DNA of 64,000 bases from assembly GCF_963675165.1 (NCBI RefSeq), contig NC_087386.1, positions 298,931 to 362,930 on the forward strand, in the 5' to 3' direction. Below, in pieces: positions 1 to 64,000 of this stretch. The stretch's first letter is position 1. The number at the start of each line of letters is the position of its first letter. Below the pieces are notes generated by a model. The model was not told where the DNA came from and made no database searches. It saw only the letters and a program-made list of their open reading frames with translations. The stretch is from Halichondria panicea (lineage: Eukaryota > Porifera > Demospongiae > Suberitida > Halichondriidae). The translations under genes were made by a program, and so were the position numbers.

Positions 1-241
1 AATTAATGACTTAATCTATCGTGTGAGATAGTAAGGATTGTCGACATAGCTGACTAGCTACTCTCATGGGAAACACCCACCTGCAATTACAGGGACAGTG
101 AAAGTATGCCAAGCGTTTGATTTCATTGAATTTATACGACGCATGATCGAGTTGTATTCAACATTTGGTCATTCTTTTAATTTATTGTGTAAGCATAATT
201 GTTGTGAAATGTATAGACGTACATGCAACCAATAACAATAG

Positions 242-1776
<1,535 letters not shown>

Positions 1777-2526
1777 ACACACTTCACACAACATTCAAAC
1801 ACTGAACTCTTTGCATTTATTGAGCGTTGTGTTGTATTCTTCTCTACTATAACAATATACTGTGTAGTGCCTCCATGGCCTGCAAATTACCAAGCATTTA
1901 ATTACTACTGTGAAGTGTTATTTGAGATGTTCATTGCCTTCTTGGATCATTGAGCATGTGCAGTAGAGACATGGGATGGTATGGATAGCTAGTCTGAGAA
2001 GTAATAAGCCTTATAGTCTAGTGGCCACGGGAATACAAGTGTGCGTGTACATACACAATAATATGCACTATTGTATGAGATAACAGAATAACTAGTTAGT
2101 CTACAGATAGCTTTGTGCATTTGAGGCAATCACTGGATCCCCTAAACATTCTCATAATACTTGACTGTATATCACTGACCGAGTGTTAGCTGTGGTTTGT
2201 AATGGTTTAAAATACTTGTGGTCATATCATTCTCGATTTACTATTATCCACAGCTCAGAGCGATCATGTTTCCTTGCATAATGCTTAACTTGATACCATC
2301 CAGTACTAACTTTGTAAGGTACTTAATTACATCGCATGCCCACTTATGTGGTAGTCCGGTTTCACATACTTTAACTAGTAATTATAAACAATGTATCAGT
2401 TTATAGCAACAGTACACTCGCACGTTCCAGTCTATAAAACACTCAAGTTGTGAGCAAATTTCATCAACTAAAAAGACTTGAGACTTGATTTTGTTGCTGG
2501 CTATTTGAAACAACACAACAGTGAAG
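1777..2526. other. Intergenic, no gene seen
   Basis: This stretch lies between the SMC1 stop and the EGF-protein start. It should hold the SMC1 3' UTR and the promoter of the next gene. It is AT-rich. No splice-flanked ORF, RNA gene or repeat stands out. Confidence 0.6.
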
Positions 2527-4285
2527 ATGCAACAACGATTGTTAACAATTGCCAGTGCTCTGTTACTGTGTGCATGGAGTGCTACAACTGCAGGTTTGTA
2601 CTTCATTGCACGTGTGCACATCCACACAACAAATGTTCGATTTGGTTTGTTTCATGTTTTCAACGATTCTTTATCTCTCCATGCATGCAGCGTATGAATG
2701 TGACCCACCCTGCAGTAACGGAGAATGTACAGCCTACTTGGGGGAGCTCTCATGCCAGTAAGTGCAAGGCTGTACAGTACATGCAGTCTGCTCCTGCATG
2801 CATACTGAATAATTGTGTAGTCTGCAGCACTTTTATGTTATTATTAGAGTGCTGCATTGCAAGGATTTCATCTTTCATGTTTGTGCAGGTGTTCTGGTAA
2901 CTGGTCTGGGCCTGCTTGCGATGTGTTTGTGTGTGAGCGCTCTAACCCTTGCCTCAGTGATGGAGTGTGTGCCGTGCATCCCACCAATTCCTCCCAGTAT
3001 CTCTGCACTTGTCCAATTGGATTCTCGGGCAGCCGATGTCAGTACAAGGTTCCCCAGGGATCACAATGTGAGGGAAATGTGATAATTAAGTGAGGCATGT
3101 GCATCTGGGGGAGTTCTTGATATTAATAAATCCATTAATTTCTGCAGCAAATTGTACCCTTGACCTTTGTGGTTCTCACGGTGTGTGTTACGATACCGTG
3201 GGACCTCGTAACGGCTTCCATTGCGATTGTCATGACGGTTACTACGGACTGACTTGTAACTACACGACTAATCCGTGTGTCAATGAAGATTGCAGTGGAC
3301 ATGGTCATTGCCGAGTCGTACCTGATATAAATGGCATTGTATCCGCGCTGTGTACGTGCAATGATTACTATGGTTTCGCTGGAAATGTGGTTCAATGTAA
3401 CATACAAACTCGATGGGAATGTCTTCCACAAAGCAACCTCTGCCAGAACGGAGGTGAATGCAGACTGACAGCCACAGCCTACACCTGCACTTGCCCTCCC
3501 AGTGAGTATAAGTGTTCACTAATCACTTTTAGACAAGCACTTACACTTTCTCTTTAGAGGATAATTGTTCTTATTGATCCCACGTAAACAACACTCTCTT
3601 ATATCACTAACCTCTTAAAAAACAAACTTTTGATTAATTTAAACTATAATTTCCCCACCCAGACTTCCAAGGCAAACATTGTGAGCTTCCCTTTGATGTA
3701 TGTTCTACTGGAGATCGTTGTGGCAACGGTGGGACCTGTCAGCCTGAAGGCCACTACTTCACTTGCTCCTGTCCCCCAAACCACACTGGAGAGACATGTA
3801 AACACTTAATTGACCCCTGCTTTGACAAATCTTGCCTCAACAACGGTGTCTGCATCGTAGAGGGAGACAGAAACTCAGATGGTTATTACTCCTTGAATGC
3901 AAGCTCAAGATGTGATTGTCCATGTGGCTACACAGGGGAGCAATGTGAGACCACTCTATCTCGATCAGATCCTTGCTCCCCCTCTCCGTGTGGTGATAAT
4001 GGAGTGTGCTCTCACACGGACACGGCTCCGTGGTTCTCCTGCAAGTGTTGGAGCGGCTACACTGGGATGCTGTGTCAAGAGATTGACTACTGTGCTAATC
4101 TACTTCAAAAGTATCCCTCGAGTCATTGCAAAGAATGTGGGAGTGTTAGAAACTCGTTTCATTGCCTCTGTGAAGATGGTTGGGGTGGTCAATATTGTGA
4201 TAAGGACATTGATGAGTGCTTCGATGAACCCTGTGCTAAAGGACAACAATGTACTAACAGAAAAGGATCATTCAGCTGTGCATAG
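2527..4285 (+). CDS. Secreted EGF-repeat protein (about ten EGF-like domains)
   Basis: Exons 2527-2593, 2691-2757, 2889-3067, 3148-3501 and 3663-4285 total 1290 nt, giving 429 residues. The ATG at 2527 was chosen because it opens a textbook signal peptide (MQQRLLTIASALLLCAWSA). About ten EGF-like modules follow, with six-cysteine spacing and C-x-C endings such as CTCPIGFSGSRC, CSCPPNHTGETC and CKCWSGYTGMLC. The ninth and tenth are joined by DIDEC, a calcium-binding EGF start. There is no transmembrane segment, so it is probably extracellular. Odd: the last EGF stops at SFSCA, before its final cysteine pair. Either the gene ends in mid-domain or a 3' exon was missed. EGF-only proteins cannot be matched to an orthologue by eye. 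Confidence 0.85.
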
Positions 4286-4490
4286 ATATAGTTCATTTAA
4301 TATTATTGTCTCACATTTCATTATTTTGTGCACACTTCATGTTCTACCCATCACGTGCTGTAAAAAAGTTATATTTCGAGGGCGGAAAATTACAAAGTTG
4401 AAAAGTAACATGTGTTGTTAACGATCTTTACCAGATATGTGCTTACCAAAGATATAGGAGGTTAGCTAGATAGTCTGACTGCATGCAGTC

Positions 4491-7400
4491 ATGGATGCTA
4501 GTGGAGCTGGAGCTGGTGCTATAAGAAACAGCGCTGTCCCTATGTCTCGGATAGGCCTCAATGACCACAAGGCAGGCATGAAGGGACTGGACAAACACAA
4601 GATTAATCAGGTATCCCATATCCAGCTCAGTATCATTATAACTCCTCAAACTATTGATAGTAATGCCAATGATAATTATTCCATATGTAATAGAGCTGCT
4701 CTGAAATTACAGTTAAATTATGAAATTATGGTTGCCCCTGAGGGACCAATCTTCTCTAGCTCTGTTTCCTCGCAGATTATCGTTGAGGCTTCGAAAGGGT
4801 CAAAGTACTATGAGAATGAAGTAAAGAAGGAGCAAACTGTTACTAAGAAGATTGAGACGATGGTTGCTAATCTACAGAGGCTAACAACTGCTCAAAAGAG
4901 TGCCTCCCAGCAAGCCATGGATCGTGAGGTGGACAGGCTGGAGAGGGATCGTGTCCTAGGTCGGGTGGTGGTTCATGCGGACATGGATGCATTCTATGCT
5001 GCCGTGGAGATGAGAGACAATCCAGCACTGAGGGACGTTCCCATGGCAGTGGGCAGTCAGGCCATGTTGGTGAGTGTACATAATTATACAGCTGGTTATT
5101 TTTCTATGGTAGATATTTTCATGTTGTAGAGCATCATCCGAAAATTAATATTCTACGTCACTATTGTTCTGAGCTGTACGACTATTTAGAATAGACATAG
5201 TACTTCATACAAATTTAAATACCTGCGCTATACAGTAGCTATATATAGCTATGAGATCATTACAGTCATCGCTGTACATGTACACAGTCTACCTCCAACT
5301 ATGCTGCTCGAAGGTTTGGAGTGAGGGCGGCCATGCCTGGGTTCATTGCTAGGAAACTGTGCCCTCGTCTTGTCATAGTGGGCACCAACTTTGACAAGTA
5401 TCGTGCCGTGTGTAAAGAGGTTCACTCTGTACTGGCCCGATATGACCCTCAGTTCTGCCCCATGGGTTTAGACGAGTCCTACCTCGATATCACTGACTAT
5501 GTGCTCAAGAAGTATCATATCAAGAAGCAGAATGATGGAACACAGCAAGACAGCCACACTCCACCACCATCAGAGCAAGGTGTTGGCCCCATTAGGCATA
5601 GGTCTAACTTGATGGATAAATATGATTTATTTCTTAGGTATTTGTTACAAACTAAAGCTTCAGACAGTCAAAGATAGTTGCCAAAAACACAAGGCCTCTT
5701 ATCTTTGTTTTGATTTGCTAGCCTTTCATTCGATCCTCCCGGTCAGTCTCTTATTAACAGCGGTGCTAATAATATTGTTCTCTTTGCTAGACTCTGATGA
5801 CCTCTGCACTCCACCTGATGGACCTCTCTCTGCTGCTCACTGGGAGATAGCTGCCTCTGTGGTTGCCGAGATACGCTCCCAGATTACCATGGTAACGGGG
5901 CTGACGGCCAGTGCTGGTATAGCTCCGAACATGATGCTAGCCAAAGTGGCCTCTGACATGAACAAGCCGGATGGTCAGTTTCTGGTGGAGCCTACTAGAG
6001 AGGGAGTGCTGGGGTTCGTACGACAACTGCCCATTAGGAAGGTACTGCTTGTACATATGTGTGTTAGCATATCACTGTAGAGGGTATGTACTGTGTCTGT
6101 GTTCTTATGTCCTACTATGTTTCAGCTCCACTATCCTCCCTAACCCCTCTCTCTGTATGTACTGATATATATCCCACTTCATGTTCACTACCCCCCCACC
6201 ATGTGCTGATATCCTTCACTATCCCCCCACCTCTCTCTCTGCGTGCTTATATCCTTCACTACCCCCCCCCCCCCACCCCCCTCTCTCTGCATGTGCTGAT
6301 ATCCTTCACTACCCCCCCACCTCTCTCTCTCTCTCTGTTTGTCCTGCAGATCTGTGGTATTGGCAAGGTGACAGAGAGACTGCTGCAAGGGCTAGGAGTG
6401 ACCACTTGTAACCACCTCTACCAACAGAGGGCTACTCTAAACCTCCTCTTCTCTTCCACGACCTCTCAACACTTCCTGCGGATTGCCATGGCGATAGGGG
6501 ACACTAACGTTCATTCGTACGGGTAAGGAATGATGTAATAGTTTTTGAGTGCCATTAATCGTGTCCTCTTTAGGAACAGCCAACGAAAGAGCTTGAGTAC
6601 TGAAAGGTAACAAAATGTTTTATGCAATTATTATTATTATTATTATTATTATTGGGTGTTGACACTACATCCGTTGTTTTGTTGCAGGACATTTGCTGAG
6701 CTCAGCAAAGAGAGCGACCTGTTGTGCAAGTGCAGGGAGTTGTGTGTGTGTCTGGCGGAGGAGATGATGAGGGAGGGGATAGCTGTGAGTGTGTGTGTGT
6801 GTGAGGGGGAGGGGCTAGCTGTGAGTGTGTGTGTGTGTGTGAGGGGGAGGGGCTAGCTGTGAGTGTGTGTGTGTGTGTGAGGGGGAGGGGCTACCTGTGA
6901 GTGTGTGTGTGTGTGTGAGGGGGAGGGGCTAGCTGTGAGTGTGTGTGTGTGTGTGAGGGGGAGGGGCTAGCTGTGAGTGTGTGTGTGTGAGGGGGAGGGG
7001 CTAGCTGTGAGTGTGTGTGTGTGAGGGGGAGGGGCTAGCTGTGAGTGTGTGTGTGTGTGTGTGAGGGGGAGGGGCTAGCTGTGAGTGTGTGTACACTACG
7101 TATACCTCTACTAGAGTCATTATTATCTGTTCCTTTGATTCCTCTGACTAACAAAATAATCTAGCTAACAATAACTACAATTGCCTTGCCCCCCTCTTAT
7201 AATTATATACATGTAGGGTAGAACTGTCACTCTGAAGATAAAGACCATTACCTTTGAGGTCCGCTCTCGAAGTGAGACCCTCCCCTGTCATGTGACCAGC
7301 TGTGACGACATTTACCGAACGGCTAGTCAACTACTGAGAGCAGAGATGGCCGCTGCCAGCCCCACCCCTCTTAGACTACGACTTATGGGTGAGTAAGACT

Positions 7401-8533
7401 AGCACATGTACACGCGTTGGAATAATAATATCTGATTTCTCCATTCTGTGCTTCCCAGTTCAAATTTATACATACATGTAGGTTGTATAGAATTGTGCCT
7501 GTTATTGAGTTGTACATGTACCGTATATCTTCTAATTTATCGGACAGGAAAAAATAATTATTTTGGAAATTGTCCGGGTATAATTAGAACAGATTTTTAT
7601 AGAGCGTGCAAAGTGTCCGGAATAATTAGAACAAGCAAGCAGCTGCATGCGAGCTAGCTAAGTTTAATAGAACAGTGTGCGACTGAATAGTTGCACTAGC
7701 TATCTAAAACTAGCTCTCAAAGCTATCTAACTGCAGCACTCTAAGTCTTACTTGCCGTCTATGAAAGAAACTCAACTTTTCAAGGGTATTGTCCGGATAT
7801 TTAGAACAAATGTAATATTAAAGCACTGGAGTGTCCGTTGTATTAGAACAACGAAAATTGCCCAAAAGAGTGTCCGGGGTATTAGAAGTGTCCGATAAAT
7901 TAGAAGGTATACGGTACTATATATAATATCCCCCCTCACACGCACACATTGGCAGGTGTCCGAGTGTCCACGCTTCAGCGCATCGGTACAGACAACATGC
8001 TTCAGCGCACCAGTACAGACAGCACGCTTCAGCGCACCAGTACAGACAACATGCTTCAGCGCACCAGTACAGACAACACGCTTCAGCGCACCGGTACAGA
8101 CAACACGCTTCAGCGCACCAGTACAGACAACATGCTTCATCGCACCAGTACAGACAACACGCTTCAGCGCACCGGTACAGACAACACGCTTCAGCGCACC
8201 AGTACAGACAGCACGCTTCAGCGCACCGGTACAGACAACATGATGAAGCTAACACACTTCTTCCACTCTCAACACCACCACCCAACAACGGACCCAACCA
8301 CTGACCCACTGTCGACTATTGAGCCCCCTAAAGAAGTCACTGATTGCCCCGTGTGTGGGAGACAGATCCCTACTAGTGATAACACCGTCCTCAACAGACA
8401 CCTTGACGACTGCCTCAGCTTGACCACCATTCAGGAGACAGCAGCTGCCAGAAAGAGACTATTGAACTCACCAGCTAGCTCACCACATAAGAGGCAGTGT
8501 TGTGTGAAACCCTTAGAGGCTTTTTGGACTTGA
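4491..8533 (+). CDS. POLK: DNA polymerase kappa
   Basis: Nine exons: 4491-4610, 4776-5069, 5288-5579, 5791-6041, 6350-6522, 6574-6606, 6688-6784, 7217-7388 and 7956-8533, giving 669 residues. It is a Y-family translesion polymerase that extends primers past bulky lesions. The N-clasp RIGLNDHKAGMKGLDKHKIN matches POLK specifically. Catalytic acidic residues lie in DMDAFYAAVE (D109, D111) and LDESYLDIT (D200/E201). TASAGIAPN and the helix-hairpin-helix ICGIGKVTERLL are intact. The C-terminus has a PIP-box-like MMKLTHFF (about 573-580) and a Rad18-type UBZ finger (CPVCGRQIP...HLDDCL) for binding PCNA and ubiquitin. Only one UBZ is seen. Odd: ten 9-residue repeats precede the PIP box, and introns 4 and 7 carry splice-site minisatellites. 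Confidence 0.95.
6133..6345 (+). repeat. Pyrimidine-rich minisatellite before POLK exon 5
   Basis: Four to five imperfect units of about 45-50 bp contain ATATCCTTCACTACCCCCCC followed by a CT-rich run. The last unit runs directly into the acceptor of the exon at 6350, so the polypyrimidine tract is multiplied in tandem. Confidence 0.85.
6777..7092 (+). repeat. Minisatellite spanning the POLK exon 7 donor
   Basis: The units are 32-38 bp and read GTGAGT, then a TG run, then GAGGGGGAGGGGCTAGCT. The donor GCT|GTGAGT at 6784/6785 is the first of nine GTGAGT copies, and the last bases of the exon match the repeat end. The first unit is 36 nt, so using the next donor (6821) would add 12 codons in frame; other units shift the frame. 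Confidence 0.9.
7519..7916. mobile_element. MITE copy 1 (TIR TACCGTATATCTTCTAATTT)
   Basis: A 398-bp non-coding element in POLK intron 8 with inverted termini, starting TACCGTATATCTTC and ending GAAGGTATACGGTA. Motifs of the type GTCCGG...TTAGAAC recur inside. A second copy lies in opposite orientation at 49596-50000. A TA at each end suggests a TA target-site preference. Confidence 0.85.
7973..8242 (+). repeat. 27-bp coding minisatellite in POLK (10 copies)
   Basis: Ten uninterrupted 27-nt units lie within exon 9. Each encodes LQR-(I/T)-(G/S)-TD-(N/S)-(M/T), residues about 484-573. Differences among units are mainly single substitutions. The array lies in the linker between the little-finger domain and the PIP box/UBZ. 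Confidence 0.95.
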
Positions 8534-8851
8534 CTCTAATAGTATTAATTGTTGCTCCAACAGTTTTTCATTTTGTGTAATGAGTTTAATGATGACACTG
8601 ATAATTAATACTAAGCCCTATGCATGGGCAAACAATCATTAAAACACAAGATGAACAATCTATAAACTATGGTGTTACTCAGTTGTATATACATGTATAT
8701 ATACAGTAAAATCTGTCACTTGTCTATTATAGATGAGTTACTACAGCAGTTAACGGCCTATACAAGGACAACAAGTATAATGTAATTGCACACTCAGATA
8801 CAGATGGGGGGGGGGGGGGGGGGGTACCAAATTGCACACAACAACGAATAA
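8534..8851. other. Convergent intergenic region, poly-G tract
   Basis: This region separates the 3' ends of POLK (+) and the Calx-beta gene (-). It contains a run of about 19 G at 8805-8824. No coding sequence was recognised with confidence. A possible extra minus-strand 3' exon near 8630 would add only a few residues. Confidence 0.6.
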
Positions 8852-11800
8852 TCACCTACCATCAGTATTGATGATAATAACAGTGGCATTATTGATGATG
8901 TTGACATTAGTATCAAGAGAATGTGCTGTCAACAGGAACGCCTCATCCAGCTCTACCGTACTGTCATTAGATATCTTAATGTCTATGCACATGTGAGATC
9001 CTGGACCATCACGAGCAGTTCCACTGAGGAACGTGACCGTGGTGGTGTTGACAACAGTGTAGTCACTCGGCTCTATAGATGGGAGTGAACAACATGGCTA
9101 CACTGCATGAGTAGCTATAGTTACCAGTGGCATTTCCATCTTGTGAGACTAGATCCACTTGTATTTCCACGTTTCTGGGCAGATTGCTAGCTATCTCCAC
9201 ACAAACACTTACTGTTCCATTCTCCTCTGCTACGGAGACCACCTCCTGACTGAACTGAAAGTCAAGTGCTGTAGATGTACAAATCAAAATCAATTATTTT
9301 GTATTGAAGTGTGAACTTCATGAATTGTATCCAGCAAGGGAAAGGGCAGTACAATAGGGTGCTGTAAATCAATAGTAATGAACAAAGTTTTCAAACATTA
9401 TTGGATATCGCCGTTCAAAAAAGCTCTACTTAACGCTGGGTCCCCTTCATTTTAAATCGGCTCTGTAACTAGGTTCTCAGGATGGTAAATGGTAAATGCT
9501 CGGGAATTAAGTTGGCAGCAAAATAATATTATTTGCAAGTTATACATGCATGACGCTGTATACATAACTACAGCTTACGTATGGTTGCAGCAATTGGTTC
9601 AATTCTTCCGGGCTGTGTTCTACAACATGTGTGTGTGGGTATTGTAGTAAGAGCTGCATGGCTGTCAACAATTCCTGTGCTGTAAAGCTACATGCCATTG
9701 AAATAAATATGACTCCATGCAGGGCACAAAATTAATATCAACATGAAGCCATTCTTTTAATCTGTTGCAGCATTACATACGCACTGTACCTGTTAGTGCA
9801 TTCGAGAACCACGTCGACTACCGTTGCTAGCACTGGGTTGAGAGTGTGCTGGTTTAGAATTGCAAGGAGTATCTCACTGTCAGTGTAATCTATAATATCG
9901 CATCTCAACCACATTTTTTAATCAATATACAACATTTCACTTACTACACGCTATTTGTTGGTTCAGAGCCTGACTCACATGACCTGCCAGGAGAGTAGCA
10001 GTGACATTAGCTTCCAGACCGCTGGGAATGACCAGCTATACAGAAGATGGGGGAGGGGGGGGGGGTGAGGACACGGTTAGATGATCGCATGATCACCTGT
10101 GGTGAGATGTTGCCAAGTTCAGGGATGGTTGTGAAACTGGTGTAGAAGACAAACACTCCAGCTCGAGTCAGAGGGCCTGCATGTGTGTGTGCAGTGTTAG
10201 GGGGTCAGACTATAGAGGACCTGCATGTGTGTGTGCAGTGTTAGGGGGTCAGAGGGCCTGCATGTGTGTGTGCAGTGTTAGGGGGTCAGACTATATATAG
10301 AGGGCCTGCATGTGTGTGTGCAGTGTTAGGGGGTCAGAGGGCCTGCATGTGTGTGTGCAGTGTTAGGGGGTCAGACTATATATAGAGGGCCTGCATGTGT
10401 GTGTGCAGTGTTAGGGGGTCAGACTATAGAGGGCCTGCATGTGTGTGTGCAGTGTTAGGGGGTCAGAGGGCCTGCATGTGTGTGTGCATGCAGTGTTCGG
10501 GGGTCAGAGGGCCTGCATGTGTATAGACTAGTGTTAGGGGGTCAGAAGGCCTGCATGCATGCATGTGTGTAGACTAGTGTTAGGGGGTCAGAGGGCCTGG
10601 CTGCATGTGCATGTGTAGACTATAGTGTTAGGGCCATGCAGTGTATGCCTTAACTCACCAGGGCCAGGAAAGACAGTGATGGAACCATTGGTTAGGGGGG
10701 CCTCTCGGTAAAACTCCTGTGTGGAGCCACTGGTATCCAAGAGTGTTAGTTTGTTGATTGGAGCTGGTAGCCTACAATTAAAGTATAATAAATACAGAAC
10801 CCTCACATGTGACATACCTCCTGATCACAGTCATGGTGTCCATGTCGACGATGCTGACGACTCTATTGATATATGTGATCCCGGCATCAAATGGAATGTT
10901 GACATCATCCACACTGCAAGCCAGACTCCTAGCCTCATCTGCTACACTCTGTCTCATACGATGTACATACTCCACACGTCTCCTCGTTCTGGTATTCTGT
11001 ATATCATCACAATACTCAGGGAATTGTTCATGCCTATAACAACATTGCATGCCTTACAAGCTGCTCAAGTCTAGCAGACACCCCAGTGCCTCCAATTCTT
11101 GCTCCTGGTGCAGTCCCACCATCTAGTCCACTCAAGAGTGCAGTGTCGACACACACAACATTAGCTGAGAATCCAGGGAAGCGTACCGTTTCACTGGTCC
11201 TCAGTATCACCTCAATGGTATCTGCAGTATAGTAGTGAGATGAGAGGTGTATATATAGTCGGAAGATGAGGGATTATCTCATCGCTGTTAAGCTGTTGCT
11301 GGAGGGAGCTAGGGATGATATTACCACACGCTTCAAGGGACCCAAAACCTCCTCCCAGCTGGCTCACTAGAAGGTAGTCCACACACCTATGAGAGAGCAG
11401 CCATTAGATGCATGACCTTCGATATATATACACATGAAATCTTTACGAATGATATACTTCTTACTTTGTTTGGCCATTGTCGTTACATGAAGGTGGTTCC
11501 AGGTCCAAAGACACGAGGTTGAAGACAGAAAAATGGTTGCTGGGACATTGTACTCTGTATCGTATTAGCTGCTCGTTACGATAGCTATAAAAACAAAACA
11601 AAACAGTGACTTGCATGCATGTGTGAAATTAATGGACTGACTCTTGTTGTCCATATCCTGGGGAGAAAAGATACAAAATTCTAGGATCTCCACCGATGGT
11701 AGGGATAGCTTGTAGGATGTGGTTATCACGTGAGCGAATGCTACACTTCAGGGGAGTTTCACGAATCGTTGTAGTGTACGCTGCATACTCACTGCATGCA

Positions 11801-12088
11801 TGCAAGTAAGGGTATATATTCATGACGATGCAGTAATCAGGTATGGCAAGACCTTCATTGGACATGTAAGGAACGTACTTGATTTGTGGCACAGGAGGTC
11901 TCCCTGTGTTGACAATGTTGCAGGGGAGGAAGTCCAAACGGTTGAGCAGACAGCGTGGTGGCGAGCCAAACTGGCAGTAACTCCTGTCACGTATATGCAG
12001 CAGTAAGGTATATTGGAATCAATTCATGAAGGGCTTACCCTTGCACTAGGATACTCAGTAATGCTGCAGCAATGATCAGCAGCTGCAT
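8852..12088 (-). CDS. Secreted protein with C-terminal Calx-beta domain
   Basis: Thirteen minus-strand exons: 12039-12088, 11642-11983, 11465-11584, 11325-11386, 11058-11221, 10818-11014, 10659-10771, 10097-10176, 9945-10035, 9790-9889, 9579-9687, 9125-9254 and 8852-9072. Together they encode 592 residues. The start gives a signal peptide (MQLLIIAAALLSILVQG). The middle is cysteine-poor and not recognised. The C-terminus (EVVSVAEENGTVSVCVEI ... SDYTVVNTTTVTF ... DEAFLLTA) is a Calx-beta fold, typical of extracellular adhesion or calcium-binding proteins. No transmembrane segment is seen. The end is tentative: the reading frame stops at NTDGR, but GATG|GTAGGT there could be a donor. The acceptors at 11014 and 9254 are inferred. 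Confidence 0.7.
10177..10640 (-). repeat. Minisatellite spanning an acceptor in the Calx-beta gene
   Basis: About eleven units of 36-46 bp contain, on the plus strand, GGCCTGCATGTGTG and CAGTGTTAGGGGGTCAGA. On the minus strand each carries CATGCAG|GCC, a copy of the true acceptor used at 10176/10177. The repeat starts at that splice site. Confidence 0.85.
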
Positions 12089-12767
12089 GATGACAGCAAT
12101 CGTTTGCAGCTATTCTTATACACGAAGACTGCAAGTAATCTGTGACTGCAAACTTTCTCGTACTCCAGTTTATGTAGTGGCCTGCATTCAGCATGATGAT
12201 GGTGGAATGTGGTATATGTACACACTGGTATCTGGATAATAGGAGACGCATACACTTGTTAGAGGTATTACAGAACATGAAGTAAATGTTTAGCATGGCT
12301 ATCTAAAAATGCTATGTAATTGCACTGATTGATCAAACACCTTTGTAAGGATTGCACTGATTGATCAAACACCTTTGTAAGGATTGCACTGATTGCTGCT
12401 ATAACAAGTAATCTGTGTGCATGGAGAAGTATGTAAGGTTCATAGCAATATGTCAGTCTTGTTGCTCTCTAGTTGTTCATAACTTACTATATATAATTAT
12501 ACACCTTAATTCATCAACAGATCTGGAGCCTATATCTGTTGTACATCCACATGCACAATTGAGTTTTCTTGGGCATTGGTCCTATCAATCATAAAATGCT
12601 AATCAGTAGATATACCCATGTACTATAAATCAAATTATACACACCTTGTGACAACACATACACAAGAACAGGGGCCCATAAATAAGAGAATGGGCTCCTG
12701 ACAAGAAACACGAACAACTTATACACACCTTGACAACACACATTCACATACACAAGAAACATAAAGT
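12089..12767. other. Intergenic, short tandem repeat only
   Basis: This lies between the Calx-beta 5' end and the TRNT1 3' end, both on the minus strand. About two and a half copies of a 34-bp unit (TTGATCAAACACCTTTGTAA) occur near 12320-12395. No gene is seen; it should hold the Calx-beta gene promoter. Confidence 0.6.
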
Positions 12768-15498
12768 CTAGCTAGTGGGTTCAAGTTCTGTCTTGGTTGC
12801 TATCATGAGCAGTTCTTCTTTGTCTAGTGTGAAATGACTCTTCTTCCACTGTGCCTTGAGCAGCCTCAATAGCAACCCCATCTCAGAGCCTGTCTTGAAT
12901 CCTGCCATCTTCAAATCATAGCCGTTCACTGGCATCTTTGGTACCTTCCATTTTTCCACCTCCTCGGCCAAAGCACGTCTGTCACAGTAATATAGCAGCT
13001 CCACTACAGAACGAGCAGGTGCTCCATCAACTATTAGATCTTGGTACGTCTTGAGAGATGTGTCCGCTTTGGATGCCTCCCTTCGATGCTGTACAATGAA
13101 TGCCCCCAGGCGTTTCTCATCGTTGCTTAGTTTCCATGCATGGGAGAGGTCGTATGATTCGTCCACAGTGTGTACTATACTCATTAGAAGGGACTCTGGT
13201 TGTAGTGTGTGTCCATGACCTTTCATGACCTTCCAGGCTCGCTCCAACTCAGCCACATTGCCGTTAGTGGGCAGTCCTGAGGGAAAGGGCATTGTAATTA
13301 TGAGTAAACTTTCTGAATACATACATGTACGTATATATACATGTACTAAATGCGGCCTCAACAAGAGTTATAGGTAGTCAAAGATATCTCTTAAAACAAG
13401 CTAATTTCGGAGAAAACACAAAAGGCTATATATAGCCCATGCTCTTTCGTTAAAAATAGATTTGGACCTTAACAAATATTTGGTTTAAACACACCGTCTT
13501 GTAGCTCTACCAAGCTTGTCATTAAGCATTACTTACCTATGCAGTCAGCCACACCAAGTTTGTACATGAGCTGTATGAGGTGGGGGGCGTGGCAGCCAAC
13601 GAGGATCCTCTTGAGTTCTGACCACACCCTCTCAACAGACACGCCCTTCAGTCCTACTGCATTCTCTCGTATGGCCGTCAGAGTATCAGAGTCATGGCAA
13701 TCAACATCAGGAACTGGAGGAGGAATAATAGTGAAGCATCCATATACATGCATGATTATAGACTTTGGTGGGTGTATACATATATATTTGAGATGAAAAA
13801 ATTTGCCATTTTTGGTGATACCATGTATAGTGAAAGCACCGCGGGTGCTGATGCCTCGGTGGAGGTGCCAAAGCTACATAACATAAAACTACTAGCTAGC
13901 TTTTATACACACATTGATTATAATTATCATGATGATCTAATTTTGCTGCATTGTACATGTAATCGCAGGAAACTCAAATAGTGGGTAATAATCTACCATG
14001 ATTGTTGTTAAAAACGATCGATGCCAAAAGTTCAAGTCTAAAACTAATGGGCAAGTCAGCAGAGCCTTGCAGCTCTCTTCTCACTCTTGCAGCTACAAAT
14101 AGCTAGCGTTCTAGTGCAGAGCTAACTACTAAGTACAGTAGCAACATTCGGTGAACAAGTTTTGCTACGGACTCTTCTGAAAAGGCTGCAATGGCATTCC
14201 AAGTAAGCAAAACTAGGCATAACTCGAGAACGAAGCTTTATTTTGCAAATCCACGAATTAAAATCCAAGAAAACATGACTAGAAGCCTATAGAAACTCTT
14301 ACTTGCACTTCATTGATCCTTGTGCAGCTGTAGCAGTCTACACACACACACACAGACAGACACACAAACACACTACCGTATACCTCGCTTGCGCATGCGC
14401 ACTGAGGCATAATAATAGCCCATGGTCCAAGGCCGAAAAATGACAAATGGGGCCCCAACAAAATTTTTAACATAATTTGAAAAGTCTCTTTGTCAATCAA
14501 AAAATCCATTAAATTGGATCATCAGAACTCTGCTAAAGTGCAGCTACAGTTGGTAACCATGCAAGTACATGCATCACAGCTACAGTTGGTAACCATGCAA
14601 ATACATGCATCACAGTCAGCATTGCCCACCAATCCGGCCATAGAATCTGAAGTATCTGAGTATGCGAAGGTAGTCCTCTTGTATCCTCGCTCGAGCCTCT
14701 CCCACAAACTGTATCCTCCTCTCCTCCAAATGCCTGAGGCCATTGAAATAATCGTACAGTGTTCCATCGAGTGTGAGACCCATGGAGTTGATGGTGAGGT
14801 CACGGCGGAGGGAGTCTAATCGCCAGTCCTTGGTGAAGTCAACCACTGCATGGCGTCCGTCTGTGATTCTGTCCACTCGAAGGGTGGTCACCTGACATAA
14901 GATTAATTAGTCTATTAAATAGTGTCGTACAATTACACAAGACTACCGTAATTGATGTAATTACAGCGCCAGAAAAACATTTTTTTGTGAGACTGTACTT
15001 AAAAAATTTATATGCATAAGAGTGGCACTGTATTACACGGTAATAGACCGTGGGCTGGGGATAGTGATGAGGAAAGGGGGAGAGAGTGTGTGGGATTAGA
15101 TACTGATGCAGGCACACGTGTACCTCATAGTCGACTCCAGTCTCAGAGTGTACAGTGATGGTGCCGTGTTGTAGACCAGTGGGTATGTACCGAACACCAT
15201 TCTCCTTGAATATCTCCATCATAGCATCGGGGGTACAGTCTGTTGCTATGTCAATGTCCTTGGGAGTGTTCCCCAGCAACAGGTCTCTCACCACACCTCC
15301 TACTAGCCTGAAGCCATAGCCTCTTGAGGTGAACAAGGACCCTAGTTTAGTCAGCTCTGGAGTAAGTATGGCTTTGAATTGCGGCGAGTCTAGCTTGCCA
15401 GTGGTCATGGTGGGGACGGTGAAGCTCCTCAGGCTGTGAGTGGATCCTCTAAAGACTGTAATAGCTCTGTGAAGTGTTCTCTGGGAGCAACATTGCAT
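12768..15498 (-). CDS. TRNT1: CCA tRNA nucleotidyltransferase 1
   Basis: Four exons: 15124-15498, 14630-14891, 13537-13713 and 12768-13276, giving 440 residues (human about 434). The enzyme adds CCA to tRNA 3' ends in mitochondria and cytosol/nucleus. Visible class II motifs are [14 protein letters not shown] with DIDIATD (metal-binding motif A), [15 protein letters not shown], and [15 protein letters not shown]. The first 33 residues are rich in Arg/Ser without acidic residues and look like a mitochondrial presequence; a second ATG ([11 protein letters not shown]) could give a non-mitochondrial form. It shares a short divergent promoter with GOLGA2. A palindromic repeat fragment lies in intron 2. 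Orthology is secure. Confidence 0.95.
14395..14520. mobile_element. Fragment of palindromic MITE family (GCCATAACTTGA type)
   Basis: Within TRNT1 intron 2. It matches the interior of the elements at 26963 and 34886 (AGCCCATGGTCC, GGCCGAAAAATGACAAAT, GAAAAGTCTCTTTGTCA). The termini are missing, so it looks like a decayed partial copy. Confidence 0.6.
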
Positions 15499-15628
15499 AT
15501 TCACTGGAATAGCAGTCTAAATTAACGAAAAACAGAGTTGAAGCATGGAAAAACAATATTGAAAAGAATAAAGCCACAGGGAAGGTCAGGAGGTGTGTCA
15601 GTCTCTAGGATCTAGGAGAGAGATTTGT
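15499..15628. promoter_or_regulatory. Putative bidirectional promoter, TRNT1/GOLGA2
   Basis: About 130 bp separate the divergent start codons of TRNT1 (-) and GOLGA2 (+). With so little room, both promoters must lie here or in the 5' exons. No TATA box is evident. Confidence 0.5.
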
Positions 15629-18600
15629 ATGGAGGAAAGAAACATTAACAATAGGCAGAGGTAAGTCAAGGTTATAATAAGAATTAACTGAATGTAGTAT
15701 ATCTATGTAAACTGAGTATTTCTATCACATGCAGCTAAACTTTTAAACAAGTCCACACGATTGATTGGCTAGAGCAATGTCATCCTCGGCTCAAGGTCTC
15801 AGAGAACTGACCAATGAGATATCCAGCCTCCTCTCAGAGGGGGGGATTAGATTAGCCCCTCAGCATAATGGCAGGGACTCTCCTCCGTCGTTTGGTTACC
15901 ATAGCTACAACATCCCTACTCTTGTCCCACCATCAGACACCAAACACGCTACAAGTAGTCCACTACTATCAACCAGTGGAGTATCGCTGAGTCAGCACAA
16001 CTCACTACCGTCTACCTCATCTGGGACAAGTCTGTCCATAGATACAGCCAAAGAAAACAGTTTTACAGTGAATCCTAACGAACAAGGGCAGGGGCAATCT
16101 CCACTAACTAACGAGCAGGGGCTGGGGCAATCTCCCCTGAATAACGAGCAGGGGCTGGGGCAATCTCCCCTCATTGCTAGACCATTGTTTGCAGTGAATG
16201 GTGGTAGTCCACTTTCCTCACGCAGTCAGAGTCGGTCCAGCCTCCTTCAGTTGCCAGGGGATACGGTTAGTGACGAAACTAGGGCACAGATAAAGGTAAG
16301 GTAGTGAGCTAACAATTAACTGTTTATCCAGTATATTTTGAGGGTATAAAATTTTGCAGAAAGACAGTTAGAAATGTTTTCGCGAATTTAAATTTTCGTG
16401 AAACGGCAGCCAGTGTGTGTGTGTTGTTAATAGTTTGAGTGTTGAAATTGTTAACTTTTCCGATGGTTGTCAGGCATTTTTGTAGCTACTAAGGTACTGT
16501 ATGATTGTGTGTGGTTACCATGGATACCCATTCTCCATAGGCTCACGCTCAGACGATAGACATACTAGTAGATGAGAAGGCCACACTACAAGCGAAAATA
16601 TGTCTGCTAACAAAACAGCTCTCAACCAAATCTAGTAAGAGCTAGCTATTATACCTCACCAACTGTTGCCCTCATACTGGGTTAATACACAGGTGAATGC
16701 TCCGATTTCCAACTCCAATTAAGGGAATCACGCGGGAAAATCGAAGAGATGCGGAGAGAGCGTACAGTGTTGACGGAGGAGTTCTCACGATCATCCAAAG
16801 CTCTGGCCCAGTCTCGTATTGATGTCAGTGAAGCCAGAGATGGTCTAGCAAGAATAAGGGGACTCTTAGAGGACCAGCAACAGGAGAACACAGAGTTGGT
16901 TGCCAGGGTTACTACACAGTCCACTGAGTTGGTGGCCCTGCGAGATACTGCCACTGAGATGAGGAGCAAGCTCAACATGTCAGAACTGCTTCAACAACAG
17001 GTGCAGTGTGTGTGTGTGTGTGTGTACTGGGTTATGGCTTCACTAATAGAGCAACCCTTTGTCAATGAAGCTGTGGTTGCTCCACATCAGTTACTGACAG
17101 CAGTGCACTTGCAACAGAGAATTGCCAAACAGTAAAACCACAATTAGATGTTCTTAGCCTTAAACTTGCTTTGGGCAAGTAGCTAGTGGCTTGATTTGCT
17201 CTCTCTTGAAACAATGCGCTGTGTCTAACTAAAATGGACTGTATTTGTATCTCCAGCTATCTGGGGGTTCCCCTGCTAGTGCCACACCCCCTCAAGCAGA
17301 TCTCTCCTCTCGACTTGCGGAACTAGAAGGGGAGACAGAGCGTCTCCATGGTGATGTACGACAGCTAAAGTTGGAACGAGACCAGTCATACTCTGACCTC
17401 AGTGCTCTCAGAGAGTCACTAGTGGAACAGCACGAGACACAAGTCAAGAAGGTACGGTTGCTATGCATTGATAGCCTGTAGTTCCTTATCCCTGGAGTGT
17501 GTTATGTGCACAAGATGATTATGACAAACCCTCTGTAGATGGCTGAGGTCAAGGGTCAACTGGTGGAGAAGGAAGTTGCTATGGAGACGATGAAGGAGCA
17601 GCTAGTAGCTCTACAGGTTGTAAATGGTGAGTTGAACACTATAGAGATGAACACAGTGTGTTTAGTTGCCACTTCTGCTTGGAGGCTTTTGGAGTTAACA
17701 ATTTGTACTGCAATAAAGTCATAATTATAGTAATAGCTACATGCTTATAATATCTACTCATGAACGCATACAAAATTCTACAATTCTAGTTCTCATCGAG
17801 TGTTTAGTAGAGCAGAGCTCCTAGTAACAGAGCAGCCGCTGTAACCACACCCCCTAGAGTCCCGTGCAATCCTCTGCCTCCATTGTAGAACTCCTATAGG
17901 AACAAGTACATGTGTGTATGTGTGTGTGTGTGGGGGCGTTTGTGGGTGTGTGTGTGTATAGTATTAGGGTACTGTAACGAACCACTTGTGTATGTGTGTG
18001 TGTGTGTGTGTGTGGGTGTATAGTATTAGGGTACAGTATGACGAACCACTTGTGTCCTGTCGACAGGAACAACAGTAGTGCCTGTGAACTGGAGGTTGTA
18101 GAAGTTGCTACGTTCACTCGAGCTTTCATCCGTCATAGTTATCTGTAGATACAGTGTGTCCGCTTCCGTAACCTCTCCTGTTGCCATGACAATTAGTCCG
18201 AGGCTTTTAGTTTTGTCTTTAACTAGACTAACACTTTGTGAGGTTGACCCTCCACTCAAGGTGTAGGTGTATCTGGAGGGGGTTTCCCCAATGTCTGAGG
18301 GGTTTCCCCTGGCTATAACGTCCACTCTAAAGGTAGAGTTGTCTCCAACATTGGTCAGTGTTAGACCCAGTGTCACACTCTCTCCCGTACGGAGAACTTG
18401 GTACGGGGATTGGCCAACGGCTGGAATGGAATGGAAAATGATTTTAGTTTTAATTAACTGTCATGTTGCTAAGCAAAGATGTCGTTGTGGTTATATACAT
18501 GTACATGTACATGTAACTACAAGATACTGTAACAGTCTACATCTTTGTGGTCTAAGCCTTGCATGTACAGTAGTGTTACCGTTAGACTCACGTGATCTCA

Positions 18601-21600
18601 CAAGTACATCTGACACATCCACACCCACTGAGCTGACTCTAGTGAAGGCCTGGCCTCCTGGTCGCATGCCCACCACACCTACTTTGAAGGGGGTGGGGGG
18701 AACGGGGACAATAGCGGCATACATGCCCACACCCACTGGAAATGGGCTCAGAGGAAAGAGCTGGTTGCCCTCTTTGTTGAGTATACTAGCTGAGGTTAGA
18801 CTGGCTCCCTGGTCCATACTCAGCAGTAGAGTGAGGACCTCTCCTATAACATACAGCGTGCTAGTTAGTGCATTAGAGGTCATGTTGTGTGATAGCTGGA
18901 GCAGTTTCTATTATCATGAACAAGGAATGCCTCGAGGCGTAGGATAGTCAGTCAGTTATGGGATTTCAGAGTCTATAATAATTATATTATCAATACATGT
19001 ATGTACACTGTACCTTGCAACACTTTTTGTTTCACTTGTCCCGCTATTTGGTAGAGTGTGCTGGTGACTGATTGGTCGCTGTCTCCTGTGACGAATGCTC
19101 GGTAGTTAGAGGTGGCATTAAAGACCAGCTGCCATGTCCCGTATTGGTTAGGGTTGTCAACGGCAACCGTGTACACAATCAGTGTAGAGGTGGAGGTCAA
19201 TAGTTGTGTAGTGAAATTATCAGTACCTGTAGTGTGTGGGTGTGTGTGTGGGTGTGTGTGTGTGTGGGTGTGTGTGTGTGGGTGTGTGTGTGTGGTGTGC
19301 ATTACTGTACATACACACTAAATGCTAAAGTAGATTGCCATATTGTACAAACCTTGAGGTGATGTCAGACTCCCCAGCGCTAGTCCCTCACCACTGACAA
19401 CTATCTGGAACTCTGTGATTGAGCTATCCACGGTAATATTCATAGTACCATAGAAAGAAGACCCAGATCTAGTAAGAATAGTAGCCGTAGTGTCTAGCTT
19501 GATGGAGGACACCACAATAGGAGCGATGTTTGACAGGTCCTCTGGGGGTAGGCTGTGAAATTGCCCCCCTGACAGGAAACTTAATAGCCCGTATGGTTGG
19601 CCCTCCACAAATCTCTTGCGCCTCCGTGAGCTACAGCCTGTGGTTGAGAATGAGTTGATTGTGAGTCCTTTCTCTTGTACAATGGTTACAGCTTCTGATA
19701 GACGCAGATAATCACTCGGTTGAGCATCAGTGAACACGTTGACAACGCCCCCCTCTGTGCTGTATTTAGCTGCCTCTATGATGGCTCCTAAACCTGGCTC
19801 CCGGCAATCGTCAGCACCACCCCCTGATGCTGTTAACGCTTGAATGTAGTCTAAGAATTCTGTAGCATTTTGTGTCACTCGTACTGTGCCTGGATCTGGA
19901 ATAGAAAATAGCTGATGTTAGCACATTTTTATTAATGATCACAGATTAGTCTCATTAATTATGTAATGTGCTTATATAGTAATATTATTATAGCACCGGA
20001 TAGCGGGTCATTTTTGTATAAACTACCAAATTAATAAATATATGTTCAGGGAATGGTAACCATGGTGACGTAGGACCTATTCATATGATGTTCTACAATA
20101 CGAAAAATACGAAAATTTCCACCATACAAGAATAACCCGCTATACGGCATATTCCCTAGGCCTACTATTGTAGAGCTTACTTGGGTCATTCAAGAGCGCC
20201 AGTATATAGTCGATGATGACCCCTCCGCTGATGCTGGTGCTGTAACTGCTTAGTTGTGCTTGTATCACTGGTATCACTGTCTGTATCCATGGTAACTCGT
20301 CACTCATGCTAGCAGTAGTGTCCACCACGAAAGCCACTGAAGTGTGCAATATCTCAATATCCAAAAATTGTCTAAATACTTCATCTCCAACTGTTTCCCT
20401 AATATCTTCCAGAAAGTTAACGGTAGCTTGCATGGCCACGTTGGCTGCCTCCTCGTGCAGTGTGTAGTGGTTAGCTAGTCTGTTTTGGTTGCTATCTTTG
20501 TTAATGCCACCCTCTGGTGTTAGTGTGCTGGAGAAGTCACCTAAGCCTCCGTGGCTACACTTACCCTCAGGCTTGCTGAACCCCGTGTACCCTGTCGTTA
20601 GGACCATATCATTTTGTATATCACTCAATATGTTGTCGTTACAGTTGTACTCGTAATCGAACGCAATGAATCTGCTAATGAATACCAACAGAGATGGATC
20701 CACAGTGGCACCACGCTGACAGCTTCTGCAGGTAGGGACACTAGGGCTGGCAATCTTTGTGAGTGTTGTACCAGGCATTCCGAGTACGCCCCACGGCTGT
20801 GTGTTCCCGAGCTCCACCCAGTCAGAGTGGCTGTAGAAGTCTTGCAGAGTGTGCAGAGCCCTACCCACTTCACGACGTGCCTCCTCATACAGCCGCCCTC
20901 GAATGTGGCTCACTACAACTTCCCTCTTCTCCAGTAGGCGATTGTGGCCCTCGAGGATCTGTTCGTTGTCAAAATGTGTTCCAGCTATCCCTACCTCTGC
21001 TGTATCCATGTCCGCATTGCTCTCCATAACAGTAGCCATAGCTCTGGTAAATTGTCGGTACATTAATCTGCATTGAGACTGGGTGCAGGTAGTAGTGCCT
21101 TGGTAATATGCTGCAAACAGGGACTCTGCTGTAGGATTGTCCAGGTTGAGTATAGCAGAGGTGCTGTCACCACCATTGTTTGGATTGTTTAGCAAGAAGC
21201 TTCTGAGGACACGTACACTGGCATCTTGTGTGATGGTGTGATGGTCTTGTGATCCTACAGTGAAGCCAGCAATGGAGGCAATCAAGTTTGGATTGAAACC
21301 GTACGAGATGGCAGCCCCAGACAAGAACAGGAGGACTGACACAATCTGGACCATCTCTTGACTTGACTTGTTTCAACCAGTGACTCTGGTAGCTGCTCCT
21401 GTTGTTATAGTTGATGGAGTGCAGTGACTCTGGTAGCTGCTTCCTGTTATAGTTGATGGAGTGTAGTCAGTATCACTCCCACAGATGCAACTATTAGAGG
21501 GTGTGTATGGTATGGCATGTAGGTGATTCATTGATAGTTTAGACAAGTGTAATTGGTAATTTAATCACTAAAATTATTCATAGCATTGTTTGTCGTTGTA

Positions 21601-24600
21601 GAGTCTGTCAAGAATCAGGTCGCTACTGAGCATGCCCAGAGTGTGGACTCTAGCCGGGTTGCCATGGAGATGGTACAGGAGGAAAAGGAAAAGCTCCAGG
21701 CTCTAGTGAAGGACCTCTCTCAAAGCAATACGGAGCTAACGAGGTACAATATTGTCCAGTGTACATGTGTCTACACAGTGGTAGTAGTCGTGCAGTGTAC
21801 ATGTGTCTACACAGTGGTAGTAGTCGTGCAGTGTACATGTGTCTATATAATAGTTAGACACTGTTTAGGAAGTTTCTACATGATTTAGAAGCCCAAAGGG
21901 CTGGTTGTAGTATCCCGAACGTAGTGAGGGTTCTACTAGCCCTGAGGACTTCTAAATCATGTGGAAACTTCTTAAACAGTGTCTAAGCATTTTAGATCAT
22001 AGCAACCATGAGTATTTAGCCAATCAGATTTGAATGTTCTTATCTAATCTTTGCTACATGATTTTCTAAGTGAAGTACATGATTTTCTATTGAAGTACAT
22101 GATTTTCCATTGAAGTACAATAGAACCTCGATTATCCGGCCCTCGATTATCCGGAACCTCGATTATCCGGCTTGGCAGTTTTCTTTTTAATCAGATTACA
22201 TAATTCAGAAAATGGGCGTGTCCCTAAAATGCGCATGCGCGTTGCAGCTGTTACCATGGAGACATGCCTGCTTTTCTTTTGCGCATGCGCAGACAACATG
22301 TGGCACTGCTGTTCATCAATAAAGTGGGTGGATCAAGGCGTGGTTTATCTATTCGATTATCCGGCATATTCACTTATCCGGCCTGCTTCTGGAACCAAGG
22401 TGTCCGGATAATCGAGGTTCTACTGTACATGATTTTCTAAATTGGATAGAACATTTCCTCTAACCAATCAGATTGCAGTATTTATGACAAACATGATCTA
22501 AACAGTGGTAGTAGTCGTGCAGTGTACATGTGTCTACACAGTGGTAGTAGTCGTGCAGTGGTAGTCGTGCAATTGCTTGTACAGAACAACGGTGCACACA
22601 TGTAAAGTGAATGCTTTTCCAGAATCAGGTGTTTTCGGAGCTAACTTTGATGGTTCATTACTTGTGTTGAGAACGTCGTTAAAATATTCATTTAGTAGTG
22701 CTAAAATTATTTATGGTGTGCTTAGATCAGTAATTTTTTTCGACCCCAAATTGTGTTTGAGATCAAAGTGTGTACATGTACATGTGCCCTTCACCCCACA
22801 GCTTGAGTCGTGAGCAGGAAGGTCGTATCACTGAGCTAGAGGTGCAGCTGTCTCGAGGGAGAGAGCAGTCAGTGGACCAGCAGTCACTCCTCACCACCAT
22901 AGCACAGGACAGGGAGGCAGTCTCCAGGTGAGCTCTGTGTGAGGTGTGGATGTGGGCGGGTGTGTGTGTGTGTGTGTGTGTGTCTATGGCGAAGTTTTAT
23001 CAACAGGGGTATGCACAGTTTTCAAATGGTGGCTAAAACATGCAAATTGCTATAGCCTAACACATGTATGGTAAACTAGGTCTAAGAGGTTACTTATTTT
23101 TGTCAAGAGGTGGTTAGTACAGACTAACATTGACCAGTGTGGGCACATCCCTGATCATGCAATAATCCTCCTCCTCTCAGAGCCATGTCACAGAACAAGG
23201 AGCTCAAGGCGCAGATGGTTGAGCTACAGGACGCATTTGTTCGGCTGAGTCAGCAGAATATGGAATTGGCCAGTGATCTAGAAACTGAGCGACTGAGAGT
23301 GGCTCATCTGAAGACACACCCACTAGCAGAGCCAAAGGGAAAACCCCTGATTACAGAGGGGGAAGAAAGATCTGATGAGGTGTGTCGTTTTGAAGCTACT
23401 GTGTTTGATTATTCTAAATGTACTTTTATTGTTGTAGGTTTTGTTATTGGAGAAAACTGGCCTGCAAAATCAGCTTGTCCAGTTACAGACTGAGCATACA
23501 AACCTGACTGACCAGTTCAACCGGCTACAGACGGATCATTCAACCCTTTCCAACCAGCTGGTCGAGTTACAAGCTAGCCACACCCACTTATCTGAGCAGC
23601 ACGAGACGACTCTACAACAGCTCGTCACTAAAGAGGAGAGAGAATCAACAGGTGAGACCATGGTCCCTTTCGTTAACCAAATACCAAACTTTTACTGTTT
23701 TCATGGGTTGTATTAGCAATCCTCGGTAAGCTGTCAATCTGTAAAAGTTTGTTTAGAGGCCATTCCACTTGCCGTAGAAATGTTCATGCTATACGGTACA
23801 CTTCATTAATTGGTTTTGGCAAATTTTGGTCCAGTGAAGTATAGTAACTTAATCATGTCCTGTGATAGAGCTTATACTCAAAAATGAAGTTATGACCTCA
23901 GATTATTTATTCCCTTTTACTTCAGATTTCTCCGAGCGTGAGTCTACAGACATTCACAACATGTCAGCTGATGAGCTCTCTCACTTGCAACACAACTTCA
24001 ACGCACTTCAGGCAAAGTTTGTGCATCTTGTGACAGAGAAGGCCGACCTCCTGGAGAAGCTGCAGGAGAACGAGCACCTCATAGTGAATCTATCGTATGA
24101 GACAGAGACAATAGGTGTGTGATGATTCCCTTCAATACCATACGATACGTAGGTGTGTGATAATTCCATTCCATACCGAATATGTAGGTGTGTGATTCCA
24201 TTCCACACCATACAATCGTAGGCGTGTGATGATTCCATTCCATACCATACAATACGTAGGTGTGTGATGATTCCATTCCTTACCGAATATGTAGGTGTGT
24301 GATTCCATTCCACACCATACAATATGTAGGCGTGTGATGATTCCATTCCACACCAATTACAATGTCCAAACAATTCTGTTCATAATTATAATGTGTTTAG
24401 ATAGTAGGCAAAATACACGAATGTCTGATGTCTTAATTGATTTCTACTAACCCTCCTCCCCTTTGCTGTCTCCAGGTGATTACATCACGTTGTACCAGGC
24501 TCAGAGAGATGCTCTCAAGAGCAAGTTCAGAGAAAAGGATCGTTGTATTGAGCAGCTCACTCAAGAGAAGGTGTCCATGCAAGCTAAGCTACGAGATCTT

Positions 24601-25023
24601 CAAGGATTGGTACGACATGTCTTATCTGATCGTAGTGCCCTGCCGTCCTCGATACCAGCCCCCACTGTGCGACCACCCCCCACATCCCCCACAACCTCCA
24701 CCCCCTCACGCCCACACACACACTCCACACTACCCCTTCATCTAAGACCTCAACGATCATCTGAGGGGCAACTGAACGATAGAAAATCAAACAATCTTGA
24801 GACCTTTGATGAAAGTTGTCGGACATTGGAAGCTAGTCATGTGACTGAAGACGTGAGTCACATGACATTTGGTGACAGTCAAGTAACTATTGATGGTGAC
24901 AGTCTCGTTTCCACGGCAACAACGGAACAGATACTGCATTTGTTGGATGAACTGGACTCAGACAGAGAACACAGTCTACACATACCATGTAGGATATGTA
25001 TAGGACCTATTATCAATGTTTGA
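15629..25023 (+). CDS. GOLGA2: Golgin subfamily A member 2 (GM130), cis-Golgi tether
   Basis: Twelve exons: 15629-15660, 15773-16295, 16541-16634, 16693-17000, 17257-17451, 17539-17626, 21602-21743, 22802-22927, 23181-23379, 23438-23651, 23926-24114 and 24476-25023, giving 885 residues (human about 1000). It is mostly coiled coil, on the cytosolic face of the cis-Golgi. Diagnostic blocks shared with human GM130 are AHAQTIDILVDEKATLQAK, SRAMSQNKELKAQMVEL and ETETIGDYITLYQAQRDALK. The C-terminus keeps the layout TTEQILHLLDEL ... HIPC ... INV-end, where GRASP65 binds in vertebrates. The basic p115-binding N-terminal motif is not seen, so the first exon is the least certain part; a start at 15777 is the alternative. 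Intron 6 holds the VWA7-like gene. Confidence 0.92.
17804..21354 (-). CDS. VWA7: von Willebrand factor A domain-containing protein 7-like
   Basis: Six minus-strand exons: 20181-21354, 19353-19895, 19014-19226, 18592-18843, 18050-18420 and 17804-17893, giving 880 residues (human VWA7 about 890). It begins with a signal peptide (MVQIVSVLLFLSGAAISYGF). Next comes the VWA7-type block with HTLQDFYSHSDWVELGN and GKCSHGGLGD, then a VWA domain with the MIDAS motif DTTASMS and VVNVFTDAQPSDYL. It ends in a hydrophobic tail (GGVVTAAALLLGALLY), suggesting membrane or GPI attachment. The whole gene sits inside GOLGA2 intron 6 on the opposite strand. The final exon join (CAA|GTGGTT) is the weakest splice call. 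Function is poorly known; an extracellular adhesion role is inference. Confidence 0.88.
17897..18055 (-). repeat. Duplicated donor region with CA runs, VWA7-like last intron
   Basis: On the minus strand the block CACAAGTGGTTCGT, followed by GTACCCTAATACTATACAC and a CA run, occurs twice. It duplicates the inferred donor of exon 5 (18050/18049). Confidence 0.7.
19994..20148. mobile_element. Short inverted-repeat element (ATAGCGGGT family)
   Basis: An element in VWA7-like intron 1 with termini CCGGATAGCGGGT and ACCCGCTATACGG in inverted orientation. Related sequences occur at about 32520-32675, 35434-35605, 39618-39740, 43427, 53894-54066 and 57075-57240. Confidence 0.6.
21854..21986. repeat. 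Large hairpin (38-bp arms)
   Basis: Arms 21854-21891 and 21949-21986 are inverted copies with a few mismatches (for example TTAGACACTGTTTAGGAAGT against the complement of the right arm). The 57-base loop itself has an inner inverted repeat (AGGGCT...AGCCCT). Confidence 0.85.
22118..22425. mobile_element. Tigger/pogo-like MITE (TIR with CTCGATTATCCGG)
   Basis: A 308-bp non-coding element flanked by TA (22116-22117 and 22426-22427). The ends are CAATAGAACCTCGATTATCC and the inverse GGATAATCGAGGTTCTACTG. Extra CTCGATTATCCGG repeats lie inside the left end. The TIR style and TA duplication fit non-autonomous Tc1/mariner-superfamily elements of the Tigger/pogo kind. It interrupts a larger inverted repeat (about 21987-22050 against 22442-22504). 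Confidence 0.8.
24111..24355 (+). repeat. Minisatellite spanning the GOLGA2 exon 11 donor
   Basis: Seven units of 31-38 bp start (T)AG|GTGTGTGAT and continue with ATTCCATTCCATACC. The authentic donor ATAG|GTGTGT at 24114/24115 is the first unit. Later units repeat GTAG|GTGTGT or GTAG|GCGTGT. Confidence 0.9.
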
Positions 25024-25193
25024 TGTATCTCTCAGAATTAGTTATAATTATATTTCAACCTGGCATTTTGATCAGTGTGTATAATATCAGGATAATATTA
25101 TATATACCTGAAAATAAGGTCCTCTTCAAGAAAGAGGGTGGGGCTGATTTGCACAGTACAGAAGGTGGGCGTGGCTCGTTCGTAGGAGTTCTC

Positions 25194-25224
<31 letters not shown>

Positions 25225-25272
25225 TGTGTTTAATAATGTTGTGTTTCTTAATTGTATTTACTGTGAGATGCT

Positions 25273-28200
25273 ATGGCAGAAGGAGGAACTATACAAGCAC
25301 TAACACTGCGCTACAGTTTAACTAACGTTGAGCCAGTTTATGAGGACGAGAAGCTGGTTGTCATCAACACTGGTAGCTATGGCAGGATACTCAAGGTGAT
25401 GGTCAATGGAGCTCTGTGTGCAGCCAAGGAGATACACTACAACATAGCCGTGGGGCCTGGCAACGTGAACGTGGAGCAGTTTACTAGAGAGATAGAACTG
25501 ATGAGTGGAATGCGGCACCCCAACGTGGTCCAGTTCCTAGGAGTGTGCCCATCAGTCCGACCCAACGCCATGTCACCACTACAAGAGGTGAATGTCCCCT
25601 GGCTCATCATGGAGTACCTTCCCTTTGAGTTACACTCAACACTCGAGAAACAACTTCAAATCCCACTGTCTGTGAAAATCGCTATTATGCTCGATATCTC
25701 ACGAGGTTTGTCGTATTTGCACAACAATCGATCGTCCGAGGAAATCATTCATCGTGATCTGAGTGCGCGTAATGTTCTCCTAACCTCGTCCCTCTCCGCC
25801 AAGTTAGCTGATTTTGGTGTCTCAAAACGCCGGGACTACAATGCCACCATGACCAAGAATACGGGCAACCCGTGGTTCATGCCTCCAGAGAACAAGCCTG
25901 GGAGTAATGTCCGCTATAACACTAAGATGGACATCTTCTCCTTTGGCGTGATTTTGCTCTTCATCATCATTGAGAAGTTTCCTGATGAGATCCTATTAGA
26001 CACATACCACAACGATCACGGGAACTTGTTAGCTCGATCAGAAGTGGAACGAAGACAAAAATATTTCGATATTGCCGAGGGATCTCATGACCCCGACACT
26101 TTGACCCTTGTGAACCTGTGCAAAGAATGCCTCGACAACCGACCCGGACATAGACCATCTGCAGAAAATGTATTAAACCATCTGAATCGCTTCCATTTAC
26201 CTGAGGATGCCATGGAAACGGACAAACTTCAGCTCATGATGAGAATGAGACAGCTGGGGAACGAACCACCGCAGTCTCCACGGCAACCACAAGAGGTATG
26301 AATAGTTTTAGTTTCATACAACTGTACAACTATTCAAAACTGTTGTTTTATGTGTCTATAATTATTATACCAAACTCGAAAGATAACACATTATAATAAT
26401 AGTGTACATATCTTTCCCCCCTACACATAGTAACCCTTCCCCCTCTCTCCCATATACAGACAGGACGACGTGAGGAGGTGGCAGCACTGCAGGCTGAACT
26501 AGGCCAGCTCAGGGAACAGCTGGTGAGATACCTACATGTATATGTGTCACTCGTGTGCCCGGAATTGTCCCTAGTGATGGCTAACTCATTTCAACAGCCA
26601 AATTAGTCTCTTTTATAGCCATAACCGACCGGTGTTTGTTTGTCCACCACCGACCTGTGTACTTGTGTATATAGCTAATGGTGTGTAGAAGAGCTACGTG
26701 CTCTAATCGTACTCTCCCCCACCCACACACTCCACCCACTCACGCTAGGATGGACGCACACAGGATGTTGAGAGGGTGGAGGGTCAACTGTCCCAGTTAA
26801 GGGTAAGTTTGTTCTTCACTATAATTACTGTATATGAGTTCCTTGTATGGCTGATGAATGTTGTTTTCAATTTTACTGTAGACTATAACAAAAACATGTA
26901 CATGTATATAATTATACGTACAATTGTGTACATAATAATTATTGGTAACAGTGTGGTTGAACGTCTTTCACCAGCCATAACTTGAGTACCGTTGACCCAA
27001 TGTCAAAAATTTTATGATTTTCTGAAAGCTTAGAAAGAGACCTTTCAAGTGATGTGTTTTAATCCAACATTTCGTTGGAGCCCAAATTTGTAATTTTTCG
27101 GCCTTGGACCATGGGCTATTATTCATGGTATCGCCAAATTGGTAAATACTTTTATCACTCAAAAAAGAAAGTTGATGACACCATTTGAAAGGTCTCTTTC
27201 TAAGCTTTCATAAAATCATAAAATTGTTGAAATTAGATCCACAGAATTCAAGTTATGGCAGCTGAAAGAATCCCCGAACTAAACCAAAGATTGTACACAT
27301 GTCCTGGGGTAGTTGGACATCTTTCAACAGTCATAACTTGAGTACCGTTGATCCAATGTCAAAAAATATATAATTTTCTGAGAGCTGAGAAATAGACCTT
27401 TCAAATGATGTGTTTCAATCCAAAATTTTGTCGGGGCCATATTACGGCCTTGGACCATGCATGGTATGGCCAAATTGGCAAATAATTGTATCGCTCAAAT
27501 ACAAACTTTGATGATACCATTTGAAAGGTCTTTTTCTAAGATTTCAAGAAAATCAGAAAATCATTAATCCACGGATTCCGAAGTACAGTATTTAGTTTGT
27601 ACTTAGCATCGTACCACACCCCCCACACACACACACACACACAGGTGCAAAGAGATGCTGAGCTGCAACGTATGCAAATACAAGCAGAACGGAACCTGGT
27701 ACGTTTACACTGACCTAGTAACTGTGTCTGGACAGAGCTAGCATCAGTGCAAGATCGGGGCAGCTATGACACACTACCACTAACCCCTCCCCCCCACACA
27801 CAGGAGGAGGCCCGCTCTGAGTGCCATAGGTTGGAGGCGGAGCTTGAGTCTAAGGAGGGGCAGCTGGCAGACAAACAGAGAGCTTTGGAGAGGGAGAAGG
27901 AGATCGCTGACAACTACCAGAGGATGATCAACTATGGGGAAAGTGAGAAGGACATGGAGATGGTTACGCTGAGGCAGCAGTTGACCAGACTCAACGAGGA
28001 GATTAGGAGAACTGAAGAAAAGTATACCTACGCTAAGGAAAATGCTCGCAGCTATGCAGTGAGTTCATGGGAACACTACCATACTTTGAGGCTCCCATAA
28101 TTGGGAAACTCTATCACTTGACATGAATTTGTCGGGCCTTTGCCTAAAACTGACCCTTGGTGCAGCTACATGTACTGACCCTTGGAGCAGCTACATGTAC

Positions 28201-28552
28201 TGACCCTTGGAGCAGCTACATGTAACTGTCTCTATTGCACTATAGGAACAGTTGCACAAGTTGGAGAGCAAACCATCAACAACCGAGGAGGCCAGCTTAC
28301 CCCCCCTGGTGAGTGACCCCCCACTGTGCATACATGTAGTGTAGCCAGCTTACCCCCACTGTGGTGTAGCTAGCCAACCCCCCTGGTGAGTGACCCCCCA
28401 CTGTGGTGTAGCTAGCCTACCCCCTGATGAGTGACCCCCCACTGTGTATACAACACTGTGTATACATAGCTACCTTACACAACTTTCATTTATGCATTTT
28501 TATGATATTTTAGTAGCTGTGCACACACACACACACACACACACGCACGCAC

Positions 28553-28596
<44 letters not shown>

Positions 28597-29554
28597 CCAC
28601 CGAGTGGTCTACAGACATCCCTGAGACTCAGCTGCTCCCGACAAGAGGAGCCTTCCCCTCGTGGGCTCCACTCAGCCCACTGTGTCCACTACAAGAACAA
28701 GATCTTATACGGCGGAGGAGAGCAGGCGGCCGAGGCCAACTATCTCAAGAGCATTCTCGCCTTCGACCTTGAGCTCAACAAGTAGGTTCAATAATGTATA
28801 TACTTACTGTGCAACAGCAGGAGCAGTTATTAATGAAGCATAAATATGGCATATAAATATTTATGGAGTGGGGGCACGTGTTTATATGCAAGATAATACA
28901 GTTGTGTACAGTAAGTACACTGCCAGTTTACAAGGTTTCCTAATTGGCCTGTTGTTGTTTTGCTCGCACTTGTTTTGTTTGCTCTTGTCTTGCTTGCTCT
29001 TGTATGGCCTCTTCCTCAGCTCTCTTAGTTTGTTTGACAGCCTCCACAAACTGCTTGAGCTCCTCCATTTCTCCTTGTTGGCCCTCCACTCTTTGCAAAT
29101 AATCCTCTTCTCTTTGACTAAACTGTGCCTCTAGTTCACTCAGCTTCTGCTCCAGCTTCTTCTGTACCTGGAGCATCTCTTGCATTGCCTCCTCTGTCTG
29201 GTGTTGCCCCGAGCGATTAGCTATCTCACTGTCAACTTGTCTCTGTTTCAGCTCTTTCATATCTTTTACGACACTTGCTCCACTTTTCTCTAGTGCCAGC
29301 ATACAGCCCAGGATCACTGCCAGTATGCCCAGTAGGAACATGTTAGGGGACTCTTTAGCTACTGCCATTCTCTCTTTGCTTTCTTTAGATCTGTGCTTTT
29401 GATGGGTGTGTCTGAGATAACCATCTCAGTTGACTAATGATGCATGGTTGTGATTTATGAAAGCTATGAATGTGATTATAAGTATTGTCTAAACATGGAA
29501 ACATTATCACATAACACACACACACGCACACACACACACACACACGCACGCACG

Positions 29555-29594
<40 letters not shown>

Positions 29595-30390
29595 CACACA
29601 CAGGTGGAGTGTGTTCTCTGCTCATCTAAAGCTAATGCACTTTGCACTCTTGGTTGTCGCTGGGGGCAGGCTCCTGATGGTCGGTGGCTATGACGACACA
29701 CGCAACGAGTACACTGACAAAATCTCTGAATTTGTCGAAGGCCAAGGCTGGAGAGAATTCTGTCGTCTGCCAGGAAAACTAGCTAAAACTGCCGTCCTTG
29801 CATATCGAACCTGGCTGATTGTGGCAGGTGGGTGTACAGAGGGAGCCCACTCACTTAGTCAAGTCCACGCTCTGGATCTGGGGCCGGGGGGCAGTAAAGG
29901 ATGGAAATCTCTAGCCCCCCTGCCCGAGAGTTGTCAAGGCTTTCAATGTGCATCTTACATTTCTCAACATCGGACCGACCAGTCTAAGGACGTGGGAGTA
30001 TGGTATCTAACCAGCTGCATTCACGGCTTACAATCGAAGCAACCGACAATGGCTGTATCCGTCCCAGATCTCGTTACCAAGGGGGCAAAGTGGTTGAGAA
30101 TTCCAGATCCCCCTGTTCGATCACCAGCCGTAACCACGTTGAGGGGTCATCTTTTGATTCTGGGGGGTCAAGATGCTAAGAAACAGAACTTGATCAGTAC
30201 CAAAGTGTATATGTATCACCACGGTACCAAGGAATGGCTGAGTGTGGCCGAAGTCAAGAATCCTAGATCACTGTCTACGTGTGTCAGCATGCATACCAAC
30301 CCTGACACTACCAAGTTTATGGTTCTCGGAGGAAAGGACAAGAGGAACAACTACTCCACAACTGTGGAAATATTCAATTGTGTTCCTTAG
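25273..30390 (+). CDS. Protein kinase / coiled-coil / kelch-repeat fusion protein
   Basis: Eight exons: 25273-26295, 26460-26522, 26749-26802, 27645-27698, 27804-28058, 28246-28308, 28597-28781 and 29604-30390, giving 827 residues. The kinase domain (about 20-310) has the Gly loop TGSYGRI, the lysine in CAAKEI, catalytic IIHRDLSARNVLL, LADFGVSKRR and FMPPE in place of APE. HRDLSARN points to the tyrosine/TKL side of the kinome. A heptad-rich coiled coil follows, split into five small phase-0 exons (63, 54, 54, 255 and 63 nt). Kelch-like blades follow (KILYGGGE...FDLELNKWS, LLMVGGYDD, LLILGGQDA, FMVLGGKD). No signal peptide, so probably cytosolic. AG|G across 28781/29604 rebuilds a kelch motif (NKWS), which supports the fusion. 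Substrate unknown. Confidence 0.85.
26963..27269. mobile_element. Palindromic MITE, copy 1
   Basis: In kinase-kelch intron 3. The termini are inverted: GTCTTTCACCAGCCATAACT at the left and AGTTATGGCAGCTGAAAG at the right. Inside, GAAAGCTTAGAAAGAGACCT faces its own inverse. No ORF. Confidence 0.8.
27320..27577. mobile_element. Palindromic MITE, copy 2 (right end decayed)
   Basis: It follows copy 1 by about 50 bp in the same orientation, starting CTTTCAACAGTCATAACTTG. The internal palindrome is kept, but the right terminus is truncated or diverged. Confidence 0.7.
28300..28440 (+). repeat. Minisatellite spanning the kinase-kelch exon 6 donor
   Basis: Three imperfect units contain CCCCTGGTGAGTGACCCCCC, then ACTGTG and TGTAGCTAGCC. 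The first GGTGAGT (28309) is the true donor. The second copy keeps GGTGAGT and the third reads GATGAGT. Confidence 0.85.
28940..29368 (-). CDS. Hypothetical single-pass membrane coiled-coil protein, nested in intron
   Basis: An uninterrupted 142-residue ORF opposite to kinase-kelch intron 7 (28782-29603). An N-terminal hydrophobic stretch (MFLLGILAVILGCMLAL, about residues 10-26) precedes a long Q/E/K-rich heptad coiled coil (about 35-140). This suggests a signal-anchored protein with a coiled-coil tail. No family was recognised. Sustained heptad periodicity and codon-like composition argue that it is real; an intronless nested gene or a retrocopy are both possible. No splice sites are required. 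Confidence 0.5.
   Translation of the reverse strand: MAVAKESPNMFLLGILAVILGCMLALEKSGASVVKDMKELKQRQVDSEIANRSGQHQTEEAMQEMLQVQKKLEQKLSELEAQFSQREEDYLQRVEGQQGEMEELKQFVEAVKQTKRAEEEAIQEQARQEQTKQVRAKQQQAN
29512..29602. repeat. (CA)n/(CACG)n microsatellite at kelch exon acceptor
   Basis: A CA/CG-rich run ends directly in the acceptor CACACAG at 29601-29603 of the kinase-kelch last exon. A similar run at 28521-28591 abuts the acceptor of exon 7. Confidence 0.9.
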
Positions 30391-30613
30391 AGCTAAATTG
30401 TATAATACTGTCTTGACTATAATAATTATTGTTACGTATATAACAGCTGCATGCCTCTCTCACACTGTGTGTTTTCTTAATCAATAAATCACTTTCTATT
30501 TTCTATTTTATACTTTTTGTATCCGTGTTTGATCAACAACAATAATTCATTAATAATTCAAAGACACATGATTGTTGAGTACATTATGATTATAGAGCAC
30601 AGTAAATAAATTA

Positions 30614-31649
30614 TTATCTAAATCTATCTAGTACATGTTTGTGTGGGGTGGTATTGTTCAAGTCTTTAGTTTCTTCATTTGTTTCCTCCACCTGCATCTT
30701 TCGCTTTAGCTCCTACAGAAAAGTAATATTTAATAGGCCACACAAGTGGTACAACTTACCGTTGCTATGGCGTCTTTACGCCCTCGCTTTTTGTGAAGCT
30801 TCTTAGAGAGGCTACTCCTCCCACGAGTCTTCCTCTTTTCTTTTACACCTCCTCTGCCAGTCGATTCCTATGCATGCATGTATGTGGGTGTAAATACAAT
30901 CACACACAAACAATCATGTGTGTACAGTACACACATCACCTGATACGTATACACATGTACACACATCACCTGACACACACACACATGATCACCTGACACA
31001 CACACATGTACACACATGATCACCTGATACGTATACACATGTACACACATGATCACCTGACTGCCTTCCTCAGTTGGCCCGGGGTTGACTCTACTGATGG
31101 TGTCTGGATCCAACGCTATCAACTCCGAGGGAATCTAGTAGCAAATACACAGTACACATCACTCAGTAAGGGAGAGTTGGGGAAGCTTGTGATTAAAATT
31201 AATCAATCGAAATGTAAACGTTCCTTTACCTTCTCCAGCAGTTGTTTGACTTCCCCCTCTTGTCTCTGCTTCTTTGTCTGATAAGGATTAGCCTCCAGAG
31301 CATCAAAGTTGGCCTCTCCACAACCTATAGAGGTCAACAAGGTCAACAACAGCTGACACACGAGTAGCACCACACTACATAAGGCACACACACACACTGT
31401 ACCTGGGACTATGATACTAGTGAACCCTGAACTGTGGCCAATACCAAGGCAGTCTTCAAATGGGCAGAACTCAACATCATTGACTTCTCCATTGACACTG
31501 TGTGTCATATAGGGGCCTGACTGCTTAACCACGCCCCCTAGTACACCCCTCCACACCTCCACCACACGCCCACGTCCCATAGCTAGCTGTCCTCGTTGGC
31601 TCACAGACAGAGACACTGCAGGACGATACGTCTGATAGGAGTGCAGCTC

Positions 31650-31690
<41 letters not shown>

Positions 31691-33416
31691 GGGGTACAGT
31701 TATACAAAAAATGTACATTGTACAGTATTAAAACACCAACAAAATGACTTAATGTTTGCAGCTGTTCTGTCAGAGAACTCCTAAACACAGATGTACATGT
31801 ACTGCACGACACAGCTGTTGTTGTTGGATTGACTAACTTGTAGTTTCTGATGTCCCATATTTTGAGTCTTGCATCCATACCAGCAGTGGCCATGTACCAT
31901 CCTCCCGTCTCTATGGCAATGGCCGTGAGAGGCGCTTGATGACAGAGCAGCTTGACCAACGATGTGTGCATATTAGGGCTCCACAGCGTCACAGTACCTG
32001 TGTATGTGGGCAGTGTGTGTGGGGGTGGTGGAGTGGGCGGGCCTTACCATTCTGATGTCCAAGATGCACTATTCCATTGTGAGGGTTGTGTGCCATACAT
32101 CGCAGTGATCCCATCTTTGTGCGGTGCTCTGTGATTGGTCGACCAGTCGACGTATCCACGTAGTTCAGATTACCATGGTCACTCTGGGAAGAGAGAAATG
32201 TGCTAAAAATCCAGCAAAAGACGCTATGTATGACAAACTGAGGGACAAACTATGGTCTACTAAAAACCAGTCAGTTTGAAACCACTGAAATGGACTTATT
32301 ACAAGTTATGGGCTTGTAATGTTAGCCACGACACATACAGCAAGGCTTACCGCAGCGACTAGTAGGAAGTGGTAGGGAAGGAAGGCTAACTTGTTGACCT
32401 CCCTAAGAGCTTTGAGACAGTGCAGCTCCATCCCCGAGGTATCATACACATACACGTGTCTCTTCTGGGCCACGGCATACATCATCTCATTGTGCAGAAA
32501 CCTGAGGACATACAGTATTATAGCGGGTATTAATGTTCGCGGTTTTCGATGATTAAGAATAAATTTATACCCATAAATTTAATATTGCTGCATGCATACT
32601 GCAAAAACCTTCCTGAGGGTCATTCTGCAAAAATGTATACCCTCGCAATATACCCGCTATATGGTACTTACAAGTGATGTACTGATACTTACTGGACATC
32701 ACGAACTGTTTCTCGGACATGAAATTCTGCCCCCAGCTTTTTTTCTTTCCATCCAACAGTAGCCAGATGACCTTTCTGACCTCCAAGTAACAGGTGGCTG
32801 GATGATACAATTACTTAATGATCACCATCATTAACAAACACACTGTTACCTTCCATTTCGTGAATAGTTGATACTGTATGGTCCAAAAGTGTCCAACTTC
32901 AAATCAAAGTACTAAAATGACATAATTAACGAGTGATTATAACGAGCAGGGGTCTCCTCACTTGCACACTGCTGGCTAGTGGAACAGCTGCTGCAATGTC
33001 CTCTTGCTTGAAACGATACGTCCTCTCCATTTGCTCAGCCTCCAAATACCTGCAACACAATATACACACATTGACACACAGGAGTTGGGTCGGAGGTAAA
33101 TGAACCCACGAACCCTGGTTCCTCTTGGAGCAGTAGTTCACTCCGAGCAGCCTTCTTAGCCGCTCTCTTATGCTGACCATCGCTCTCTTTGATGAAACGA
33201 CGAAGTTTCTTATCTTTAATATTCTGTGTAATGGTTATAATTATGCATGGTACATGTTGTTTTGGGAATTTTTACCTTTGTTTTTTTGTTTTTGACAAGT
33301 CTGTCGTATTTTGTAACCCTGTCCCGCGTGTCTCTCAGACTGAGGCCGCGCTCTTCCCTCTCCTCCCTCAGAGCAGCCTCCCTCGCCACTCGCTCCTCAC
33401 TCTCCTCTGAAAACAT
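30614..33416 (-). CDS. WDR46: WD repeat protein 46 (UTP7/BING4), SSU processome
   Basis: Thirteen minus-strand exons: 33276-33416, 33114-33223, 32962-33049, 32850-32911, 32693-32797, 32351-32501, 32048-32183, 31838-31997, 31403-31650, 31230-31324, 31057-31134, about 30760-30867, and 30614-30712. They encode about 526 residues (human 610). It is a nucleolar scaffold for 18S pre-rRNA processing. Landmarks are [29 protein letters not shown], the WD-type propeller with [33 protein letters not shown], the BING4 C-terminal block [20 protein letters not shown], a basic tail, and VLDRFR at the end (ALDRFVR in human). The N-terminal region is shorter than human, so an upstream exon may be missing. Confidence 0.93.
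30867..31056 (-). repeat. Minisatellite spanning the WDR46 exon 11 donor
   Basis: On the minus strand about five units read CAG|GTGATCATGTGTGTACAT or variants, with or without GTGTATACGTAT. The first is the authentic donor at 31057/31056. The rest of this short intron is essentially made of copies. Confidence 0.85.
32519..32675. mobile_element. ATAGCGGGT-family inverted-repeat element
   Basis: In WDR46 intron 5. The left end ATTATAGCGGGTATTAATG faces the right end TACCCGCTATATGGTA. It makes up nearly the whole intron. Confidence 0.65.
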
Positions 33417-33763
33417 AGCAACAGAGTCTGTTTCTTGATCTTCTATGTACGTGTAGGTTTCTCTGCAGACTAGTCCACGTGGTTACGGTATTTAATTTCA
33501 ATCTTTCTTATCTCGTTAATTTTAAAAGCCTCGAAAGGCTACTAGCCTCGAAAAAAAAAGCCTCGATTCTCCCTCCTTGCGTCCTGGAATCGAGGCTGTA
33601 AGTAGGCGTGTGCTCAGCTAGCTCAAGAAAATATACACAGTGACTATACTATAGTACTAGTCAATGCAGAGATAGAGTAATTATCTCTGGTCAATGGAAG
33701 TGGTTTCCTATGGATCACAAAGGTACTAGCGTCTCTTGCTCTTGACTGTGTGTATGCTATGAT
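33417..33763. promoter_or_regulatory. Divergent intergenic region, WDR46/WDR13
   Basis: 347 bp separate the two opposing start codons. It contains GCCTCGA-rich inverted repeats at 33530-33600 (GCCTCGATTCTCCC ... GAATCGAGGCTG). A bidirectional promoter is inferred from the spacing only. Confidence 0.45.
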
Positions 33764-36993
<3,230 letters not shown>

Positions 36994-37231
36994 ATCACAT
37001 ACGCTTAATCTCCTAGCTATAATATTACTTTTTGTGTTTAATAGTATGTTTCCTCACAATATTAATGTTATTGAATTGAAAAACCAACAATAACGATGTA
37101 TCACAAAAGTTCTATATTATACTCAAAAATGGCTATTCTTACGTACACTAAAGTTCAAACTTCATGTGCTACAAAAGAGCTAAGAAATCACTTGAAATAC
37201 ACACAATGACAGTACACTAGTGTCTGAACTA

Positions 37232-38367
37232 TCATACAGTCTTTCTGTCAGTCATCACTCGAATAATAGATCCCAGTCCAGCCTCAGCCACGGCCTGTGT
37301 GGGCGGTGGGGTGTGTGGTGTGTGTGTGTGTAGGTACCAATAGCTGTACATACACAATAACACTAATTATTGGTTATAACATTAAGTTTGAAAGGTCAGT
37401 GGTTTAACCATTTTTGAGAAGCTGTGAAAGTACATCCCATTACATGACATGCTTACTTATAATCATAATCAGGTGGGAGGGGATTCATCACGACCCACGA
37501 TACCCAGGCTAGTAGTTACAATACACACCTTCTCGTGCCAGACCAGTAACGTGCCACAAGAATTCTCAGTTGGTTCTGCAAACCCTCGGTAGATGTACTT
37601 CATAAGAATGTCCCTCTGTTCGTTGTCTAGTGAGCTCACAGTCTTGCCAATCTCAGAGGACTTGAACCTTGTCAGAACATCCAGTACCATACTGAAGTTA
37701 CGATCCTGCAGGTCATGTGATACGATCATACAACACTGTAGTACAGATATAATTATAGGCAATTAAGAAATGTGGTGTAAGGATTAGACTGGCTACTGGT
37801 TTTGACCTAAAAAGGTAAAACTGATCACCTAAACAGAAAACACAACAAACATACAAACACTCCAACTGGACACACTGCTATTATGATACCAACTATATCT
37901 ACTACATAGAGCTTCAATCGTGAGTTAATAAGACCACTCACCTTCACGGCCTTGTCTTTGACTCCAAACGGAGGATCTTTCAGTGCTACTTGAAGTGCCC
38001 CTTGAGTATTACCAGTGATCATCAGTCAAGGAAACACACACACACACTGTATATGCTCGAACAATTACTGAGTAGCCGACCTATTATTAAGCAAGCTAGT
38101 GGTTTAATACGTTATTAGTGGCTACGTGTAAGAGATTACTAGACGCACACGCAGCATGAGTAATAGCCTGGCTATATAGGTGTGTGCTAGTAGTATTATT
38201 AGTGGTTGAGGATATGAGGACACGAGGCTCTTGATCTCAGACTCTCTCTGACTGACAGTATCTGTATCACCACTCTCATCTTGAGTATCCTCATCTCTGA
38301 AGTTCTCCTCGTCGAGCTCATCCACATCTACCTTCCTGAAGTCATCCGTACGAGTGTTCTTGGACAT
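37232..38367 (-). CDS. ARPC5: Actin-related protein 2/3 complex subunit 5 (p16-Arc)
   Basis: Four minus-strand exons: 38216-38367, 37942-38014, 37529-37705 and 37232-37294, giving 154 residues (human 151). It is a structural subunit of the Arp2/3 complex, which nucleates branched actin. The N-terminal MSKNTRTDDFRKVDVDELDE, the block RDILMKYIYRGF, LVWHEKAVAEAGLGSIIRVM and the end DRKTV are near-identical to human ARPC5. The first intron (38015-38215) has no usable GT-AG pair but fits a U12 AT-AC intron exactly, restoring SSGNTQGALQVAL in frame. A downstream ATG without this intron would lose the conserved N-terminus. Confidence 0.95.
38015..38215 (-). other. U12-type AT-AC intron of ARPC5
   Basis: On the minus strand the intron begins ATATCCTC and ends GATCAC, with a branch-point sequence TTCCTTGAC about 11 bases before the AC end. 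All three match minor-spliceosome AT-AC consensus sequences. The flanking codons join as TC|T, restoring a conserved reading frame. Confidence 0.85.
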
Positions 38368-38752
38368 CCTGTGGCGACTCAGTGAGCTCCTAGTACAGTA
38401 AAGAAAGCTTAGTGTAGTAGAAACTATATAGCTATAGAAGCGCTTGTGATGGTTTTGGACTAATTAAGGGTCACGTGCAAATCACGAAAGAGAAAGAAGA
38501 GTTTTCCTATAGACGACCTTTCCCCTAGTTTCATTTTCTAACCACTAACACCTTTCCCACATTTTTAATTCACATACATGTACATGTAATATACAAAAAT
38601 AAACAGTTGACGGGAATAATTTATAAGGAAGAAGGAAGAAATAGAAATAGAGTACTTGTAAGCAGAATACACAAAAGCAAGTGCACTGTAGTAATACAGA
38701 CTTGTCATAGACACCATCACTGTACATACATAATAAAGAGTTTCCACAAAAA
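38368..38752. other. Intergenic between ARPC5 5' and CDK9 3' ends
   Basis: 385 bp, AT-rich. It should contain the ARPC5 promoter and CDK9 3' UTR. Several AATAAA-like strings are seen on both strands. No gene recognised. Confidence 0.5.
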
Positions 38753-40594
38753 TTAGAAGACTCTCTCGTGCATATGTCCTCCAGCGGCCCCTTGGCCCAC
38801 CCCCCTTCCCGAGGGACCTGCCACGCCCCCTACATTACGAGGTCCGGGGTTAGAGTGCATCACAAACATGGAGCTCTTGTAACGACTTAGTTTCTGTGCC
38901 AAGTCCGTCTTCGAGGGCATCGGAAGCTCCCAAAATATATCGTGATTAAGTGCTGCGTCAGCATCTAGTCTTTTCTTGGGGTCTAGTGATAGTAGCTTGT
39001 CGATAAGATCGACTGCAAATGAGTCTTTGATATAATGCCGTAAGCGTTCGCGAATTTTCCTCTTTTGCTCTTTAGGCAGCTCCAATTTTGTGTACAGATC
39101 CAACTTGTCACAGCTTGGCCAGATGTCGGGCGTTATTGACCCACAAAGCTGACAGATGAGAGAGATTTGATGCTGTTCTGTTTCTCCCTGCATGATGGGA
39201 CGTCTGGTCCACATCTCACACATAATGCACCCAGCGCCCCACATATCAATGGGAGGACCGTAATTCCTCTCACCCAGTAAGATCTCCGGGGGTCGATACC
39301 ACAGGGTCACCACTCTGTTCGTATAGCGGGCAGCTCCTTTTAACAAGGCACGAGCAAGTCCAAAATCGGCTAGTTTTAGAATTCCGTCTTTTGTGATGAG
39401 GACGTTTGAAGATTTCATGTCTCTGTGAAGGATCTTGCTGTTGTGGATAAAGTGGAGGGCATTGAATAACTGGCTCATGATCGATTTTATCTCTGCCAAG
39501 GAGAATTTGACATCTTCACAACTGAGGAGGCCGGCTAGATCGTGGGCACAGAATTCAAACACGAGGTAGATGCTCCCTCTCTCTCTGTTGTACGGAGTCG
39601 CTGTAACGAGAGAGAGAGATATCGTATACAGCGGGTTTATATTGAGGGTATAAACTTTCGCGGAAAGGCCACTAGAAAGGTTTTCAAAGATTTAATTCTC
39701 ACAAAATAGCAGATCTTTTGGCATGCATGTGATATTAAATGTACGGTACCAGTAATCATAATTTGTGATGCCATTTCCACTGATACAAACTACCAATGGT
39801 ACTACATTACCTTTGGTCCTACAGATCTCAATAAGGGACACGATGTTCTCATGGTCGAGTAGTTGCAGTATCCGTATCTCCCTCAGTGCAGTCATGGGGA
39901 ACTGCACAGTGTGTGACAATGAATGAAATGTCACCTTATTGAAACAATAGGCTGTTATGACACTTAAGACTACCTACACAAAACAAATTGAGTGGTGCTG
40001 CATGCTTATGGGTAAAATAATATAGAAATGTCGCATAGTTAGAGTGCCGCCTTTAATTGAGATGTTACGGTACTGTGACCACGACTCACCCCTTCAGTCT
40101 CGTTCTCCATCCGTACTTTCTTAAGAGCTACCAGTGCATTCGTCTTCCTATTGCGAGCCTTAAACACCTCCCTAATAGTGAAGAAGACATTGTTACTGAT
40201 CATACAGGATTCTAGAGTACTGCCATGAACGTGAACGTGAACAGGTCGCTGTACTATTGATTCAAGCACGCCATCTTGTATCTCTATCAGAAAGCTCCTA
40301 AATGCATCCGTCCTAGTTTAATTTATGGGCAGTCAACGTTGTGTGGGTGTGTGTGTGCGTGTGCATGTGTGGGTGTGGGTGTGTGTGTGCGTGTGCATGT
40401 GTGGGTGTGTGTGTGCTCTTTGTGAGGGTGTGTATGTGTACGTGTGTGATTGGAACTCACCCAAAAGTGCCCTGGCCAACTTTGGCCAACCGCTCATACT
40501 TTCCAATCTCTGGACAGAAGGGGAAGTTGATGGCAGAGGATTTCATGGGTCCCCCAGAGCTCGCCTGACTAGAGGTAGTGCCTGAAGCACTCAT
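38753..40594 (-). CDS. CDK9: Cyclin-dependent kinase 9 (P-TEFb catalytic subunit)
   Basis: Four minus-strand exons: 40461-40594, 40090-40171, 39811-39901 and 38753-39600, giving 384 residues (human 372). With cyclin T it phosphorylates the RNA polymerase II C-terminal domain and DSIF/NELF to release paused polymerase. Gly loop GQGTFGEVF, VALKKV lysine, HRDMKSSNVLI, DFGLARAL, activation loop YTNRVVTLWYRPPE, LCGSITPDIWP and the C-terminal ERVF all match CDK9 rather than CDK12/13 or CDK10. It lies divergent from Roco gene A with 108 bp between starts. The left edge of the tandem duplication falls inside exon 4, near 39069, but this copy is intact. Confidence 0.96.
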
Positions 40595-40702
40595 GGCCGG
40601 CTGTGTGTGTTTGGAACTGTGGTAACCACGCCCCTAACAAATAAGAGGTCATTACCTCTAGCCCACAAAGAAATATAGGGGTGTTCCAGACCTTCTCTTG
40701 AA
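40595..40702. promoter_or_regulatory. Putative bidirectional promoter, CDK9/Roco A
   Basis: Only 108 bp separate the start codons of CDK9 (-) and Roco gene A (+). The same arrangement recurs in unit B (54845-54973) with small indels. Confidence 0.5.
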
Positions 40703-43700
40703 ATGGCTGCTAGTTCCCCACAGTTGATGAAGGATGGTCTTACTTGGTTGAATAGGGTATGATATTCACATGATAGATAGATACTCAATGATCAGTGCAT
40801 TCTCCTAGTGCCTAGATGTACTTGTTGCTTGGCATCATTCATTCATCACAGTATAGTGCCTACACTCTACCCTGTCAGTGTGAGGTGTTTTATCTCATGT
40901 TGTTGTTCTCTCCACATGTACCACTCTCTCTGGATGGACAACAGCTAGGGATTAAGGTACGTTGTGTGCAATCACATTCTACCAAGCTGACATGCTTGTG
41001 CTCTGAGCACTTGTTGTTAGGAGGTAGACAGTGTAAAGAAGAGCACATACGGATAACTGAATGTGATACTATTCCTTAATTGAGACCAGTAGATCTACTC
41101 GTAGTAGTACCTGAAAGTATGCATGGTTAATCAAGTGTTTCAGTCTGCATGTTTGGCTGTCCACAATTGTTTCCCCTCCCCTGTCTCATGCATCACCAGT
41201 GTACTGTATCACTGCACTAATGTTCTCTTCCTTCCATTTCATGCATCTCCACCTCACCTTGACTGACCCTCTGAAACAACAGGGTGTAAGTTGGTGTGTG
41301 TTGTCAGAGTATTTAGTGTCTGTTGCATATTCTGTGATGTTTCTACTTCCCCATTATTACTCTTGTGTGTGTGCAGTGCCATAGTGTTATATAGGGAAAT
41401 ATTTAGTATGATCACATTCAACCTCGTAATCATTCATTTACTATCTTCCCACGTGTTTGCCCTGTGGACTCTCCCTCTCTGGATCAACAGTCTGTAAGTT
41501 GTGTTTGCACGTGCACACTCATTTTAATGGTTACTAGGAACTCGTAAATTAATATTTAGCCGAGGCCCACACAACTTATTAGGCTGTACTTATAATTATT
41601 ACTTTTGGTGGTTCATAGAATATGCATCTAAGTTGGTACATTATCGTGTTTGTCTCTTCCCATGCACACACTCATTCCTATGTTGGACCACACACTGATT
41701 TGGACTATTGTAGAAGGTGAGCTTCTTACGAGTACTCAATGTCTACACACTAAAATGGTTCAGCTCCAATGTGTACGGATGTACTGGTTACCTAGCATCA
41801 TTAGCGTGTGTCCCTTGTCCTCTAGAGCTGACCCTCTCCCTCGTATAGGGTAGACCATGGCTACGGGGACGATATCAGCCTCCCAGTTTGTGGTTACCCC
41901 AGGTGTAGGCCAGGGCACATTTTAACTGTTCAATTCGTAGTCCCATTTTACGCACAAGTTGGTGCGTATACATTAATTTTGTGTACATTGTGTTCATGTA
42001 AATTCCACAACTAATTAAGTTGTTGAAGATATTTCCCAAGAGCTTTTCTATGCACCACCATTGTGTACATTGTGTACATGTAAATTTGTGTTTATGTAAA
42101 TTCCCCAACCAATTAAGTGCCTACTGAACCTAAAACTTGTTGCCTATTTCTCCCAACTTTTTTATTTCTTAGCTTTTCTATGCCAGGTCTAGCCACTTGT
42201 TGCTATGTGTAGTCAGTCCCATACACACCAACGTTCAACTGATCTGATGTCTTGTATGTGTGTTAAGATTAAATCTCTCCCTCACATGTACCATTTGATG
42301 TGTCTCAGGTTCTCATTAAGGTATGTTGTGATTGTGTGTTTACCGTCCCTTCCACTGACCCACCCACTGACCCTTCCATTATCTGCTATTGCTAGTACCG
42401 AGTACCTGTGTGTGTACTAGCCAGTGTGTGTACTACCAGTGTTCATATCCCTCTCTCCTCACATGTACCCTCTGTGGACTGTTACTCAACAACAGGGCGT
42501 GAGTTTATTGCATGTACATATAATGGCGTACTAGGCTGACTTGTATACATGTACTACTGCATGAAGGCAGAAAGAATAACTTGCGTGACTTTATTTAGGA
42601 TTAGTATGTACTGAAAGTTTCATGCTGTACAGAAGTGTACTTGCAATAGTTGATGTATACATGTGTGAATGCATTCGTGTATTTGAACATGTTCATTTCT
42701 CTACATGTCCGTGTCCTACTGCTTGTTAATGTAACTACTGCTAATGATTACTGGAACAACAGTATGTAAGTTACAGTATACAGACATGCATGAATGCACT
42801 CACTGCTCCTACCATCATCCCCCTCTCTCTGTTTCCATGTGTGTCTAACGCTGGTGTCTCATTGGACTAAACAGAAGGTGAGCGGGACACTGCACTGACT
42901 TGTGACTGTACTTGTGTCAGTAATGTTTGAGTTGCATGAGTACATGTGTATTGGCATTCATAGTGTACTGGTTTGTGATTATATTCTTTTCTCTCTCCCT
43001 ACATTTCCATGGTTACTGAATATCTGGAACGATAGAGAGTGAGTTAAACAATGTTGGCAAACATACCGTACACCTCATGTGCATTCAGTTTGTAATAGTC
43101 TCATATCCTTACTTGACTCTAGTAGCTATACTGGTTGCTCCTATAGACAACTCATAATGTGTGACCACAAACACACAGTCTAACCCACTCTTGTCTTGTT
43201 AACCTTGTCCAGGATAAGGATGAGAAGGAGAGTAAACTGATGCATCATAAGATGGTGAGTGTTGACAGTTGCACTTACTACTCTCGTGGTAAGAGTGGTA
43301 CACGTAGTCTAGCAGAACGACAATGTGTGTACATGTACTGTCCATTGTATGATGAATGGTTGCTTTTTGTCTACCTTTGTGTATGTTTTATAAGTCCACT
43401 TTTACTGTTTGACTGTGTGAGGTTATACCGTATAGCGGGTAAATATAATATTATGATATACTCGTCAAGGTTGGTGGTTGCTGATTTTTATATTTTGATA
43501 ATTTGTACATTTGTATCAGCTGTATGTTCTATTTGGTGGAATGTTCATTCAGTCGTATATATATTCTTTACTCCCCCAGGGAAGAGTTGCCCTCCAACAG
43601 AGACTGTCTGGTGACATCACTGACCAGGACCGGAGACAACTGCAGGGAGAGCTGGAGGAGGTGGAGTGGGAGATCAAGAAGTGTGTCTCTGAGATACAAG

Positions 43701-46700
43701 ACTGTGAGGAGGATATACAATACTATGAGAATGATATTGCTGAGACACGGAGAAGAGGAAAGGAGAAGCAAAGAAAGGAAGGTGAGGGGAGCAAGGAACT
43801 TTATAGTACAGTGAGTGTTGATGCTCATAGTTGCAATCACTCGTACCTGTAGCAACTTACATGTAGTGTGTTATTAGTAGACTGTACCTACAGCTGGTCC
43901 ATTTAATGAAAGCTTTTACTATGTTCGTAATCCCGCTCTTTTTGTTGGTTTTATAAACTTTATGTTGCTAGGAAACTGACTTTTGTACACGTCTGAGCTA
44001 CCGTATATGCTTGATCAGAGGCCGCTCTCAAATAGTAGCCTCAGTGAACTTTGACTCTAGCATTTCTGCACATGGCAGCCAGGCTAGTATTAATGATTTA
44101 GCTACATGTACCTAGCTACTAGCCTAGTAGCTAGGTACAGGTAGCTAGGTACAGGTAGCAGCTTGTTAGTGCTTCACAAGACTTTCTCATGGCAGAGTTC
44201 AGGTTTATGCAAGTGAAAAGAACTTTTGAGGACAAACTAAAGGTTGTTGAATTAGCTGGAGCTAATAAACACCACTTTTGAATTGTAGCCTCCTCTTCCA
44301 GCAAAATGAAACCTTTACATTTAGTAGCCGCGGCCTCTGATCAAGCATATGCTGTATATTCCTTGCTATTCCACACATCTGTCACAGTGTACATGTATTA
44401 TAATTATGGACACTGTTTATCAGACGTTGATTAATACGTACATCAATATGTGCACATACATGTACAGTCACTGTGATTGAGTGATTGGGTTGGTAACGTT
44501 GTACTGTGTACTTAGTGACATCATCATGTTAATTCATTCATAGCACATTCCTGTAATGATCAGCCACATTCCCTGTCATTGGTGGGTCACTCACTTAGCA
44601 AGCTTTAAAGGTTTATGTACGTACAGCTGCTGTATCCATTGTTTGTAGCAGATTGATGCCGGTCCTTCCATTAAATGCTTTTCTTTTGTGTAACTTGAGT
44701 TACACTACCCAGTGGCGGATCCAGGGGGAGATCCCAGGGTGCCACGGATCCCCCCTTTCAGTCTAGCTATTGTGGCTTTACTACAGCTACCAGCTAGCTA
44801 TTTATCAGTTTTGTAGCTATTGTAATTTGATTCAATGATTGTACCTGTTGTTTTGATGCATCAACTGCCAAAGGAGTGTTCAGGTTAACCTAGGCTAGCT
44901 TGTTGACTGTTCGTGGCAGCTAGCTAGCTCTACACAAGTCTATTATGGGACTTCTCCTGGCTGAGTATGGGATTTTCCCAAGTCACGTGAGACCGGAAGT
45001 GGGCGTAACCCCAAAAATTTCGCGCTATGCACTCGTAGTTTGGAACCCCCCTTTCATTTTCCTGGATCCGCCACTGCATATGCTACCTAGTTGCCTTCCA
45101 CACTCTATTGCATGTACATGCAGAATGATTTGTGTATGTGTGTATTCTGAGTCTGCTCACCTGAATGCCATAGCGCTGCTTTTACAGCGTGGATAGCCTC
45201 CACACAAAATATATAATAATAGCCTCTAACCTCTAGTTGTTTGGCTAACTGTTATATAAGCGAAAGCTCGGCCTGGGATCGAGGCTATAGGATAGCCTCC
45301 ACACAAAATAATGACATTTAATAAAAGAATAAAAGCTAAGAAGCTATACACATTGGCTATAGAGCTAGCTAGATATAGTAGTCGGCTTTAATTGGAGGCA
45401 CTTCATTACACATGTGCACTATGACAGCCAACTGGAGCCCTACCTGAGAAGACACTACAGCTGCATGGCTGTACATATTGTTATGTCTCAGATGCGCATT
45501 GTCAACTTAAAATTAATGTAATAGCTGTCTTGTGTACTGTTTTCGTAAAAAATAGCTGTTTTGCTGAAAACACAAGCCAGAGGCAGCACTGTATCAATTG
45601 GTGTGTGTTCAATTGATGACCCTTTACCAGTAAAGTCGTGACGCTTAATGGAAGCTGTGTGCACATGTTTTCTTCCCATTGCTCATTGCCCCACCCACTG
45701 TGACATCACCATTTTTTTCTATTACATCAATAATTATTATGTTTGCATGTCATACCTTTTGTAGCTAGGCAACCGACTACATATCCATGTGTTTGAGTTA
45801 GTGTACTATAGACTATATTGCATGTGTAATTATAGTGACATATTGTTTAGAATCAGCGAAGCGGTTGTTTGATGAGGCGATGAAGCACGGACATGTCTTG
45901 GTCAACATTGTCAACATGCTCGTGTTTGGACCGGCGGGAACAGGGAAGACCAACCTCAAGCACCTGCTAACTGACAAGCCCCCTCCACTACACCGAGACA
46001 GCACTCCTTGTATGGAAAAGCCAGTACGCATTCGACCCGTGTCCAACACGAAATTCAGGTCAACTGGAAGAGGTTGGGAAGAGATGTCTCAGCCAAAGCT
46101 GCGCAAGCTACTTGCTCAAATCATCGCCAAGTTACCAAAAGAAAGTGCCGATCCATCCACAGCATCAAGGGTTGCCGAGAGCTTGAAGAAGATGACCACA
46201 ACCGAGTCAATTTCTGGTTCTAATGAGCACTTTTCTGATTCCGATGTGCCATTTTCTGATTATTCAGATAATTCAAATTCTAGTTCCGATGAGTTAGTTT
46301 CTGATTCCGATGTGCCATTTTCTGATTATTCAGATGATTCAAATTCTAGTTCCGATGAGTTAGTTTCTGATTCCAGTTCGAGCCCATCGAGGAACGATTC
46401 CGATGAATTTTCTGGCTCTACAAGAAAGTTGAAGAAAGCCGTTGATAAAGTGATAGCGAGTGTAGTGAGTGGTGTGGCAGAAGAGCTGAAGCCAGCCACA
46501 CAGGGAACTGACCAACTGTCGAGCAGTGACCAGCAAGAAGGAGAACTGTTTGATTCCAACTGGGTGTATGTTACCGACTGCGGCGGCCAGCCGCAATTTC
46601 ACGACATCAGCCCTCTCTTCATCAAGCACATTTCAGTGGCGTTGATAGTCCTGCGTTTGATTGACGAACTCTCCAGTTTCCCTTCTGACGAGTACTACAA

Positions 46701-49700
46701 GGATGGGCAGCTTGTTGGTAGTCCTCATGCATCTCACATGACCCTCAGGGAGACACTTCAGAGTCTCATTCGATCCATTGAGTCCCATACCTCACAAGAC
46801 AAGAAGCCGAAGATGATCTTTGTGGGCACATTCTTAGATCAGCTGAAGAGCTCGGATACACTTATCAAGAGGAATCAAGAGATTCTCGACATGCTGCCAC
46901 CCGATATCAAGAAGCTATTGGTGTACGAAAATCTTGGAATGAACAATCTGATTTTTGGTCTTAACACAATCAGCCGAGAAGATAATTCACTGGCCACTGC
47001 CAATAGGATTAGAATTGCTATTGAGCGTTCTATTCCGTTGAAAGTCAAAATGCCCATCTGGTGGTCCTTCTTGGATTCACTTCTCCAGAGTTTATCTGCC
47101 AGTCTCGAGCGAGGTGTATTAAGCATTGAAGAATGTCTCCAATTAGCCACTCGATTTGGTTATGTGCTCCAAGATCTTGAAGCTGCTCTGGTCTTCTTTG
47201 ACAGCGTGTGTATAGCGCACTACTATCCCTCCATTCTCCCCAACACAGTGTTTGTGGATGCCCAGATTCCTCTAGACAAGATCACTGAGCTCTCACAGCA
47301 CGCCATCTCCCTGAGGGATCCTGAAGTCAAATCAAGCACAGGAGGGACAGATGCCGAATGGAAGAGATTTAGAGACGAGGGCATAATCACTGTAAAGTTC
47401 CTACAATTCTTCGAGAAGCATTACGTTGAAGGCATCTTTTCTCCAGAAGATATGCTGTTGATCATGAAAAAGCTTCTCGTGATTGCTCCCATTCCTCTAG
47501 TGGAAGCCACTCCCCACCAAGCCGAGTTCTTCATGCCATCTCTACTCACATCGATCCCACCTGCTGAGTTAGACGAAATTCGTTCCTCCTTCACAACATC
47601 ACCCCTCGCTGTCTACTTTCGTAGTGGGTGTATTCGCTCTGGAGTCTTTTGCTGTCTAGTTGTGGACGTGATCAAGAGGGTGGGCTGGCAAGTTTTGTTG
47701 CCTTCAGGGAAACCAATCTGTTTTGCTAAAAATTGTATCCAGCTAAGAATTCCCAAGCACCCGTGCACCGTGGCTCTGATCGACTCATTCTCGTATATCG
47801 AAGTGTACATTGACGTCCCTTTTCCTCTGCGCAAAAAACTTTGTCTTTCCATTCGCAATGAAATTTTGATCAGCATTAAATCGTCCTGTGACATGTTGCA
47901 TTACAACAACGACACACCCGAGACAGCCATCTTTTGCCCTTGCAAGAAGAGCACTGGAAGCATACGCAAATTGCACCTTGCTGATCTGAGTGAACGGAAG
48001 GACTATTGGATATGCTCCCAGGAGGCACGTGTGTATGGGAAGCTCAGTGACGAACATAGAATCTGGCTGGACAATAGCGAAGGTTCAGGTGAGTATAATA
48101 ATTATTGTGTTCAGTAATATTGACATTTATGTTTCCCTATGTTAGGTGAACCATCCTCTGTTACGAGAGATGTCACTGAAAGAACGAGTGATCAGCTGCA
48201 ATACCCCGGTAATTACGTAGTAACATTTGTAGATTTATTTGATTGGAATTACGTGTACTACATAGTTACTTGATTGATTACATATTTTTTGTTTGAGCGA
48301 CTCTTGTATTATCCCCCTCAGGCCCATCGTCCCCTGTAGTGGAACCTGCGCGTAAGAAGATGAGAATGAGTGATCAACATACCAGTAAGGAAGTGCCATT
48401 AATTTGGTTGATAAGTTATTTTACTTGATCACTAATAATAATTATTATCCAGTCTATTTTATCATTCTTCTTTCCTTGTCATAATTATTTACTGTATGTA
48501 TCGGTTATATAAATAATTCTAAGGTTCTGGTGATCAACGCTTTTACGTATTCTGTACTGCAGGTGAATTGTCCTCTGTTACAGTAATGGAAGATGTGTGT
48601 AAGAAGACTGGAGTGAGGGACCAACAACTAGATCAAGAAATCCCTGAGAATGACATCACTCGATTTGCGGAGAAATTTCCTCAACTGCTGAGCGTGCACA
48701 AGGTAGGCAGTACTCTACATCTTAATAAATACTTATCATCCTGACATTTTGGCAAGGGGAGCAAACGGTGTACATGTAAGATGTTAGGTGGGGGTGAGGC
48801 AAGGGGTGTACATGTAAGATGTTAGGTGGGGTGATGGTTAGGTGGGGGTGAGGCAAGGGGTGTACATGTAAGATGTTAGGTGGGGTGATGGTTAGGTGGG
48901 GGTGAGGCAAGGGGTGTACATGTAAGATGTTAGGTGGGGGTGAGGCAAGGGGTGTACATGTAAGATGTTAGGTGGGGGTGAGGCAAGGGGTGTACATGTA
49001 AGATGTTAGGTGGGGTGATGGCTAGGTGGGGGTGAGGCAAGGGGTGTACATGTAAGATGTTAGGTGGGGGGTGATGGTTAGGTGGGGGTGAGGCAAGGGG
49101 TGTACATATAAGATGTTAGGTGGGGTGATGACATGTTTGTGGTTATGCCAATTCCGTACCCTCGCGAAAATAAGCCTATCTTGAATAAACGCCCATCCCC
49201 TCTTTTACTTCGAAGTTCTTGCACGAGGGTATTTTCACTCGACTGGACCAATATCAGACATATAACTTTCTCTGTATATGGATCAGTTTGCCCTTGAAGA
49301 TGTATATGCAGGGAACAAGTAGTCCTATATGCTGAGAAAGGAAAACACAAAGTCTAAGAAAGTTATCACACAGGCTAATTTTGCAGGTTACCTTGCCTTT
49401 GTTTTCTGAAACAAAGTACCTGATAGCTGCTCTGTAGGAGTGTGACCTACCATCCTTCGGGAAGTTCTGCTAACATCTGACATCGACAAGCAACGAATAG
49501 AGTCAGAGTCGATCCACTTCTTCATGTTCATTCTCTTGTCATGCTTTACATGCATTATAGTTTATAACATTGTTGTTGTCAATAAAATATTCATATACCG
49601 TATATCTTCTAATTTATCGGACACTTTTAATTACCCCGGACACTCTTTTGGGCAATTTTCGTTGTTCTAATACAACGGACACTCCAGTGCTTTAATATTA

Positions 49701-50937
49701 CATTTGTTCTAAATATCCGGACAATACCCTTGAAAAGTTGAGTTTCTTTCATAGACGGCAAGTAAGACAAGACTTAGAGTGCTTCAGTTAGATAGCTTTG
49801 AGTAGCTAGTTTTAGAAAGCTAGTGCAACTATTCAGTCGTACACTGTTCTATTAAACCTAGCTAGCTCGCATGCAGCTGCTTGCTTGTTCTAATTATTTC
49901 GGACACTTCGCATGCTCTATAAAAATATGTTCCAATTATACCCGGACAATTTCTAAAATAATTATTTTTTGCTGTCCAATAAATTAGAAGATATACGGTA
50001 CTATGTATTAAAATGAAAATACAATAAATTAATAAAGATTGTCATAGAGCAAAGTGTAAACCTTGATTTGAGGCCGCGGATGGGCGTATATTTGAATGAA
50101 AACTCGCCGTTCGCGATTAAACGCCCAGTCCCCTAATAAGCCTAGACTTCTTGCAGAAAAGGGTGGGCTTATTTTCGCGAGGGTACAGTAATCAAGAATT
50201 CATTAACTTGCCCTATTAAGAATGTTCACCAGAACCACTCAATTGTATTCCCATTGAGTTTCCTAGAAGGTATTTGCTAGGGGCAACCCCCACCAAATGA
50301 AACACTGTTTATTTTACAGGCTTTGACAATTAACGATCTACAACATGTCTATGTGACTCTACATGAAAGTGCCCCTTACTGGTTGAATCTGGGATTGGCT
50401 CTAGGTCTCAGTCATCCTGTTCTCAACAACATCGATACTGGCAAGCATCGTGGCGATAATCTGTCTTGCTTGCGTGAAATGCTGGTTAAGCTCCTGAGTA
50501 CACAAGATGTAACATGGAGTCTCCTGTCAGATGCTCTCAAAAAGCCCACAGTGAAACTCGTCAATTTGGCTGATAGCATCATGGGTAATTACCATTTTCA
50601 GTGTTTGTGTAGTTTGCTTTATTTGTCATTTTTAGTGCTTGATATAAACATGAAAATGTACATTAATTTTTGTGATGCCTTTTTTCTTCATGCAGTTAAT
50701 CAATCCAACCTGCTCGATGGACTCAACCTCACCCCAGCCGACCTTGATGATGTAACTGATGTCACACGTCGTTATGGCGATCAAGCTGGAGTGGCTCATG
50801 CATTGAGAGTGTGGCGAAAAGTGAATCCTTCCAGAGCTACCTTCAGGGCCTTGGTGGAAATTGCTATAGAACTGAGAAGAGGAGACACTGCTACAGACAT
50901 TTGTAGATTCATTGTAAAGGAACTGAACAAAAATTAA
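40703..50937 (+). CDS. Roco-like (ROC-COR) protein with microexon-encoded N-terminus and two death-fold domains, copy A
   Basis: Eighteen exons: 40703-40756, 40945-40956, 41283-41285, 41491-41493, 41714-41716, 42309-42320, 42496-42498, 42763-42765, 42875-42877, 43036-43038, 43213-43254, 43580-43781, 45851-48088, 48146-48208, 48322-48384, 48563-48702, 50320-50584 and 50696-50937, giving 1117 residues. After a short coiled-coil head, the ROC GTPase has a Walker A GPAGTGKT (141-148), an acidic Ser-rich insertion (about 230-300), and DCGGQ (about 357-361). The COR region includes LVFFDSVCIAHYYP and FVDAQIPLDKITEL. The C-terminus has a death domain (about 950-1037, YWLNLGLALGLSHP) and a second death-like fold (about 1038-1117). 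This resembles innate-immune or signalling scaffolds of the Roco/DAPK type. The large exon is certain; the microexons are predictions. Confidence 0.8.
40945..43254 (+). other. Microexon array of Roco gene A (12-nt and 3-nt phase-0 exons)
   Basis: Predicted exons in order: CTAGGGATTAAG, GGT, TCT, AAG, GTTCTCATTAAG, GGC, TAT, AAG and AGA, then a 42-nt exon. Each follows a consensus acceptor, often TGGAxxAACAG or a close variant, and is followed at once by GTAAGT, GTGAGT, GTGAGC, GTACGT or GTATGT. Introns are 109-592 nt. All are multiples of 3 and in phase 0, so each could be skipped without a frameshift. The order 12+3+3+3 nt occurs twice, which is 7 codons per cassette. Confidence 0.65.
43999..44356. 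mobile_element. MITE with TIR TACCGTATATGCTTGATCAG (unit A copy)
   Basis: In the large intron before the ROC-COR exon. The left end TACCGTATATGCTTGATCAG faces the right end CTGATCAAGCATATGCTGTA. The same element sits at 58629-58972 in unit B, so it predates the duplication. Confidence 0.75.
44710..45076. mobile_element. MITE with TIR CAGTGGCGGATCCAGG
   Basis: Left end CAGTGGCGGATCCAGGGGGA, right end TTTCCTGGATCCGCCACTG. This TIR style is common among hAT-like non-autonomous elements. In unit B (from about 59317) the right end is deleted. Confidence 0.75.
46237..46368 (+). repeat. 66-nt coding repeat (2 copies) in the ROC insertion
   Basis: Two adjacent copies encode the 22-residue Ser/Asp-rich unit SDSDVPFSDYS(D)xSNSSSDEL. 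The paralogue in unit B lacks both and keeps only a short Ser/Asp stretch, so this insertion varies in length between recent duplicates. Confidence 0.95.
48758..49130 (+). repeat. Minisatellite in Roco A intron 16
   Basis: About eight to ten imperfect units of GGTGTACATGTAAGATGTTA followed by GGTGGGG(GTGATGGTTAGGTGGG)GGTGAGGCAA. Unit B retains only one copy of the core (63208-63235), so this array expanded after the duplication or collapsed in B. Confidence 0.9.
49159..50183. mobile_element. 1-kb TIR element inserted in unit A only
   Basis: Inverted ends CCCTCGCGAAAATAAGCC and GGCTTATTTTCGCGAGGG, bordered by TA. The matching place in unit B (near 63262) is an empty site. No transposase ORF, so non-autonomous. 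It contains the nested MITE at 49596-50000. Confidence 0.8.
49596..50000. mobile_element. MITE copy 2 (TIR TACCGTATATCTTCTAATTT), nested
   Basis: Reverse-orientation relative of 7519-7916, with the same termini and matching interior. It lies inside the 1-kb element, giving an insertion order. Confidence 0.85.
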
Positions 50938-51253
50938 TTCGTTTTTATATTGATGATGCTATTTTGTGTGTACTGTAACATGTGCTATTAAATGCTTTTT
51001 CATAACATTGAGTGTTGATCTGTGAAAAGTTAAACTGAGCATGTGCGCTGCATGCATAACTATGCGCTGCAGTGTGAGCGCTTAATTAGCAACGCCCACA
51101 CAATCGAGTCCTATAATTATAATATTATAGCATTCTTGGTTAGAACCACAGTCATGTATACAGATAAGAGAGTTACGTTAACAAAGGAATTTATAAACTG
51201 TATACATAATCAATAATTAAACAGTCCGAGTGTCCCATGTTGAGTTAGTAAGT
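50938..51253. other. Convergent intergenic region
   Basis: This lies between the Roco A stop and the 3' end of the ODAD3 fragment. AT-rich, with no gene seen. Confidence 0.5.
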
Positions 51254-53320
51254 TCATCTCTTTCTTTTCTTCTTAGCATCAGCCTCATCGTCATCGTCCT
51301 GAGGTTTAGCCTTTGTCTTAGACTCCACTAGAGCAGTGGTTGTTTTCTTCATGAGATCTCTGCTCACAAACTCCTCATCGCTACCACTGTCCTCGTCTAC
51401 AGGGGGGGGGGGGTTAGAATAATACATACAAGTCTATACATTGCTTACCATAGAACATTTGTCGTGAGCCCATCTTTGGCAGGTCCACCTTCACATTGCC
51501 AGCCATACCGCCCTCGACAACATGGCGGAACTGTGACAACAGAAATACAGTGGATGTACTTTAGAATAAAAAACAGCAACACATTACAGTCCTCGTGGAT
51601 CTAAGACACAGTGATTTATAATTATAATAATTAAGTCACAGCAGCTCACCTCCTCGTCCTCCATCTCCTTGTGGACAGTGTCCAGGTCCCTACTAGAGAG
51701 CTCCTCCGCTAGACTCACTAACTTGCCCTCCACACTGCTCAGCTGTTCGATCACATACTCCTCACTGCCAGGGGACAGCTTGGGCTTCAGGGCATGAGAG
51801 TGAGGCTATACAGGGGTTAGGGGGTATGTGTTGGTACAGGGCATGAGAGTGGGGCTATACAGGGGTTAGGGGGTATGTGTTGGTACAGGGCATGAGAGTG
51901 AGGCTATACAGAGGTTAGGGGGTATGTGTTGGTACAGGGCATGAGAGTGGGGCTATACAGGGGTTAGGGGGTATGTGTTGGTACAGGGCATGAGAGTGAG
52001 GCTATACAGAGGTTAGGGGGTATGTGTTGGTACACAGGGCATGAGAGTGGGGCTATACAGGGGTTAGGGGGTATGTGTTGGTACAGGGCATGAGAGTGAG
52101 GCTATACAGAGGTTAGGGGGTATGTGTTGGTACAGGGCATGAGAGTGAGGCTATACAGGGGTTAGGGGGTATGTGTTGGTACAGGGCATGAGAGTGAGGC
52201 TATACAGAGGTTAGGGGGTATGTGTTGGTACAGGGCATGAGAGTGAGGCTATACAGAGGTTAGGGGGTATGTGTTGGTACACAGGGCATGAGAGTGGGGC
52301 TATACAGGGGTTAGGGGGTATGTGTTGGTACAGGGCATGAGAGTGAGGCTATACAGGGGTTAGGGGGTATGTGTTGGTACAGGGCATGAGAGTGGGGCTA
52401 TACAGGGGTTAGGGGGTATGTGTTGGTACAGGGCATGAGAGTGAGGCTATACAGGGGTTAGGGGGTATGTGTTGGTACAGGGCATGAGAGTGAGGCTATA
52501 CAGAGGTTAGGGGGTATGTGTTGGTACAGGGCATGAGAGTGAGGCTATACAGGGGTTAGGGGGTATGTGTTGGTACACAGGGCATGAGAGTGGGGCTATA
52601 CAGGGGTTAGGGGGTGTGTGTTGGTACAGGGCATGAGAGTGAGGCTATACAGGGGTTAGGGGGTGTGTGTTGGTACAGGGCATGAGAGTGAGGCTATACA
52701 GGGGTTAGGGGGTATGTGTTGGTACAGGGCATGAGAGTGGGGCTATACAGGGGTTAGGGAGTATGTGTTGGTACAGGGCATGAGAGTTGAGAGTGGGGCT
52801 ATACAGGGGTTAGGGAGTGTGTGTTGGTACAGGGCATGAGAGTGAGGCTATACAGGGGTTAGGGGGTATGTGTTGGTACAGGGCATGAGAGTGGGGCTAT
52901 ACAGGGGTTAGGGGGTATGTGTTGGTACAGGGCATGAGAGTGAGGCTATACAGGGGTTAGGGGGTATGTGTTGGTACAGGGCATGAGAGTGGGGCTATAC
53001 AGGGGTTAGGGGGTATGTGTTGGTACAGGGCATGAGAGTGAGGCTATAATAAATTGAAGTCCTATACAATTTTATATTGCACCACAATTAATCTAAAGCT
53101 TGTACTACATTTGCAGATATGTACTTGTGTAGTCGTACAATACACACACACAGTACTTTCTTACTGCTTTGATGTGCTGCATCTTCTCTGTGAGATGCTC
53201 CACTCCGTTGTTGACCTGTCCCAAAAGTTTATTGGCACTCTTGGTTTTACTCTCACTCTCAGCACACTTCCTCTTGGCATCGTCAAGGTGACCTTAGAAC
53301 TCCTCCAGCATACGCTGACC

Positions 53321-53361
<41 letters not shown>

Positions 53362-53669
53362 TAAATGGAGTAGTAGCTATTAGCATGAATGCTTTGTACA
53401 CCACTTTCTAAGTAGCAGTGTACATGTACATACTAAGTTAGTACAACAGTACTGTCTGCATACATGTATAGTACACGTGTGTATGATTCTTACGTAGACA
53501 TCTTTGCCTCTCCCGAGTACTTGAGGTCCTCAAACTGTGCCTGCAGCTTCTCCCTCTCCTCCTTGAGCCGTGACACCACCTTAGTGTTCTCCTCTCTCAG
53601 CTGCTCCAAATGTCTCTTAGTGTCCCCCTGGTTCAGGAACCTATCCACCACCTCCTGGATGTCTGACAC
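51254..53669 (-). pseudogene. ODAD3: 3' fragment of probable ODAD3 (CCDC151), broken by the duplication
   Basis: Five minus-strand exons: 53494-53669 (5' end cut), 53165-53321, 51650-51784, 51449-51530 and 51254-51396 (stop). They encode a coiled coil (VVDRFLNQGDTKRHLEQLRE, KYSGEAKMST, GVEHLTEKMQHIKA), then EQLSSVEGKLVSLAEEL and an acidic/basic tail ending KKKRKR. This resembles the C-terminal half of the outer-dynein-arm docking subunit ODAD3; the assignment is from memory. The 5' half and promoter are absent because the duplication edge lies at 53669. An in-frame TAA (53294-53296) interrupts the second exon, and the frame is otherwise open. A decaying leftover of a tandem duplication fits all of this. 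Confidence 0.65.
51786..53046 (-). repeat. 47-49 bp minisatellite, about 26 copies, at an ODAD3 acceptor
   Basis: Plus-strand unit: CAGGGCATGAGAGTGAGGCT, then ATACAGGGGTTAGGGGGTAT and GTGTTGGTA. Nearly uniform, with G/A variants. It fills the intron between exons 51650-51784 and 53165-53321 and begins within a few bases of the acceptor at 51784/51785. Confidence 0.95.
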
Positions 53670-54656
53670 TCTTTAGGCAGCTCCAATTTTGTGTACAGAT
53701 CCAACTTGTCACAGCTTGGCCAGATGTCTCCCTGCATGATTGGATCGATTTTATCTCTGCCAAGGAGAATTTGACATCTTCACAACTTAGGAGGCCGGCT
53801 AGATCGTGGGCACAGAATTCAAACACGAGGTAAATGCTCCCTCTCTCTCTGTTGTACGGAGTCGCTGTAAGGAGAGAGAGAGATATCGTATATAGCAGGT
53901 TTATATTGAGGGTATAAACTTTCGCGGAAAGGCTACTAGAAAGGTTTTCGAAGATTTACTTCTCACGAAATAGCAGATTTTTTTGGCATGCATGCGATAT
54001 TAAATTCGTGGGTATAAACATTTGCGGTACAATTAATCAGCGAGCATTTATACTCGCTATACGGTACCTTGCTATACAATCATAAATTAATTTGTGAGGC
54101 CATTTCCACTGATACAAACTAGTCAATGGTGCTACATTACCTTTGGTCCTACAGATCTCAATAAGGGACACGATGTTCTCATGGTCGAGCAGTTGTAGTA
54201 TCCGTATCTCCCTCAGTGCAGTCATGGGAAACTGCACAGTGTGTGACAATGAATGAAATGTCACCTTATTGAAACAACAGGCTGTTATGACACTTAAGAC
54301 TACCTACACAAAACATGATATGCTGCATGCTTATGGGCGAAATATAGAAATATTGCATAATTAGAGTGCCGCCTTCAATTGAGATGTTCCGGTACTGTGA
54401 CCACGACTCACCCCTTCAGTCTCATTCTCCATCCGCACTTTCTTAAGAGCTACGAGTGCATTTGTCCTCCTATTGCGAGCTTTAAACACCTCCTTAATAG
54501 TGACGAAGACATTGTTACTGATCATACAGGATTCTAGAGTGCTGCCATGAACGTGAACAGATTGTATCTCTATCAGAAAGCTCCCTTAATTGAGTCCTAA
54601 TACGATTTATGGGAAGTCAACGTTGTGTGTGTGTGTGTGTGTGTGTGCCCTTTGTG

Positions 54657-54702
<46 letters not shown>

Positions 54703-54844
54703 GAACTCACCCAAAAGTTCCCTGGCCAACTTTGGCCAACCGCTCATACTTTCCAATCTCTGGACAGAAGGGGAAGTTGATGGCAGAGGATTTCATGGGT
54801 CCCCCAGAGCTCGCCTGACTAGAGGTAGTGCCTGAAGCACTCAT
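53669..54844 (-). pseudogene. CDK9: Truncated CDK9 copy, fused to ODAD3 fragment
   Basis: Copies of CDK9 exon 1 (54711-54844, intact), exon 2 (about 54408-54490), exon 3 (54118-54208 region, intact) and a shrunken exon 4. Exon 4 has internal deletions: sequence after LAEIKSI jumps to near the WPSCDKLDLYTKLELP segment in another frame, losing the catalytic HRD and DFG. The exon 2 acceptor changed from TTAG|G to TTAAG|, which shifts the frame by one. Beyond 53669 reading would enter ODAD3 in a wrong frame and stop. No active kinase can be made; a short transcript from the retained promoter is possible. Confidence 0.88.
54629..54700. repeat. (TG)n microsatellite in the CDK9 pseudogene intron 1
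   Basis: Two TG runs separated by CCCTTTGTGAGGG. It is more uniform than the GTGTGCGTGTGCATG-type sequence at the same place in unit A (40345-40445). Confidence 0.9.
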
Positions 54845-54973
54845 GGCCGGCCGGCTGTGTGTGTTTGGTGTGCCAAGTCAACTGTGCTAACCACGCCCCT
54901 AACCAATAGGTCATTACCTCTAGCCACTCCCACAAAGAAATATAGGGGTGTTCCAGCTAGACCTTCCCTTGAA

Positions 54974-57900
54974 ATGGCTGAATCTACAACACTGAATGCT
55001 GCTAGTTCCCCACAGTTGATGGAGGATGATTTCACTACTGGGGAATGGGTATGATATTCACATGATAGATAGATACTCAATGATCAGTGCATTCTCCTAG
55101 TGCCTAGATGTACTTGTTGACCACCCATAAACACACTTGGCATCATTCATTCATCACAGTATAGTGCCTACACTCTACCCTGTCAGTGTGAGGTGTTTTA
55201 TCTCATGTTGTTGTTCTCTCCACATGTACCACTCTCTCTGGATGGACAACAGTGGGAGATTAAGGTACGTTGTGTGCAATCACATTCTACCAAGCTGACA
55301 TGCTTGTGCTCTGAGCACTTGTTGTTAGGAGGTAGACAGTGTAAAGAAGAGCACATACGGATAACTGAATGTGATACTATTCCTTAATTGAGACAAGTAG
55401 ATCTACTCGTAGTAGTACCTGAAAGTATGCATGGTTAATCAAGTGTTTCAGTCTGCATGTTTGGCTGTCCACAATTGTTTCCCCTCCCCCTGTGTTCATG
55501 CATCACCAGTGTACTGTATCACTGCACTAATGTTCTCTTCCTTCCATTTCATGCATCTCCACCTCACCTTTGACTGACCCTCTGAAACAACAGACTGTAA
55601 GTTGGTGTGTGTTGTCAGAGTATTTAGTGTCTGTTGCATATTCTGTGATGTTTCTACTTCCCCATTATTACTCTTGTGTGTGTGCAGTGCCATAGTGTTA
55701 TATAGGGAAATATTTAGTATGATCACATTCAACCTCGTAATCATTCATTTACTATCTTCCCACTGTTTGCCCTGTGGACTCTCCCTCTCTGGATCAACAG
55801 TGGGTTAGTTGTGTTTGCACGTGCACACTTATTTTAATGGTTACTAGGAACTCGTAAATTAATATTTAGCCGAGGCCCACACAACTTATTAGGCTGTACT
55901 TATATTACTTTTGGTGGTTCATAGAATATGCATCTAAGTTGGTACATTATCGTGTTTGTCTCTTCCCATGCACACACTCATTCCTATGTTGGACCACACA
56001 CTGATTTGGACTACTGTAGGAGGTGAGCTTCTTACGAGTACTCAATGTCCACACACTAAAATGGTTCAGCTGCAATGTGTACGGATGTACTGGTTACCTA
56101 GCATCATTAGCGTGTGTCCCTTGTCCTCTAGAGCTGACCCTCTCCCTCGTATAGGGTAGACCATGGCTACGAGGACGATATCAGCCTCCCAGTTTGTGGT
56201 TACCCCAGGTGTAGGCCAGGGCACATTTTAACTGTTCAATTCGTAGTCCCATTTTACGCACAAGTTGGTGTGTATCATTAATTTTGTGTACATTGTGTTC
56301 ATGTAAATTCCACAACTAATTAAGTTGTTGAAGATTTTTCCCAAGAGCTTTTCTATGCACCACCATTGTGTACATTGTGTACATGTAAATTTGTGTTTAT
56401 GTAAATTCCCCAACCAATTAAGTGCCTACTGAACCTAAAACTTGTTGTTGCCTATTTCTCCCAACTTTTTTATTTCTTAGCTTTTCTATGCCAGGTCTAG
56501 CCACTTGTTGCTATGTGTAGTCAGTCCCATACACACCAGCGTTCAACTGATCTGATGTCTTGTATGTGTGTTAAGATTAAATCTCTCCCTCACATGTACC
56601 ATTTGATGTGTATCAGAAGGCCATTGAGGTATGTTGTGATTGTGTGTGTGTCTCGTGGAGTGCGTGTGTTGTATTGTACAACAAACAAAATCATATGTAT
56701 TAAAGTTGTACATGTAAGATGCTTGTTGTACCGTTTACCGTCCCTTCCACTGACCCACCCACTGACCCTTCCATTATCTGCTATTGCTAGTACCGAGTAC
56801 CTGTGTGTGTACTAGCCAGTGTGTGTACTACCAGTGTTCATATCACTCTCTCCTCACATGTACCCTCTGTGGACTGTTACTCAACAACAGACTGTGAGTT
56901 TATTGCATGTACATATAATGGCGTACTAGGCTGACTTGTATACATGTACTACTGCATGAAGGCAGAAAGAATAACTTGCGTGACTTTATTTAGGATTAGT
57001 ACGTACTGAAAGTTTCATGCTGTACAGACGTGTACTTGAAATAATTGATGTATACATGTGTGAATGCATTCATATACTATATAGCGCGAAATTTTTGAGG
57101 CACTTATATTTCGTGAAATGGCCTCTAAACGCATTTCGTTGCACAATGTTCGCGGAATATCTGCTTACCGGAAGCCACGCCTTTAAATCTTTGCACGTTA
57201 TAGCAGATAATTCTAATTAAAGAACAATTTTCGTGGACTTAGTACGTACTGAAAGTTTCATGCTGTACAGACGTGTACTTGCAATAATTGATGTATACAT
57301 GTGTGAATGCATTCGTGTATTTGAACATGTTCATTTCTCTACATGTCCGTGTCCTACTGCTTGTTAATGTGACTACTGCTAATGATTACTGGAACAACAG
57401 AGTGTAAGTTACAGTATGCAGACATGTATGAATGCACTCACTGCTCCTACCATCATCCCCCTCTCTCTGTTTCCATGTGTGTCTTACGCTGGTGTCTCAT
57501 TGGACTAAACAGAAGGTGAGCGGGACACTGCACTGACTTGTGACTGTACTTGTGTCAGTAATGTTTGAGTTGCATGAGTACATGTGTATTGGCATTCATA
57601 GTGTACAGGTTTGTGATTATATTCTTTTCTCTCTCCCTACATTTCCATGGTTACTGAATATCTGGAACAATAGAAAGTGAGTCAAACAATGTTGGCAAAC
57701 ATACCGTACACCTCATGTGCATTCAGTTTGTAATAGTCTTATATCCTTACCTGACCCTCGTAGCTACACCTATAGACAACTCATAATGTGTGACCACAAA
57801 CACACAGTCTAACTCACTCTTGTCTTTGTTCACCTTGTCCAGTATAAGGCTGGGCATGAGAGTGAACTGAAGCGTCATGAGACGGTGAGTGTTGACAGTT

Positions 57901-60900
57901 GCACTTACTACTCTCGTGGTAAGAGTGGTACACGCAGTCTAGCAGAACGACAATGTGTGTACATGTACTGTCCATTGTATGATGAATGGTTGCTTTTTGT
58001 CTACCTTTGTGTATGTTTTATAAGCCCACTTTTACTGTTTGACTGTGTGAGGTTATACCGTATAGCGGGTAAATATAATATTATGATATACTCGTCAAGG
58101 TTGGTGGTTGCTGATTTTTATATTTTGATAATTTGTACATTTGTATCAGCTGTATGTTCTATTTGGTGGAATGTTCATTCAGTCGTATATATATTCTTTA
58201 CTCCCCCAGAGAAGAGCTGCCCTCCAACAGAGACTGTCTGGTGACATCACTGACCAGGACCGGAGACAACTGCAGGGAGAGCTGAAGGAGATGGAGGGGG
58301 AGATCAAGAAGTGTGTCTCAAAGATACAAGTGTGTGAGGGGAGGATACAATACTATGAGAATGAGATTGCTAAGACACGACTAAGACCAGAGGAGAGGCA
58401 GAGAAAGGAAGGTGAGGGGAGCAAGGAACTTTATAGTACAGTGAGTGTTGATGCTCATAGTTGCAATCACTCGTACCTGTAGCAACTTACATGTAGTGTG
58501 TTATTAGTAGACTGTACATACAGCTGGTCCATTTAATGAAAGCTTTTACTATGTTCGTAATCCCGCTCTTTTTGTTGGTTTTATAAACTTTATGTTGCTA
58601 GGAAACTGACTTTTGTACACGTCTGAGCTACCGTATATGCTTGATCAGAGGTCGCTCTCAAATAGTAGCCTCAGTGAACTTTGACTCTAGCATTTCTGCA
58701 CGTGGCAGCCAGGCTAGTATTAATGATTTAGCTACATGTACCTAGCTACTAGCCTAGTAGCTAGGTACAGGTAGCAGCTTGTTAGTGCTTCACCGTGGCA
58801 AAGACTTTCTCATGGCAGAGTTCAGGTTTATGCAGGTGAAAAGAACTTTTGAGGACAAACTAAAGGTTGTTGAATTAGCTGGAGCTAATAAACGCCGCTT
58901 TTGAATTGTAGCCTCCTCTTCCAGAAAATGAAACATTTAGTAGCCGCGGCCTCTGATCAAGCATATACGGTATATTCCTTGCTATTCCACACATCTGTCA
59001 CAGTGTACATGTATTATAATTATGGACACTGTTTATCAGACGTTGATTAATACGTACATCAATATGTGCACATACATGTACAGTCATTGTGATTGAGTGA
59101 TTGGGTTGGTAACGTTGTACTGTGTACTTAGTGACATCATCATGTTAATTCATTCATAGCACATTCCTGTAATGATCAGCCACATTCCCTGTCATTGGTG
59201 GGTCACTCACTTAGCAAGCTTTATGTACGTACAGCTGCTGTATCCATTGTTTGTAGCAGATCGATGCCGGTCCTTCCATTAATTAACCTTTTGTGTAACT
59301 TGAGTTACACTACACAGTGGCGGATCTAGGGGGAGATCCCAGGGTGCCACGGATCCCCCCTTTCAGTATAGCTATTGTGACTTTACTACAGCTACCAGCG
59401 AGCTATTTATCAGTTTTGTAGCTATTGTAATTTGATTCAATCATTGTACCTGTTGTTCTGATGCATCAACTGCCAAAGGAGTGTTCAGGTTAGCTAGGCT
59501 AGCTAGTTGACTGTTCGTGGCAGCTAGCTAGCTCTACACAAGGGACTTCTCCTGGCTGAGTATTGGATTTTCCCTAGTCACATGAGACCGGAAGTGGGCA
59601 TAACCCCAACAATTTTGCACTGTGCGCTCGTAGTTTGGAACCCCCCTTTTATGTAAGAGCTACCTAGTTGCCTTCCACACTCAAATGTACTCTATTGCGT
59701 GTACATGCAGAATGATTTGTGTATGTGTGTATTCTGAGTCTGCTCACCTGAATGCCATAGCGCTGCTCTTACAGCGTGGATAGCCTCCACAAATAATGGC
59801 ATAAAAGCAAGCAAAAGCTAAGACACTTACTATACACATTGGCTATAGAGCTAGCTAGATGTAGTAGTCGGCTTTAATTCGAGGCACTTCATTACACATG
59901 CGCACTATGACAGCCAACTGGAGCCCTACCTGAGAAGACACTACATGGCTGTACATATTATTATGTCTCGGGTGCACATTGTCAGCTTAAAATTAATGGA
60001 ATAGCTGCAACTGTTTTCGTAAAAACAGCCGCTTTGCTGAAAACACAAGCAGCACCGGTGTGTGTTCGTTCAATTGGTGTTCGTTCAATTGAAGGCCCTT
60101 TACCAGTAAAGTCGTGACGTATGATTATAATGTTGGTAAAGGAAGATTTGTGCATACATTTCTCATGTTTTCTACTCATCACCATTCTTTTATTACATCA
60201 ATCAAATGTTTACATGTCTTTTGTAGCTAGGCAACCAACTACATATGTGTTATGTTTGAGTTAGTGTATGCATGTGTAATTATAGTGACATATTGTTTAG
60301 AATCGAAGCGATTGTTTGATGAGGCGATGAAGCACGGACACGTCTTGGTCAACATTGTCAACATGCTCGTGTTTGGACCGGCGGGAACAGGGAAGACCAA
60401 CCTCAAGCACCTGCTAACTGACAAGCCCCCTCCACTACAGCGACACAGCACTCCTTGTATGGAAAAGCCAGTACGCATTCGATCCGTGTCCAACACGAAA
60501 TTCAAAACAACTGGAAGAGGCTGGGAAGAGATGTCTCAGCCAAAGCTGCGCAAGCTACTTGCTCAAATTATCGCCAAGTTACCAAAAGAAAGCACTGATC
60601 CATCCACCGTATCAAGGGTTGCCAAGAGCTTGAAGAAGATGACCACAACCAAGCTATTTTCTGACCACTTTTCTGATTCCATTTCGAGCCCATCGAGGAA
60701 CGATTCCGATGAACTTTCTGGCTCTACAAGAAAGTTGAAGAAAGCCGTTGATAAAGTGATAGCGAGTGTAGTGAGTGGTGTGGCAGAAGAGCTGAAGCCA
60801 GCCACACAGGGAACTGACCAACTGTCGAGCAGTGACCAGCAAGAAGGAGAACTGTTTGATTCCAACTGGGTGTACGTTACCGACTGTGGCGGCCAGCCGC

Positions 60901-63900
60901 AATTCCACGACATCAGCCCTCTCTTCATCAAGCACATTTCGGTGGCGTTGATAGTCCTGCGTTTGATTGACGAACTCTCCAGTTTCCCTTCTGACGAGTA
61001 CTACAAGGATGGGCAGCTTGTTGGTAGTCCTCATGCATCTCACATGACCCTCGGGGAGACACTTCAGAGTCTCATTCGATCCATTGAGTCCCATACCTCA
61101 CAAGACAAGAAGCCGAAGATGATATTTGTGGGCACATTCTTAGATCAGCTGAAGAGCTCGGATACACTTATCAAGAGGAATCAAGAGATTCTCGACATGC
61201 TGCCACCCGATATCAAGAAGCTATTGGTGTACGAAAATCTTGGAATGAACAATCTGATTTTTGGTCTCAACACAATCAGCCGAGAAGAAGATTCACTGGC
61301 CACTGCCAATAGGATTAGAATTGCTATTGAGCGCTCTATTCCGTTGAAAGTCAAAATGCCCATCTGGTGGTCCTTCTTGGATTCACTTCTCCAGAGTTTA
61401 TCTGCCAGTCTCGAGCGAGGTGTACTAGGCATTGAAGAATGTCTCCAATTAGCCACTCGATTTGGTTATGTGCTCAAAGATCTTGAAGCTGCTCTGGTCT
61501 TCTTTGACAGCGTGTGTATAGCGCACTACTATCCCTCCATTCTCCCCAACACAGTGTTTGTGGATGCCCAGATTCCACTAGACAAGATCACCGAGCTCTC
61601 ACAGCACGCCATCTCCCTGAGGGATCCTGAAGTTAAATCAAACACAGGAGGGACAGATGCCGAATGGAAGAGATTTAGAGACGAGGGCATAATCACTGTA
61701 AAGTTCCTACAATTCTTCGAGAAGCATTACATTAAAGGCATCTTTTCTCCAGAAGATATGCTGTTGATCATGAAAAAGCTTCTCGTGATTGCTCCCATTC
61801 CACTAGTGGAAGCCACTCCCTACCAAGCCGAGTTCTTCATGCCATCTCTACTCACATCGATCCCACCTGCTGAGCTAGACAAAGTTCGTTCCTCCTTCAC
61901 AACATCACCCCTCGCTGTCTACTTTCGTAGTGGGTGTATTCGCTCTGGAGTGTTTTGCTGTCTAGTTGTGGACGTAATCAAGAGGGTGGGCTGGCAAGTT
62001 TTGCTGCCTTCAGGGAAACCAATCTGTTTTGCTAAAAATTGTATCCAGCTAAGAATTCCCAAGCACCCGTGTACCGTGGCTCTGATCGACTCATTCTCGT
62101 ATATCGAAGTATACATTGACGTCCCTTTTCCTCTGCGCAAAAAACTTTGTCTTTCCATTCGCAATGAAATTTTGAACAGCATTAAATCGTCGTGTGACAT
62201 GTTACATTACAACAACGACACACCCGAGACAGGCATCTTTTGCCCATGCAAGAAGAGCACTGGAAGCATACGCAAATTGCACCTTGCTGATGTCAGCGAA
62301 CAGAAAGACTATTGGATATGCTCCCAGGAAGCACGTGTGTGGGGAGAGCTCACTGATGAAGGTAGAATCTGGCTGGACCATAGCGAAGGTTCTGGTGAGT
62401 ACCGAGTGATTTTTATAATTAAAAAGTATATATTTTTCCCTCAATTAGGTGAATCATCCTCTGCTACGAGAGGCACTTGTACGAAGACTGAGAGAAATAG
62501 TGATCAGCAGCAAAACTCCGGTAAGTATACATAACAGCAGCTCTCTATTGAGTGGAAGAACAACATTAACTATCGTTGGTTTGATATGCATGTTGTTGTT
62601 TTAGTAATTCCTTTGTTTTGTTCAGTCCATCAATGTGGGACTCTGGCCAATGTTGTTAGTAGCACTGGATCTGGAATGAGTGATCAACAGCCTTGTTTGA
62701 GTGAGCATGTTAATTGATAAACGTACTACATGAGTGTAACTGCTGTGTCTGCTTTTCCTCAGGTAATTCTGTAATGGAAGATGTGTGCTTGAAGACGGAA
62801 GTACATGTGCATGTTCATGATCAGCGAAATACTTCTGGTAAGCTTTTTATTTTGTGGTTTTTTTGTTTATAACCGTTCCCTCCTCAGACAAATCGTCTCC
62901 TGTGTTCGATATAATGAGTGATCAACATACCAGTAAGAAAATTCAACAAGTTATTTTGAGTTTGAAAGTTTACTTTTTTTCTCGGACCACATTTAGTATA
63001 ACTGTTGTTTTCTTCAGGTGAATTGTCCTCTGTTACAGTAATGGAAGATGTGTGTAAGAAGACTGGAGTGAGGGACCAACAACTAGATCAAGAAATCCCT
63101 GAGAATGACATCACTCGATTTGCGGAGAAATTTCCTCAACTGCTGAGCGTGCACAAGGTAGGTAGTACTCTACATCTTAATAAGTACTTATCATCCTGAC
63201 ATTTTGGCAAGGGAAGTACATGTAAGATGTTAGGTGGGGATGATGACATGTTTGTGGTATGCCAATAATCAAGAATTCATTAACATGCCCGATTATTATT
63301 GTTCACCAGAACCACTCAATTGTATTCCCATTGAGTTTCCTAGAAGGTATTTGCTATAGGGGCAATCCCCACCAAATGAAACACTGTTTATTTTACAGGC
63401 TTTGACAATTAACGATCTACAACATGTCTACGTGACTCTACATGAAAGTGCCCCTTACTGGTTGAATCTGGGATTGGCTCTAGGTCTAACTCATCCTGTT
63501 CTCAACAACATCGATACTGGCAAGCATCGTGGCGATAATCTGTCTTGCTTGCGTGAAATGCTGGTTAAGCTCCTGAGTACACAAGATGTAACATGGAGTC
63601 TCTTGTCAGACGCTCTCAAAAATCCCACAGTGAAACTCGTCAATTTAGCAGATAGCATCACAGGTAACCATTTTCAATGTTTGTGTAGTTTGCTTTATTT
63701 GTCATTTTTAGTGCTTGATATAGACAATAAATTGTACGTATTATTAATTTTAGTGATACCTTTTCTTCATGCAGTCAATCAATCCACAACTCCTAACCTG
63801 CTCGATCGACTCAGCCTCCCCCCAGCCTCCCTCGGTGAATTAACTGATGTCACACGTCGTTATGGCAATCAAGCTGGAGTGGCTCATGCATTGAGAGCGT

Positions 63901-64000
63901 GGCGAAGAGTGAATCCTTCCAGAGCTACCTTCAGGGCCTTGGTGGAAGTTGCCATAGGACTGAGAAGAGGAGACACTGCTACAGACATTTGTACATTCAT
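54974..64000 (+). CDS. Roco-like (ROC-COR) double death-fold protein, copy B (3' end outside window)
   Basis: Exons: 54974-55048, 55253-55264, 55594-55596, 55801-55803, 56020-56022, 56617-56628, 56891-56893, 57401-57403, 57513-57515, 57674-57676, 57843-57884, 58210-58411, 60301-62394, 62449-62520, 62626-62700, 62763-62837, 62888-62932, 63018-63157, 63399-63663 and 63775-64000 (cut). The phase is kept throughout. ROC (GPAGTGKT, DCGGQ), COR and the death domain are almost identical to copy A, with no breaks. It differs in the N-terminal microexons, lacks the acidic 22-residue repeats, and has a different set of short phase-1 linker exons (72, 75, 75 and 45 nt against two 63-nt exons). Both copies look functional. 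Confidence 0.8.
55253..57884 (+). other. Microexon array of Roco gene B
   Basis: Predicted exons: TGGGAGATTAAG, ACT, TGG, GAG, AAGGCCATTGAG, ACT, AGT, AAG and AAA, then a 42-nt exon. The positions match copy A one to one, with almost unchanged introns. Aligned over the nine smallest exons, 21 of 45 bases differ from copy A by my count. In the 42-nt exon 10 bases differ, all changing the amino acid. Confidence 0.65.
57075..57300. mobile_element. Insertion in unit B intron (ATAGCGCGAAA element)
   Basis: It is absent from the matching intron of unit A (42676 region). Adjacent intron sequence (ACTGAAAGTTTCATGCTGTA...) is duplicated on both sides, so about 60 bp of intron was duplicated on insertion, or the element arrived by recombination. 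Confidence 0.6.
58629..58972. mobile_element. MITE with TIR TACCGTATATGCTTGATCAG (unit B copy)
   Basis: Orthologous to 43999-44356, with small internal deletions; the right end reads TTGATCAAGCATATACGGTA. Confidence 0.75.
58973..60300. other. Large intron before the ROC-COR exon, unit B
   Basis: Holds a 3'-truncated copy of the CAGTGGCGGATC MITE (from about 59317) and otherwise unit-A-like sequence. No exon with supported splice sites was seen. Confidence 0.5.

Follow-up and report, generated by a model that had tools for sequence, protein, structure and literature searches.

The 3-bp mini-exons found in the NACHT-ANK (nank) genes of the truffle Tuber melanosporum are reportedly the subject of an original account by Iotti et al. 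2012. In the excerpts cited, exons of 3 bp or of codon size are said to number in the tens or dozens in this fungal family (PMC4986451, PMC3689799, PMC10197012, PMC9815663). According to the same excerpts, it is an expanded family of NTPase receptors with NACHT and ankyrin repeats, in which a C-terminal recognition domain is assembled from many codon-sized exons, diversification is reported to take place via alternative splicing, and a non-self role has been proposed. Brown algal ROCO proteins (LRR-ROC-COR), as excerpted, are encoded with one LRR per 72-bp exon and have positively selected sites and splicing variants; alternative splicing and shuffling have been proposed for them (PMC11378527). 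Schistosome micro-exon genes (MEGs) are described in part of one study as having runs of small symmetrical exons that make up most of the coding region, with raised dN/dS, proposed production of variants, and products predicted to be secreted or membrane-anchored parasite proteins (PMC4350168). Aphid bicycle genes are a fast-evolving family with many small exons encoding putative gall effectors; their internal exons are almost all of phase 2, and the excerpted text mentions no codon-sized arrays (PMC9168663). For the sponge Halichondria panicea, the accessible text of an immune-gene study reports that receptor expression is individual-specific and contains no words beginning with "splic".

Here, we describe a gene family of H. 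panicea on the basis of a 64,000-nucleotide stretch of its genome (NC_087386.1, positions 298,931 to 362,930; hereafter the window) and of related loci elsewhere in the assembly. The initial annotation of the window held that no run of one-codon exons within one gene had been described, a claim refuted by the truffle mini-exons. The sponge genes resemble the truffle genes in that a recognition region would be built from many codon-sized exons in an expanded NTPase receptor family: the receptor-like family is expanded, and 19 of the 22 genes analyzed have a full array with seven predicted 3-nt exons each. They differ in belonging to an animal, in being ROCO-like and death-fold-like, in placing the exons in an N-terminal helix, and perhaps in being hypervariable between paralogs at the one-codon exons. 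With the brown algal genes they would share expanded ROCO-type GTPases and diversifying recognition residues in repeated, phase-matched small exons, but the algal exons encode whole LRRs, whereas the sponge exons of 3 or 12 nt encode one to four helix residues. The likeness to schistosome MEGs lies in raised dN/dS, in proposed variant production and in the runs of small symmetrical exons, which in the sponge gene amount to 45 nt of ~3.3 kb of coding sequence instead of most of it, and the likeness to bicycle genes lies in fast evolution and many small exons. In a literature search mostly outside subscription papers, we found no description of this sponge array and no animal case in which microexon codons are the hypervariable residues. 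Arrays of codon-sized exons are already known, and the animal setting together with hypervariability at predicted one-codon exons would make the present family a new variant.

Results

Two gene copies with nine predicted microexons each

The first gene copy contains, at window positions 40945-43038, an array of nine units in which 3 or 12 nt are enclosed between an AG and a GT (seven units of 3 nt and two of 12 nt), separated by introns of 109-592 nt. All nine units recur in the second copy (55253-57676), and in both copies they are in phase 0 (Table 1). The nine phase-0 microexons that the initial annotation had placed in two gene copies are thus all present; the span of 40945..43254 that it assigned to them holds as far as 43038, but the remainder includes an ordinary 42-nt exon (e42). 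The donors GTAAGT and GTGAGT, which had been named as the rule, do occur, but so do GTGAGC, GTACGT, GTATGT and, at m2 of copy 2, GTTAGT.

Table 1. Predicted exons of the two gene copies, with positions in the window.
Feature	Position	Strand	Remarks
Exon 1, copy 1	40703..40756	+	18 codons, ATG start
m12a (12 nt)	40945..40956	+	two hypervariable codons, then I and K/E
m1 (3 nt)	41283..41285	+	hypervariable
m2 (3 nt)	41491..41493	+	hypervariable
m3 (3 nt)	41714..41716	+	E/K
m12b (12 nt)	42309..42320	+	two hypervariable codons, then I and E/K
m4 (3 nt)	42496..42498	+	hypervariable; matching donor used in the NCBI model of paralog L024
m5 (3 nt)	42763..42765	+	hypervariable
m6 (3 nt)	42875..42877	+	K in 19/19 genes
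m7 (3 nt)	43036..43038	+	mostly R/K/E
e42 (42 nt)	43213..43254	+	two further heptads
Coil exon	43580..43781	+	67 codons + 1 nt; second helix; variability highest at codons 41-52
Large exon	45851..48088	+	P-loop GPAGTGKT, DCGGQ, COR-like region
Small downstream exon	48146..48208	+	splice pattern
Candidate small exon	near 48322-48386		read by eye; splice pattern not matched; kept out of the model
Downstream exon	48563..48702	+	splice pattern
Death-fold-like exon 1	50320..50584	+	label from reading the sequence; no Pfam death match
Death-fold-like exon 2 and stop	50696..50937	+	Death E 0.066, below cut-off
Exon 1, copy 2	54974..55048	+	
Microexons, copy 2 (first five)	55253-55264, 55594-55596, 55801-55803, 56020-56022, 56617-56628	+	
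Microexons, copy 2 (last four)	56891-56893, 57401-57403, 57513-57515, 57674-57676	+	
e42, copy 2	57843-57884	+	
Coil exon, copy 2	58210-58411	+	

The pattern ACAGNNNGTRAGT occurs 7 times in the window against an expectation of 0.69, a count reached in none of 100 shuffles, and all 7 matches are predicted microexons within the two arrays. The looser pattern AGNNNGTRAGT has 16 matches against 5.7 expected, comprising 9 microexons, the 2 ends of 42-nt exons, and 5 matches elsewhere. Genome-wide, TGGATCAACAG-NNN-GTNAGT was found at 46 places and its reversed pattern at none, while GGANCAACAG-NNN-GTNAGT was found at 85 places compared to 1 for the reversed pattern; 81 of these 85 fall on the family-bearing contigs C10 and C13. 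No located site has lost its AG or GT save for one donor in the rearranged gene L017, in a sample that favors intact sites since they were located via their flanks. Most of the 3-nt exons follow the acceptor TGGA.CAACAG or a close variant of it (acceptors within window 40932-43035), with no pyrimidine run beside the AG. This acceptor, which is absent from e42 and the coil exon, is a possible microexon splicing signal.

Exon 1 was recognized by its pattern in 20 of the 21 genes checked and is out of frame in one, L018, where it is broken. The model of copy 2 stops at the coil exon, the downstream-exon patterns being unmatched in that copy. Between the two gene copies lies a large minisatellite (51788-53048), with a unit of ~49 bp by reading. 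Two inverted copies of ~400 bp, 95% identical (7513-7916 and 49596-50007), perhaps represent a mobile element. The 5' exon of a neighboring gene is found on the minus strand at 40460-40594 and 54710-54844, and also at G000:C10:665839-665973; in copy 1, it lies head-to-head with the receptor gene, ~110 bp from the start codon. This 45-residue exon, which putatively belongs to a CDK9-like kinase, adjoins a family member at each of the three places where it was found.

An expanded family on two contigs

Genome-wide, 43 sequences match the coil exon, of which 26 are on C10 (at about 0.34-0.75, 2.24-2.52 and 5.26 Mb) and 17 on C13 (at about 4.97-6.40 Mb). The relatives returned by a protein search are uncharacterized H. 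panicea proteins. Exact patterns of six microexons mark 50 loci. Four or more of the six patterns were matched at 39 loci and a single one at 6; the full set was matched at 21 loci, and these carry 21 different codon combinations. Twenty loci were fetched, those beyond them being known as pattern matches, and together with the two genes of the window they give 22 genes, 19 of which have all ten exons from m12a to e42. The statistics on 19 genes given below exclude the other three, L017, L024 and L026. Of these, L017 is without m12b, m4 and a proper m3, L024 is without m5-m7, and L026 is without eight of the nine microexons, m1 remaining; L038 is without m1-m3. The partial arrays of these four genes are possibly in-frame variants. 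On C17, L039 consists of an m2-like fragment of ~74 nt, with no array within the 4 kb read. Matches on C2, C8, C12 and C14 fall outside the fetched set, and the C2 match was excluded from the codon counts.

Codon content, helical register and conservation of the array

Among the variable microexon codons collected genome-wide (n = 304, from exact-flank pattern matches, in which genes with changed flanks are missing), there are no stops against 10.7 expected, 1 proline against 10.3, and 33 tryptophans against 7.5 in column shuffles. The shuffles overstate the significance of these contrasts because the genes are related and shared descent is ignored, which inflates the tryptophan excess above all. 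A helix that is translated would need to be free of stops and to avoid proline, as is seen here.

When joined, the nine microexons would encode 15 consecutive residues, equal to two heptads and one residue. The heptad pattern XX-I-K/E-X-X-E/K appears twice, with positions 1, 2, 5 and 6 hypervariable between paralogs and positions 3, 4 and 7 (I, K/E and E/K) varying little, and it runs on more weakly through e42. Over the 29 spliced codons from m12a to e42, amino-acid variability has its peak at a period of 3.55 residues, and the power at 3.5 residues was matched by 1 of 20,000 permutations (3 of 20,000 when limited to the 15 microexon codons and 44 of 20,000 when limited to e42). Omission of any one of the nine microexons cuts the helical power, among the 3-nt exons most strongly when m3 or m6 is left out. 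Part of the fall comes from having fewer codons; per codon, it is clear for all seven 3-nt exons and slight for the two 12-nt exons, m12a and m12b, on which the test is silent because their fall is about that from four fewer codons. Within the coil exon, variability is highest at codons 41, 44, 45, 48, 49 and 52, and a fold-back at SGDITDQD would set these codons beside the microexon residues in a hairpin. We also considered an internal duplication of the two heptad units, which is unproven, the similarities being short (at most 33 nt) and the longest lying inside one intron.

In the distant paralog L037, intron interiors differ from those of copy 1 by 32% (416 of 1319 aligned bases in eight introns, excluding the m12a-m1 intron), yet there is a place for nine microexons and for e42, with order, length and phase unchanged from copy 1. 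The bases beside the splice sites show 13% mismatch (30 of 230), a figure biased low because the sites were chosen by best flank match within the colinear order; m12a, m4 and m5 match poorly (6-7 of 23 bases mismatched) and were placed by order.

The microexon peptide is present in none of the 30 NCBI-named proteins among the 34 examined (P0002-P0035). Five of the 30 (P0003, P0006, P0008, P0009 and P0015) include sequence upstream of LQQRL, a motif of the coil exon, and the others begin within that exon, within the GTPase exon or with unrelated N termini; overall, the starting points are e42, the coil exon or the sequence just ahead of it, the GTPase exon, and other N termini. The model of P0003, which corresponds to gene L024, begins in the intron preceding m4 and reads across the m4 codon, after which the m4 donor is joined in frame to e42. 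This modeled junction agrees with the predicted donor and acceptor. The N terminus of P0026 differs from those of the other family members, presumably resembling dynein heavy chain, and this model is perhaps an annotation fusion.

The proposal of the initial annotation that an N-terminal peptide is built almost codon by codon is supported by the avoidance of stops and proline, by the helical register, and by the array kept in the distant paralog. Judged from the genomic sequence, the nine microexons are almost certainly coding.

Hypervariable codons between similar introns

Across 19 genes, the nine array introns have median pairwise divergences of 1.0-6.5%, and in six microexons, eight variable codons show differences at positions 1-2 in 59-76% of comparisons. 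The variable block fills the gap from AG to GT at m1, m2, m4 and m5 and spans the first two codons of m12a and m12b, and gene pairs with more than 300 identical flanking bases may differ at all three bases of a codon. In the variable microexons, mean pN is 0.471 and pS 0.241, with pN exceeding pS in 167 of 171 pairs, compared to 0.067 and 0.138 in the large GTPase exon (19 genes), where pN exceeds pS in 0 of 171 pairs. The exon e42 and the coil exon (21 genes) are intermediate, with pN above pS in 135 of 171 and 178 of 210 pairs, respectively. The higher pS of the microexons relative to the GTPase exon counts against the explanation that we favor below, as do the partial arrays of L017, L024, L026 and L038, the broken exon 1 of L018, and the lack of the microexon peptide in the 30 NCBI-named proteins.

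Special conservation of the array introns was considered and rejected: a first alignment had given far higher divergence in the neighboring sequence, but the aligned pieces differ by 2-4% throughout, and no special intron constraint is claimed for the main clade. The coil exon, which is not split, likewise contains hypervariable codons, and microexons are therefore not needed for hypervariability. As read from the genes themselves, the diversity sits between ~40 paralogs, exactly at the predicted microexon codons, and would not require alternative splicing.

The remainder of the protein

The motifs GPAGTGKT and DCGGQ are visible in the large exon, and we take them to be a P-loop and a Roc GTPase switch motif. 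The Pfam Roc profile gives E 0.17 for the window protein, below the cut-off, and matches 3 of 32 relatives at E up to 0.01. A profile search against the PDB returned weak hits, mostly to Rab-type GTPases, with LRRK2 at E 0.79. COR-A was found in 2 of 32 relatives (best E 5e-07) and not in P0003, and the distant hits P0084 and P0085 carry a precomputed COR domain (PF16095). The Death profile gives E 0.066 for the last exon of the window gene, below the cut-off, and matches 2 of 32 relatives (best E 0.00015). Neither the window protein nor any of the 32 relatives aligned with it has a listed NACHT or NB-ARC match; P0085, a distant hit outside the alignment (E 9e-9, 23% identity), carries PF05729, which we take to be NACHT, together with LRR domains. 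A ROCO-like protein with two C-terminal death-fold-like domains is plausible, and so is the Roco/death-domain label given earlier, although profile searches support it weakly.

Discussion

The genes probably encode a diversifying recognition helix, with a variable face derived largely from one-codon exons, as part of a ROCO-like GTPase with two death-fold-like domains. The microexons would be joined one by one in the 5' to 3' direction, every one of them using a strong donor of its own and perhaps aided by TGGA.CAACAG, the acceptor motif that most of them share. The stretches encoded by the microexons and by the coil exon would then form a helical hairpin, the variable face of which would bind a ligand, and signaling would proceed via the ROCO-like GTPase and the two C-terminal death-fold-like domains. 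The diversity would be mainly germline, with strong diversifying selection acting on the codons and recombination between paralogs keeping the introns alike. The family may be one of expanded and diversifying intracellular recognition receptors, serving immunity or self/non-self recognition. A recognition role appears likely, and an immune function is suggested by the behavior of the family together with the weakly supported domains.

The starts of the 30 NCBI-named proteins would be accounted for if the array were an unspliced relic and the proteins began at e42 or later. We consider this very unlikely, as the lack of stops, the avoidance of proline, the helical register, and the order in L037 are hard to explain unless the microexons are translated, and annotation and standard aligners often miss very small microexons according to the excerpts cited (PMC8831610, PMC7821500). 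It is less improbable, but still rather unlikely, that alternative splicing is the main purpose of the array, the optional skipping of microexons yielding many in-frame isoforms per gene, as the initial annotation had suggested. Because the microexons are in phase 0 and multiples of 3 in length, skipping would stay in frame; several genes have lost microexons naturally, and skipping isoforms have precedents in the truffle NACHT-ANK genes and schistosome MEGs. Nevertheless, the loss of a 3-nt microexon lowers the helical register in all seven cases (the 12-nt exons being uninformative), and near-invariant codons, such as m6, also form separate exons.

Another possibility, which we hold to be somewhat doubtful, is that recombination takes place along the introns, with gene conversion or crossover reassorting single codons among paralogs. 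Codons at different sites are unassociated in 27 of 28 site pairs, the sole associated pair being m12a.1 with m1 (20 observed, 7.5 expected), and neighboring introns have discordant pairwise distances (r -0.21 to 0.66 in Mantel tests on 13 genes). Furthermore, the m2 codon TGG travels with the donor GTTAGT in 5 of 5 places, on two contigs and in more than one flanking haplotype, and at m1, when the 7 gene pairs whose identical flanks are longest are compared, 5 share the codon, results that favor some co-inheritance. However, neighboring codons of m12a, and likewise those of m12b, are unassociated as well, as are 14 of 15 codon pairs in the coil exon, and the median identical flanks of codon-sharing and codon-differing pairs are 98.5 and 101 at m1, 54 and 51 at m2, 56.5 and 72 at m4, and 100 and 92 at m5. 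Recombination as the sole cause of codon diversity is not supported, since same-exon neighbors are unassociated and the flank medians are not different, and because the unsplit coil exon is also hypervariable, the introns are not singled out as shuffling devices. The sequence data fit recombination between paralogs combined with very fast codon turnover under selection. A codon-targeted mutator acting in the germline or soma could explain why L021 and L023 differ at all three bases of m5 despite up to 435 identical flanking bases, but it is highly improbable. The third position is nearly fixed (T in 42 of 43 at m1 and in 29 of 29 exact-pattern hits at m12b.1, which ends in G in copy 2 and L029, both outside the exact pattern), and 15 of 20 G-ending one-codon exons encode Trp or Met; the fixed third positions and the Trp and Met at G-ending codons point to selection on amino acids. 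Finally, intron recombination and in-frame skipping might combine in a codon-per-exon combinatorial repertoire, independent of that of the truffle, in which ~40 clustered genes offer near-saturating choices at eight helix-surface positions; this seems to us a tentative and rather improbable proposal.

If the reading as a diversifying recognition helix is true, H. panicea would possess an animal family whose most variable residues sit in one-codon exons, and codon-sized arrays would have arisen in two distant receptor families, the fungal NACHT-ANK and the sponge ROCO-like genes. The family would provide a test of why such arrays evolve, be it through splicing diversity, recombination or drift. 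The residues that vary most in a receptor family may escape standard annotation, and the genes described here would be candidate immune or self-recognition genes of the sponge that could be typed between individuals.
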